Of a stretch of DNA of 64,000 nt, positions 1 to 64,000 are shown piece by piece. Every line of letters starts with the position of its first letter. Position 1 is the stretch's first letter. The notes beneath the pieces are model-generated. The model had not been told where the DNA came from. It was given only the letters and a program-made list of their open reading frames with translations, and made no database searches. A program made the translations under genes and the position numbers. Origin of the DNA: Mytilus galloprovincialis (Eukaryota > Mollusca > Bivalvia > Mytilida > Mytilidae); contig NC_134843.1 of the NCBI RefSeq assembly GCF_965363235.1, positions 4,092,001-4,156,000 of the forward strand, in the 5' to 3' direction.

Positions 1-147
1 ACAATAAAATTTATCATGAATTCATGACGATACGAGGTCCCATGCACAACTTGATAAAGTGCACTGGTAAATTAAATAAAAACTTGATAATAAAAATCGT
101 GTTTTCGTGATCCTGGCTTAAACATGTGTTAAAAATGTAATTATAAG

Positions 148-296
148 TATTGAACGCTTCTTTTGGTTACTTCATAGGTAACGTTGTAAAAGCGTTGACC
201 GTGTGCACATTTTTAGAATGAAGCGCCATACAAAATGTACTTCGGTCAACGCTTTTACACCCCAATGAAGTTCAGTACAAAAAGAAGCATTCAATT
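148..296. repeat. Short foldback (MITE-like) element
   Basis: The two arms are imperfect inverted complements: ATTGAACGCTTCTTTT on the left against AAAAAGAAGCATTCAAT on the right, and TAAAAGCGTTGACCG against CGGTCAACGCTTTTA nearer the centre, with a short loop. No coding potential. The shape suggests a non-autonomous DNA element, but I could not define a target duplication. Confidence 0.6.
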
Positions 297-542
297 CTCA
301 AAATGTGTTTTTATAAATGTATTTCAGCGATGATCCTTTTGTACTGGATTTTTCTGGGGGATTTTTTTTTATACTAAATAACTATATATAGTCATTTAGT
401 TATTTTGACTATAAACTATTTTTGGTATATCAATATTCATTTCATGTGAGAATGTGAAGAATTTGTGATGAAAGTGGACCTATAGTAGTTTTTTTCGATT
501 TTCTATTTTGCCGGTGCCGGTGGTAGGTTAGAAAAAAATCAA

Positions 543-656
543 GTTGCAATCCACAGGCACTCGTCTCATAATTTTGTTCCCCATTATACATAATTTATAT
601 AACACAAAGGTATATATTTAGGGAAGAAAATTCTGAGACGAGTGCCTGTGTTGCAA
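543..656. repeat. Small inverted repeat
   Basis: CACAGGCACTCGTCTCA near 553 is matched by its exact complement TGAGACGAGTGCCTGTG near 635, about 65 bp of AT-rich DNA apart. The flanking TTGCAAT extends the pairing with a small gap. Probably a MITE or its remnant. Confidence 0.55.
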
Positions 657-1019
657 TCCCCTTTTTCACCATAAAAAATTAGTTAATGCCTTTGGTGAAT
701 TTTTGAAATATATTTGTTTCATTAATCATATAAAATAAAAGTCCTAAAAAATAAACAATCCGAGAGGAAAAAAATCTATGCTAGTATTTTACTCTACTTT
801 CGTTTTGGGGAGCTTGACCACTATAAAATATAACAGTGTTGTCTCCCTTTTTTCGGATTTCCTTCCTGATTATCTGATTGATACCTGTTTACAAAATTAT
901 AGGTAAGAGCAATTTTAATGAACTTCCAAAGCATCAGATTGGACCTTAAGGTCAACATCAGCTAAATGACCATTGCCCTTGATCCGAGATTACTAATAAA
1001 AAGTCAAATAACATTAAAA

Positions 1020-1165
1020 ATATCGAACTCCAAGGAAAATTCAAAAGACAAAAGTAGCCAAAACTAAAAGTCCCGCTTATCAAATGACAAAATCTATACC
1101 TCAAACACTTCACATGAATGGGACACAACTGCCATTTTCATTAATCAGTATTATAACTTTAACCA
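1020..1165 (+). repeat. Dispersed repeat, 'GGAAAATTCAAAA' family (decayed)
   Basis: Contains a decayed form of a block seen again at about 28885, 34945, 39080, 49165, 54065, 54250, 56290 and 59165, in both orientations. The consensus reads roughly AATACTGAACTCCGAGG, then AAAATTCAAAACGGAAAGTC, then an AAATGGCAAAATCAAAAGC segment. No ORF. Family identity is from internal comparison only. Confidence 0.5.
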
Positions 1166-1312
1166 GAGACATATTAACACATTTATTCACATGTCGTTGA
1201 CATATATATATATGATTGTCATTAATGTCATATAAACACATGTGTAAAGTATGCATTGTCTTTGCACATGTGTATATATACGTTTAAACTCAAAGTTACT
1301 GAGAATGTACAC

Positions 1313-1478
1313 ATAGGCGGATCCAAAAAAAGGGGGGACTGAGTGCCCACCCCCCTTTTTGTTGGGAAAATTTGGTTGATTATATAGGGAATCACTGAAG
1401 CATGACTGGAGTGGGATCCTCTTTAGGTCAGTCAGTGGGCTACCCTTATAAAAAGTTCTGGATCCCCCACTGGTACAA
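1313..1478. repeat. 'GGCGGATCC' MITE-like element, copy 1
   Basis: Begins GGCGGATCCAAA and ends near AGTTCTGGATCCCCCAC. The middle (TATATAGGGAATCACTGAAG, then CATGACTGGAGTGGGATCC) matches the copy at 2125-2287. The GGCGGATCC and GGATCCGCC ends suggest short terminal inverted repeats. Confidence 0.6.
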
Positions 1479-1914
1479 AGGTAAATTGGAATATTGAACT
1501 AGTTTTTTTTAGTTTAAACAGTCCAAATAATTAAGTCGTCTTGAAATGCTACTTTATTTTTTTACTTTGACTTCTTGCCTAGTAAATAAAATAGCCTTGA
1601 TGTCTTACCCAGTAAATAAAATAGCCTTTCAAGAGGTCATAATTATTTGACCTACATGTATTTTAAACAATGCTTTAGAAGAGTGTGTAGATGGGGGTCT
1701 TTCATGTCTGAATCCTTTAACAGGTTGTGGAAGATCTCACAAATTCTTCTTCTTTTTCTATTAATTTGCATCTCACTTTTGGTGTATTATCACAAAAAGA
1801 GTATTTACACATCCCCAAAGGAAACATCTTCCCAAAATACTATGTACACAAATCCAATTAAATTTAACCATCATCATGATCATGGTGTAAATGTTATAAT
1901 ACTCGTTTAAAACT

Positions 1915-2795
1915 GAAACGGCACGTTCCTTTTGTGCGGAAAAAATCCATGTTTGCGCGAAAAAACACATTATGTTTGCACGAATTTTATCTGTTGAAAA
2001 GTTACTACATTTGTGCAGATTCATACAAAAATATATGAAAAATAAAAAAAAAGACTATTTAGTAGAAATTTACGTTATTAGCAACTCAAAATTTCCATCA
2101 ACAATGTGGAAGGCTGTGCCCCAGAGGCGGATTTAGGGGGGGGGGGGGGGCAGGGGGCCTGGGCCCCCACTTTTTGGGACAAAATTTGGTTGCTTATATA
2201 GAGAATCATTGAAGCATGACTGGAGCGGGCCCCCTCTTAGGTCAGTCAGTGGGCCCCCACTTATGAAAATTTCTGGATCCGCCACTGTGCCCAATGAAGC
2301 AGACAGAACATACCAACATTATGATGGGCAAGAGTCTTTTCATAGCCTTTACAATGAACAGTTTTATTCAACTCAACCATCCATCTACACTTTTGTTGAG
2401 ATTATTATACAAGCTCAGGTGACCATTTCGTTAAAATTCACGACAGCGATAACCAAGCCCTTGTAAAACGCACTGACAAAAGAGAAAATTCAGTTTACCG
2501 TCGCTGAATTTATTTTAAAAGTGTCTTTTACATAAATGTAGTGCTTTTTAATGTTTGTATAAATTAATAAAGACTTGTCTTAGGTATGTCTATAAATATG
2601 TTCATCAATAAGATGTGGTATGATCACCAATTTATGTTCAAAGCAATAATCGAAAAACAAATTACAGGTAAAAAAAAAAACTCAGGTAAACTACAGGGTA
2701 AATTCTCGCAAACATAATACAATTTCTCCGCACAAATGTAATCCGTCACTGTGTCATTTTAAAATCCACGCAAATGTAGGTCGCCCAACTGAAAT
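1915..2795. repeat. Possible inverted-repeat element hosting a second MITE
   Basis: TTTGTGCGG followed by ATGTTTGCGCGAA near 1930-1965 is answered by TTCTCGCAAACAT and CCGCACAAATG near 2704-2740 in inverted orientation. The 2125-2287 MITE lies inside. Arm identity is modest, so this is tentative. Small ORFs in this stretch show no recognisable protein. Confidence 0.35.
2125..2287. repeat. 'GGCGGATCC' MITE-like element, copy 2
   Basis: Starts GGCGGATTTAGGG followed by a G-homopolymer and ends TTCTGGATCCGCC, so the ends are inverted complements. Internal sequence matches copy 1 (CATGACTGGAGCGGG, GGTCAGTCAGTGGGC). The intervening 1480-1910 and 2290-3400 are AT-rich with no gene I can support. 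Confidence 0.65.
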
Positions 2796-3611
2796 GTTTA
2801 ACATGCAGGGTTGGCCAAGTAAATTGTGGGTTTTTCCTAGGCTGGGCAGTACTCCCAGAAACTGGTAATACCGGGCATTACGATTTTTTAGCTTATTTCA
2901 ACCCAAAATAGTAATGTCCTGTTGTAGTTTTATAGTATTAAAGCTTAATACTTTAATACTATTCCATTCTCAATTTTAATATATACATTTTATACATTTT
3001 ATACAGATAACCATTGAGACATTTCTGGGAGATTGAAAATTCACTTTCATTCTCTTCAGTCTTCTGCTGTAATTCTCTGTAGGTAGAATGCGAGATACAG
3101 TTAGAATACCTGGTTAATTTCCAAGCTTTGTTTCAATAATCCAATCTTTGAACAAAATGCATTTCATTACAGTGTTTAAGTGAATTGAAATTTAAAATGC
3201 TATGCAATCATATTGCTAAATAAACACCATACAGGGTCTTGTAATTAACACTTAAAAAAATGAAAAGGCTGATTATTGTTATATAAACATACATATGTAT
3301 CTGTGTTCTAATCTAAAGACTGTAAATTCAGAAATTATTATAATATTTATATTATTGCGAAAAATGTGACAGAGTTATAATCACAATAATTTAACTCACA
3401 TTTTGAATTTTTTTTAAGGTAGCACTACACACAGGGACTCGGTTAGCAGATTAAAATTTTGTAAATCAATGTTTTTAATTTATTTTTTATTATTTCCTGT
3501 CTATTTGCATTACTATATTAACGTATTTAACGTTGCCATCACTATTTCTTTGTTTTCTGGCAATGTGCAGTTTACTATCCATATCCATATACTGAAAAAA
3601 CCTAGGTTCAA

Positions 3612-3722
3612 ATGTCCAGTGTCCATCCGTCTGTCTGTCCGTCCGTCTGTCCGTCTGTCCGTCCATCTGTCTGTCTGTCTGTCTGTCCGTCGTACCGTCC
3701 TTCTGTCTGTCTGTCCGGCGTA
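3612..3722 (+). repeat. Simple repeat (CTGT/CCGT)n
   Basis: About 110 bp of interspersed CTGT, CCGT and CCAT tetranucleotides. Open frames across it on both strands (repeats of PSV/CLS or RRTDR) are artefacts of the repeat. It abuts the 161-bp array to the right. Confidence 0.9.
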
Positions 3723-3725
3723 AAC

Positions 3726-4400
3726 ATGTCGCACTGTAACTTGAGAACGACTTATCTAAATTTCATGAAACTTAATATAGTTGTTTTTTCTGATGGTCAA
3801 ATGATCTGTATATTTTTTGGTGAAAATAAGATTTAAACTTTTTGAGTTACGGCACTTTGTAACTAAAACAGGGGTGCGTTTTTTTTCACATATCGCACCG
3901 TATCTCAAAAACGATTCTTGATTATTGCTTAAAACTTTACATACTTCTTAGTTATATTAATCTTAATATCTGTATACTTTTTGGTGATGATTAAAAATTT
4001 CATTCTTGAGTTATTGAGTATTTTGTAAAAAAGGGGGAGGGTTTTTTTACATGTCGCGCCATATCTCAAAAATGATTTATGATTATTGCTTAAAACTTTA
4101 CACACTTCTTTGTTATATTAATCATAAGATCTGTATACTTTTTGGTGATGATTCAAAATTTCATTTTTGAGTTATTGAGTATTTTGTAAAAAAGGGGGAG
4201 GTTTTTTTTACATGTCACGCCATATCTCAAAAACGATTTATGATTATTGCTTAAAACTTTACACACTTCTTTGTTATATTAATCCAAAGATCTGTATACT
4301 TTTTGGTGACGACTCAAAATTTTATTTTTGAGTTATTGAGTATTTTGTAAAAAAGGGGAGGTTTTTTTTTCACATGTCGCGCCGTAGCTCAAAAACAATT
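3726..4400 (+). repeat. Tandem array of about 161-bp units, plus TTC microsatellite
   Basis: The landmark ATGTCGC (or ATATCGC) followed by a CTCAAAAACGATT-type block recurs at about 3726, 3890, 4051, 4212 and 4374, spacings of 161-164 bp. Each unit also carries CTGTATACTTTTTGGTGA and an AAAAAAGGGG run. The two central units are most alike. A (TTC)n stretch at about 4399-4432 closes it. The stretch 4435-5560 holds nothing I can call. Confidence 0.8.
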
Positions 4401-5559
4401 CTTCTTCTTCTTCTACTTCTTCTTCTTTGGCGAAAAAAGCATTGACACACATTATTGAACTGCTATTAAATGACCACACAGTACACCTAAGTTATAAAAC
4501 TCGAAAGAAGTTCTTTATCAATTGTTTGAACAGGTGATTTACTGATTTATGGAATCGGCTATTGCAAACCATCTTTTGACTCTCAAATCGATGACGACCT
4601 GTTTTACAGACATTTTAACTGCTTCACATAGCAAACGTTGAAGCTCAGGAATCGTTGCTGTGAATGAACATGTGTATTTCACTGCTTCAGTTAGACGTTT
4701 AAATGAATAAATATCACAGAAAGAAAGCGAGATTAAATACCCCCTTTGGTTAGGAATATGACTATGCTAAAGTCGGAATTGTGTCAGTTGTTTTTTTGCC
4801 GTTTTTTATCTGGGTTTTTTTCAACAAGGATCTTTGTTTTATAAATATCTATGACTGTGCATAAAACTTAACAGAAATCAGTTGAGACTATCTAAACTTG
4901 AAAAAACAACTTAAAACGTATGCAGAACAGACAGATAGACTTTTATTTTATGAAAAAACTAGTTGGTGTAGTATTATAAAATCATCAGACCCAATGGCAT
5001 TAAACCATCAATCTTTTCACAAACAAAAGTGAAGCAGAATAAGTCATGTAAATCCAATCTTTTGATGTACCAATTACAAATATAAATTATCACTTGTTTA
5101 AAGAACGATTTGATTGTTTTCATGGACTTTTTGAAATAACGAACAAGTGGCAACATATATTTTGAGATCCTTTTCACGATCATCAAAAATCTGTTCACGA
5201 TCTTTCACGATACAAAATATCAAATTTTACAACTATAATCGTTTTTGCAAAGTTTATAAATAAAAAAAATCCTCAAAATAACGATAAGAACTAATCAAGC
5301 AATACTTTTGAATGATATTTTTTTAAGGAAAAAAGTAGTTTATGTATTAAAAATTTGAAAAAAAAATCCTTTTTGTTTACTTTTTTCTCTCTCAAAATTT
5401 CGAAGATCAATCTGCCTTTTGTAGATGTGTATAACCTGTGTATTTTGTTAATAAGGTTTAGTGTGTGGTCAGATTATTATAATTCTATCGAGTGAATCAA
5501 TCTATTTTTCACCAAAATTCATATTTTAAACTATTGTACAAGTTATAAGTGAATTTTGA

Positions 5560-5681
5560 TCAAATTTTGTACAAATTGTAATTTGTACAGGCACGTTTTG
5601 TATAAATTATGATTTGTACAAAGTCAAAATACAAATTATAATTTGTACAATATTTTTGTACAAATTATAATTTGTACAAAA
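5560..5681. repeat. Cluster of TTGTACAAATTATAATTTGTACAA-type palindromes
   Basis: Palindromic 'TTTGTACAAATTA / TAATTTGTACAAA' modules recur at about 5570, 5604, 5630 and 5654. The last is a perfect 28-bp palindrome (5654-5681) centred on 5667/5668, with half-site TTTTGTACAAATTA. It lies immediately left of the composite transposon, and the right flank of that transposon also reads AACTTGTACAC. Confidence 0.7.
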
Positions 5682-5860
5682 TGGTAATTTTTGAAATCTC
5701 AAGAAGAGATTTTATATGAATTTATAGGGTTAAATATACTTACCATGAAATTACATTTATATTATATAGAATATGTTTGCTTTCACAACATGTTCTCATC
5801 TTCTGGTATTCTTTTTCCGTCCACGTTGGGACAACCTCAATTGAGTACAGTTTTCTTCAC

Positions 5861-5877
5861 TATCTACAGACAACAGT
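5861..5877. repeat. Subterminal inverted 17-mer of the LINE (3' partner)
   Basis: TATCTACAGACAACAGT here is the exact reverse complement of 13196-13212. The two lie about 60-65 nt from the 3' and 5' ends of the LINE. In the minus-strand transcript they could pair as a panhandle. TATA/CATATA-rich DNA follows up to the RT stop. Confidence 0.6.
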
Positions 5878-6034
5878 AATCCGTCATCACAATAATGTCA
5901 ATTATATCCATCACCACATTTATATACACTATATATATACAACATATATATACATAATATCGATCACGGTAAAATTAGCACTAAATGTTCCCGGCACACT
6001 AACAATATACTTATTTCCTGTTAAAGACGCACAA

Positions 6035-9000
6035 TTATCTCTTCTTAATGTCCAACGTTCTATATCTAGCAACGTGAAGAGCATAAATCAACTGCCTTGA
6101 TAAATCTTCTATCCTTTGAAGTATTGTATTATCATTTGTATACCGAGAAAGTAACACGGTGCAGTCCAAGATAATTTGTAGTTGGTCATCAGTTGGTATG
6201 TCCCTCATTCTAAAGTTCAAGAAATCAGAGATAATTTCATCGATTTGGTTAAGATATCTTTCTCTAATGCATTGGAGTATTTTACATGTAAGCAAAAAAT
6301 GAGAACGATCTTCGATATCTGTATCACATAATTTACAAGTAGGAGTCTCATTTAGATTATATCTTGATCTATGAGATTGTAAAATGTACGTATCAGTAAT
6401 AACCTTTAGTTTCACAGATATTCGGACAGCTTCTCTCGTTGGGTCACTTGTATTTCCAATGGATAATAATGTATGGCATTTTCCTGGTGAAATGTTCGAG
6501 ATCCCAAGATATTTCAGAGATTTATAAGTACAGCTCTTTTGTATTAATGCATTTTTCCAGTAATGGTCAATTGCTAAACGAACGGATTTCTTCCAAGAAT
6601 ATTTTGTTGGTGGGTCGTTTAGAAGTACGATTGGTGATTGTAGATCGTATTTGAATAGTACCCTCTTGATCGCTATGAACCAGCTATTACTTTCTTGATT
6701 TTTTGCTATTAATTGCCTCCTTGCTATTTTCTTTTCTAAATGGTTTTCATTTTGGTTACAGATGTTGTTGAATAAATTTAATGATTTTTGATCAATTTGA
6801 GCTTCTATAGGTAAAATGCCAGACATGATGTAAATACTAGGATCAGGAGCTGATATAGGAACGGATAAAATTTGTTTTAATATTTTCTTCTGAAATGTTT
6901 CTAATTTAAGTAGGTTTTTTGAAGTTGGTAGTATGACTTCGAGACCATAGGTTAAGATGGGTTGTACGAAGGTTTTGAATAGTTGAATAGCAGTACTAGG
7001 ATCAAGTCCATTTTCTCCATGCATACCGGCTGACATTAAGCTGTACGCGGCTCTTCTTGATTTGGTGATGTTCTGTTCAATGGTAGCATCTTGTGTTTTT
7101 TGACTGGTTGTTGATCTTAAGATGCCCAAATGTGGAGATTTATCTGAAATTGGCATTGCATTGTTGTTTATATATATTCTTACTGGATCCTCAGATTTTT
7201 TTCGGTTTGAGGGTTGTACTTGTATAACTACGCTTTTTTGTGGCTGTAAGAGATAGTGATGATCTTCACTGTATTGTGCAGCAATATTCACAAGGTATTG
7301 TAGTTCATGTGGGTTTTCGCTAACAATTGCTACGTCGTCAGCACACGCTACTGCATTAATTAGCGTTTCACCTATCTCACATCCAGATGTAGTATTTTCA
7401 AATGTACTAAGAAGATCTTCGATATATACCTTATATAGGTCTGCGCTCAATAAACCGCCTTGTTTAACTCCTTGTAGAACTGAAAATTTTTCTGAGATTT
7501 CGGTTGACCATTTTATTCGAGATTCTGTGTTCTTATGGATTTCATCGATCAGTAGCCAAGATGATGGATCAGTGCCTGATATATATACTTTTCTTAACAA
7601 CATTTTTAGAACAACAACATCAAAAGCTGACTTTGCATCCAGTAGTACTATATAGAAAGGTAATTTTTTGTCCATATATTCCCTATACACTTCTTCTAAA
7701 ATAATAGCAGCATTCAGAGGTGATGTATTTGCCGTGAAGCCTTTTTGAAGTATGGACTGTAATTTTAGAGAGCCAGATCTTAGGTCTATACGTAAAATAA
7801 ATTCAATGATCTTCAAAAGTATGGGAAGGACTGTTATTCCACGATAATATTTGGCATCGTTTTTGTCTCCCTTGTTTTTAAATACTGGTGATAATAACCC
7901 TGTTTTGATGATGTCAGGAAGTACCCTATCTTGGAACATTCGATTTATCAGTTTATGCAAAAATAATTTAAATTGTTGTCCGGCATATAACACATTTTCA
8001 ATAGATATACCAAATACATCTTCAGCTTTTCCTTTATTGATTGATTTTATAGCTTTCTCGATAGTGTCTAAATCTACATATCTGGTAGCATAATGTTCAC
8101 TTATCCTTTTTATAGAGACATAATCCATTTCACATAGTGCTAAATGTTGATAGTTAAAGTCAGGATGTTCAGATGGAATAGCAAGTTTACTAAAATGTTG
8201 GTTCCAGCCTTTTAAAATATCATTTCTCTCAAATATTTCATTTTCAACGTGTAGATCATTGATAAAGGTGTTTCCGTTTTGCCTCTGTTTCCGTATTAAT
8301 TTAAAAAATTTCTGTTTATCATTTTGATTGTAATTAATAATGTCATTTCTTTCGTTATGCTTTCTTCTGATTTCTTCATTTCTAATGGCTGTCCTGAAGT
8401 TTTTTCTAGTGAGTTTCTTTTCTGTTAAAAGTATATTATCAATATTTGGGGGTCTACCGGCTGATTTCCAGTTTTTAAATGCCAATTTATTTGCTTCTAA
8501 TGATTCCGAAATTTCTTTGTTCCACACATTGAGTTTTAATTTATTTTTCCCATACGTTTTCTTCTGGTCCAGCTGTTTTGCAGTATTAGACAAGAGGTCC
8601 ATTGCTTGAAGGGTAATCACTTCTATATTAACCTTATCGGAGTTTAACCTTTCTACAAAATCTCCAATATTTCTGCTGATAGTCTCTTCATACCTAGGTT
8701 TGTCCACCTTATTCCATCTAATTTTGTGTTTTTGTTTTTCAGAGTTCCTTGATTGTTGTTCTCGAGTAATGTTACATTTGATTCGCATTGATATAGGATG
8801 ATGGTCTGATACATTAGATGGTAAATCAATCAGTCTTTTCGATGGTTCACACTTTGGATCAGTATATAGAAAATAGTCAATTTCAGATGTATCAATACCA
8901 TTTACATTTATAAAAGTGAGGCCTTTAGAGTTAGTTTTCAAATTACATTCCACCATTAAATCGTTGAGTTTATGTTTGCGTCTGCTGTTATTGGATGGAT

Positions 9001-9604
9001 TGTATAGATCTTCATTAAGGTCTCCTCCGACTATAATTTCATGGGTCCCACCATACTTTTGTACAATTTCGTAAATCTGGTCTAAACAGTCTAAAAATAT
9101 GTCGTAGCTATCATTTGAGGATTTTGTAGGAAGGTATGCTGATATAATTATCTGTGGTTTATCTATGGTTAATTCGATACATTGTAATCTACTTGATCCG
9201 TCAGGCAGTGGTTTAATATAACGGTCTATTGATTTTTGCCAAAGCACTGCTACACCACCATATCCACGAGGCACATGAGAGGCCGCAATTGGGTTATCTG
9301 AATCTACTGCTTTTCCGACACCTACTAATTTCGGGTGTAGTTCTTTTAATTGTTCTAGTTCGAAATGAAATAGCCAGTGTTCTTGAATTAATATAATATC
9401 TATGGATTTCTCTATTTCTTGGAAGAATTGACCTGTAGTTTTTATGTTTTTACAGTTAAACGATAGAATGTTTAGAGTGTCTTGATTGTTGTTGTTGCAC
9501 TCTATGTTTCTTTCTCGGTGACTAGAGGTTAGGTCAGTCTGTTTACCATGCGATTCAACTCTAAAAAAGAATTGGTAGTTGTCGTTAGGTAATCCTGACT
9601 TGCA
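6035..9604 (-). CDS. LINE endonuclease-reverse transcriptase frame
   Basis: This open frame would provide target nicking and reverse transcription. The N-terminus (from about 9455) carries the AP-like endonuclease start LNILSFNCKN and QEHW, then GGDLNED and SDHHP catalytic blocks. The RT part has DAKSAFDVV (motif A), QGVKQGGLLS and ACADDVAI, where CADD replaces the usual YADD/FADD. A CKLC...H...C zinc knuckle lies near the C-terminus, as in CR1/Jockey/I-group elements. About 1,189 codons are open, but there is no ATG between the upstream stop (9605-9607) and the endonuclease start, and the first alternative start (GTG, 9274) would remove its beginning. Expression as a -1 fusion from the overlapping PHD ORF explains this. 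Confidence 0.9.
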   Translation of the reverse strand, partial: CKSGLPNDNYQFFFRVESHGKQTDLTSSHRERNIECNNNNQDTLNILSFNCKNIKTTGQFFQEIEKSIDIILIQEHWLFHFELEQLKELHPKLVGVGKAVDSDNPIAASHVPRGYGGVAVLWQKSIDRYIKPLPDGSSRLQCIELTIDKPQIIISAYLPTKSSNDSYDIFLDCLDQIYEIVQKYGGTHEIIVGGDLNEDLYNPSNNSRRKHKLNDLMVECNLKTNSKGLTFINVNGIDTSEIDYFLYTDPKCEPSKRLIDLPSNVSDHHPISMRIKCNITREQQSRNSEKQKHKIRWNKVDKPRYEETISRNIGDFVERLNSDKVNIEVITLQAMDLLSNTAKQLDQKKTYGKNKLKLNVWNKEISESLEANKLAFKNWKSAGRPPNIDNILLTEKKLTRKNFRTAIRNEEIRRKHNERNDIINYNQNDKQKFFKLIRKQRQNGNTFINDLHVENEIFERNDILKGWNQHFSKLAIPSEHPDFNYQHLALCEMDYVSIKRISEHYATRYVDLDTIEKAIKSINKGKAEDVFGISIENVLYAGQQFKLFLHKLINRMFQDRVLPDIIKTGLLSPVFKNKGDKNDAKYYRGITVLPILLKIIEFILRIDLRSGSLKLQSILQKGFTANTSPLNAAIILEEVYREYMDKKLPFYIVLLDAKSAFDVVVLKMLLRKVYISGTDPSSWLLIDEIHKNTESRIKWSTEISEKFSVLQGVKQGGLLSADLYKVYIEDLLSTFENTTSGCEIGETLINAVACADDVAIVSENPHELQYLVNIAAQYSEDHHYLLQPQKSVVIQVQPSNRKKSEDPVRIYINNNAMPISDKSPHLGILRSTTSQKTQDATIEQNITKSRRAAYSLMSAGMHGENGLDPSTAIQLFKTFVQPILTYGLEVILPTSKNLLKLETFQKKILKQILSVPISAPDPSIYIMSGILPIEAQIDQKSLNLFNNICNQNENHLEKKIARRQLIAKNQESNSWFIAIKRVLFKYDLQSPIVLLNDPPTKYSWKKSVRLAIDHYWKNALIQKSCTYKSLKYLGISNISPGKCHTLLSIGNTSDPTREAVRISVKLKVITDTYILQSHRSRYNLNETPTCKLCDTDIEDRSHFLLTCKILQCIRERYLNQIDEIISDFLNFRMRDIPTDDQLQIILDCTVLLSRYTNDNTILQRIEDLSRQLIYALHVARYRTLDIKKR

Positions 9605-11553
9605 TTAGAGATGGTCATGGTTTGAGCAGGATGATGCTGTATATTTTGTTTCTTTAGAGGATAGTTAATGTTCGGAGGCGGATGGTTGATGTTCGGAGGT
9701 GGTTGGAAGTATATTGGTTGTCCCATTATATGATGTGTTTCTGGTCTTTGAATATTAAGAGGGCCGGTATATTGTGGTAGATGGCCATTTCTAGGTAGTA
9801 TGGGAGTGTTGTGCTCCTCAAAGTTCACATCTGTATCAAGTTGGACGGATGGTTTCGCTATGTTTTGCTGTGGTATATTTACATTTTGGTTTTGACCTGA
9901 TGATGGTGCCTGTGTAGCCTTATGTGGTGATTTATCAAACTTTTCATTTTCAAAGTTAAAATTTCCTTCCATTTTGGATAACTGTGTATCTATTTGACGT
10001 AAAATAAAGTTGGAGACTCTGTCTTGCAGGTTGTTTAATAGGAAATTATTATCCTTTGGGGTACTTCTAACATGTTGATCATCTTGGTTAGTGTGTACTA
10101 TTGTCGGGTTGCTGCTTTCCGTTCTATGTATTAATTGTACATCTTTTCGTAATATCTCGTTTGATCTCTCGAGCTCTTTGATTCTAGTTTCTAATTTATG
10201 TATGTGAGATTGAAACCACGTTCTTTCATTCTTCGTCTCTTCCAACATTCTTTCTCTAAGTTTTACCTCTTCCTCACGCTTACGTAACTTTGTCTCTCTT
10301 TGCCTCAATTCAGCTTGTTTAATTTCCTTTGGATCTACGATGTTCTCTTTCTGTGTTACAGCTGTGTTGTTGCTACTGTATGTATTTTTCACAGTTGTAT
10401 TTTCTTCGTCATCATTCCTTGTAGAATTAACATTTAGCGGAGTAGCTGGAGTACTAATATCAACTACATCTGGTTCATTGGTGTTTGACGAGTCAGTTCT
10501 TTGATCCATATTGCCTATACAGTTGGTACATATGCTTGTATCATCGCTCTCTTTGTTACGTGTAATACACATTTGGTGACAGGGTAAGGTACATACTTCA
10601 CAGTTGATAATGACACCATCTATCTGTAGATTACATATGCAGCAATCCAATTGTAGCTCTTCGTTTAGAATGTCCCTTGCAGAGTGTAAACATTCAATTT
10701 CTGGAGGAGGCTTTAACATCAGATTTTGTATTCTATTTTTACTAACACATGGTTCTGTACATTTTTTACATGTGTAGGCATTGTCACTAGTATTATTTTC
10801 TATTTTGTGAATGTCATCTTCATTTAAATAGTCACATCTGTAGTGAATCCAGTGTTTACCAGTAGTACAAAGAACCCCTCTTGTCTGAACGTTACGTCCG
10901 CATTTTACACATTTAATAGAGATTGTCTCACTGTTTTGTTTAGATATTACAGTATCTTTAATGGTGACTGCAGTATGGGAGGTATTAATGCTAGAGTCCT
11001 GACTGGAGTTTGTTGGCGAGTTCCTCATATTTGATAGTTGTTGCAATTGTTCTTCTAATTGGTTATTGAGTGTTTGAAGATTTACTCGGTTACCATTTAG
11101 GACTACATTTTTGATGGTATTATGTATATTAGGTAGGTCGGTTTTCATGAACCTCTCTGTATCTTTCCCATTGACTAGTAAGCGGCAAGTCGTGTAGTAT
11201 GCTGACAATGTATAGATGTGGGTTTGGTCTATGTACATACGAAATATCATGCTGATAACAAGACCTTTTTTATCCTGGTCTTGTACTGTTTTTACAGTAA
11301 TGTTGTTATTCTCACTGTTGAGTTGTTGATAATAGTATATCAAAGCATTCTTTAATAGTTCGAAGGAAACAGCATCAGCTTCTCCTGTAATACCTCCCCC
11401 TGTAAATTTATAGATGATATTTGCTTGGCGCTTTGCAGCTTGAAGTTTCCGAGCAATCGCCCTATCTAAATTTAGCTCAAAGTCATTGTATCGTAAATTT
11501 TCAGTTCTAGGGTTGGTACTTGTATGTATTCCCTGTTTGCTAATGCTTGTCAT
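9529..11553 (-). CDS. LINE ORF with two PHD-type fingers and coiled coil
   Basis: 674 aa. An N-terminal region of unknown fold (about 20-150) precedes a PHD-type finger at about 215-265 (CVKC, then HWIHYRC, then CKKC) and a second cysteine/histidine cluster at 304-345 (CCIC, CEVC, CHQMC, CTNC). A charged heptad-like coiled coil follows (about 415-475), then a Pro/Asn/Gln-rich tail. This matches a LINE ORF1-type RNA-binding/multimerising protein; PHD fingers are known in CR1-group ORF1s. Its last 76 nt overlap the endonuclease-RT frame in the -1 register. The start at 11553 follows the second hairpin by about 105 nt. Confidence 0.85.
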   Translation of the reverse strand: MTSISKQGIHTSTNPRTENLRYNDFELNLDRAIARKLQAAKRQANIIYKFTGGGITGEADAVSFELLKNALIYYYQQLNSENNNITVKTVQDQDKKGLVISMIFRMYIDQTHIYTLSAYYTTCRLLVNGKDTERFMKTDLPNIHNTIKNVVLNGNRVNLQTLNNQLEEQLQQLSNMRNSPTNSSQDSSINTSHTAVTIKDTVISKQNSETISIKCVKCGRNVQTRGVLCTTGKHWIHYRCDYLNEDDIHKIENNTSDNAYTCKKCTEPCVSKNRIQNLMLKPPPEIECLHSARDILNEELQLDCCICNLQIDGVIINCEVCTLPCHQMCITRNKESDDTSICTNCIGNMDQRTDSSNTNEPDVVDISTPATPLNVNSTRNDDEENTTVKNTYSSNNTAVTQKENIVDPKEIKQAELRQRETKLRKREEEVKLRERMLEETKNERTWFQSHIHKLETRIKELERSNEILRKDVQLIHRTESSNPTIVHTNQDDQHVRSTPKDNNFLLNNLQDRVSNFILRQIDTQLSKMEGNFNFENEKFDKSPHKATQAPSSGQNQNVNIPQQNIAKPSVQLDTDVNFEEHNTPILPRNGHLPQYTGPLNIQRPETHHIMGQPIYFQPPPNINHPPPNINYPLKKQNIQHHPAQTMTISNASQDYLTTTTNSFLELNRMVNRLT
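9562..9568 (-). promoter_or_regulatory. Putative -1 frameshift heptamer T TTT TTA
   Basis: In the PHD ORF the codons are TCT TTT TTA GAG, so T TTT TTA sits in exactly the register needed for -1 slippage. Slippage continues as AGA GTT GAA in the endonuclease-RT frame, 31 nt before the PHD stop (9529-9531). T TTT TTA is a classic slippery sequence. I see no strong downstream stem by eye, only short TGAC/GTCA pairings. Confidence 0.7.
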
Positions 11554-11658
11554 GATGTATCAAGGTTATTATTTACCTTTAGTTGAGTAGTTGCTTAAAG
11601 AATATCGTGTCGGGTTATTATTTATTCACTTTTAGTTGTAATCAGAACTATATTTTAA

Positions 11659-11688
11659 CAGCGTGGCTTGGATATCCCATGCCTTCTG
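11659..11688 (-). ncRNA. Conserved hairpin core, copy 1 (before PHD ORF)
   Basis: On the minus strand the 30-nt core is CAGAA, GGCATGGGATATCCAAGCC, ACGCTG. GGC/GCC and TGG/CCA pair around a GATAT loop with an A-A mismatch, and CAG/CTG closes it. Flanks extend the stem (AACAG/CTGTT, then CTATA/TATAG). It lies 30 nt after the SGNH stop and about 105 nt before the PHD start. Possible roles are internal translation start, RNA packaging or processing. Confidence 0.7.
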
Positions 11689-11717
11689 TTTTTATAGTCT
11701 GCTTTACAACTATGATA

Positions 11718-12521
11718 TTAATACCAACAGTCTTTCTGTATTAAGTCTGAAATTTGACCAAGCCAGGCTTTAGCGAGTAGTCTTTTTGGATGTATACCAT
11801 CAGAATATAAATTGTAGTTTATGTATTTTTCAGTCGGTTTACTTTTCCCTCTTGACCTTTGTCGCCTACTTTGTAGATGGATAGAGAAGCAGGGAGATTT
11901 TGTTCCGAGAGTACTATTCAAATATTTAATACCGTCGTTGACTTTGACTATTTGTTGTTGAAGTTGTGTTTCTTGTTCTGTATATTTATCTATAATATCT
12001 GATTGTGCCACTAAGTCGGTGTGATTGTTATTGCCGTCCTTGTGGTTGTTTTGTTTTTTATTGTTGATCTTTGAGGCTATTTTCTGATTATATTTAATGA
12101 TGGAATATGGTGGTATTTCAAGTATTGTGATCTTGGAATGTGGATATTTCTTTACAATATCAATGCACTCATGAAATTTGTCTAAGATGAGTTGAACTGT
12201 ATCATCACTTGTAGATCTTAGAGAGATGTAACCATTCTTGTCCCTTGTAGTGAGGTTACAGGTACCTGACCATATGTATATACTGATATCACCGACTTGT
12301 TTGACTTTGTTGTTTATATTTGTTTTAAGCCACTTTAATTGATCTTGGATAGTCGTGCCTGATTTACACTGCCAGTGTATATTTTTGTCAAGTGAATGTA
12401 CAACCTGATCTCTTAAGTATGAACCTTTGCTGTCAGATATAATGATTGGTGCTAAATGTTGTGTACCAGTTAGAGGTTTGCGTGGAATTTGTAAGTATTT
12501 AATCAATTTTGCCTCGGTCAT
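11718..12521 (-). CDS. LINE ORF: SGNH/GDSL-type hydrolase
   Basis: 267 aa. Block I is APIIISDSKGSYL with the candidate nucleophile Ser31. A GTCN segment (about 87-90) fits the oxyanion-hole block. Near the end SDGIHPKRLLAKAW (Asp241, His244) matches the SGNH Asp-x-x-His block. This resembles the esterase domain known in CR1-group LINE ORF1s, but here it is a separate ORF and comes first. The middle is Lys/Asn/Gln-rich. The ATG at 12521 lies about 220 nt after the first hairpin. Its role in retrotransposition is unknown; lipid or membrane interaction has been suggested for such domains. Confidence 0.8.
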   Translation of the reverse strand: MTEAKLIKYLQIPRKPLTGTQHLAPIIISDSKGSYLRDQVVHSLDKNIHWQCKSGTTIQDQLKWLKTNINNKVKQVGDISIYIWSGTCNLTTRDKNGYISLRSTSDDTVQLILDKFHECIDIVKKYPHSKITILEIPPYSIIKYNQKIASKINNKKQNNHKDGNNNHTDLVAQSDIIDKYTEQETQLQQQIVKVNDGIKYLNSTLGTKSPCFSIHLQSRRQRSRGKSKPTEKYINYNLYSDGIHPKRLLAKAWLGQISDLIQKDCWY

Positions 12522-12743
12522 GAATGGTTGATAAGATATAGTATATTGCTAGTGTGCGTTAGTGGATAAGTAGTTGGTTTATACAAGCTAAGCAGTTATC
12601 TATGCAGTATATATATATATAGTCTAAGTAAGCTGTGCCACTACTAAGCTTCTATATAAAAATAATAAATGATTTGTCTAAGTTGTTTCACACTTTCAAG
12701 ATAAAAAGTTCAGAGTTCGTATGTAAATAGTACCATCAGCAAG

Positions 12744-12773
12744 CAGCGTGGCTTGGATATCCCATGCCTTCTG
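12744..12773 (-). ncRNA. Conserved hairpin core, copy 2 (LINE leader before SGNH ORF)
   Basis: Identical over 30 nt to the core at 11659-11688. Its flanks are unrelated to those of copy 1 but are again complementary to each other: on the minus strand AATAGTACATCAACAG before and CTTGCTGATGGTACTATT after. Two identical loops on different self-complementary arms suggest the structure is under selection. Confidence 0.7.
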
Positions 12774-13195
12774 CTGTTGATGTACTATTACAGCGTTAAA
12801 AATATTTTATGACTCAAGTTTATTCCAGATAATATACTAAAATGAATAAAATCGTGTTGTGGTTGATCACTGTGCTAGGATATTTATTTACACACGGTCC
12901 TTCACAGCTCGGAAATATTCACGTAATGAGTAAAAAGTTAAAAGTACAGGATGATTATAATCAAATAATATATATTTAATCTTTCCTTCGAAATTAGTTC
13001 ATGAATATAGGTTGCTAGTGATGTATCATAAAATTTCTTAAAAAGTTTGTTGAATTTTCAAAATGGCTGCCACATGTGTTTCACTTTCTCGGATAAAAAG
13101 TTCTCAATAAAAGGTAAAATTCGTTTTCACCGTTGTTCAGAAATGAATATTTAGGTGTATGCAGGGTCACTCATGACATAAAAGTATATTCTGCA

Positions 13196-13212
13196 ACTGT
13201 TGTCTGTAGATA
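13196..13212. repeat. Subterminal inverted 17-mer of the LINE (5' partner)
   Basis: ACTGTTGTCTGTAGATA, the reverse complement of 5861-5877. It lies in the LINE leader upstream of the first hairpin. The leader (12774-13277) has no other feature I can name. Confidence 0.6.
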
Positions 13213-13440
13213 AAAGTTGATAAAAGTAGAATTTTCCACCACCATATAAAAACACGTCCGTCACCATGAAATCTCGCGCAATTAACTAGGTGATTAAAAA
13301 TTACATCCATGAGATGTACTCACCTACGTCATAGTTCACCTGTGTAACATACACTAGCTTTAGTTTTAATTTGTCGTTTAATTGAATAATTTCAATTAAG
13401 TGAACAAAAAACTGAATTTATTCCAGGGGTGGTGGTGGAT

Positions 13441-13567
13441 TGTGGTAAGTATATTTAACCCTATAAATTCATATAAAATCTCTTCTTGAGATTTCAAAAA
13501 TTACCATTTTATATGAATTTGGTTAAATATACTTACCATGAAATTACATTTATATTATATAGAATAT
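13441..13567. repeat. Head-to-head pair of transposon tips inside the large transposon
   Basis: The left arm (13441-13505) is the exact reverse complement of the 65 bp at 5681-5745, including the outer AAATCTCAAGAAGAG flank. The right arm repeats the TTTATATGAATTTGG, ATACTTACC and ATATTATATAGAATAT tip in the forward sense. The whole forms an imperfect palindrome around about 26 bp, as if tips of two related elements meet. A small perfect hairpin (TTAATTGAA/TTCAATTAA) lies at about 13379-13400. Confidence 0.6.
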
Positions 13568-16249
13568 TTACTGATTAACAAGCAGTATTTCATTTGGTGG
13601 AGGATAAATTCTCTCACACACATACAATTTCAACATATAAAAAATTATGTGAAATTTTTAAAAAAATAACTCCATTAAATTTTGTAAATACGGATATTAG
13701 TAAAAACCGAAATTACTGAATTTATTATACAATGAAGCTATGCTGCATAACTATATGTATCAATGGCAAACTTTGCAGATTGTATAAATACAAGTATGCA
13801 AAATTAATAGACTTGATGTAGAGTTGTCTCAATGGCACTCACATGTATATATACCCCATCTTTCTATATCTGATGAATAAATAATCTGCAGGTCAGTATA
13901 GAAATAATTATATTAAAGCTCCTTCATTATGAGCTAAATGTGTTGTAATATTTATGCAACAGTAAGTAAGCATTTATTTCTGAATAGGTTGTTCTTGTTG
14001 CTTGTACAAATCGACAAGAACTAATCCAACCTTAATTTCATTACTTTCCACTTTGAAACTTAAGTTTATTTGGAAACATTATTACCTTTCTTTAACTTTC
14101 CATTGTTTTCTCTATGTTAATATAATAACAGATAATATATGATTGCTGTCATCTTTTGATAACCTGATCAATATCACATCTTTGGAAATAAATTCTTTTC
14201 TACTTAATTAAAGAATTATAATCAATTAAAATATACTTTGTAAATAGGTGTCCTTAATACAATCAAAGTTTATTAAAGACTCAAACCAAAGTTGTTTCAT
14301 GATTATGCTAAATCTGGATTAATCTTTAAACTTTTTTAAAGTTATAGTCCCTGAGAATTTGCTTCTCTGCTAGATATACTACTTTTAATATTTTATAGAT
14401 TTAGAATAAAATATTTTCATCAAGAGAAGTCTTGTACTATTGTATAATGACAATTCTGTAAACTGACTAAATTTAAAAAATCTGATAAAATTTCTATGAG
14501 TGGTAGAACCTTTGAATACAATGTCTACCATTTCAACCATGACCAATATTTTTGTTTTGTATTGGACTACTCAAGTGTAAAAATACAGAAATGGACAAAT
14601 CAGTGGAAAAGTTTCAGTATACATGTTTCCATTGATATAACTGCTTCCACAGAACATTTGGATGTTGAGCTGAATTAAAGCCATGATTGTTGTCCTTATA
14701 AGTCCAAAAAGAATGCTAACAGATGATTTTCTCCAGCTATGAAAAATCTGTCTAAAATAAAATGTTTTGATATTTCTAATTAACATTTGACAACGGTTAA
14801 CTTTCTAGAATATCTTGCCATGTACAGTTCCAAATTTAAAGAAAACAAAAATTTGACATAATGAACAACTCTTGTATGTTGCTCTTGATAATTGTTTATA
14901 TTAATTTCAGAAATTATTTCGCTATCAGAAATACTAAAATGCAACTTGTCAAATATAGTTCTATAGTTGTATTTAAAGAAAAACACTTGTTTGGCAATAT
15001 GGAAAACACTTGTACTAACTTGCAGTATCCTTAAGTGTTCTTAGTTATTTCAGAAATTGTTTCACTATCAAAAATGCTCATTTTATTTCTGTCTTGGTTC
15101 ACCTCATCTGAATCCTATACATTCTGATATGATTCAATATATATCAACCAAACAGCTTTTGGTAGTATTTTGTGACTTCAACCCAGTCATTTGGTTAACT
15201 TAGTCACTCAGAAGAATTTTGCATTTGTCCCCAGATTTGGCAAAAACAAAATTAATGTGATTTAAATAATCACATCTTTCAAAACAAAATTGAATCAAAA
15301 TTCAAAGTAATTGTTTAAAATAAACACATTTCAATTTTGTGTAGCATATTCTTGCATAAGATACTAACTCTATGCTATATATTTATATTATTCTGGCTGG
15401 TAATATGGAAATTGAAAAGTGAATAATTACCATCAATTCCGAGGTTAAAATCACATGCATTCGGAAAACCTTCCTGCATATAGATAATACACAACTTGAC
15501 TTTGACCAGACTAGATTTTTGCAACTTTATGCTTATAATGAGCTAAAATAAAAAATAAACAGTGACATTTTAATATTTAGGTATAATATTAAGAAAATGT
15601 CTCGCATTTGATTTGATATAATCATGGAATTATCATACTATATTTTACTTCCATTTACTATTCTTAGACTATTGAAAGCTATTTGCTAACTATTAATCAG
15701 TCTTTTAAATAAATTGCTTTTCCTACATTTTGCTGTTAGATTAACTGCTTCTACACTGGTGCTAAAATTTGAGAACCAATTGAAATGTATATATATTATA
15801 TGTTTATATTGGTACATCATGTGTTACTCCAAAAAAAACCTCTTCTTTTTTTTCTGCATCTCGTAAAGACTGACTAAATAAAAGGTTTATATAAAGAGCT
15901 GTATAATAGATAGTTTCAAATCTTGAGAACTACTTCAATTTCCTAGACCATGTCTAGCATTTTAAATAAATCCTGCATCCACAATGCTTTAAATCTTATT
16001 TATTTATTTACCAATATTTTACTAATTTTTTTACAAGATCTAAATTAATGATAATCTTGTTTCTATAAATCAGCATATTTGAGTCCTCTATACTTCAGAA
16101 TTCTGAATCAATATTTAACTCTAGGAAAAACAATGTGTAGCCATTGCATAAACTGTTGGGTTCTACCAATCTCACATTAAGAATAAAACAGACCCAATGA
16201 ATGAATCCTATGTTTCTTGTATGAAACATGTCAACATTAATCAAATAGA
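13568..16249. other. Gene-free interior of the large transposon
   Basis: About 2.7 kb of AT-rich DNA. The only frames, near 14496-14986, are short, overlapping and without recognisable motifs. I see no transposase, repeat array or RNA gene in it. Confidence 0.6.
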
Positions 16250-16850
16250 CTTGGGCAAAATCCCTATTCTATTTTAAGTCTATAGTGATCCATTGAGCAC
16301 ATTTTATTTTCAATAAATATGGTTTATGTTCCCTGAATGGAAGGTTAACCAAAAAAAACATCATCAGTTGTGGGCAAAATCCCTATTCTGATTGTGATGT
16401 ATTTATCAACTGTTCAAACAGTATCACTGTTGGTCTACGCTCCCTGTATGGAACGTTTTCCAAATAAAACAATCAGAAATGGGCAGATTCCCTTTTCTGA
16501 TTGAAATTTATTGAACCAATTGAGGTTCTAGTCACAATAGTGGTATACGCTCCCATACGGACGTTATCCACATTAAAATAATCAGATCTGGTCAAAATAC
16601 CTATTCTGATTTAATAGTTATGTGTTTACACAGTCTCGTGTACCAGGTGTACACGTAACAGACTGCAAATTGTAAACAATCGAACCAATTGAGGTTCTAG
16701 TGACAATAGTGGTATACGCTCCCATACGGACGTTTTCCACATGAAAAACAATCAGATCTGGTCAAAATACCAATTCTGATTTTAATATAGTGATGTGTTT
16801 ACACAGTCTCGTGTACATACTGCAAATTGTAAACAATCGACTTTATCCAA
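16250..16850 (+). repeat. Degenerate tandem array in the transposon
   Basis: Units carry a 'TATTCTGAT' block (GGGCAAAATCCCTATTCT, later GGTCAAAATACCTATTCTG) plus a 'CGCTCCCATACGGACGTT' block at spacings of about 110-180 bp. The last two units (about 16505-16665 and 16683-16845) are the best preserved, sharing AACCAATTGAGGTTCTAG, TTTACACAGTCTCGTGTA and TGCAAATTGTAAACAATCG. Units decay leftwards. Confidence 0.75.
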
Positions 16851-16929
16851 ACTTTACACTCGACCCGTTTCGTAGCATTGCTCTAATGCAGTGAAAAATC
16901 CGGTCAGCTGAGCGTGAAAAAAGAAATAA

Positions 16930-18496
16930 ACATCCGTTTAAAAATATATGGGTCATTTTCAAAAAATGTCGAATTTTGAAATTGAAAAAATTATTAAAAG
17001 ATACTTATTTAAACAACCCTCTACATAAGCAAATCAAAACAAACAGTACTTTAAGAACAACATATTAAAAGATGCAATCTTAATGATGTCATACAAAAAT
17101 ATGTTGAAACATTTTTTGATCGGTGGTACATTATTTTGTCTATCCTGTTACCATTTTCAAAAGAAATTTTGGGTTATTAAGAAAAGGTTTAGATAAAATG
17201 TTAAGCTTGTTTTACGTAGACAATTAGATGGTTTTCAAGAGAATAAACTTCTATATATATTCATTCTGTAATATAATAGATTATTTGCCAATTTAACAGG
17301 TTGTACTGAAAAATGCCTCTAAAAATTGGTTTTCAAAGGTTGTAAAAATTACCACCAGTAATGCAAGTCTAAGATAGCAATTTATATTGTTCGGCATTTT
17401 TTCACCCTTTCAAATAAACCCAACATCAAGTAAATCCCTCATAAGTTAGTTTACTTTTCTCTATATTTCATTGGTAACAGGAACGTACGTTTCTGATATA
17501 TTACTATATAAAAGTCTATCCTGTTACCTTTTTGTCTATCCTGTTACCGATATCAGTATTGCACCTGCGAATGCTTAATTGGGAAGATTAATACGTTATA
17601 ACCTTAAGATGACTTCAAACAACGAAATATTTCATTCGTTTTGCACCTATATGTTAAGATAAAAAAATTAACGACGTTTTTGTCTACAATTGTCTATCCT
17701 GTTACTGTAACCATAGCAACCATAGTAACAGGATAGACATAACAGGATAGACAAATTTCTTCGTTTTTGATTGCTGTTGTGACGTAACTACTCCCTTTGA
17801 TGAAGTGATTATGTTTTTCTATTGTGAATTTGGTTTCCAACACGTTATTGCACTTTTTACAAGTATACTGTTGGTGTATTTAATCAAAATTGGTGGTAAC
17901 AGCATAGACATGAAAAAAAGTACGCTATATTTTTTTCACTAAATGTCTTGAAATTTCTTTTCTCTACACTTTCGTTCAAGAAAAGAGGCGTTTTAAATGT
18001 AAAGATTACTTTGCACTTTTGAGATCAACACCGACTGATTCAATATTCATAGGGAGAATAATTTCACGGCTGATTTAAGTAGCGGTAACAGGAAAGACAT
18101 GAACCTCCTGTACGCAGATTCAATTTAGTTTGTAGATAATATGTTACATACAATGATAATGAAGCTACGATTTTTCGTTAGAGTAATATTAAACGTTCTT
18201 AAAAAGTCCCTTTTGCAGATATCAAGGCGATCAGAAAATCGCAAAAAAATCATTTGAAATGTGTTTTTCTGACACTGTACGCAGACAAATACCCCCTAAA
18301 TGGGTCTTAAATGCAGTTTAATCTTATCAAAATAGATGTAAGGTGTGTTTATTATTAATGTTCTGAATCACAAATCCGACAAGCTTTCATTTAAACCATT
18401 ACGACTGAAATTTCCATTAGAAATAAAAAAGTTAGCATGGGTGTACTGAAAATTCGACATTTTTTGAAAACGACCCATATCTTTTTAAAAACGTAG
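16930..18496. repeat. Foldback with eight convergent GTCTATCCTGTTAC motifs
   Basis: The ends are inverted complements: ATGGGTCATTTTCAAAAAAT then GTCGAATTTT at 16947, against AAAATTCGAC then ATTTTTTGAAAACGACCCAT at 18448-18480. Inside, GTCTATCCTGTTAC occurs forward at 17138, 17514, 17534 and 17692, and reversed (GTAACAGGATAGAC or one-base variants) at 17725, 17740, 17895 and 18084. All motifs point towards about 17715. No ORF is present. The pattern would suit protein-binding sites. Confidence 0.75.
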
Positions 18497-18738
18497 CACT
18501 CACGTAACATGTCCGATTTTGACAGCTAAATTCTGCCTTTCCTCGGACCCGATTTAATGTTTGAAAATGGCGGCTAAACAAAGGTCATTTTCTATGTCGT
18601 CGTATTTCCAGACTCGTAAGCTGTAAAAATGACGAAAACGTGCATATCAGAAACTTGGCAGAAGCGCTGTATTCTGATTCACATTAAATTAATCGTATAC
18701 CGATATTCCGAAAACAAATAATGTCTTTTATAAAACAT

Positions 18739-18772
18739 AAGGATTTTCAACAGTAAACTGTTAAAAATCCTT
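18739..18772. repeat. Perfect-arm hairpin inside the right transposon end
   Basis: AAGGATTTT and AACAGT on the left pair with ACTGTT and AAAATCCTT on the right around AA, with single-base bulges. It lies just inside the right inverted terminus. The stretch 18989-20105, outside the transposon, is AT-rich and I see no feature in it. Confidence 0.6.
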
Positions 18773-20105
18773 GCCGACGAGAAACATGCGTTCTCTTGAA
18801 CGCAAAAATTAAAACTAAAGCTAGTGTATGTTACACAGGTGAACTATGACGTAGGTGAGTACATCTCATGGATGTAATTTTTAATCACCTAGTTAATTGC
18901 GATGAGAACATGTTGTGAAAGCAAACATATTCTATATAATATAAATGTAATTTCATGGTAAGTATATTTAACCAAATTCATATAAAATGATAACTTGTAC
19001 ACAACATATATATATACACATAAAGTCATAAGAACCAAACATTTAGTAAACGGATGCAACAAAAAACGACACTATCGTTAAAACAAACATCTAATACATA
19101 CATAAAAGGAAAGTACTTTTAATTCTATACAATAATTTCAGGCATTTTGTAAAATGCATGGAAAAATAATTCATTATGTAAAATGACTGAATCTTGCACG
19201 CATTTTATAAAATACCTAAAGTTTTCAGGCATTTTACAAAATGCCTAAATTTAGAAAATGTCTGTAACAAATACAAAGTTTTTCATAATTCGAAAAGTAA
19301 GGCTCCTGGTGACCGTGGTATCTTTGTTACTTTAGCATTTTTAAAAAAATCAGTTATCTCAAAAGTACATCATCTTCTTACCAAATACGTACTTCGTTTC
19401 CTGTGTTACAAACCTTAGATAAAGCCGACGAGGAATAGCATAACATCGATCACCGAAAGCTATATTATTAGCAAATACAATGTATATATATTATGGTGTT
19501 AGCCATATACTTCAATTGTTCATTTTCTTAGTGCATGGTATTGTTTAAGGAAGTTAATAAACCAGTTTGATAAATCTGTTTCTTTTTTCTTACCTTTTCC
19601 GTCTGTTATAAATGAAATGGATATTATCACTGCTGTGCAGTTCTATGACATGTATTAAATTGCATTCACGGTTCGGTCGCAATGCTTGATGAACCATTAC
19701 TTAATGTATTATAGTGAGTTCTCTGTTTAATCCAAACTTATAATTTTATGTTGGTGATAACTAGCCAAAGGTTTTAACCTGTTTGTCCAAATTATAATAG
19801 GTTCCCGAAACTGGATAGTACAAATTTAGCATTTAAAAAATTATGTATGCAAAGTCGCTTAATCAAATATGCCGCTAGTTTACACTTTGTGTTGTCACGT
19901 GATATGTTTAATGGTGTTTGAACCTTGTCGAGTTTGATTCTACTTCCTTGTAGAATGTATTTGTAAATGTTTCTTTATCTGTTTCACGTTATTTTATTAT
20001 GTGTTATGTTCATGTAAATCAAGCGAAAAATTATATTATATTGTTTTGACAGCAGTTTGCGATTCACTGCTGAAAATCCCTAGATAGTGCAAGTGAACAA
20101 GTGGG

Positions 20106-23100
20106 ATGGCTACAGGAGCTCAAGGAATTTGCTTGAAACATGACAGACGGTGGAGGGGTAGATTTCAGGAGTTTTTAAACAAAACCAGCGGGCCAACAAG
20201 ACGAAATCCATTAATTTGCCAAAGTGATGTTAAAAGAATTACAAAAGCAGTGTGCTCATGCTCATGCGCAGAATTTGTCAACCAAGGTAATAGGATATAA
20301 CATAATAAAACTTACTGCAAACAATTGATTAATTTGTATGTCTTATAGATATAATGTTACCCGTCATTTAAAATGCCCATTTCTCAAAATGAAATGTCTG
20401 ATGTACAGCTGAGTCTTTTGTTGTGTAGCATAATACGTATTTTCTATTATTGAAAATCCCCTAATATATTTATAGACACAATTTCAACAAGAGACTGTTT
20501 GCTTTTATTCATTAAATATTATTTGCATGGTGTACCTGTACTTGTTTTTATCATAAAGATTGTCAATACGGTCGTTCTACATTATACATGAAATTTTCGG
20601 CTCTCCCTTGACACCATTTGCGAGTATGGTCTTGAGGAAACAATGATAATCCGTCGGAAGGGGACGATAAATGGCTGACCCGTGTAAAGAGAGAGCCATA
20701 TCTCTTGCACGTAAAAAAATCCTTGTAGATTTCGAAAAAGAACAGGATAATGCCGCTTCAAGGCACCACTCGCACCCGCAAAGTGGAAAGGGATTTTAAT
20801 AAGTTGAAAAAAAACCTTATTTCCCAATCCATTATATACATGAAATTATTTGGTTTCAAGAAATGTTCACGGGTTAATTATTTTAGTTAGACGAATCGAC
20901 ATTTTCCTTTGTAGTTCATTCACCTACCTGTACTGTTATCATCAATTTGCAACCGTCCTTAAACATGTTCCCACTTCCTCTGAAACAACCTAGTCAATTA
21001 CAAACCAACGTTGTAATAATAAGGATTCTACGTGTTTTAAAGAGGGTTGGTTTGTTGGTACATGCCCAAATTTTTATATATGAGAGGAAAGTACACAGTT
21101 CTAAGACCTAAAAATATCAAAATGCCATAAGAATAGATATATTTTACTTATAAATTTCTTTATTCATACAGAAGTTTCAACATTATTTGAAGAGTATAAG
21201 GTACACATCGATCGAGTACTTATTGCTCAGTATTTAGTTTCTATGTTGTGAGATGCATACTGTTGATTGTTTTTTTAGTCTTTTTCTTTCTTTTCATCAC
21301 GGCGTTGTAGACCTGTTTATTTTTTACTTTTGAGTGTGAGTGTCCATTAATAAATATCGTATCTGACGATTTTCTGTCAAAATAAAAGAAAACCCATTTT
21401 AGTATACTAGTATGACATAAAAGAATAAAAATGTTTAAAGTCATATGAAACCTCAAATTAAAAAAAAATGATGCATATATTTTTATAACTAAATGGATGG
21501 TTTTCATTATAAAACTTGTGTACATATATATTTTTTTTTCTGAAGAAAATTGTTTGATTTGTCCACATTTGGAAGAAGTTTACTTTTTAGCTCACCGTTC
21601 CGTTGGAATTGTGAGCTTTAGTCATCACTTGGCGTCCGTCGTCGTCCGTCTGGTGTAAACTATTACAAACATCTTCTCTAAAACTACTGAACCAATTCCA
21701 ACCAAACTTGTGCTGAATGATCCTTTGGGCATCTAGAATACAGTTTGTGTTTTATTTTCTGTTTCGTCAAAAAAACACGGCCGCCATGTGTAAAAATAGA
21801 ACATAGGGGTAAAATGCAGTTTTTTGCTTATATCTCAAGGACAATTTTCACAATTTGTTTATCATGTTTTATAACTTTTAAAAAAATTCTTTATTTCTGA
21901 AACCACTGAACCAATTCCAACCAAACTCAAGCTGAATGATCCTTAGGATGTCTAGAATAAAGTTTGTGTTTTATTTTTCTGTTTCGTCATAAAACATGGC
22001 TGTCACTCATGGCTAAAATGGAACATAGGGGTAAAATACAGTTTTTGGCTTTTATTTCAAAAACCAAAGCAGTTAGAGCAAATTTTACATGGGGGTAAAA
22101 GTGTTCATAAGGTAAAGTTATATCAGCCCTGACATTTTCAGATGAATCTAATAACCCATTGTTGGGTTGCTGCCACTAAATTGGTAATTTTAAGGAAATT
22201 TTGCAGTTTTTGGTTATTATCTTTAATAGTATTAATAATAAAGATAAGCTGTAAACAGAAGATATGTTCAGCAAAGTAAGATCTGCAAATAAGTTCATTG
22301 GCACTCACACCACATCTGCCTTTATCTATATATGACCAAAAATGTCAATTGACCCCTTAAAGAGTTGTTGCCCTTTAAGAACAATTTTACACAATGTGTT
22401 AATAATGTTTTCTAACTTAAAAAAACTTCTCCTTTAAAACTACTGAACCAATTCCAATCAAATTTAATTTACTGGTAAATTTCAATTATTAAAAAGATAC
22501 ATTTGATTTATATCATTTATTATTTTAGCATGGAGTACCATTACACAACCTAATATCCAAAAGGCTCATGAGTATTATACCAGCACTGTGAATTTTGATG
22601 GCAGTAGAGCTTTACTCAAAGAGTTTCATGCAAAACTTAGTGAAATGAACATGTTTATGAGAAATAACACTGGAAGTGCAGACCGGCTTATTTACATTTT
22701 ATCAACCAAATTGCTCCCCCCTGGACATGTGAGAGAAGATATGTTAGATAAAATTTGTCCAATCACCCAGCGTCCTCTTGGCGAATCTGTTCACATTGGA
22801 TCACTGAGAACAGAACATACTGGTCGATTCTTTGGAAGAGGAGGCACAGGTATTAGGGAGGCAGTTCATGGAATACCAGTTGGCAACATCACCATAGACA
22901 TGAGGCCAAGTACAAACTCAGGAATGATGGAGGCTCATGTAACATTTAGCTGTAGACAGCGACATAATCAGCAGGTTTTGGAAGGACTAAGACAAAGAGT
23001 TGGATACTATGTAGATGTGCAGCCAGTTCCTCTAAGTAAATATATTTTTCTCCACGGTTTGAAAGAGTTTCTTTCCTTTAAAGCAAAAGATCTGCACATT

Positions 23101-26100
23101 ATTTTAAGAATCTTTCTGGATTATTGTAATTTATTTCATATCGGTTGAGAATAAGATTCTCTTATTGGATAAAAAGGGGTCACATGACATTCATTATTCT
23201 TCAGTAATAAATTCCATCGGTCATTAACAGAACAAAACGGACCAGAAAACCGGTCGTTAACAAACTTTTACATGATAACGACCGGCGGGGCGTGGTTTCC
23301 GTCTGATAATGACCGCTGGGGCGTGGTTTCCGTCTGATAATGACCGTTGGGGCATGGTTTCTCTGTTAATGACCGGTGGGGCGTGGTTTCTCTGTTTAGA
23401 GAGATGCATGTACCTATTATAAAACATGTTCCTATTTTTAATATTATATTTAAGTTGTTGAATTGTTAATCATATGTTTTTGTTAATTATAAAATTAAAG
23501 AGAACTTGATTAAGTATTTATATGCTGATAAATTGCACTAAAATGAATGGCAGTATTACTACGACTGGTCTTCACTCTTTGCCATAGAAATCGTACAACT
23601 ACTCGAGTTCGCTTAAGGCATTTTGAATTTATGAGAATTTTCCAAAACATAGTTTCTCAATGAAATAAACATAATAGTTCTTGAAAAACTGGTTTTTATC
23701 GTGATACATGGACTGCCCGTAGGACAGTGGTATTGACTGCGACAGCGATAATGACCTCGCCTTCGGCTCAGTCATTATCACTATCTTAGTCAATACCACT
23801 GTCCTGTGGGCAGTCCATATATCACGATAATAACCTGCTTTTTCAAGAACTATTATATAAATAATGTTATAGTTTTACATGCTTTTAAAATTAAATAATT
23901 AGAATTTCATATAGGAACAGCACTAGTCTGATCCTATGAATTTCAGATTTTACAAAATCATACCCAGGGCATGTAAACAAAGAGGACTTAACATACACTG
24001 TTGCGCTACAAAATTTCAAAGAAAATTTTCTCCCTATATCGTAAGCGGAATAAAAAAAAATCGCAAGGATTCTGCGGAACCCAGTGTCTCGCCTACTTTT
24101 GCTGTAAATCGCAGGCTCAACAAAAAAGGGGGGTCAATAAAAATATTCCTCTCGATACTATCTTTTGATTGTTAGAAGATCCTGTCCAAGTTTGGTAAAA
24201 ATCATTGATAGTTTATGTATCTAATAATGTTTTAAAAACTTTAACTGCAGACTGTATGTGAAACTGGGAGAAAAATAAGTCCATTTATAAGTAAAATATG
24301 GTTAATAGGTACAAAATGTTAACAAAATGTCCTTCTAGATACTAGCTTTTGATCATAAACAAGCTTCAGTCGAAGTTTGGTACAAATCCTGGATAGTATA
24401 AAAAAGTTATTAAAAATTTTAAAACCTTTAACCTTTGAATGTTGAGTTAATACTTGCCCCAACTGTTCAAGGTTCGACCTCTGCTGTCCTATCAAGCTGC
24501 GCCCTGCGGAGCATTTTATTTTTACTAGATTTTACATACTTTATCCATGGTATGCGATTATCAATGATTGTAATTACCTATCAATTTTAGAATTTTGGAC
24601 ATCATTAATTTATGTAAAACTACAAATAAGATATTCGATCAAGATTGTAAATTGTCAAATGACAAGTACAATCTAATTAAAAACCGATCTCTCATCGCTC
24701 CTGTTTCTGATATGTCGCGTGGGAGATCTAACGAAACCGGCTTTGAGGTCACATGTGAGTGAACTAAAAGTCATGAATTTATAAAGATGTGCAAATGAGT
24801 TGACGACCTATTAATAAGCCAATCAAAAAAAGTTTATGAATTATTTTGACTGACGATTTCGTCGTAAATAAAATGAGTTACATCCCTTTGCCTTACGTTA
24901 AACTTCCAAGATCGTGGAAGACTCAATTTCATTGGTTGAAAAAGACACACCTACGAGGTCACTCACATGTGACCTCAAAGCGGGTTTCGTTAGATCTCCC
25001 ACGCGACATATCAGAAACAGGAGCGATGAGAGATCGGTTTTTAATTAGATTGTGACAAGTAAAGATACTTCAATATTGAAAATATATTTTTCTGTTATAA
25101 ATGTATTACCAAAAATACCGAACATCAAGATGAATTCAAAAGGTTGAAGTCCCTAAAACTGACAAAATCAAGTGCTTGACTATATCAACAACCAGGAAGA
25201 AAGACTGGAAAATAGCTCATAGTCATATCGACTTGGAACAGGCGTTTTCTGAAGATAGCTAACTAAACCTTCTGGTTAATTCTTGACGCGTTCAACAATT
25301 TATCTAACACGCACTTACGTCCCCAATAATATAAATGAAGGAAATAGTAGAATACCGTTGTTCAATAGTCACTTATCGATTAAGCAGAAACAAATTTGGG
25401 TCACAAACCAAAATCGAGGGAAATTCATCAAGTAGATGAAATCAACAGAACAAGCATGAAATATACAAACTTAAATGTTTTTCTACAGTAACACCGTTAC
25501 TTCTACCCACATAAACACATGTTTTTCTACACCGTTACTTCTACCCACATAAACACATGTTGTCAACAACCAAAACATTAAACGACAATCTAAGGTAAAA
25601 TAATTATTGAATTAAAAAAAAGTAATTAAATTCAACTTCACTAAAGATATTAAGTATTATAACACTTCCTACTTACTACATATACGAAACCACGACTCAT
25701 TATAAATATAAGACTTCTCTGAGAGTGTACCATAGAAATCGAGATTATTAGTGATTTCACTAAATAATTATGCTGTATTATATATGTATAAAATATGGTT
25801 TTTATTTAATTTTATAACAGGAGCAAGACAACACAGAACTGGTCATCAATGTAAGTTGTCTAATTTTATTTATTTATTTTTCCGGGTTTTTTTCTTCTGA
25901 AGGAAAAAGGGGCGAACTGAACACATTGGACCTGTAATTTATGTACTTTTTTATATTATCAATCATGGGCAAACAGTTAATGTCGATAAGAGAAAGAAAA
26001 ATTACCATAACATAAATTTCGTCTCTTAAACTCGGACAGCATCACACATACTTTAAAATGATCAATATTTCCAAGTCTTATAGCATGAAAAAAATTGTCA

Positions 26101-26928
26101 AATCCATTTATTTTCTGTTTACCGATAATTTGTCAATATGTTGAATGAACTTAAATGTCGTTATACATTTGTCCTATACTACGGGACCTTGATGACCAAG
26201 GGTCTAAGTAGTCCAAGTATCGTATCACTAGCATGTCAACACTCAGGTTGTGAGTTCGAATCTCGCACGTGGCTGGTGTGTTCGACTCTAATCTAAATTG
26301 ACTATAGGATCGTCAATTTTCCTTCCAAACAACTAATCAACGAACCAACAATCTTATAGACGACTGAATAGAATGACTTCCATTTTGGTTAGTAGCTCAA
26401 TATTGATTGGCTGCAAATTAGTTTGATTCGTTGGACACCTAGTTCCTTATACTTTGACTTACGAGTAGGAGTATGCTTACTACGACAACACGTGCATCCT
26501 TGTTTTAATTATATGTCTATTGAAATATCTGAAAGTATTGACTAAATTATGTTTGGCTTTCATGTACTCTCATCGTCAACTGTTTCTCTGTCGTGCATGG
26601 CTTTGAGTTTTTCTGATGACGGTAAATCCAAAAATTCGATCTGGGCCCACGAAGTGTATTATGTGTTGTTTTCATTAGATTATATTATGTAGAGTTTCAA
26701 TTTCTGTTAATATAATGTTCACTTTAAAATTTCAAATAGCAGTTAGTTTTTGTGCCAACTAATTTGAACAACATGTGTGTCGGTAGTAAGGAAATAAGAA
26801 TATAAAGGTTATTGGTCATTTTTCAAATACTGTGTCAACAATCTAGCCTCAAATATCATAAAAAATATATAGTATTTGCATTAAGATATTTATGAATATA
26901 TTTAACTTTTGTAGCTATGGATATGTAG
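20106..26928 (+). CDS. Unrecognised 4-exon host gene (about 243 aa)
   Basis: Predicted exons are 20106-20286, 22529-23035, 25821-25850 (30-nt micro-exon) and 26915-26928. All introns have GT-AG ends (AAG|GTAATA, CTAA|GTAAAT, CAAT|GTAAGT; acceptors TTTTAG, TAACAG, TTGTAG) and every junction is phase 1. The protein starts MATGAQGICLKHDRRWRGRF, is basic, has a CSCSC cluster near residue 50, and in exon 2 holds KICPITQRPLGES and a Gly/Arg-rich RFFGRGGTGIREA segment. I see no signal peptide or membrane segment and recognise no family. Exons 1-2 are well supported; the micro-exon and 14-nt last coding exon are less certain, and exon 2 could read into its intron instead. Confidence 0.65.
21590..22480 (+). 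repeat. 'AGCTCACC' dispersed repeat in intron 1
   Basis: Starts TAGCTCACCGTTCC...GTGAGCTTTAGTC, then TCACTTGGCGTCCGTCGTC. It contains recurring blocks AAACTACTGAACCAATTCC and AACATAGGGGTAAAAT. A closer match to the family head is at 61831. Non-coding, in the first intron of the preceding gene. Confidence 0.7.
23219..23400 (+). repeat. 31-bp tandem array with inverted flank
   Basis: Units GATAATGACCGCTGGGGCG plus TGGTTTCCGTCT begin at 23274, 23305, 23336 and about 23365. An inverted copy of the start (GGTCATTAACAGA at 23219) faces TCTGTTAATGACC at 23362, so the array is partly palindromic. Confidence 0.75.
23671..23857. mobile_element. Palindromic MITE (187 bp)
   Basis: Arms of about 85 bp are inverted complements: ATAATAGTTCTTGAAAAAC, TATCGTGATACATGGACTGC and GACAGTGGTATTGACT on the left face matching sequences on the right around the loop CTCGCCTTCGGCTC. 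It sits in intron 2 of the unrecognised gene. Confidence 0.8.
24669..25052. mobile_element. 384-bp TIR element with 9-bp target duplication
   Basis: Terminal inverted repeats of about 94 bp, starting CAATCTAATTAAAAACCG, with one visible mismatch. The flanks are an identical TGACAAGTA (24660-24668 and 25053-25061). Long TIRs with a 9-bp duplication fit a Mutator-type non-autonomous element. The short frame inside has no known domain. Confidence 0.85.
25120..25560. repeat. Decayed dispersed repeat and 36-bp tandem duplication
   Basis: 25125-25260 resembles the 'GGAAAATTCAAAA' family (AAGTCCCTAAAACTGACAAAATC, GGAACAGGCGTTTTCTGA). 25370-25420 resembles the 'GAACAGCGGTATAC' block in reverse. At about 25483-25560 the segment with ACCGTTACTTCTACCCACAT occurs twice in direct tandem. 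Confidence 0.5.
26190..26460 (+). mobile_element. tRNA-derived SINE-like element
   Basis: A B-box-like GAGTTCGAATCTCG (about 26250) follows an A-box-like TGATGACCAAGGGTC (about 26201) at the spacing of RNA polymerase III promoters. The sequence does not fold into a functional tRNA in my reading. It is in intron 3 of the unrecognised gene. Confidence 0.6.
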
Positions 26929-29900
26929 ATGTCCTCCCTAAAGAAATGGAATCTTACAAGATAGAAAGAAAGATAATGAATATATTGTTAAGTTTTACTG
27001 ATAAGTTTTTTTTATACGAAAATTGTAAAATGGTTGAATTGATTTCATATTTTACAATACAAGGATTCAATTGTGTTTTTTACATAAGGCTGACTAATTG
27101 TACGGAAATGGCGGAATATAGCCTAACGTAAATTTTCAATATGTAAGGTGATAAAATATTTGAAACATGTCTGTGTTCCCCTTGCACAAAGAGCTTGTAT
27201 GAGCTGTTTGCCACGACTTAGCATCTGTCGTCCGTAACTGTTACAAAAACAATTCTGAAACCACTAGGCCAATTTGAACCGAACATTATCCCTGTCATCC
27301 ATGGGGTATTTCTTTCAGAACAACAAATAAGTTCGATGAGCGATTTTTTTGCTATTACATGTATTTAGAAAAATATTGTAAAGAGCGACTAAAGACAGCA
27401 AATTGGTCTCCAGGACAAAACCATCAAAATACTCCTAACAGAAGTTATCTCGTTTGAATGTCGACGACTTGATCCAATTTGTTGAATTGTTGTTGAAACT
27501 AAAGAAGATAGTTAGATGCTGTAAAAAGCTAAAAATTACCAGCAAAAAGTCAATACTGCCGAACTCATCAGTTCGGTTCTAGAGGAGTCTTTGCCCCACA
27601 ATAACCATGTTAACCAATTTTAAATACAAGGTGAGCGATAAAGTTTCTAGTTACTCAAGTGCATCATTTATATAATGTATTATAATCCTCTACAGTACAT
27701 AAAAATATAAAAATAAAATATGGGGTAAATATACATTAGACAATGTTCACTTTGTAATATAAGAGTTTCCTAGATAATGGGGTCAACTACCGAACGCATT
27801 TTCGAAGCTTATCATAAGTGTCATGTACGTTCACCACTAACCATTAACATGCTTAAAGCCAGCTTGACAAATTTTCGTTAAGTCTGATGACCATACAAAG
27901 AAGGTCGGAAATCTATCTGAAGTCAAAAAGCAGCTACAACAGATTGGAGTTAAATATCGACACTTTTGACTCTAAATCTTTGCATTGGATATTCAAGATT
28001 AAATACGTCATATTTAACTTTAAAACTTTTTTAATATTTGTCCCAAAATATTATAGTCTATTTATTTCATAAAACACAGAAGGAAATAGGGTATCAATAA
28101 AGATTTTTTTTAACTCCCATCTTATAATTGAAAATGTACACCCAGAGAGAACAAAGTAGAATGAAACGGGCAAGGACACATAATATGTGTCAACTATAAC
28201 ATAAGGGCTAGGAACAATGAGTTGTACATACAAAAAGTAAAATGAATATTAATAAAATGGATATTATTAATTACCAAAAATAATGATAGCACAAAAGCCA
28301 CGAAGATACGAATTCAAATATACCCAGTCAAAACAATGAATAACACATGGTAAAATGGGTTCGAACCTATATATTGGCGCCTTCTAAAATACCTGAAATT
28401 TGGTGTGCAAATTGTATCTGTATAACGAGAAGCACCGTCATAGCTACCGAGGCAGTGACATAGGAATGAAGATGTATTATAACATTGGTAAATCTGAATT
28501 TGCGGCCCTAAAAGTACAGAAAATTGGTTAAGTTGTTAATGGTAATGCGGTCTTTGTGTGTGTTCCTATTTTTTTTATTTTTTTTTTTACCTCAAATGGA
28601 TTTATTATACTAAATGAAAGTAAACGTGAATATGAATGTGTAATTACTGAAATTTATTAAATGTCTTTAGGCTTGGAGTAATTGTCTTTAATTGATTTGC
28701 TTAGCTTGTAAAAGTAAAAATGTTGAGTTGGAGTAAGCAGTTGATGGAGAGAGAATGAGTTGTTAAAAAGGGGGAAATATTTACAATAATTTATTTATTA
28801 TTACTAAGAAAAGTCATATATCTCTCTTCATTTAAAAACTCAGTTGCCATCATATGCAAAACCCTTTAATTTTTTATTAGCGACTTCCGGTTTTGAATTT
28901 TCCTCGGAGTTCAGTATTTTTGTAATTTTACTTTTTGTGCAAGCTTTATATGTAAATATATTCATATAAATCATTCAGTAGAAATAATGGTGAAAAAGAT
29001 TTGTAGGAATACGATTAATTAACATGCATATAAATAAATTGAAAACTCAGTGCCTGCTGTAAAGTATATATACAAATTAGCATGAACATAATATATTGTG
29101 TTTTGAAACAAAAGATAAACAATACTATTCTTATTGTATGTGAACTTTCTATGCATATATATTAACCACTGATTTATTTTCTATCTGTACTTATTATTAG
29201 TGCTGTTTTTAGTTGTTTCTGTACTTATTATTAGTTGTTTCTGTACTTATTATTAGTGCTGTTTTTAGTTGTTTTTAAAATATTTACTGCTGACTTGTTT
29301 TATATGGTACCTGTAGATTTAAGTAGAATTTGAGTGCACTTTTGCCCTTTTTCGAAGGTTTCTAAGGGTTGTTACATACTGTTTAAACAATTCATGATGA
29401 ATGCATGATCCAAAAAGAAATTAAAAGATTGCATTATATTTCCAAAAACTAAAAGTTCTGATGGCCATTTATACATATATCAGAAATGATCAAGTACACA
29501 TTTTTTTGTGTGTATTGTACATGAGAAATCAAATGTATTTTTGTAAGTGTTTAAGATTATTTTTTTTGAACTCACTCATTTGTAATTCAAAATTACAGTT
29601 AATCCTTTTAGCATGTCATCTGTATATTTTGTTATTGTTGCTGAATGTAAATATGCTTACTGGTGCCTGTATCCATATGTTTTTAACTGTTAATACTGTT
29701 AAATATCATGTATGTGAAATGCAGTGTTATGGACAAATACATGATTGAACTGAATGTTTTTATTCTTTTTTAAAGTTATTATTCAACAGATGAATTTAAT
29801 TTGAAAAATACCATTGAATTAATGAGGCTTTTTTCCACTTATTTGCGACCGTCCAGAGTATAATACTTTATACGAATTATTGTTAATCAGACGTATGCTA

Positions 29901-30820
29901 TAACTGTTTTTTTTTTTTCGTGCCAATATTTCAATTGCTTATTTCAGTTGTCTTACATTCCAATGCATTTTACTAAAATTGATAATCAAGCCTTATTCAC
30001 AAAAAATCAACAAACAATTATCTATTCTTATTTATTACACAGTTCTGTGTTATATGATAGGGTACACACTATTTTTGCACTTTTCAATTTAGTTCTGTAT
30101 ATAGCTGATTTTTTTAAATCTTGATTTTTAATGGTCGCCTATTGTATTTTAACACATTTAGTATGTGTCTGTGTGTGTGTAAGTGTGTGTATTAACAGAT
30201 GCAGACATGCTTTGTTTTTGGTCCATGAAATGTGTCTGATTGCATACTGTATTTTACCAAGGAAATATATTAAAAATTACAATAGTTGTGAAAGAATGTT
30301 TATAAAATGCCACTGTTTTATTAGGTGTTGCTTCAATACTGCTTGATTACTTGATACCACTTATAATTCGATGTGAGAATGGTATTTAGACTTGTATTAT
30401 TTGCTAAAGACATTAAACGGTATGACATTAACTAATTGTTGAATGCCTGAATGGCCAATATATTTGTTAACTTCAAAGTCATTAGGTCTGTGGTGGAGAG
30501 TTGTTTTATTAGAAATCATACCACATATTCTTATTTAAATAGATAACTGGCAGTGTAGTGTTACTGGTTTCTGAATCGTAATTGTTAATGCTTATTATCC
30601 TTAGTTGTTTGATTTATTTTGAATACATTTTGTTCAAACCAAGAATATAACAATCAATTATGTTATATTTATAACATGCCTGATTATTGAAATACACAGG
30701 TTATGCATATTGCTGAATTGGAAAAAAAGTTTTATAATACATGCAATAAAGTATCATCATATTCTGTATAAATTTGTATTTCTTTTTTTTTTCACACAAT
30801 CCATGTCAGAATCATTTTGT
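26929..30820 (+). other. Gene-free stretch, possibly 3' UTR at its start
   Basis: No coding region I can support; frames at 26892, 27887 and 29461 lack motifs. It contains a decayed 'AGCTCACC' repeat (about 27190-27645, ending GGTGAGCG), a 'GGAAAATTC' family block (28885-28942), direct repeats of TGTACTTATTATTAG (about 29190-29275), a short GT run (30165-30190) and AATAAA at about 30746. Confidence 0.5.
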
Positions 30821-30839
30821 TGAAAAAAATGGAAAACAA

Positions 30840-31140
30840 CAACACGTTTTATAATGTATTGCGTCCGAAGCGCTTTTCTGGATTTACCTTCATCAGGAAC
30901 GCTCAAAGCCAAACATTTGAAATCCGAAGATGTATAAGTACCGAAAATCGTTGACGAGCTTTATGTCAAAAATACCTAAAAAAAAATAGCCAAATTCATC
31001 TAAAGCCAACTTTGCCTGAGGGAGTTGAAGCCTAAGTTTTATAATAATTTCAAAATTTATAAACAGACAATTTTAGTAAAGTTTGTTAAATCGTGTCAGT
31101 ACCGAAGCACTGAATACTGAGCTGTTGTTGAACATATTTG
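30840..31140 (+). repeat. Dispersed repeat, 'GCGCTTTTCTGGATTTACC' family
   Basis: Carries GCGTCCGAAGCGCTTTTCTG, CTTCATCAGGAACGCTC and GAAATCCGAAGATG. Related blocks at 57706-57895 and 58048-58232 share the CCAAA and GTATAGCCAAATCCGTG segments. 31150-32900 is AT-rich with homopolymers and no feature, apart from a decayed repeat at about 32225-32345. Confidence 0.5.
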
Positions 31141-32900
31141 ATAAAAAGCATAGCCATACATTGATAAATATTGTTTTTCCTCAGTTTAAGAGGATCGATC
31201 GTATTTGATAGCAGAAGCCTTTTGAAACATGGTAAGAACTTTAACCACAATTGCAATATTTAGATATGCTGCTCTTTTTAAGAGTGGTCTTTCGGTCATT
31301 TTGATGTTTTCTCTGGCCTGTGCTTCAATAATAGCAATTTTCATCAGAATACTTGTGTTTTAAGAGGTGTTTTATTATGTTTAAGATAAAAAAAAAAAAA
31401 AAAAAAGAAGATATATATCTTAATTAATTTCAATGAAAAATAACTTCAATATTGAACGTCATAAATATCAAATATTTTTTTTAATTTTTTTTATTTGGAA
31501 AAAATCTACACATATATTGCTTAAATAAACATACTTCATACAGTCGAAAAATATAATTATAAAAAAAAAATCGATGCTTTGGATTCGTTATACTTATTGA
31601 TAAATAATATATAAAAAAAAAATGATAAAATCACAGTACTCAAGTCGATCTAGATAAAATACATAAATATTAGAAAGTAAAGCAAACAAATGACAGCAAA
31701 GTTTAAAAAAAAACATTCTTATTTTTTTATCATTTCATTCACTACTTAAACCGCTAATACATTACATTATGGAAAACTGAAACTTAATTTCCATGAATAT
31801 AAATCCATGTTTTACAAATCTTCCTTGTATTAAACATACCTTTATATCAGTTCTTTGAAGACGACCATAATATAAATATGAAGTACTATAAAGTATGCGT
31901 TATTTGTGACAATGGAATGCTAAAAAGGACTGGTATTATAAGTAAATCATAAACAAACAAACTGTCTATCGAATAAAGAGTACACATCCTGAGTAAATTT
32001 TTCATTTTAATAATATAAATTATCGGAGTTTGTCAGATACTCATATGTTACCTATGAAACTAAATTACAACGATATAGTCTTATTCATTTTCACAAAGTT
32101 AATCGTCTACAGAAACATTTATAAAAGATTCAGTTTTTGGTATTATATGAATAGAAATACGGCGTAGGGAACTTGTCTACCAAATATATAAGAAAAATTA
32201 ACATTTCGGGCTATGATTACCCCCAGATTTTGGTGGGCTCATGTTTCTCGGTGTTTAGTTTGAGTTTACGGATTTTTGTTTGTTTGTCTATTCGTCGTCT
32301 TTTTGTTTTTGACATGGTGATGTTAGTTGTTCTCTAGCTTTCAAACGTTACCTTGATAGCTTCCACATAATTTCCATTAATACAGGTTCATTTGTATAAG
32401 AAGTTTAAGAACTGCAATATTGAGGGAAAGCAAATCACCTAAATATATATAATTTATTAAGAATTGTTCTGCCCCACTGTTCTGGTCTTTTCAAAAAAAT
32501 AGAATGACCAAAAGCTCCAACGCAATACTGTTATACTTATGTAATAAGCATTGTCATAAAGTTTTACAAGGATTTGTTGATAAACTCATTCGTCCGAATG
32601 ACAGTTGCTACAGTACCATACCTTAATTGGATAAAAAAAAGAAGGTATAGGTGATCGTATATAACAGAAACCTCTCTTTATGGCCTGTTCAGACATATTG
32701 GAACATACTAGTGAGAATTTGGCTGCAATGTAGCTCATTGGCCGGTAAATTATTATCATCAAAATTAAACAAAATACAGTATATCTGTTCAACGTGTCTC
32801 TTGCTGACCTAGCAATCGTCCTGCAGGAACAACTTTTGCTAAAATTCACGTAAAGGAATGTATCTGTAAAAACATGCTGTAGTTAACAATATGATTGTTT

Positions 32901-35900
32901 CTAGTCATATTCTGATCCGATTGTTATACTGATAGTTTCTCCTATATTTAGTGTAGAGTGGTACCACTTGTTTGTATCTAAAACAACTGAAATTATAATA
33001 AGACATTAGTCATAGTTTCTACTGACAGAAATGAGGTTATTTTCCTCTGATCAACTTCTCATTATTCTTTATAAATCCAATTATATGTATTCATTATACC
33101 ATAAAGATAACGGTATTCTTATGTTTGTGTTTAATCAATTGTAAATTTTCATTACAATTATATTAAATTGCTTCTATACATCATTACCAGAATGTTGATA
33201 ACGGTGAAAAATTAAATAAGACCATGGAAATTAGAAAACCCATCAACAAATTCGATCCCAAAAATAATTTGATTCCAGTTATTGTAGTAGTATAATATAA
33301 AATAATCATAAAGAACGTATTGTTTCCATTTAGAATACGCAAAACAATAAATGAAAATGCATCACTTCTTTCGAAATTTCATAGATGAAAAACATTGTTT
33401 GTTAAATACTAAATATTAGAAGCCTGAATATTCAACAATTAAACAATTTTTGGATGCTTTATAGATATAAATTACTAAATAAAGGAACTGTCATGGGCAA
33501 TGCAATTTCCATGATAAGAATTTTACCAGAGTTAAAGTGGGTTTTGACCTTAAAAAATATATTGCATCATATCTTTTCTGAAATCAACATGAGTGTTACA
33601 CGCACCTTCCGTAGGGTCTTGTCCCAGTTGGAGAGGTTCTAAACTATATAAATATGTAACACTCTATAATTCTTTTTACATTTGCGTCAGTGATGAGTCT
33701 GCAAACGAAATACGCGTCTGGCACAAGCCTGATATATTAAATTTATTTTAGTTCTGATTCTAATATGACGTGCTTCTTTAGCTTTGTAAATAACACTGTG
33801 ATAAAATTCTCGATAAAATATTCTTAGCGCAGACTCAGAGATATGCATAATAATGGCTGTCAAAATATACTTCCCACGTAAATCTACATGTATTGAAACC
33901 TATTTGCATATCCTTTGCCGATTTTATTGTTAAAAAAGTGCAATTAAAAAAGACAAAATAACTTTTTTGGCGCATTTAAGTCGTCAAAACATGACGTCAT
34001 ACAAATGAAACCGCTAAACTTGAAAGTTTTCTGTTACGTGAACCCTCGGAATTCGTATGATATTGTATTAAAACTGATTTTTTGAGGTAGGTTTTGTTTT
34101 ATTTTCTATTCTATTGCATTATTCGCATATTTACCCATTTCAGCAAGTCAACATGGCGGCTCCTTAGTTACAAAATGTCAACTTTTGATTTGACGGAAGC
34201 TTACGAGATAAACATGTAAATTAAAAATGACAAATGTTGGGTTTGAGAACTTAAAGAATTAAAAAGTTTTTTCTAGCAGTTATTCTCGAAATAACCTACG
34301 CAAGTTACATATTTATAAAGATATTTGAGCTTTATCTAACAGGGAGTAAAAAAGAACAGCCACATACACAGCATACCCACCCTCGCTTCAGTTTTTTAAT
34401 GAACGTATTTGTCCTATTTAATAGAATCGAAATAATTCATGGAAGATGGCTTCCATGAATTATTTCTTAAAAATCTTCACTATAAGGATAAAATAAAGAG
34501 GAACTACAGTTGATACATCTTTAATTCATTGTCTGTTGAACTCTGATAAGTCATTTTTTTATGCATTGAAAATAATAATGGGCAGTTAACTGGTCGATGG
34601 AATGGAAAATTATAAGCGAGATAAATGACAACAGCAAAGGACATTAATATTTTAATGAAAAAGCAATGAGTTAATAAGGTGATATCTAGCAATGTCATAC
34701 TTATTTCTCCTTGATTTACAATAACAATCTGATCCCCAAAATAAATTGATTCCCATATTAATAATTATAAAGAACGTACTGTTTTTTTTAAAGAATAAGC
34801 ATGAAAAACCAATCAAAATCCAACACATGTTTCGCGAAAATAACATAGATGCAAAAACACTTATACTAAATATTTGAAGTCTAATTATCAAACAAGTTTA
34901 ATTTGGATGCTTTGTAGAAATAAAGAACTATGCATTCTATTAGGGACTTTCCGTTTTAAATTTTCCTCGGAGTTCGGTATTTTTTTGTGATTTTACCTTC
35001 TACTTAGTAAAGTAACTAACATGGGTATTGAAATTTCCGTGATTACAAACATAAGTGATAGTCGATATAGTCAATTCTAAGGCAGCAACCATTTGATTTT
35101 CGGGGGGGGGGGGGCTATGGTTTTTTTTGGAAAAAAAGTTTGTTTCCAGTTTTTGGAGAAAAAAATAATTTGTTTTTGATTCTGAGAAAAAAAAAATTGT
35201 TTGTTTCACCTTCAGCTGCCACTATATATAATGCTAAAATTGAAATAAAAAAATTGTTTTCGACTTGTTGCGAAAAAAAATAGATTGTTTTTCGCCGCAG
35301 GCGAAAAAAAAAAATTTGTCCCGAAAAAAACAACATAGACCCCCCCCCCCCCAGAAAATCAAATGGTTGCTGCCTAAAGTAAACTGGGTTTGACATTAAA
35401 AAAATTATCATAACTTTTCTAAATCCTACATGAATGGTACATGCACCGTCCATAGCAATGAGACGCAAAAGTTCTTTTCTAGGCCCGTTTCGGGATGTTT
35501 ACAATTACAATTGTGTCAGTGGTGAATCTGTGAACAAAACTCGCGTCTGGCAAATATTATTTGATCGATGCCACTCCTGGTGGTTTTCTATTCCCTACGG
35601 GTATCACCAGCCCAGTAGTCAGCACGTCTGTGTTGACATGATGAATCATCATTGATATGGTAATTTTTTATTCGAGCGGCACTGATAAGTCTTATGTAGA
35701 CGAAATGCACTTCTGGCGCAAATATAAATTATCAATCCTGGTATCTATGGTATCTATGATGAGTTTATTATAAGCCTCACTGATATATTAAAACTTATTT
35801 GACGAGGTTTTTTTTTAATACCTGAACGATGATGACAGATAAAAAGAAATGCAGTCGATACATTTTCATTATCTGCTTAACTCTGAAGATGGAACGGAAG

Positions 35901-38900
35901 AGGTTACGCGAGATCAGTGATAATATCAGAGGAAATAAATATTTTACGAAAAAAATGATTTGTTTAAAAGAGGATATTTGGCAATGTCATACTTATTTCT
36001 CCTTGATTTACAATAACTTCTAACTGTCGCGGACATTGAAAATAGCAGTCCCGTGGAGGCTGTAAAATCCACCTTTTTCTACCAGTTATCTGAGCCTGCC
36101 ATGAAGGTAAATCTACATGGTCAATCTGGAAAAAAGAAACAACATCTTGGCTGGTAAAGTAATTCAAAATGGATGCCAAAAATCAAATTGTAAAAGGCAT
36201 ACAAGGAGAAAAAATATACACGTAACTTGATCTACCGTCTTATCAAAGACTGTTCAGTAGTAAAAAGCATTATATAATTGGTTGTTATGGCAAAATTTTC
36301 TTTGCATAATAAATGTTTCCGAGTATAAAAACAGCCCATTGAAAGTGCACACGAGTCCACGACTAAAGAAATCAAATCGTGTTCCTCATTACCATATGTT
36401 ATCGATGGACTCTGATCAGAAGTAAATCTCACAATGTAGCCGTTACTTAAATGATCTTAAATAACTAGACGTTCATACAGTCAAACAATTTGAATTTTAA
36501 TCAATTTTTCACAGTATTATATTCCTCTTCTTTAAGGAGATGTATCCGTAAATGACCTTCTTAAACTTATATATATATATACTAGAACACACCCGTGATA
36601 TCGCTGGTCCGTGACTGAATTAAAGTATATTACTATACATAAGCTTTATTTTAGTATTGGTAATATCATTTGATGAAGTCATGCCGATTATAAGATACAC
36701 AGTTTTCTCTGCTTTCAAACCTTTTCTGTGTGATCCCGTCGACTTGGAACTTATCAATTATTGGTAATATTAATTCTTTGGAAAACAAAAGGTCTGGAAT
36801 GGAGTATTTTTTAATCAACAGCATTGTCCTATATAAGTTATAAATACAGTTGAATTCTTTGATTCGCTGTTGTACGTTATGCCCGCTAACAAATTGAAAA
36901 CTGTACCTATACGCCTTATTTTAAATCCAGATTTTTAGTATTTGTATAGTGAAGTCCAGATTTTTAGTATTTGTATAGTTATCTTAGAAAGTCTAACAGA
37001 TTAAAATACTACAATAGGGAAAAATTTGACAATGATTGAATTTAGTAGTGTCAACCCTGTGATTATGACCCGTGTATATAGCAAACTCATAAATACACCG
37101 TTTGGTGGTGCGCCTGTCAGATGCGGAACGTACAGATAAGATAATAGGTAACAGGTGAACATGCTATTGGTATCGGTATCGGATTCGACCCGGAACCTGT
37201 TTATTGTTGGCAACATTTACTATGTAGAAAACAAAAGGGTCTGGAGTGGTGTAATTTTTAATCTACACTATTGTCCTATATTAGCTATATATAAAGTTGA
37301 AATCTTTAATTTGTCGTTTTTACCCCATGACGGCTGACACATTGGACCTCGTTATTTTAGTATTATAGATATGCAAAGTACATGAACGTTACACAAAAAA
37401 ATTGAAAAGATCACTAATATTAAAGCCATTTACTTACGTGCAAATGAGCCCCATAGCCTGGACTACCCATAAATATCCAGTCAGTTTTGCTAGATTCTGA
37501 AAACTCTGGTAAAAAGTATGGTCTAGTATAATGTTGTCTCAATATATTTGCTGCTGAATTATCGCAGTTGCTCCTGAAACAATGTAAATTCCTTGTTATT
37601 TCTTGTTGATTACACAGTTCTTTGGAAATTTCAGCACGTCCATGTTTAAATGTCCCTTTCAAATTTGATTTCAAGACTACCTACTAGGGACTACTAGGAA
37701 GGCCTGTTCTATTTCTCCTTTACAACGGCATGCTATTGTTGTACATTTTTGGTTTATAACTGTACAGTGGTCTGGCAGCATTTAATATAAAGGTATGTGT
37801 GTTGTGTTTTTATATGTGACATTGGCTATTTTGATTATTATCCGTTCATAATTTATGAAACTGTACGAAATCGGAGGTTACAAGTTAACATTTTTTGGAA
37901 AGTCCGACCTATTGTAGCACGTTTTTGTTTTTGATGCTCCAAACCTACACTGTTTGGTCCCCCAAACTTTTACTGTCGAGCGCACTTGAAAGTAAATACA
38001 GAAGGATGAGTATTTGACGCTGGTACATGTATCTATGTAGCATACGTTTTCATTATTAAGGACCAGTTGTCACTATCAAAGTTTTCTTTGACCAAGTAAA
38101 CTTGATCAAACTTTTTTTTGTTGCACTTCAGTGTTTCTGTTGTTTCTTTGTTTTCCTCATATAGTTGATGTGTTTATCTCACTTTTAATTTGTAACCCGG
38201 ATTTGTTTTTTTCTCAATCGATTTATGTCTTTCGAACAGCGGTATACTGCCTTTATTTCTAAAAACTTTCGACGGACTTTGATGGAATAGAATATCATTA
38301 TATTTTTCTTGAAACTTGGATTTACTTTGATGTGAAGTAAAGCCAATCATAGTTAAGTATAGAAATGCTACAAACCCAAACTACATTGCAAAATTGACAA
38401 TTGCGATAGTAAATTAATGTGATAGATAAATTGGCAGTTCAACTATAGTCCTGGATCTATGATGAGTTTTTATTACCAAGAAGCAGATCGAATATTTCTG
38501 ACGTTTGTAAAATGATCCACAAATTAGACCCGATCGAGTCTCTTAAAGGTCTTGTTGTTCTCCTCTTATATTTAATGCGTTTCCCTCAGTTTTAGTTTGT
38601 TACCCCAATTTTGTTTTTTGCCCATAGATTTACGAGTTTTGAACAGCGGTATACTACTTTATTTATGAGATTATGGAGGGGATTTCTTGGTCTTCTCCCT
38701 ATCAACCTTGTTTTGTCCACTTTCTCCTCACCTCACTGTAGTGTGATTTCTAAATCGCCTTCCCTGAATTGTCAAACACAAAATAAACAGTTAAATTGGT
38801 TTGCAGTTCTTCCTACTAGGGACATTTTTCTCTTCATACACATTGAACTTCCGCCTATTCTTTGACCACCTTTTGATGAAAAATCTTGATAGGGACAACT

Positions 38901-39927
38901 GGTGACTATTTCCTATTACACAGTGTATCAACCTTTCTCTGAATATCTGCTTGTTTGTCAACAAATAAACCGTATTGTTTTGTGATATACTTTAGATGAT
39001 CGAGTTTTTACTTATCCAACTAAAAAATATCAGTTCGTTTGATGTGTTTGAGTATTTGATTTTGCCATTTGATAATTAAGGACTTCCAGTTTGAATTTTT
39101 CTCGGAGTTCGTTTTTTTGTGATTTTACTTTTATTCATTTTATAATACCCAAAATTTGATGACTTAATTATAACCAAGTTAATAAAATATACTAACCATC
39201 CAATATACCATGGCTTTGCCTCGCCTTTCATGAAAGCTCTTTCCTCGCTCATTTCAAACACATTTCCAAGAGAACTAAAATCCGTTTTGTACGGAAAAAA
39301 CTGGCAATCTTTTTCCACTTTGTCTAGTGCTTCACTTCCAGGACTAAAGACTTCTTTCATAAAGTTATAACTGAAAAATTCTGATGCCGTCCAATTTTTA
39401 GTGCCATCACTAATGACAATAGGTATTCCACTATATGCATACTGACTTTCAAAATCTTTGATACTGATATTATTAATATGATCCACATGGTGAAGGTTCC
39501 TGCAAAAATCGCAGTTTAACGGTGGTTTTATATTTTCCGTAACGCTCTCTGGTACATAAACAACACATGGTTCCTTCAATGGATTAGATTTGTACCATTG
39601 AAACCACCACACTATTACATGGGTGTTCGATAATGGCCATTCTGTCACAAAAATAAATATTATAGCGACAAAAACTATACGTGCAATCGTTATAAAAAGT
39701 CTGCAAAAGTTTACACGGTTTATAGATTTCTGAATTTCGTTTACACTACTTAGTTGTTGGAAGTCTTGAGGTTTTAGTCCAAGCTTGATGGCGTGTCTAT
39801 GCAAATCTGCAAAAAGCTTACGCGGTGTTTTAGATACGAACTTGTCCTTGTCGTTCAACTCATTGTTTTCGTTTAACGGTGACGGTCCATTTTCACCATT
39901 GACCACCCGGTTTACTCGGTTCCTCAT
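32901..39927 (-). CDS. Membrane-anchored JmjC/cupin-type dioxygenase (361 aa)
   Basis: Exons on -: 39927-39197, 37573-37438, 36125-35993, 32986-32901; GT-AG throughout; total 1,086 nt including stop. Residues 1-75 are polar, 76-95 form one membrane segment, and the catalytic domain follows. Exon 2 ends GYGAHLH and exon 3 begins IDHVDLPSWQAQ, giving His289-x-Asp291 for Fe(II). GRKRW (304-308) supplies a candidate 2-oxoglutarate-contacting Lys/Arg. Exon 4 gives IVLDTNKWYH with the distal His343. So the metal triad is complete and is built across three exons. JmjC/cupin-8 enzymes hydroxylate or demethylate proteins; a signal-anchor suggests a secretory-pathway site. The substrate is unknown. It is not a histone demethylase by layout. 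Confidence 0.85.
33240..34727. repeat. Segmental duplication in JmjC intron 3, copy 1
   Basis: Matches 34728-36018 in order, with gaps: ATAAAGAACGTATTG (33310) against ATAAAGAACGTACTG (34767); TTTGGATGCTTTATAGA against TTTGGATGCTTTGTAGA; and 34504-34727 against 35843-36018. The right edge repeats the end of exon 3, the splice donor and adjoining intron sequence. Copy 2 also contains a MITE and a 'GGAAAATTC' block absent from copy 1. Confidence 0.7.
34945..35000 (-). repeat. 'GGAAAATTC' family block inserted in duplication copy 2
   Basis: GGGACTTTCCGTTTT, then TTTTCCTCGGAGTTCGG and TTGTGATTTTACC match the family at 28885, 39080 and 56330. It is absent at the corresponding place in copy 1, which shows it is a mobile or later insertion. 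Confidence 0.6.
35081..35374. mobile_element. 294-bp MITE with TAA target duplication, copy 1
   Basis: Ends GGCAGCAACCATTTGATTTT and AAAATCAAATGGTTGCTGCC are inverted complements, followed inward by G- and C-homopolymers. TAA flanks both ends, as in PIF/Harbinger-type elements. The interior has AAAAAA and TTTGTTT runs. Frames through it are artefacts. Confidence 0.8.
35480..35775 (+). repeat. Dispersed repeat, 'GTCAGTGATGAGTC / CGCGTCTGGC' family
   Basis: Contains GGGTATCACCAGCCCAG, AGTCAGCACGTCTGTGTTG, GATAAGTCTTATGTAGACGA and AATCCTGGTATCTATG. Related pieces occur at 33670-33740, 51535-51560, 53400-54200, 56815-56895 and 57965-58020. It recurs throughout the window, mostly in introns and between genes. 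Confidence 0.6.
36586..37400. repeat. Two diverged copies of a dispersed repeat
   Basis: 36586-36990 (GAACACACCCGTGATATCGC...ATCCCGTCGAC...GTCTGGAATGGAGT) is partly repeated at about 37170-37400 (AAAACAAAAGGGTCTGGAGT, TGTCCTATATTAGCTATA). A tandem duplication of CAGATTTTTAGTATTTGTAT lies at about 36930-36980. All within intron 2 of the JmjC gene. Confidence 0.55.
38150..38880 (+). repeat. 'GAACAGCGGTATAC' dispersed repeats
   Basis: Blocks GATTTATGTCTTTCGAACAGC (38219) and GATTTACGAGTTTTGAACAGC (38628), each followed by GGTATAC, are preceded by a TTTGTTACCC-type segment. A reverse copy lies near 59570-59635. The 84-aa frame here is incidental. In intron 1 of the JmjC gene. A 'GGAAAATTC' block follows at 39080-39140. 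Confidence 0.5.
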
Positions 39928-40244
39928 AACTTTATGTGTTCTTCATCACAACTCCTCAAATGAACAACACGTTTTTGTTTTTGGTAAAAGCTTTGTGAGA
40001 AGTTCACCATGCACTGCAACTTTATACATAAGCTGCAGTTAACTAATCTAAAAATAACATAAGCAGTGGGTATTTATAATTTCCTTATTTTCGAACCTCT
40101 CGGTTATTATTCATACAGTAGGAATATCCGAAATATGTCTGACCACCACACTAAAATCATAAAATAACCTTATGGTGTAGTACGCCCATATATTTACACG
40201 GACCACAAACGAAATTATGTATGCGTTCTGCGATATCGATAAAT

Positions 40245-40271
40245 CAAGGATTTGTACTATACAAATCCTTG
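40245..40271. repeat. 27-bp perfect hairpin upstream of the JmjC gene
   Basis: CAAGGATTTGTA and TACAAATCCTTG flank CTA. It lies about 320 bp upstream of the JmjC start codon, in the 39928-41270 intergenic stretch. I see nothing else there that I can name. Confidence 0.6.
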
Positions 40272-41279
40272 AATAAATGCACATATTCTTCTTCTCCGGA
40301 AGTCCACCCTATTTGCAGGGTCACCGCATTAAAAATATATCTAGTTTTAGATAATGTTTAAAAATGCGCATTTTTTATAAAATATTAAAAATTCTATAAG
40401 TTTAAATATGTAACTTTGTTTAGTAATACAAAGAATTATTCTTCAACAGCATGTTGTTACCTATGTTATATAGGTATATAGCGATGACGTATGGCACAAA
40501 ATTTAAATTTAATTATTCTTTTTAAATATTTAGCTCGTATTACGCTTTCCAGCTTAGAATTATGATTCACGAGTCGACCACACCTTGATCTTATTTTTCC
40601 AATCTGAAAAAAACAGTCACTTAGGGACAATTTCCTATTTGAGTAAAGTATGGAATTATCATCTTGACAATATAATACTTCCATCATGGGTCAAGTGACG
40701 TAAAACTGCACCCCTTCTGTGTTCACTCAGTATCGATACATCAACTATGCGAAGCTTTGGATGGAATGGCGCATTCATGAGTTTAGGAAAAACAAAGATC
40801 TTCGATTATGAGCTGAAGGCGGAAACATATAGAAAATGAACATTTAAATTTTTTAAATATAGATATAAATAAGCCGCCGAAGTTTATTAAGAGTCGGCAT
40901 AGTGTACAAACATATAGACATAACATACGCTCTAAAAAAGCTTTTAACCGACATACTCAAAACATAATAATACAACTCATAAAACACATGAAATAAGTAC
41001 ATCACACAAAATGAAGCACTATAAACATGGTGGTAATTAGCAGATTATAATCATGAAAATCCAGACATTAAAGCTAATATAAGCATATAAAAATGTAAAC
41101 TTACCATCATTAGAAAGCTGGCAAATTGCATAGCGTAAAATATATTAATAAATAACATATACACTATAATTGGTAATTTTGTTTACCATAATTTATAAAT
41201 TAATAATCTGCACAAACTGTGCACTTACAGTCATATCTATGCCATGACTCAAGTTCAAAACATTTAAAAACTGACTGAA

Positions 41280-42605
41280 ATTAGTATGTTGTTTGTCGAG
41301 CCTGCGACTTTTATCGCAGAAAGCTCGAAATAGGGGAATTGGTCCGGCGGCGGCGGCGGCATCTTTAGCTTACTTTTTAAAAGCTTTATAATTTAGAAGG
41401 TAGAAGGCCTGGGTGCTTTATTCTTTGTATATAGATGCCTTATGTTACGAAGTTTCCGTCTGTCACATGACCATTGTTCTTGGCCTCCTTGTCATTGTTG
41501 AGGCCCCTCATGGGGGGTCCTAGTAATCACATAATCACCATTTTTTTGCCAATATAATCACATAATCATTAAATATTTGCTTATCTTTAGTAATCAAATA
41601 ATCATAAACTAAAAATACAGTCCTAGGTAATCAAATAATCATGAAATATTTGGCTTAATAATCAAATAATCATTAAAAAAAACGGCCAAGTAATCACATA
41701 ATCAAAAACCCCATGAGGGCCCTCATTGTTCAGTAACTACTTGAAAAAATGTTAAGATATTTTTAATGTTAATTTCTCTCTTATTATGAGTAATATGATA
41801 ACTATATTTGGTATGTGCGTACCTTGCAAGGTCCTCATGCCTGTCACACAGTTTTCACATGACCTCGTGACCTCATTTCATGGATTAGTGAACAAGGTTA
41901 CGTCTTGGTGGTCAAGTCACGCCATATCTCAGATACTTTAGGCAATAGGTCTAGTATATTTGATGTATGGAATGATTGTAAGGTGTATTTGTCCAACTGA
42001 CAGGTGTCATCTGACCTTTATCTCACTTCCATGGTTCAGTGGTCAAAGTTCAGTTTTTTAGTCTTTGTCTTTTTTCTAATACAATGCAATAGGTCAACTA
42101 TATTTGGTGTATGGAAATATCTTATGATGTACATGTCAGTCTCGCAGATTTTAATTGACATTGAACTCATTTCACGGTTCATTGCTAAGTGTTAAGTTTA
42201 TGTGTTTTGTCTGTTTATCTTAATATAAGCAATAGGTCAACAATATTTGTTGTATGGAAGGATTGTAATTTGTAAGCTTTACACATGTCTGTCTGGCATG
42301 GTTTATCTGACCTTGACCTCATTTTCATGGTCCATTGGTCAATGTTTAGTTTCCTTGGTTAAGTCTCAGTTTCTTAGAAACTATAATTAAGCAATAGGTC
42401 AAATATATTTAGTGTATTGAATGAGTGTAAAGTGTACATGTATTTCTCGTTTGGTTTATCTGATCTTTAAATATGTTCTTGAATCATGTTAAGTTTATGT
42501 AATAGTTGTAGTAAAGCCTTCTATTTAGGACTATCAACATAATATCTATTATCAATGGTTAGAACTTGAAAGAAGGCGAAACCTTTCAGCGTGTGAACTT
42601 TTTTT
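41280..42605 (+). repeat. Hairpin-headed 'CGAGCCTGCGAC' repeat, full-length copy
   Basis: Begins with a hairpin (CGAGC CTGCGA ... TCGCAG ... GCTCG), then a (CGG)n tract, then roughly 140-bp monomers sharing 'GACCTCATTTTCATGG' and 'GCAATAGGTC', and ends near GAAGGCGAAACCTTTCAGC. Shorter copies lie at 46590-47372 and 52150-52805, each ending GAAGGCGAGACATTTCAG. A terminal hairpin is reminiscent of Helitrons, but no helicase is seen. It lies upstream of the first TMPPE-like gene. 42610-43354 holds nothing more. Confidence 0.65.
41500..41722. mobile_element. 223-bp MITE with 8-bp target duplication
   Basis: Nested in the repeat at 41280. Ends GAGGCCCCTCATGGGG and CCCCATGAGGGCCC are inverted complements. 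TCATTGTT flanks both sides (41492-41499 and 41723-41730). The interior consists of a TAATCA(A/C)ATAATCA motif in repeated, spaced copies. An 8-bp duplication fits hAT-type elements. Confidence 0.8.
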
Positions 42606-43354
42606 TCTAAAACCATCAGGAAGACCATTTCATAAAACAGCAGCTGTATATTTAAACGAGTTCTTACTGGCCATAGGTTGATGTTCGAACCGTAGGTATA
42701 CAATATATCAAGGAATGGTATAGTTCAAGTTATGAATTTTTAACACAATTTAAATTAATTTTACATTCAGTTAAAAAAAATCTGATATCTTATTCTTATG
42801 CATACAGGTAGTATAAGACTGACTGATTTTTAGAAATTATTTTAACTACATGTTTTGATATGATGGATGCTCAATATTTAATTCTCATTTCTTTTTACAA
42901 ATTCTAATTTTTGCTTAGACTAAAAATTTTTTTTTTAACATTTAACGATATAAATTATGATTTAAATCAGGCTTCTGTAATAAAAAAAAATCATTACATA
43001 TGTAATATATTTTTGTTAGTATTGGCTGACTGCGTTTACGAATTTGGAGAATGCTTGAAAATAAATTTTACTCCTTTTAAAAGCGTTCATTGCTATCCTA
43101 TCTAATGTATAAATATTTACTGGTAATTAGGTAAACTACATTACCGCTTAAGATCATGATTATTGTCTTAGTTTCTGTATATTGGCTCAGATTCCCAGGC
43201 TATTATTTCATCTGTAGAATATTTTAGGAAAGACAAGATTAGTATACCATTATAAGTATAGTTTTTTAATTAGAAAACGTGTTACACAACTATATAGTTA
43301 TAATGTCTACTTTCGTTTTATCATTAATGTTGTAAGCGATGTAAACAAACCGGC

Positions 43355-46300
43355 ATGATCATGAAAAGAAAGGGTGCTTTGATCGTCTCGATAGTTGCTA
43401 TTGTTTTAAGTGTGATATTTGCAGAATCATGGGTGCTTTCGCTAGAAAGCAAATTAAGAGGAAGAATTCTCAGAATTCAAGTTGTGATTATCATACAATG
43501 TGGCGTTGCGGTTATATCAATCTTTTTATGGAAAAATCTGTCTACTGTATTTCAGACCAAAGGTCATGATACATCGCCTCCTCGACTTTTTTGGAAATTC
43601 ATACTTATACTGTATACAATGTTTGCCCATGGAAGTTATTTATCGAACGTCTTTCTTGTAAGAACAGAACCATCAGTCCTAGCCATAGTCAGTTACCTGT
43701 GCTTAGGAGCACATGTTCAGATGTTTACCTTCTTGGTCATAGCTAAAGCAGTTGGCTTCATTATCAAACTTTGCAAAAAGAGACCATTGAAAAATAATAG
43801 TACAGCTATAATGGCAATGTTTTATGGTTTCTTAATGACAAGTTATGGCTATTATAGAATTTGTCAGCCACCAATGGTTAAAAATGTTACTATTCCAATT
43901 AAAAAGTTGCCACCTTCATTGAATGGCTTTACAATTACATTACTCAGTGATATTCATATAGGACCAACTGTTGGAAAGAAACAGCTTGAAGTTGCAGTTG
44001 ACATAACTAACAGTCTTCAGTCAGGTAATAATATTATTAGGTATACAGTTTATTACATTTTTAATGAGGTGTACAAAAGAAGTAAAAATCTAAACATTAT
44101 ACATGTTAATTGTATAATTATACATGTACAATGTACATGTATGTGCATGTATATTGAAGAAATCATCTTTTTGTAAATTACAATTGTCAGGTCTATTCTA
44201 CAAAAGTGTATACTACTGTTCATAAATGCTTAATAATTGTATGTAGCATAAACGTGTACTATGTACCTTGTCATTTTATTGACAGAGTCATATTGCAAAT
44301 TGGTTTACATGTATTATATTTTAAAATACAATATAAAAATAAAATCTCTTAAAAAGATTAAACCAGTATCTACATGTTTATCAATACCAGTATATGAAAA
44401 TAGTTTCATTTGTATTCACGTTTTTCAGATGTAGTTGTAATTGATGGGGATTTAGTTGATGGTGTTGTTTCAAAGTTAAAGGATGCAGTACAGCCACTGA
44501 GGGATATTAAGTCAAAATATGGAATATTTTATGTCACAGGTAATGTACATAAAAATTAGCCGTATGCATAACAATCATTTCAGTATGGATGATATGCATG
44601 ATTCACATAATTGATATGATGTGCAATGAAAAAACAATCGTAGTTTTTACCTGTAAGCTACATTTCGTATATAATTTTATTGTGACATCCAACACATTCT
44701 TATTAGATGCATTTGTAATTTTTTTCTTCCTAAAAAGGGATAGCAGAAATCCCCCAAAATACTGTAAAGTGAAAAATGTACAACTGAGCACACCAACCAC
44801 TAACAACCTACTCCTCTCAATGTCCTTTCATACAAAAGAAAACAACACCATAAAAATCGGAAATGACCAACATTTTATTATACATGTACATATGTGGTAA
44901 AAAGTCTGTGGTCTAGTGTTGAAATTGAATATCATTGATAAAGTCAATTTCTGTTACTTTTCTATTATTAATAAAACATTCAAATCATTCCAAACTCTAA
45001 TATGTTTCTACACTTCAAGCATTACACTGTTACAAGATGCAACATATTTGTAAGAAAATATATCATGATGGAAATAACAGAATGTAGTAAATAGATAAAT
45101 ACAACATACAACATACATGTACAAGTATTATATGTAAAATAGCAGATGCATGTACAAAATGATATAGAGCCTGAGCAAAATATATATCAAATAAGTTGTT
45201 TTATTTCTAGGTAATCATGAATATTATACTATGGATGTTGAAAATTGGATGGAGACATTAAAAGAATTAGGTGTTCATGTTTTACACAATGCTAATGCTA
45301 GAGTACCTGCTGACAAAGCAGATGACAATTCCTTATGTTTTGTGGGGACTGATGATATAGAAGCAGATAGGATTAGGTATTATAAATTAATTTATATGGG
45401 CAAGAAGATTAATTCCAAAGTGCTCCCATTGTTAGCATGCACATGTCCTATAAAGAATTTAGCCAGTGAAGAAAGCTAAAGCCTATGCAAAATAACTTTA
45501 GGAAAATCTGTAACTAACAACACTAAGAATTACATGGGAAGTCTATCTCTTAACTTATAGGTGATGGCATACAAGATCACCACATACTCAATCACATAAT
45601 TTGGTACTAAACAGAATCATGAATATGAGGAAAAAATACAAATTATAACACTGTGTTAACATTTAAAATATATTTTGTTGATGTTGGTTTTATAGGTGAA
45701 TTTCTAAATCTCCTGAAATATCCTTGGCTCTTAATTTTTACACATGTTTTTCTGCATTTGTCTTATAAGAGGGAATCATGCCAGTTGGCAGACCAAATAG
45801 CTGTACACAAGCTTTTATCTTCTTTGAAAACAAGAAACTAGTCAGCACAATATTGAAAAATAATAATTGAGATCTACAAATATTTTGATGACTGCATATA
45901 GAAGTGCAATGTCATTTTGAAAAGTTGTGCTGGGGATGGGATATTCGAAGAAAAAAAATGTCCTGATTTTTGTGGTAATTAATAATATAATTTTGACAAT
46001 AAAGACAAATTATTTAAATGGGGTTATACTGTATGAATAAAAATATATAATTTCTTTTTGAAAAATAAAAGTTGTTGTGAAAAAGATGGAAATAAAAATA
46101 AATAAATGGCATATTCTTGTCAGGTGAGCAAATCAGACTCAGTCTTTGGATCCTCTCAGTCTGGTTTTTAATCATTTTTGTATTGGAACTTTCTTTTCTG
46201 TTTTAAAATGTAAGGTGGCCGACTCATCAATGTATGCTCCTTGTATCAACATTATTAAATATAACAAATGATAAGCATTAGAACTATACAATCATCCACA

Positions 46301-47949
46301 CAACAACAAAAAGTTAGATTGAACAAACATAGTCAAGCCTTTTTTCCACTGTTGTGTGGTTTGTTATGGACTTTTTATAATACCATATTATAATGTTTGC
46401 ATTACAGGTATGATGGACATGGTATGAAACTAGATACTGCCATTAAAGGTTGTTCTACTGAACAAATCACCATTTTATTAGCACATCAGCCAAGTGCAGC
46501 AAAAATTGCATTGCAGTCAAATAATAAAATTGATTTAATTCTCTGTGGTAAGTACAATACCAATTTGACCTAAAAAAATAATAAGATAAATATATTTGGT
46601 ATGCTGTCAAACAGTTTTCACTTGACCTCAACCTCATTTCACAGATCAGTGAACAAGGTTAAGTTTTGATGGTCAAGTCCATATCTCAAATACTATAAGC
46701 AATAGGTCTAGTATATTCAGTGTATAGAAGGACTGTAAGGTGTGCATGTCCAACTGGCAGGTGTCATCTGACCTTGACCTCATTTTCATGGTTCAGTGGT
46801 TATAGTTAAGTTTTTGTGTTTTGGTCTGTTTTTCCTATACTGTATGCAATAAGTCTACTTTATTCGGTTTATGAGATGATTGTAAGGTGTACATGTCTAG
46901 CTGACAAGTGTCATCTGACCTTGACCTCATTTTCATGGTTCAGTGGACAAAATTAAGATTTTGATTTTTTGTCTTTTTTTTTCTAATACTATATACAATA
47001 GGTCAAAAATATTTGCTGTATGGAAATATTTTATGATCTATATGTCAGTCGCGCAGGTTTTATTTGACCTTGACCTCATTTTCACGATTCATTGCTCTGT
47101 TTACTTTTTGTGTTTTGGTCTGTTTTTATTAAACTATTAGTAATGGGTCAACTATATTTGTTGTATGGAAGAATTGTTAGCTGTACATGCCTGCCTGGCA
47201 TGGTTCATTTGACCTTGACCTCATTTTCATGGTTCATTGGTCAATGTTTAGTTTTCTTAGTTGATGTTAAGTTTATGTGTTCACGGTTGTGATAAATCTT
47301 TATATTTATGACTATCAATATAATATCAATGATTAGTAAAGAAGGCGAGACATTTCAGTGTGTGCATACTTGTTTAATTTTAGTTTCTTGTGTATAATTT
47401 GGAGTTTAGTATGACGTCCATTATCACTGAACTAGTAAACAAATTTGTTTAGGGACCAGCTGAAGGAGGCCTCTGAGTGCGTGAGTTTCTCGCTGCATTG
47501 AAGAACCATTGGTGGCCTTTGGCTGTTATCTGCTCTATGGTCGGGTTGTTGTCTCTTTGACACATTCCCCATTTCCATTCTCAATTTTATTGAATCTAAG
47601 AGTGTTTATTGTATTGTATATTACTAACACACTCATTTATCATTATCATTCAAAACAAGACAACTTAAATTTATAAATGTTTTTTTTTCATTCATTTTAT
47701 TGTAAAAAGATTTCTGTTTTACTTTTTTAAATGACACAGATTATTTTTTTCTCTATTTCAGGACATACACATGGCGGTCAAATGTTTCCCATAATAATAG
47801 GTGCCTATTTCATAAATCCTTTTTATGCTGGATTGTATCAGCATGGAGACTCATTTATTTATGTAACCATGGGGACTTATTACTGGGGATTCCCCATGAG
47901 AATTGGCACACAACATGAAATTACAAAAATAACATTAGTGTCAGTATGA
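43355..47949 (+). CDS. TMPPE: TMPPE-type membrane metallophosphoesterase, paralog A
   Basis: Exons: 43355-44024, 44429-44539, 45211-45376, 46408-46547, 47762-47949; GT-AG introns; 1,275 nt, 424 aa. About five membrane segments occupy residues 8-24, 41-58, 80-100, 107-134 and 150-168. The metallophosphoesterase domain follows with every signature: LSDIH (Asp199, His201), GDLVD (Asp231, Asp234), GNHE (262-264), AHQP (His342) and GHTHGGQ (His364, His366). Two metal ions and a phosphoester substrate are expected; the substrate is unknown. The length is close to vertebrate TMPPE. The tandem copy at 55052 has identical exon sizes. Introns 3 and 4 hold repeats. Confidence 0.92.
46590..47372 (+). repeat. 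Hairpin-headed repeat, truncated copy in intron 4
   Basis: Lacks the hairpin head; shows four or five monomers with TGACCTTGACCTCATTTTCA and ends GAAGGCGAGACATTTCAGTG. Follows exon 4 of TMPPE paralog A directly. The small frames in it have no protein support. Confidence 0.7.
47400..47595 (+). repeat. Dispersed repeat, 'GGTCGGGTTGTTGTCTC' family
   Basis: AGGGACCAGCTGAAGGAGGC, GAGTTTCTCGCTGCATTGAAG, then GGTCGGGTTGTTGTCTC and CCCCATTTCCATTCTCAA. I recall this as abundant in mussel DNA. It lies in intron 4, next to the previous repeat. Confidence 0.6.
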
Positions 47950-48195
47950 TTTAAATGATTTTATAGTCTTAATGTACTGAAAAAACATTATTGTTGTTGT
48001 ATTGTTATCAGTATTGTATAAATTACTTAGTTAATTAATAAGGAAAATTAAGTTCTAATCATCATGACTGAATGCATTTTTCTTTACTGATTTATTTAAA
48101 TGAACAGTACCAAAATGTATAACGAGAATAATTTACTGTGATTTTTGCCAATTGCAATCAACCATAAAATCCATGTTTGGCAAATTTGTTGTATT

Positions 48196-48600
48196 TTTAT
48201 GCCCCACCTACGATAGTAGAGGGGCATTATGTTTTCTGGTCTATGCCTCTGTTTGTCCGTTTGTTTGTCCATGCATCCGTTTGTCCCGCTTCAGGTTAAA
48301 GATTTGGTCAAGGTAGTTTTTGATGTAGTTGAAGTCCAATCAACTTGAAACTTAGTACACATGTTCAACATGATATGATCTTTCTAATTTTAATGCCAAA
48401 TTAAAGTTTTGACCTCAATTTCACGGTCCACTGAACACAGAAAAAGATAGTGCGAAGCTCTGGTTAAAGTTTTACCTAAAGTTTTTGGTCAAGGTAGTTT
48501 TTGATGAAGTTGAAGTCCAATCAACTTGAAACTTAGTACACATGTTCCCTATGATATGATCTTTCTAATTTTAATGCCAAATTAAAGTATTTCACTGGTC
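48196..48600 (+). repeat. 'TATGCCCC' repeat with internal duplication
   Basis: Starts with a short hairpin (TATGCCCC...GGGGCATTA). The block GGTCAAGGTAGTTTTTGATG through CTTAGTACACATGTTC and TGATATGATCTTTCTAATTT occurs twice about 175 bp apart. Located downstream of TMPPE paralog A. Family assignment is from memory. Confidence 0.65.
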
Positions 48601-49164
48601 TATTTTTGAAATTTTCATATTTTTGGTTTGTTAATACTTTTGTATGTTTTTCTATTTCATATTCATAGTTATTTCCCTATAAGACATAGTAAATATTGAT
48701 TTTCACAATATTATACAAAATGTTAGAAATGCAACTCTCAAATCTATACTAACTGATAGCAATCATATTTTTTTTTTACATTCTTAAGTTATTTGTGATT
48801 AAAAGCTTTAATTTGTTCAAAGATGGTGGTTAATGAAAGTTGTTATGTTATGCAAAGCTGCATATTTTTTGTAATCCTAAAATCTTGTTTTAGCTAGAGC
48901 TTTCTTAAAAAAGAACCATAGCTAAAAGTTTAGAAAACCAAAGAAACTTTGTTCACTATGAGTCATAATTAACATGAGCAGAAATCTGAATAATATTGAT
49001 TTTAAAAAAGGGCTTAAAGATTTATAGAACTAAAGAACAGATTTGCCTTATGCTATTGTATCATTGGCTAAGATTTTTATTTTAAAATATAAAACAATGC
49101 ATGAACTTTTAATAACATGTACCTTGTAAAAAGGTTAAATGAAAATAAATAAAGAACTCTATAA

Positions 49165-49535
49165 GGAAAATTGAAAACAGAAAGTCCCTTATCAAATGGC
49201 AAAATTAAAAGCTCAAGCACATCAAACAAATGGATGACAACAAGTCAGTACCAACTCACATTTATTACTCAAGTTATTTCACTTGACTGGGCGGAGTCTA
49301 GCCAGTTCGCTCATAATAAACCAGTCCATCTTAACATAGGTGTTTTAGGATAAACTCATCAATAAAGTGTGCAATCATTGTTTTGTAAATTCATTTGATG
49401 ACACTGATAGGTGATTAAAAATCAGTAATAATTATAACGGCAATCATCCTTATCACACACATCTTCAAATAGACTGTCCTTATGCAAATTAAAACATAAA
49501 CTCCGCCCGATCAGTTGAAATAACATTGGTAATAA
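49165..49535. mobile_element. Dispersed repeat plus inverted-repeat element (49262-49535)
   Basis: 49165-49250 is a 'GGAAAATTC' family block. Next, TTATTACTCAAGTTATTTCA and TGGGCGGAGT on the left face ACTCCGCCC and TGAAATAACATTGGTAATAA on the right, 270 bp overall. 49540-52140 is AT-rich intergenic DNA with no gene I can support. Confidence 0.6.
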
Positions 49536-52149
49536 CTTGGTTGAGAAAACTAAAAAGAAAACTCCCCATGGGCAATAGGCAAAACTAATTAATGCCATTA
49601 CAAAAATTTCATAAAGAAAAATAACTGCTTAAATTATGAATGCATATTTAATTACTGGGAACCTGATACTGTTTTTTCTGCATAGAAAGAAAGATCACAA
49701 TAATTTCAAAATTTACAGTTTGTTTAATGCCAAATTTCACATGTAACTGCAGGGTCATCATGTTGTTTATTTCATCTTCTGTGTTCAAGGAATAAAATGT
49801 TTATGATGGAGCAATACTCATCTTTAAACTTTGTTTATATCTTGTTTGTATATGACTGTTTTATATATGTATGTGTTCAAAAAAATTAATTTAATAGTAT
49901 TATTTAATCTTCTTTTTGTTGTTATGTAAATGATTTTGCTTACTTTTTATAGAACATTGTTACTATATATTCTTTTTATACATGTTAACAATTTATTTAA
50001 TTTTATACCTGATAAAGTATGCTAAATTTACATAAATAGAGAAAAATCTAGTTCTATACTAGGTATTCTGACTTTTGTATCAGATAATGATATCGGATTT
50101 ATATGTATATGTATCATGTTCCAAACAATAAAAACAAAATGGTGTAAATGACATTTAATGTAACACACAGTGGTTAAACTTTTCATAAACAAATTTTAGA
50201 CAAATATAGTAATGAAACTATTGATCCAGTAAACAAATGTTTGTAGACTCAATTTGGAACCATTTATGTTAATGCCACAGATAAAAAAGAAAACTATATT
50301 TATGTTCAAATACAGAAATATTTTTAGTTTAAACTTGATGGCTGAAAAAAAACCATATACAAGTTGATAGATGAACCTCAGGTTTTGGAAATTATTAGGG
50401 ATTTAGTCTTTTTTGACAATTCCAGTTATCCCTGTTTATGTTTTATTTTTTTCATTGATAAACTTATTGATCTCATGGTGTGTTTATTATGTTATATTGG
50501 TCTAGCTAGTAAAAAATCAGGTGAAAAATATTTCCTTTCAAGTTTAACTCCTCAATAATTGTCATTCTCTCATAAAAGTACAATTGTTTATATTATTATA
50601 AGCAAATGTTTTAATAAAAAGTAGATTTTGGTATCATAAGAATTATCATAAAATATAAATTTTTTTTCTTAAAATATAACAAAAGGAGAAAACATCAGGT
50701 AATAAGAGTTCTGTGTATAGTATTATTATATTATTATTCATTATACCAAACTAGACTACACTCTTTACGCTTGACCAGGGAATTTTAAGACTAACCAGTA
50801 AGGTTTTCGAATTTCAGACTGATCACTTTTAATCACAGAAAAGTCCATTTTCTATTCTGTACCCATCCTTAATGTCACTGTGGTAGGATGCTTTGAACTA
50901 TTAAAAAATAAAAAATAAAAAAGGGTTTCTAGTCGTTGTAAACAGATAAAATAGTTACCTTAGTGTGAACCAATGCATATGAATAATGATGGAAGGGAAA
51001 TAGAGACTTCTCATACAGAAGGATTACTTAGTTTTTGAGAGGAAAAAATTGATTAAATTTAAATTATACACACATACAATCAGTATGTTTTTTCTTAATT
51101 TTAGGGCATTTTTATTGTTATAGTTTATTTGATTTTGCCTTGATTATAGTAATTAAGTCATGTTTTGATTTTTATTTATTTACTAAAATTTTTAATGAAA
51201 GCATATAATTTTTTTTAACTTTTTCATTGAATATTGTGAAATAAATTATTGCCAGTAAGAAGTTGTTTTATGTTTCAATAATATGTAAGTTGACAGTGAG
51301 TCAAACTTATAGAAAAAAAATCACATATCTCAGTGCCAGTTTTAATGGAATATGCATTATACAATATATAGCTAAACCAATAAGAAGGACACTCAAAACC
51401 ATTACAATAGTCTTAGAATGGCTAAATCATTTGTTTAGAAAATATATCGTTTTTGTGCTGGATGTCCATAGCAAAAGATTTCCAAAAAGGATGTACAGTT
51501 TGTTAAATTTTGATGCTTTTATAAATAATGGCATTCAATCCTGGTATCTATGATGAGTTTATTATACTATTGAATGAATCACTATGTTTAATTTGCTGTT
51601 CAAGACACACTAGGATTCATCAACTTTTGAAAATTTACCAATTGATTAAAATAAAAGGAGTGAGCGTTCCAAGACAAAATTACAAGTTTGATTAAACCAG
51701 TATAACTTTGAATGATTATAAGTTTATAAAACAATTATTGCCGAAGGAAATAAACTATAATGACATTGTTCTCGAAGACGAACTGGCAATGCCTCGAGAA
51801 AAATTTAAAAACAATCGAAAGACAAACAGTATACAAAACACAACATAGAAAACCAAAGACTGAGCAACAAGTACCCCTTCAAAATCCTGGGGTTGCTGCT
51901 CATGAGGCACCTGTCAGGTTGCTTATGTTAGATCAGACCTGCTGATTATTCCTAATTGGTATGTTACATTCGAAGAAAAAGATGACGGGATTGTGTTAAC
52001 AGCTATCCTGTTCAGTGAAAACAGATATTTAAAAATGGTCAAATAACTGGTGGTGTCCTCAATAAATTGTTGGAAGGGATAAATATAGAATAATGAAATT
52101 TGCATATTTAAATCGAATTGTTTTCAACCAATGCAAACCCAGCATTTTT

Positions 52150-52805
52150 GTCAAGCCTTCGACTTTTGTTGATCCTCATGCCCGTCAGACAGTTTTCACT
52201 TGACCTTGACCTCGACCTCATTTCATGGATCAGTGAACAAGGTTAAGTTTTGGTGGTCAAGTCCATATCTCAGATACTATAAGCAATAGGTCTAGTATAT
52301 TCGGTGTATGGAAGGAATGTAAGGTGTACATGTCCAACTGGCAGGTGTCATCTGACCTTGAACTCATTTTCATGGTTCAGTGGTTATATTTAAGTTTTGT
52401 GTTTTGGTCTGTTTTTCATTTACTGTATGCAATAGATCTACTATATTTGGTGTATGGAAGGACTGTAAGGAGTATATGTCCAACTGGTAGGTGCCATCTG
52501 ACCTTGGCCTCATTTTCATGGTTCAGTGGTCAAAGTTAAGTTTTTGAGTTTTGGTCTTTTTTTCTAATACTATATGCAATAGGTCAACTATCTTTGTTGT
52601 ATGGAAGAATTGTAAGCTGTACATTGCTGTCTGGCATGGTTCATCTGACCTTCACCTCATTTTTATGTTTTATTGGTCAAAGTCTATTTTTCTTGGTTAA
52701 TGTTAAGTTTCTGTGACAGTTGTAATAAAGCTTTATATTTAGAACTATCAACACAATATCAATGATTAGTAAAGAAGGCGAGACATTTCAGCGTGTGCAC
52801 TCTTG
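52150..52805 (+). repeat. Hairpin-headed repeat, third copy
   Basis: Starts with a degenerate head (GTCAAGCCTTCGACTTTTG) and has monomers with CATCTGACCTTGAACTCATT and ACTATATTTGGTGTATGGA, ending GAAGGCGAGACATTTCAGCG. It lacks the (CGG)n and early segment of the copy at 41280. Confidence 0.7.
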
Positions 52806-53329
52806 TTCCGATTTTGAAATAATGATTTCCTTGTTAAAAAAAATCAGACAATAATCACTAATTTGTTTTCAGTGTTCTGCGTTATAAGTAATGTTACACT
52901 GAAAACAAATAACTAACATAGAAAAATGGGTATAAAAATTACTTTAAAACAAGGATTTACTTCAATTGCCCTAGAAGGATACTGGTTTAAAAAAAAATCT
53001 GCAAAACATCATATTAAAACATTTTAAAAAATTAAGAGGAAAGCGTCAGTTTAGCCATATTTTAATTTACGGGTCTGACTGAATTGCGACAAGAACCGTC
53101 GAGAAGCTAACACAAGTGTTTGTTAGCAAGGGTGGCGAAACATGCATCGCAGAAGACCTTATCAATGTAGCAGGCATTGCGGTTATACATATTTTGTGCA
53201 TGTTATAGTTCTGGAACCAAGAAATCAACATTAAAAAGCTGAATTTGTTGTTTGAGCACAACTATGATAGCAGTGTAATGTGTGATCGAAGGCGCCAATT
53301 CGTATGGAGGACATACTGTTCCCTCAGGT

Positions 53330-54440
53330 TTTGTGTGTTGCCCCGATTTGAATCTTCTTTATCGATTAATTAAGGTAGACTTACATAACTACCGACTTGT
53401 CAATCAACTCATCATAGATACCAGGATTGAAATTTTATATTTACGCAAGACGAGCGTTTTGTCTACAAAAGACTCATCAGTGACGCTCGAATAAAAAAAT
53501 GTAAAAAAAGGCAAAATAAAGTCCGGAGTTGAAGAGCATTGAGAACTGAAAATTCCTAAAAGTTTTGCCAATTAAGCTAAAGTAATCTATTCCAGAGGTA
53601 GAAAATCCTTAGTATTTCAAATATCTAAAGTCAATTTCTTTTGTATGATCAGTTTCAGAGTTACAGTCATGAAAATATAGACTGTGTAGGTTATCTGATA
53701 TTGTTATTAGATTACAAGTAGATGTTCCCCGTCTATATAAAAATTATGCAAATTTACGTTTTTTAAAAGCTCACTTGTAGGATAATCTTTTTACAGCATT
53801 ACATCAATAGATGTCTTGGTACCCCGAGGGTATCACCAGCCCAGAAGTCAGCACTTCCGTGTTGACATAGATATCAATTATATGGTCATTTTCCTAAATT
53901 TACTGTTACAAAACTTTCAATTTTTCTTATCCCAGGAATAGATTACCTCAACCATATTTGGCACAACTTTTTTATAATTTTGGGTCCTCAACGCTCTTCA
54001 ACTTTGTACTTGTTTGGCTTTATAACTTTTTTAACTAAGCATCACTGATGAGTCTTATGTAGACGAAAAAAGTAAAATCACAAAAATACTGAGCTCAGAG
54101 GAAAATCCAATCGGAAAGTCCATAATCACATTGCAAAATTAAATGACAAAAATTAAACGCGCGTCTGGCGTACTAAATTATAATCCTGGTACCTTTGATA
54201 ACTATTGGTACAGTATTTAGTTAGTTAACTCTACTATCCGCTAAAAAAATAAATAACAGATTACCGAACTCAAAGGAAAATTCAAAACGGAAAATTTTTA
54301 ATCAAATGGCAAAATCAAAAGCTCAAACGCAACTGTCATATTCTTGACTTGGCACAGGCATTTTCTGATGCATACAAAAAATGATTAAACCTTGTTTTAA
54401 AGCTAACTAAACTTTTAACTTGTATGGGAGTCGCAGACAA
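53330..54440. repeat. Cluster of dispersed repeat fragments
   Basis: Contains ATCATAGATACCAGGATTG (53408), AGACTCATCAGTGACGCTCG (53470), GAGGGTATCACCAGCCCAG (53826), CACTGATGAGTCTTATGTAG (54044), two 'GGAAAATTCAAAACGG' blocks (54065-54130, 54265-54340) and a GCACAGGCATTTTCTGATGC block. It lies upstream of TMPPE paralog B. 54450-55050 shows nothing more. Confidence 0.55.
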
Positions 54441-55051
54441 TTCCATTATATTGACAACAATGCATGAACAAAACAAACAAACATAATAGGTGAAAATGCC
54501 CAAAAAAGGCGTACAGCTGTCAATACTTCACTTTTAAGGAGAGGAATTTGTATAAGTTTCTTGTCACTTTTTTTCAATCCATGTACGTATAATATATCTT
54601 ATTATTTGTTTCTAAAACACTACACTTGAAATTAATTGACATACAAAAAGAAGCATTTATTCTTACCATTAAATTTAGATTTAATGTTGGTAAATCAAAA
54701 GACACAACCTTAATATGTATAACAAATCTATATTTATTTAATGTCGAAGGAGGTACTAGTAGTTACTTTATTGATGTTTTTTTTTCAAAATGTGTATGAG
54801 TACTACACTATTCTCAATATAAAAACATATAACACTAAATATTCATCAACTTGTTTACTGATAGATATTTCTTTTCTGCTAATATATTTCTTAAATATTA
54901 GTTAAAGTTCTTAAAGTATACCACAAATTAATTGTCTAAAATATTTAAAATGGAGCAGGTACGGAACGGTTATCATATCTGTGACGGGAATTGATATTAA
55001 GACTATAATTTTCTTAAGGTCGCAACCGATGTATTACATAAACAACCCGGT

Positions 55052-58000
55052 ATGATTTCGAAAAGAAAAGTTCCTTTGGTTATCACAGTAGTTGTTATTG
55101 TCTTAAGCATAGTATTAGCCGAGTCATGGGTGCTTTCTCTCGAAACCAAACTAAAAGGAATAATTCTAAAGATTCAATTTATTATGTTCTTAGAGTGTGT
55201 CCTTACACTTATGTCGATCTTTGTATGGAAAAACCTGTCGTCTGCATGTCAGGACAAATGTCAGCAAGCTTCAACTCTTCGACTTATGTGGAAATTAATA
55301 CTAATACTTTATATGATGTTGGCACATGGAAGTTATACATCAAACTTTTTACTAAACAGAACAGAACCAACATTCCTAGGCACAATTAGTTACTTGTGTT
55401 TAGGAGCACATGTGCAGATGTGTACATTCTTAGTTATAGCTAAAGCAGTGAACTTCGTAATTAGACTTTGGAAAAAGAGACCACTAAAAGATGACCATAC
55501 AGCAATATTGGCAATTGTGTATGTTTTGTCCATCACAAGTTACGGGTATTATAAAGTTTGTGAACCACCAATCGTTAAAAATGTTACTATTCCTTTAAAG
55601 AATTTACCTCACTCGCTGGATGGCTTTACAATTACATTACTCAGTGATATTCATATAGGACCTACAGTTGGAAAGAAACAGCTAGAAGTTGCAGTTGACA
55701 TAACAAACAATCTTCAGTCAGGTATTATAAGAAAAAGTCTCAGCAATGAAGGTTTTCTTAAAATCATCATATGCATACATTTGAGAGATCAGAAGGGTTG
55801 TGTTTTAATGCAGAACTTAATTAAATAGCTCATACAGCAGATATCGAAAAGTTAACAAATTCCTTGATGCATGGTTTATTTCGGTCAAATAAAACAATAT
55901 TGGCCATCGGTAACAGATTTTAATTCTCCACCCAAATATATAATTATTTTCTAATATTATCATTATTTTGAATATCGTATGGATACCTTATAATTATAGA
56001 CAAGTTTATACAATTATACGTCTATCCTAGAAGATACACAATTTTTTTTATCATTACCATTAGATATATTTCATATATTAGTGCTTCAATATAAGTCATC
56101 ATTAAAACTTGAAATTCTCTGTATTAAAACTGCAAAAGATCACAGGAATACATATCATACGGATATCTCGCTTCATGAGAGAGAGAGATATTTAGCGCTA
56201 TAAACCAGGTTTAATCCATCATTTATCTACATTTGATAATGCCTGTACCAAGTCAGGAATATGACAGTTCTTGTCCATTCGTTTTTGATGTGTTTTGTCA
56301 TTAATTTGATTTTGCCATGTGATTATGGACTTTCCGATTTGATTTTCCTCTGAGTTCAGTATTTTTGTGATTTTACTTTTTTCATTATGTTAGCTTCGAA
56401 TTGTTGTAATGAATGATGGACACACATATCACAATAGGGACCAGGGACCAAGTAATAAAACATATTGTAGTTCTATGCATCAAAGGAGATGAATGCTATA
56501 TGTCAGTTTGGCAGTTACCAAATCATATAAAATAAAGGACGTGCATCTAGAAGCGAACGTATTGTCATAAACATTACACACGAGTCTAAACAAAATAACA
56601 ATCCTTTAAATTGGCCGAGTCTAACAAGAATAGGATACCTTCAACCATTGCGCTATTCCCTTTACGCAAAAGTCAATTAATATAAGTAGACAGATAATGA
56701 CAGAATTCATGACTGAGAATTGGTGTAGAAATATCATGCAAATTTGCATCACATTTAACTACATATCTAAAGCCCCGGTCACAACAGATCGTTTTTTTGT
56801 CGTGGAAATAAACTCATCATAGATACCAGGACTAAATTTTGTATATACGCCAGACGCGCATTTCGTCTACAAAAGACTCATCAGTGACGCTCGAATCCAA
56901 AAAAGTTAAAAAGACCAAATAAAGGAAGATAAAGTTGTCGTGGCACTGTCGTGCAAAATGTCAAAAAAATATTTCTAGTGGTCACATCAGCCACGATGAT
57001 TCCACGATGGGTACACGACAGAAAAAAAATTGTCATTGTACTGTCGTGGGTTTGTCGTACGACCATCGTGAGTTGTTTGGGGTTATCATATGTTTTTAAG
57101 GTTTTCATGTCCTGGGGTGCACGTGTTACTGTCGTGCCACTGTGGTACGACTGTGGCACAACATTCGTGGGTTAGTCGTGCATTTGACTCGGAACTACTA
57201 GTATATAAGGCAACAACCACTTGATTTTATTTTAAGCTTTACATATAGTGGCAGCTTAGGGTGAAACAAACCTCTTTTTTTTTCTCAGGGTCAAAAACAT
57301 ATTATTTTTTTCTCCAAAAACTGGAAACAAACTTTTTTCCCAAAGAAATAAATAGCACCCCCTCCCCCCCACCACCCCTCCAGAATATCAAATGTTAGCT
57401 GCCTATAGAACGTCCGATTTATTGGGTTAGTGATGTGAGAGGCGACTATCAGCTAAAGTTCTAAAAACATGCCCGCTTCAACCCTTGCATCAGTGTACTA
57501 TACTGCCCAAACATCAGACGCAGTTCGACCCATGGCCTAACTCATCAACTTCGGGCGTTTCGCTGTTTCCTATGCTGTTCACGGGCTCGAATTAACGCTA
57601 ACATGACCATATTTTGCTCTTGTAGGATTTCGGCAAGGCGCTAATTAATTAGCAGGACCAAGCATAATCGTTCTGATGGAATAACCACCCTCTTTAATAA
57701 CATTAACGGTACCAATTTTCCTGCACCAGATGCGCATTTCGACAATATATGTCTCTTCAGTGATGCTCGTGGCCAAAATATGTGAAATCCAAAGCTTATA
57801 TAAAAGATTAAGAGCTATAATCCAAAAGGTCCAAAAAGTATAGCCAAATCCGTGAAAGAAATCAGAGCTTTGCATGAGGGAGATACATTCCTTAATTTAT
57901 AATAATTTCTAACATTTTGTAACAGCAAATTTATTTTAATAGTATTTTCATGCCAGAACCGAAGTACTTGCTACTGGGCTGGTGATACCCTCGGGGACTA

Positions 58001-61000
58001 ACAGTCCACCAGCAGAGGCATCGACCAAGTGGTAGTAATAACATTAACGGTACCAATTTTCCTGCACCAGATGCGCATTTCGACAATACATGTCTCTTCA
58101 GTGATGCTCGTGGCCAAAATATTTGAAATCCAAGGCTTATATAAAAGATGAAGAGCTATAGTCCAAAAGGTCCAAAAAGTATAGCCAAATCCGTGAAAGG
58201 AATCAGAGCTTTGCACCATGGAGATACATTTAAGCGACAGACTGTATGTGTTTTCAAAACATTCATTCCCGCCGTATTGTTTTCGTCTAAATAAAACGAA
58301 AATGTGTTGCACGACGAACGTACCTCTGTTGCAAGACAGACAATGAATGTTGTGCGAGCATCGTACGAAATTTGGTATTCGTGAGACAATCGTGCGATTG
58401 TATCACGAGTGTCTTGCGACAGTCGTACAATTATTTTTTAATTAAAATGGTTTATGTTGGTACCCACGACAATGTGTTTATCGCACGACAGTCCCACGAT
58501 TGCGGTAAGACACTCACACCCACAAGACAGTGACATGACAAAAAATCGTAGAGCAAAAAAGGTGCATGTCCAATTTTCGTCCCACGACACACGACAGCGC
58601 CACGATGCTCAAAATATCGTGAGACTGTCGTACGACGATCACAGATGACCCGTGATTTGAATAAAAATTTCATGTCGTGGAGCTGCAAAGATGTGTCGTT
58701 GGTTCGTTGCGACCAGGGTTTAAGTGACGAATATCAAGCTTTTCAATGTTTTAATCAGTGTGAATAAAAACAATACTTGATAATAAATTTCTTTGTTTTT
58801 GAATGAAACTGATTACGCAGTATTATCTTTTAGATATTGTTGTTATCGACGGAGATTTAGTTGACGGTTTGGTTTCACAGTTGAGGGATGCAGTACAGCC
58901 CCTGCGAAATATTCGATCGAAACATGGAATCTTTTATGTCACAGGTAATGCATATAAAACAATTGTACAGCTTTAGACACATTATAACTTTTGTGTGAAA
59001 AAAAAGATAATCAAAATCTAGAACAAAAATCAACAAATAATATAATATTAAATTAGATATGCTTTTATTGTTATACAAAAAATAACTTGAAAAATAGAGA
59101 GTTGTATTTTGTACAAATTTTTTGCCAATCAGAAAAAAAATATATATAAAATTAAATAGCAAACATACGAAACTCCACAGAAAAATTCAAAATGAGAAGT
59201 TCTTTATCAAATGACAAAATCAAAATATAAAAACACATCAAACGAATGTCAAACGACTGTCATATTTCTAACTCGGTACAGATATTTTCTTGTGTACAAA
59301 ATGGTGAATTTTACCTGGGTTCATTGCCAGCTAAGTATCTCACTTGTATGAAACGAAACAACATGTTACACAAGTTCATGCCAATGACAGATGACAGTGG
59401 CATACAATTCCACTTCATGACGCCATCGTTATGACTTCATATACAGGTTAAAAAGTGCTGTTCTGGTTGATAAAAAAATCAAAGACGTGTAAAACTACGC
59501 CTATCTTTAATCATGCTCGTTAAGTTTGTAAACTCCTCGTCCTGGTTAAAAATAAAGCCTATTATATAGTAGTATACCGCTGTTCAAAAGTCATAACTCG
59601 ATAAAAAGAAAAACAAATCTGGGTTACAAGTCAAGAAATTCCGTAAGCATAACGTTTAATGGATTTGATTGTAAAACTCCGTAAAGGGTACCAGGTTAAA
59701 TGTTGATACTCTGGAAACTCGTTTCCTTAACACGAGAATCATAACAGTTCGAAAACCAATTCAAAATACGAGCTAAAGAGTATTAAAAATCGAAAACTTC
59801 AGTACAATACGACTAGGACAGAAAACCATTAAAGTTTCAAATCATTCAACAATTCGTAACAGTGAATTTAAAAAATATCATACTTCAGGTCAACACAAAA
59901 TATCCATGGGAACGAAATGACCATAAGCATCAACACGGTGACTCTAACAAATCATAACTAGCTATTAGTTGGTATGTCATATACGCATTTCATCAAAACA
60001 AATAATAGTTGAAAGCATTAGAAATTAATCAAATTATTTAAAGCTGGGCCTAATACGACTAAGGTATTTTTTGCCTGGCAGTAGACTAGTAAAAGATATT
60101 GGTAGTTTACCGTCGTTCAAATTCCTAGGAATTGCTTAAAATAACAAATCATGATAACATACAAAAACTGAGGTTATCACATGAACTCTTTAGAGGTAGA
60201 AAAAAAACATGACTGTTTCATCTAAACTTGAAATTGAGTCCGTTTTTAGTTTAGTCACTCCAAGAAACTCCTTAGATAACATATTAAACTCATAAAGTAT
60301 GTTTTTTTATAATTCATCAATGTCTTATTTTTTATGTACGCTTATATCGAGATTTTTTTAATCAACAGGTAATCATGAATATTACACTATGGATGTTGAA
60401 AATTGGATGGAAACCATAAAAGAATTAGGTGTTCAAGTTTTACACAATACTAATGTTAAAGTGCCAGCAGATAAAGCAGACGACAATTCCTTGTGTTTTA
60501 TAGGGACTGATGATATAGAAGCAGATAGGATTAGGTAATATGTCATGTTAACATTGGCAGTAATATTCAGTAAAAACAAATGCTTAACTAAATATCGACA
60601 ATGAAGAAAGTTATATCTTTTTTTAAAAGTAACATAGGGGTGTTATAACTTGCTACGCCAAATACTGTATAAGATCTTAGATATATATCGTAACACAAAG
60701 GTGATATGAAACGATATCGCCACTTATGCCAATCTTTAATACACACACATTGTCAAGAAATTTGTATTATACATTATATTTTCTAGAAGTCAACATAAAA
60801 ACTGTTTAGTATTTTACATTGGGAGGATCTACTCAATGTGTTACCGATCATATCGATGGTCAGAATTACAAATTAACTGTTTACAAAAATTTATTTTTTT
60901 CTAAATACAAAGAATGTACTTCTACAAGATTACATTACCTTAGCTGTATTTGGCAAATAAAATTGTAAAAAAGTATCTATATGCTTAAAACACACAATAG

Positions 61001-63086
61001 TTACAAAGATGCTATACACATTAATAGAATGGTAAACATACAGGGAAATTGGCATGTACTTGTATTGTGATATGTGGATTTGTTTTTGTTCTATTTTCAC
61101 AACAATGCATTTTTCCTAACAGGTATGAAAATCATGGTATGAAATTAGACACTGCCATTAAGGGTTGTTCAGAAGAACAACGTACCATTTTAATAGCGCA
61201 TCAACCGAAAGCAGCAAAAATTGCATTGCAGTCGATTAATAAGATTGATTTAATTCTCTGTGGTAAGTAAACAAAACATTTTACAGAAAATAGAAAAATA
61301 TCCATGGAAATTTACATAAATATGCATACTTTTTCAGAATACAATTTGCATTTGTATATAGGATTCTATGAATGTGCAACATCCAACGACAAAAAACAAC
61401 ATAACATCCAGAGGGCAACGTCAATAATTCACAGTAAGACATACTAGTATTGTGAATTCATTATTATTCGTTGGATACCAATTTTCGTTGGTTTCGTGGG
61501 TACAGGCCGGGGACCACGAATTCAAATGTTCAACGAATAATACATAATTAATAGGCTTTTCATACACAAATTGGCAAAACCACGAAATCAAATATCCACG
61601 AATATGCAAGTTTTCATCAATCCACGAAAATTGATACCCACGAAAATAAATGAATCCACAGTAATAATAATGTATATACCATTCGGAAAGATCCAGGTCT
61701 TTCCGATGTTATGAAAGTTGTAAGGAAATTTTGATATTGACAAACAAAGATCTTCCATCATCATTTATAGAGTGCTAATGTGGCTGCTAAACTCATTTTC
61801 ATAATAATAAGTTTTTACAACTTTTTTTAGCTCACCTGGCCCAAAGGGCCAAGTGAGCTTTTCTCATCACTTGGCGTCCGGCGTCCGTCGTCGTCCGTCG
61901 TCGTCCTGCAAATCTGACATGAAGTATTATTGTTTATCAGATCAAGATCTATCTGCCCTGAAATTTTGAGATGAATCGGACAATCTGTTGTTGGGTTGCT
62001 GCCCCTGAATTGGTAATTTTAACTAAATTTTGCTGTTTTTGGTTATTATCTTGAATATTATTATAGATAGAGATAAACTGTAAACAGCAATAATGTTCAG
62101 CAAAGTAAGATTTACAAATAAGTCAAACATAACCAAAATGGTCAGTTGACCCTCTTAAGGAGTTATTGCCCTTTATAGTCAATTTTTAACCATTTTTCGT
62201 AGATCTTAGACTTAGTAATCTTTTACAAAAATCTTCTCCTCTGAAACTGCTGGGCCAAATTAAACAAAACTTGGCCATAATCATCATTAGGGTATCTAGT
62301 TTAAAAAATGTGTCCGGTGACCCGGCATACCAACCAAGATGGCTGCCATGGCTAAAAATAGAACATAGGGATAAAATGCAGTTTTTGGCTTATATCTCAA
62401 AAACCAAAGCATTTAGAGCAAATCTGACATGGGGGTAATTGTTAATCAGGTCAAGATCTACAAAATGATGTATCTGCCCTGCATTTCTCAGATGAATTGG
62501 ACAACCCGTTGTTAGGTTGCTGCCCCTAAATTTGTAATTTTAAGAAATTTTGCTGTTTTTGGTTATTATCTTGAATTTTATTATAGACAGAGATAAACAG
62601 TTTTTCATAATTTTCATAAAATTTGTAAATTTTTACTAACATTTTCCATTGTAACTACTGGGCCAAGTTCATTATAGATAGAGATAATTGTAAGCAGCAA
62701 GAATGTTCAGTAAAGTAAGATCTACAAACAGATCACCATCACCAAAACACAAGTTTGTCATGAATCCATCTGTGTCCTTTGTTTGATATTCACATAGACC
62801 AAGGTGAGCGACACAGGCTCTTTAGACCCATTAGTTTTATATAAAGATGTCCGTTTGTCTGTTGTAAGAACTAACACATTTTTTTTTCTCTATTTCAGGA
62901 CATACACATGGCGGTCAAATGTTTCCATACATAATAAGTTCCTACTTAATAAATCCTTTTTATGCAGGACTGTATCAGCATGGGGACACCTTTATCTATG
63001 TATCAATGGGAACGTACTATTGGGGCTTTCCTATGAGAATTGGAACCCAACATGAAATTACAAAAATAACCTTAGTAGCAGTATGA
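55052..63086 (+). CDS. TMPPE: TMPPE-type membrane metallophosphoesterase, paralog B
   Basis: Exons: 55052-55721, 58834-58944, 60369-60534, 61123-61262, 62899-63086, with sizes identical to paralog A and all GT-AG; 424 aa. It keeps the N-terminal membrane segments and the motifs [26 protein letters not shown] and GHTHGGQ, so both copies should be catalytically competent. The N-terminal half differs from paralog A by many conservative changes, whereas the region around [20 protein letters not shown] is nearly identical even in DNA. Its introns are longer than in A (intron 1 is 3.1 kb) because of mobile elements. Gene duplication in the same orientation is clear. Confidence 0.92.
56290..56385 (-). 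repeat. 'GGAAAATTC' family block in intron 1
   Basis: ATTTGATTTTGCCATGTGAT, then GACTTTCCGATTTGATTTTC and TCTGAGTTCAGTATTTTTG, the reverse of the family form. In intron 1 of TMPPE paralog B. Confidence 0.6.
57209..57403. mobile_element. TAA-type MITE, copy 2 (diverged)
   Basis: GGCAACAACCACTTGATTTT at the left and ATCAAATGTTAGCTGCC at the right match the ends at 35081-35374, with a C-rich tract inward and AAACTGGAAACAAAC in common. Flanks are TAA and TAT. Older than copy 1. Confidence 0.65.
57693..58232 (+). repeat. Direct duplication, 342-bp spacing
   Basis: A block starting AATAACATTAACGGTACC, then GCACCAGATGCGCATTTCG and CTTCAGTGATGCTCGTGGCC, occurs at 57693-57895 and 58035-58232, nearly identical. 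The intervening piece includes GGCTGGTGATACCCTCGGGG. Frames on the minus strand mirror this duplication and are not genes. Confidence 0.75.
59160..59640. repeat. 'GGAAAATTC' repeat and reverse 'GAACAGCGG' block in intron 2
   Basis: 59160-59340 carries ACGAAACTCCACAGAAAAATTC, TCAAATGACAAAATCAAA and CTGTCATATTTCTAACTCGG. 59570-59640 carries ACCGCTGTTCAAAAGTC in reverse. The remainder of intron 2 up to 60368 shows nothing else. Confidence 0.55.
61440..61665. mobile_element. 'TTTTCGTGG' inverted-repeat element in intron 4
   Basis: TGTGAATTCATTATTATTCG and GATACCAATTTTCGTTGG on the left face CCACGAAAATTGATACCC and TGAATCCACAGTAATAATAA on the right. It has several internal CCACGAA motifs. I recall this type as common in bivalves. 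Non-coding. Confidence 0.65.
61831..62830 (+). repeat. 'AGCTCACC' repeat with hairpin head in intron 4
   Basis: Head hairpin AGCTCAC, TGGCCC, AAA, GGGCCA, GTGAGCT is followed by TCACTTGGCGTCCGGCG. Two internal segments (TTGGTAATTTTAA..., GATAGAGATAAACTGTAAAC) recur. Ends near AAGGTGAGCGACACAGGCTC. It stops about 70 bp before exon 5 of TMPPE paralog B. Confidence 0.75.
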
Positions 63087-64000
63087 TTAAACAGTTGAGA
63101 ATCTTGTGACAAAAATACCTCATTTACAAACTTCAAAAATAGATCTTTTCATTGTTTGGCAGGCATCTGTTATAATTTCACAAATTATATTTTTCTGGTA
63201 ATATGTAACAATGAAAAAAAATATTAACAGAACTACCATATCAATGTTATCCATTTACCGCATCAATATGTACGAAGCGACAAAAAATATTTTCAAATGT
63301 TGCTTTGGGAGTAAATTCCTTACATACCAAACTCAATGTATGTTTCTAGTTGCTGAATACATCTCTGACACATTCCTATTTTCCGTTTGAGTATTATTAG
63401 CTAGTCAATAGAGGTTCAATAAAAATATGTCAAAAGAATCGATTCAATTCAGCATAGATTTATTCTTTCCATTAGTACAAGTCACTACGCAAATTCAAAC
63501 TGATCTTAGTTCGATGTAACCATTTAATACAAATGACACAAAAAAGACTGCGCATATTTTTTTATATACTAGTATGTTTAAAAAAATCGAGACGATCAAT
63601 TCGTTAAATTGTTTTTAAAGAAAGTAAATTAATTGAAATTGAAATTGTAATTCTCTGAAATCTAGCTTGAGAGGAGGAATACCACAACCGATAACGAGGG
63701 TATATATTGGCTTTATTTACAGCCATTGCAACAACTCGAAAAAAATCTTAACTGATTTCTTTAACACCTTGACATTCAGACTTGGAATGCTATTTCGTTG
63801 ATTTACGGGTATCGTCGAACTTGTTTTACTTCTGACTATTAAACTAAACTCACCAATAATTGGAATTGTTATTGATTTCAGTAAAATTGCTTAAACCAAA
63901 CTTACTTGTATTTCATATGTATATAATGTGTTTATGTTTAAACCGATTTTTTTTTAAAATTTATAATATACTACTTAGTAACATATGTTGTATATTTTTT
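63087..64000 (+). other. 3' flank of TMPPE paralog B
   Basis: AT-rich sequence after the stop codon, probably starting with 3' UTR. An AATAAA lies at about 63418. I see no further gene or repeat that I can support. Confidence 0.4.

Follow-up and report, generated by a model that had tools for sequence, protein, structure and literature searches.

Repeated hairpins in the RNA of mussel three-ORF LINEs as a possible element-specific recognition signal

The window analysed here, a 64,000-nucleotide stretch of Mytilus galloprovincialis contig NC_134843.1 (positions 4,092,001 to 4,156,000 of the forward strand, assembly GCF_965363235.1), carries a LINE on its minus strand. The probable extent of the element is 5801-13276, with boundaries inferred from a repeat split around it and from the end of identity with another copy at 13276. 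The two parts of the repeat, 5709-5800 and 13277-13381, match 18988-18901 and 18901-18796, respectively. The other copy, at C7:3.136 Mb, is 99% identical and retains both hairpins described below, with one base differing in the second 30-mer. Along the minus strand, the order is a 5' UTR with hairpin copy 1, an SGNH ORF, 29 nt, hairpin copy 2, a PHD ORF, and a frame for endonuclease and reverse transcriptase (EN-RT). The short repeat near 18.9 kb (18796-18988) has a further, partly inverted copy at 13443-13567. Elsewhere in the window, the 14-nt motif GTCTATCCTGTTAC occurs eight times across both strands within 1 kb (17134-18103), three times with one mismatch.

The first ORF (11718-12521, minus strand) encodes a protein of 267 aa resembling SGNH-fold hydrolases. 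Its AlphaFold2 model has a pLDDT of 90, and Foldseek matches the model to GDSL/SGNH hydrolases (best E 2.6e-6, probability 1.00, TM-score 0.55/0.69). In an alignment of 10 sequences, S31 and H244 are invariant and D241 is near-invariant, while the Asn position holds N or D. These data support an SGNH/GDSL fold with the catalytic Ser, Asp, and His retained, and the protein is a predicted hydrolase. At the thresholds used, the only Pfam family returned for the protein was VPS51, at E 0.35. The second ORF (9529-11553, minus strand) encodes 674 aa, with RING/PHD-like zinc fingers below the Pfam cut-offs and an N-terminal domain of unknown fold. This domain (10954-11553) is conserved across families. 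For the window protein, Pfam matched nothing in this domain above cut-off, and neither a PDB sequence search (E<=1) nor a fold search (E<=0.001) returned a match. The EN-RT frame (6035-9529, minus strand) matches endonuclease and reverse transcriptase above cut-off and zf-RVT below it, and it remains open further upstream, overlapping the 3' end of the second ORF.

Copy 1 of a 30-nt core occupies 12744-12773 on the minus strand, in the 5' UTR and 222 nt before the SGNH ATG, inside a predicted hairpin at 12722-12792. Copy 2 lies at 11659-11688 on the same strand, 29 nt after the SGNH stop and inside a predicted hairpin at 11633-11712; the ends of both hairpins are taken from the fold. An earlier sequence-only reading had reported the two 30-nt stretches as identical and had placed one before the SGNH ORF and the other just after its stop, ahead of the PHD ORF. 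Both points are borne out. A search of the whole window with a 29-mer of the core, allowing up to three mismatches, returned these two sites only and nothing in 100 dinucleotide shuffles. On the sense strand, copy 1 folds at -28.2 kcal/mol (z -4.16) and copy 2 at -27.9 kcal/mol (z -6.00), with none of 200 shuffles as good in either case. The opposite strand folds at least as well, at -35.1 (z -6.31) and -30.6 (z -6.02). The same reading had described flanks that diverged yet stayed self-complementary. Each site does form one long hairpin, and arm-swap scores (30.5 and 18.0 for own arms, 18.5 and 16.0 for swapped arms) reveal an own-arm advantage that is clear for the 5'-UTR copy and slight for the other.

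Further copies were sought in the window's own assembly (1.38 Gb, 331 contigs). With up to three mismatches, a 24-nt core matched 28 sites against none in the reversed control, and a looser pattern matched 45 sites against two; both searches derive from the window core. Among the 28 sites, 25 come 36-252 nt downstream of an SGNH ORF or of its C-terminal portion, two are the 5' copies of the window family, and one (L005) has no SGNH match and is directly followed by a reverse transcriptase match. The DNA after the stop of 70 SGNH loci, a set that includes near-identical copies, holds hairpins of the same build with other cores. The types comprise I (GGCAUGG..CCAAGCC), Ib (UGCAUGG..CCAAGCU), II (AGYGYGG..CCRCGCU and kin), and III and IV (GUGGG..CCAC). 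Three further core patterns matched 138, 68, and 26 sites, each with none in the reversed control. A related hairpin core is present in 59 of the 70 SGNH-ORF LINE loci, mostly just after the ORF, compared with 0-2 in ten shuffled sets; the count is descriptive, since the patterns were drawn from the loci that they count. No core was recognised in the remaining 11 loci, three of which (L096, L100, and L101) have sites beyond the 441-nt stretch. Two core patterns run against collections of genome contigs and of viral contigs, one pattern each, gave no match.

Strand and homology were addressed with several scans. A pattern scan, with patterns drawn from the loci counted, returned 375 matches in sense orientation, 99 of them distinct, and 50 in antisense, the latter all of type II. 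A descriptor scan found 29 of the 70 loci at threshold 9 (1.6 in shuffled sequence) and 18 at threshold 11 (none in shuffled sequence). Owing to the near-palindromic form of the hairpin, antisense matches were about as frequent (31 and 16, respectively). A covariance model of types I and II, applied to both strands of the window and of 30 long-flank loci, yielded 39 matches, all on the LINE sense strand, although many model sequences come from the same loci searched. It scores the window sites at 39.1 bits (12738-12778) and 41.8 bits (11653-11693), both sequences being part of the model. At E up to 0.1, it recovered only these two known copies in the 64-kb window, with none before the EN-RT ORF and none downstream. 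A model built from type II alone gave no match in the window, and its best match elsewhere, in type Ib, reached 13.3 bits (E 0.51). A covariance-model link between types I and II was sought and not found; as the type II model misses type I sites, homology between the types rests on position and geometry.

Thirty-one type I and II hairpins share a fold in which a lower stem (P1) and a 7-bp stem (P2) are separated by a short asymmetric internal loop, and 80.6% of the cells pair. The check for covarying pairs proposed in the sequence-only reading came out positive by the covariation score. The covariation score is 0.335, against 0.220 after shuffling (none of 500 as high) and at most 0.141 when slid, and type II alone scores 0.258 against 0.189 shuffled; all these scores are inflated by related rows. 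Covarying pairs include 7-36 (GC 16, AU 14), 11-31 (AU 24, GC 7), and 15-27 (UA 17, UG 9, CG 5). Across the 31 hairpins, there is no excess of pairs changed on both sides (7, with 7.8 in shuffled data) or of further pair types (25, with 24.8). The inner pairs (columns 6-17) hold 30 G.U against 9 A.C, an excess reached by 0.6% of shuffled partners, with 23 of the 30 G.U in two columns. This bias favours sense RNA over DNA at the inner pairs. No such bias is present outside, either in outer pairs 3-5 (8 G.U, 11 A.C) or in the outer arms of 47 hairpins (46 and 49). Over 47 non-redundant hairpins, own arms score a mean of 18.1 against 12.4 for swapped arms. The sequence-only reading had held that many copies lacking flank complementarity would speak against it, and this is partly what was found. 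P1 is firm over about 3-5 bp beside the core, pairing becomes weak further out (3-40 and 4-39 form in 11 and 14 of the 31), and in several multi-copy elements (e.g., L090 and L107) own arms pair no better than swapped ones. Among unpaired columns, one only (32, A) is invariant in the 31 sequences.

Three candidate explanations of the core itself were rejected. Dimerisation via the palindromic GGATATCC of the window core was dropped because that palindrome is absent from most other cores. Near-cognate start codons in P2 were judged by eye, and the AUG in the core of copy 2 leads into no more than a short frame. For a ribozyme of the twister-sister-like 'lantern' kind (PMC11620745), the loop did not match, and Rfam gave no match at gathering level in the window.

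The position of the hairpin was assessed for 230 sites among the matches listed of four pattern searches (36 of 45, 100 of 138, 68 of 68, and 26 of 26). Of these listed sites, 112 lie 0-3.5 kb 3' of an SGNH match, and four lie within 1 kb 5' of one, in two window-family elements and two others. Eleven more, in seven elements, lie 6.1-7.4 kb 3' of an SGNH match; judged by distance only and with the ORF lengths of the window element, they probably fall in the 3' UTR. Such sites in type Ib/II elements include C12:43924.5 kb and C5:97122.5 kb. The other 103 listed sites have no match from the SGNH list nearby. Some of these are still in LINEs, as sites at C4:75.27 and C4:75.29 Mb have SGNH ends and PHD matches, and a site at C6:3.099 Mb is followed by PHD and RT matches. 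On the sense strand of the 30 long-flank loci, 53 of 56 core matches start at least 690 nt after the start of the SGNH match and hence at about its end or later; two lie before the SGNH match and one inside it. The proposal that a hairpin precedes both LINE ORFs is therefore not the rule, with copies also 6.1-7.4 kb downstream and none before the EN-RT ORF of the window element. No downstream copy was found for the window element, nor among the sites listed for type I and for the L047 family. Ten solo pairs are spaced by 79-82 nt (six pairs) or 380-395 nt (four pairs), close to the spacing of downstream copies (79, 396, and 398 nt), and thus look like 3' ends of 5'-truncated copies.

Copy number also varies. 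Two elements each have at least nine sites (nine among those listed) within about 1.7 kb after the SGNH ORF. These arrays are probably all intercistronic, since the PHD match begins about 1.8 and 2.3 kb after the SGNH match in two related elements. Intercistronic regions span 95-570 nt in 11 elements measured, and as a whole they show no depletion of AUG. Three regions of type III (L052, L043, and L044) lack AUG where 2.9, 2.1, and 3.4 were expected, and the region of L059 has 12 where 6.8 were expected. Two arrays stand apart from recognised ORFs. At L088:1500-1810 (C9:17.190 Mb), four type I cores recur at an exact 95-nt spacing, like a small satellite made of hairpins, and neither SGNH nor PHD is matched within 1.5 kb. 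At C11:53013415-53013699, five type Ib-like cores are spaced by 52-104 nt, with no listed SGNH match nearby.

In multi-copy elements, the core is near-exact on different arms, as in L047 (four exact 32-nt copies) and L036 (three exact 30-nt copies). Within elements, core identity is 0.917 (29 pairs, minimum 0.64), with outer arms less than 0.5 identical. Between families it is 0.621 (104 pairs), and 0.784 among families of the same type (37 pairs), taking one locus per family, keeping the register, leaving out the apical loop, and using patterns drawn from the loci. Duplication within an element may postdate the split between families, and this alone would raise core identity, though the outer arms of such copies have diverged. 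All lineages occur in one host, where a host factor or the ribosome should have kept their cores similar; it is chiefly because the cores differ that we favour an element-encoded partner over a host or ribosomal factor.

From these sequence comparisons, we tentatively propose, at a little under an even chance, that the hairpin is an element-specific recognition signal in LINE RNA, read by an RNA-binding protein of the element. In this scheme, the variable lower stem P1 need only pair and would hold up the internal loop, the 7-bp P2 (frequently with a non-Watson-Crick pair about midway), and the small apical loop. The core would be bound by a protein from the element itself, and binding could single out the RNA of that element for RNP assembly or reverse transcription. 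With a copy mostly between the first two cistrons, the hairpin may also tune translation of the second. The sequences themselves show the hairpin, its covariation, its position, and cores that are nearly identical within elements and divergent between them; the protein partner, its encoding by the element, and both functions are what we infer here.

Two proteins are candidates for this partner. A tree of 15 SGNH sequences groups type II (0.84), types III/IV (1.00), and two Ib sequences (1.00). Those of type I, four in number, form a group (0.87) only if it takes in L037, an Ib fragment of 105 aa; if L037 is excluded, support is 0.08. L034, an apparent recombinant, combines a type I hairpin and SGNH ORF with a PHD ORF that belongs to the Ib side (support 0.975), and L033 has another gene layout with the same hairpin. 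At L033:2190-3690 (C4:67.945 Mb), the frame after SGNH ORF and hairpin reads LLLLLITLSGDIETNPGP, which we take to be a 2A-like ribosome-skipping motif, followed by a PHD-like finger and then an endonuclease frame. Below E 0.2, that downstream frame did not match the N-terminal domain usual for the PHD ORF. L034 and L033 point to the SGNH side, and physical linkage alone would also explain the co-inheritance of hairpin and SGNH ORF. The SGNH protein is slightly favoured as candidate partner. By precedent, ORF2p is a candidate as well: in zebrafish L2, it is described as recognising its cognate stem-loop strictly, the stem generally and the loop specifically, by a region between EN and RT (PMC4176376).

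Other explanations account for parts of these data. The hairpin might act in cis on translation, recruiting or retaining ribosomes after the SGNH stop so that the second ORF is reached by reinitiation or internal entry. Its usual place just 3' of that stop, the three AUG-free type III regions, and the unusual termination-reinitiation described for the LINEs SART1 and L1 (PMC5972666) are consistent with such a role. It is harder to reconcile with sites that precede the first ORF or lie 6.1-7.4 kb downstream, with the nine-site arrays, with the AUG-rich L059 region, and with the calicivirus UGGGA motif, which is contained in the window core but in only 16 of 48 distinct cores. A signal directed at the ribosome should also not vary between lineages of one host, and we regard this explanation as doubtful. 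The sequence-only reading had suggested an RNA element for start-site selection; conserved pairing and the tie to LINEs uphold the RNA element, whereas the failure to find a copy before the EN-RT ORF in the window, the number of sites after the SGNH ORF, the distant downstream copies, and the lack of general AUG depletion do not favour start-site selection. An unlikely alternative is a reverse-transcriptase recognition stem-loop of the stringent-LINE kind, ancestrally in the 3' tail, with the intercistronic and 5' copies being duplicates of it whose role is to tether ORF2p or to help in strand transfer. The cognate recognition described for zebrafish ORF2p (PMC4176376), the 11 far-downstream sites in seven elements, and the solo pairs resembling ends of truncated copies argue for it. 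Against it, no downstream copy was found for the window element or in the listed sites of type I and of the L047 family, and the hairpin near the end of the window element's 3' UTR is a different, weak one.

A cause at the DNA level would dispense with RNA function, cruciform-prone palindromes being homogenised by template switching. The good folding of the opposite strand, outer arms without G.U/A.C asymmetry, and arrays with 52- and 95-nt spacing agree with this, but homogenisation would need to end at the core and leave the arms to diverge, and the 30 G.U against 9 A.C at inner pairs run counter to it, so that we consider it improbable. Least probable, and by our estimate very much so, is a processing site at which a nuclease or self-cleavage splits the polycistronic RNA. 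Hairpins usually lie between cistrons, as such a site would; the single invariant unpaired column is unlike a catalytic core, Rfam gave no match at gathering level in the 64 kb and none at E<=10 in 11500-12950, and cleavage would presumably destroy the full-length template.

An element-specific recognition signal, our preferred reading, could be part of a broader arrangement that we consider rather unlikely as a whole. Three-ORF LINEs may carry a lineage-specific RNA address code, with repeated intercistronic hairpins read by the element's own protein and serving at once as packaging signal and second-cistron operator, by analogy with RNA phages. If so, many families in one genome would have diverged in their cores so that each mobilises its own RNA alone. 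The mechanism of cis preference, by which LINE proteins favour their own RNA, was called unknown for L1 in 2014 (PMC4176376), and LINE families with their own cores in one genome would make such preference testable by core swaps. Lineage-specific cores could also supply new orthogonal RNA-protein pairs.

Comparison with known systems places these hairpins near several described elements. A literature search, conducted mainly at title and abstract level and covering few subscription journals, found no report of intercistronic multi-copy LINE hairpins. The main text of a Jockey superfamily survey does not contain the word 'hairpin' (PMC4120745), and that of a bivalve transposon survey mentions no hairpin, PHD, or esterase (PMC10294476). 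According to the former, CR1/L2 LINEs also possess esterase and PHD modules, and the esterase ORF1 type occurs in two vertebrate groups only (PMC4120745); here, by contrast, SGNH and PHD are encoded by two successive, separate ORFs ahead of EN-RT. The TURBS of caliciviruses and influenza B, which couples two ORFs, likewise presents a short core on species-specific complementary arms, and it is described as lying upstream of an overlapping stop-start and requiring UGGGA (PMC5972666). The mussel hairpin lies downstream of the SGNH stop without ORF overlap, and identity with TURBS was rejected on this position and on the UGGGA motif, the complement of 18S helix 26. In MS2 phage, the TR stem-loop is described as operator of the downstream cistron, with further similar stem-loops in the RNA (PMC4751978). 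The position of window copy 2 would fit such an operator, by analogy rather than homology, in a eukaryotic LINE that has no capsid. Closest in kind is the 3'-tail stem-loop of stringent LINEs (zebrafish ZfL2-1 and ZfL2-2, eel UnaL2), also an element-specific hairpin in LINE RNA, whose stem is recognised generally and whose apical part is recognised specifically (PMC4176376). The same combination of a general stem with an element-specific apical part is seen here in the covarying stem and in the contrast of core identity within and between elements. In contrast to that tail, the mussel hairpins usually lie between ORFs, often in several copies, and none was found at the 3' end of the window element. 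The element-specific LINE stem-loop is thus known as a kind, whereas its intercistronic place and its copy number are new as far as this literature search reaches.
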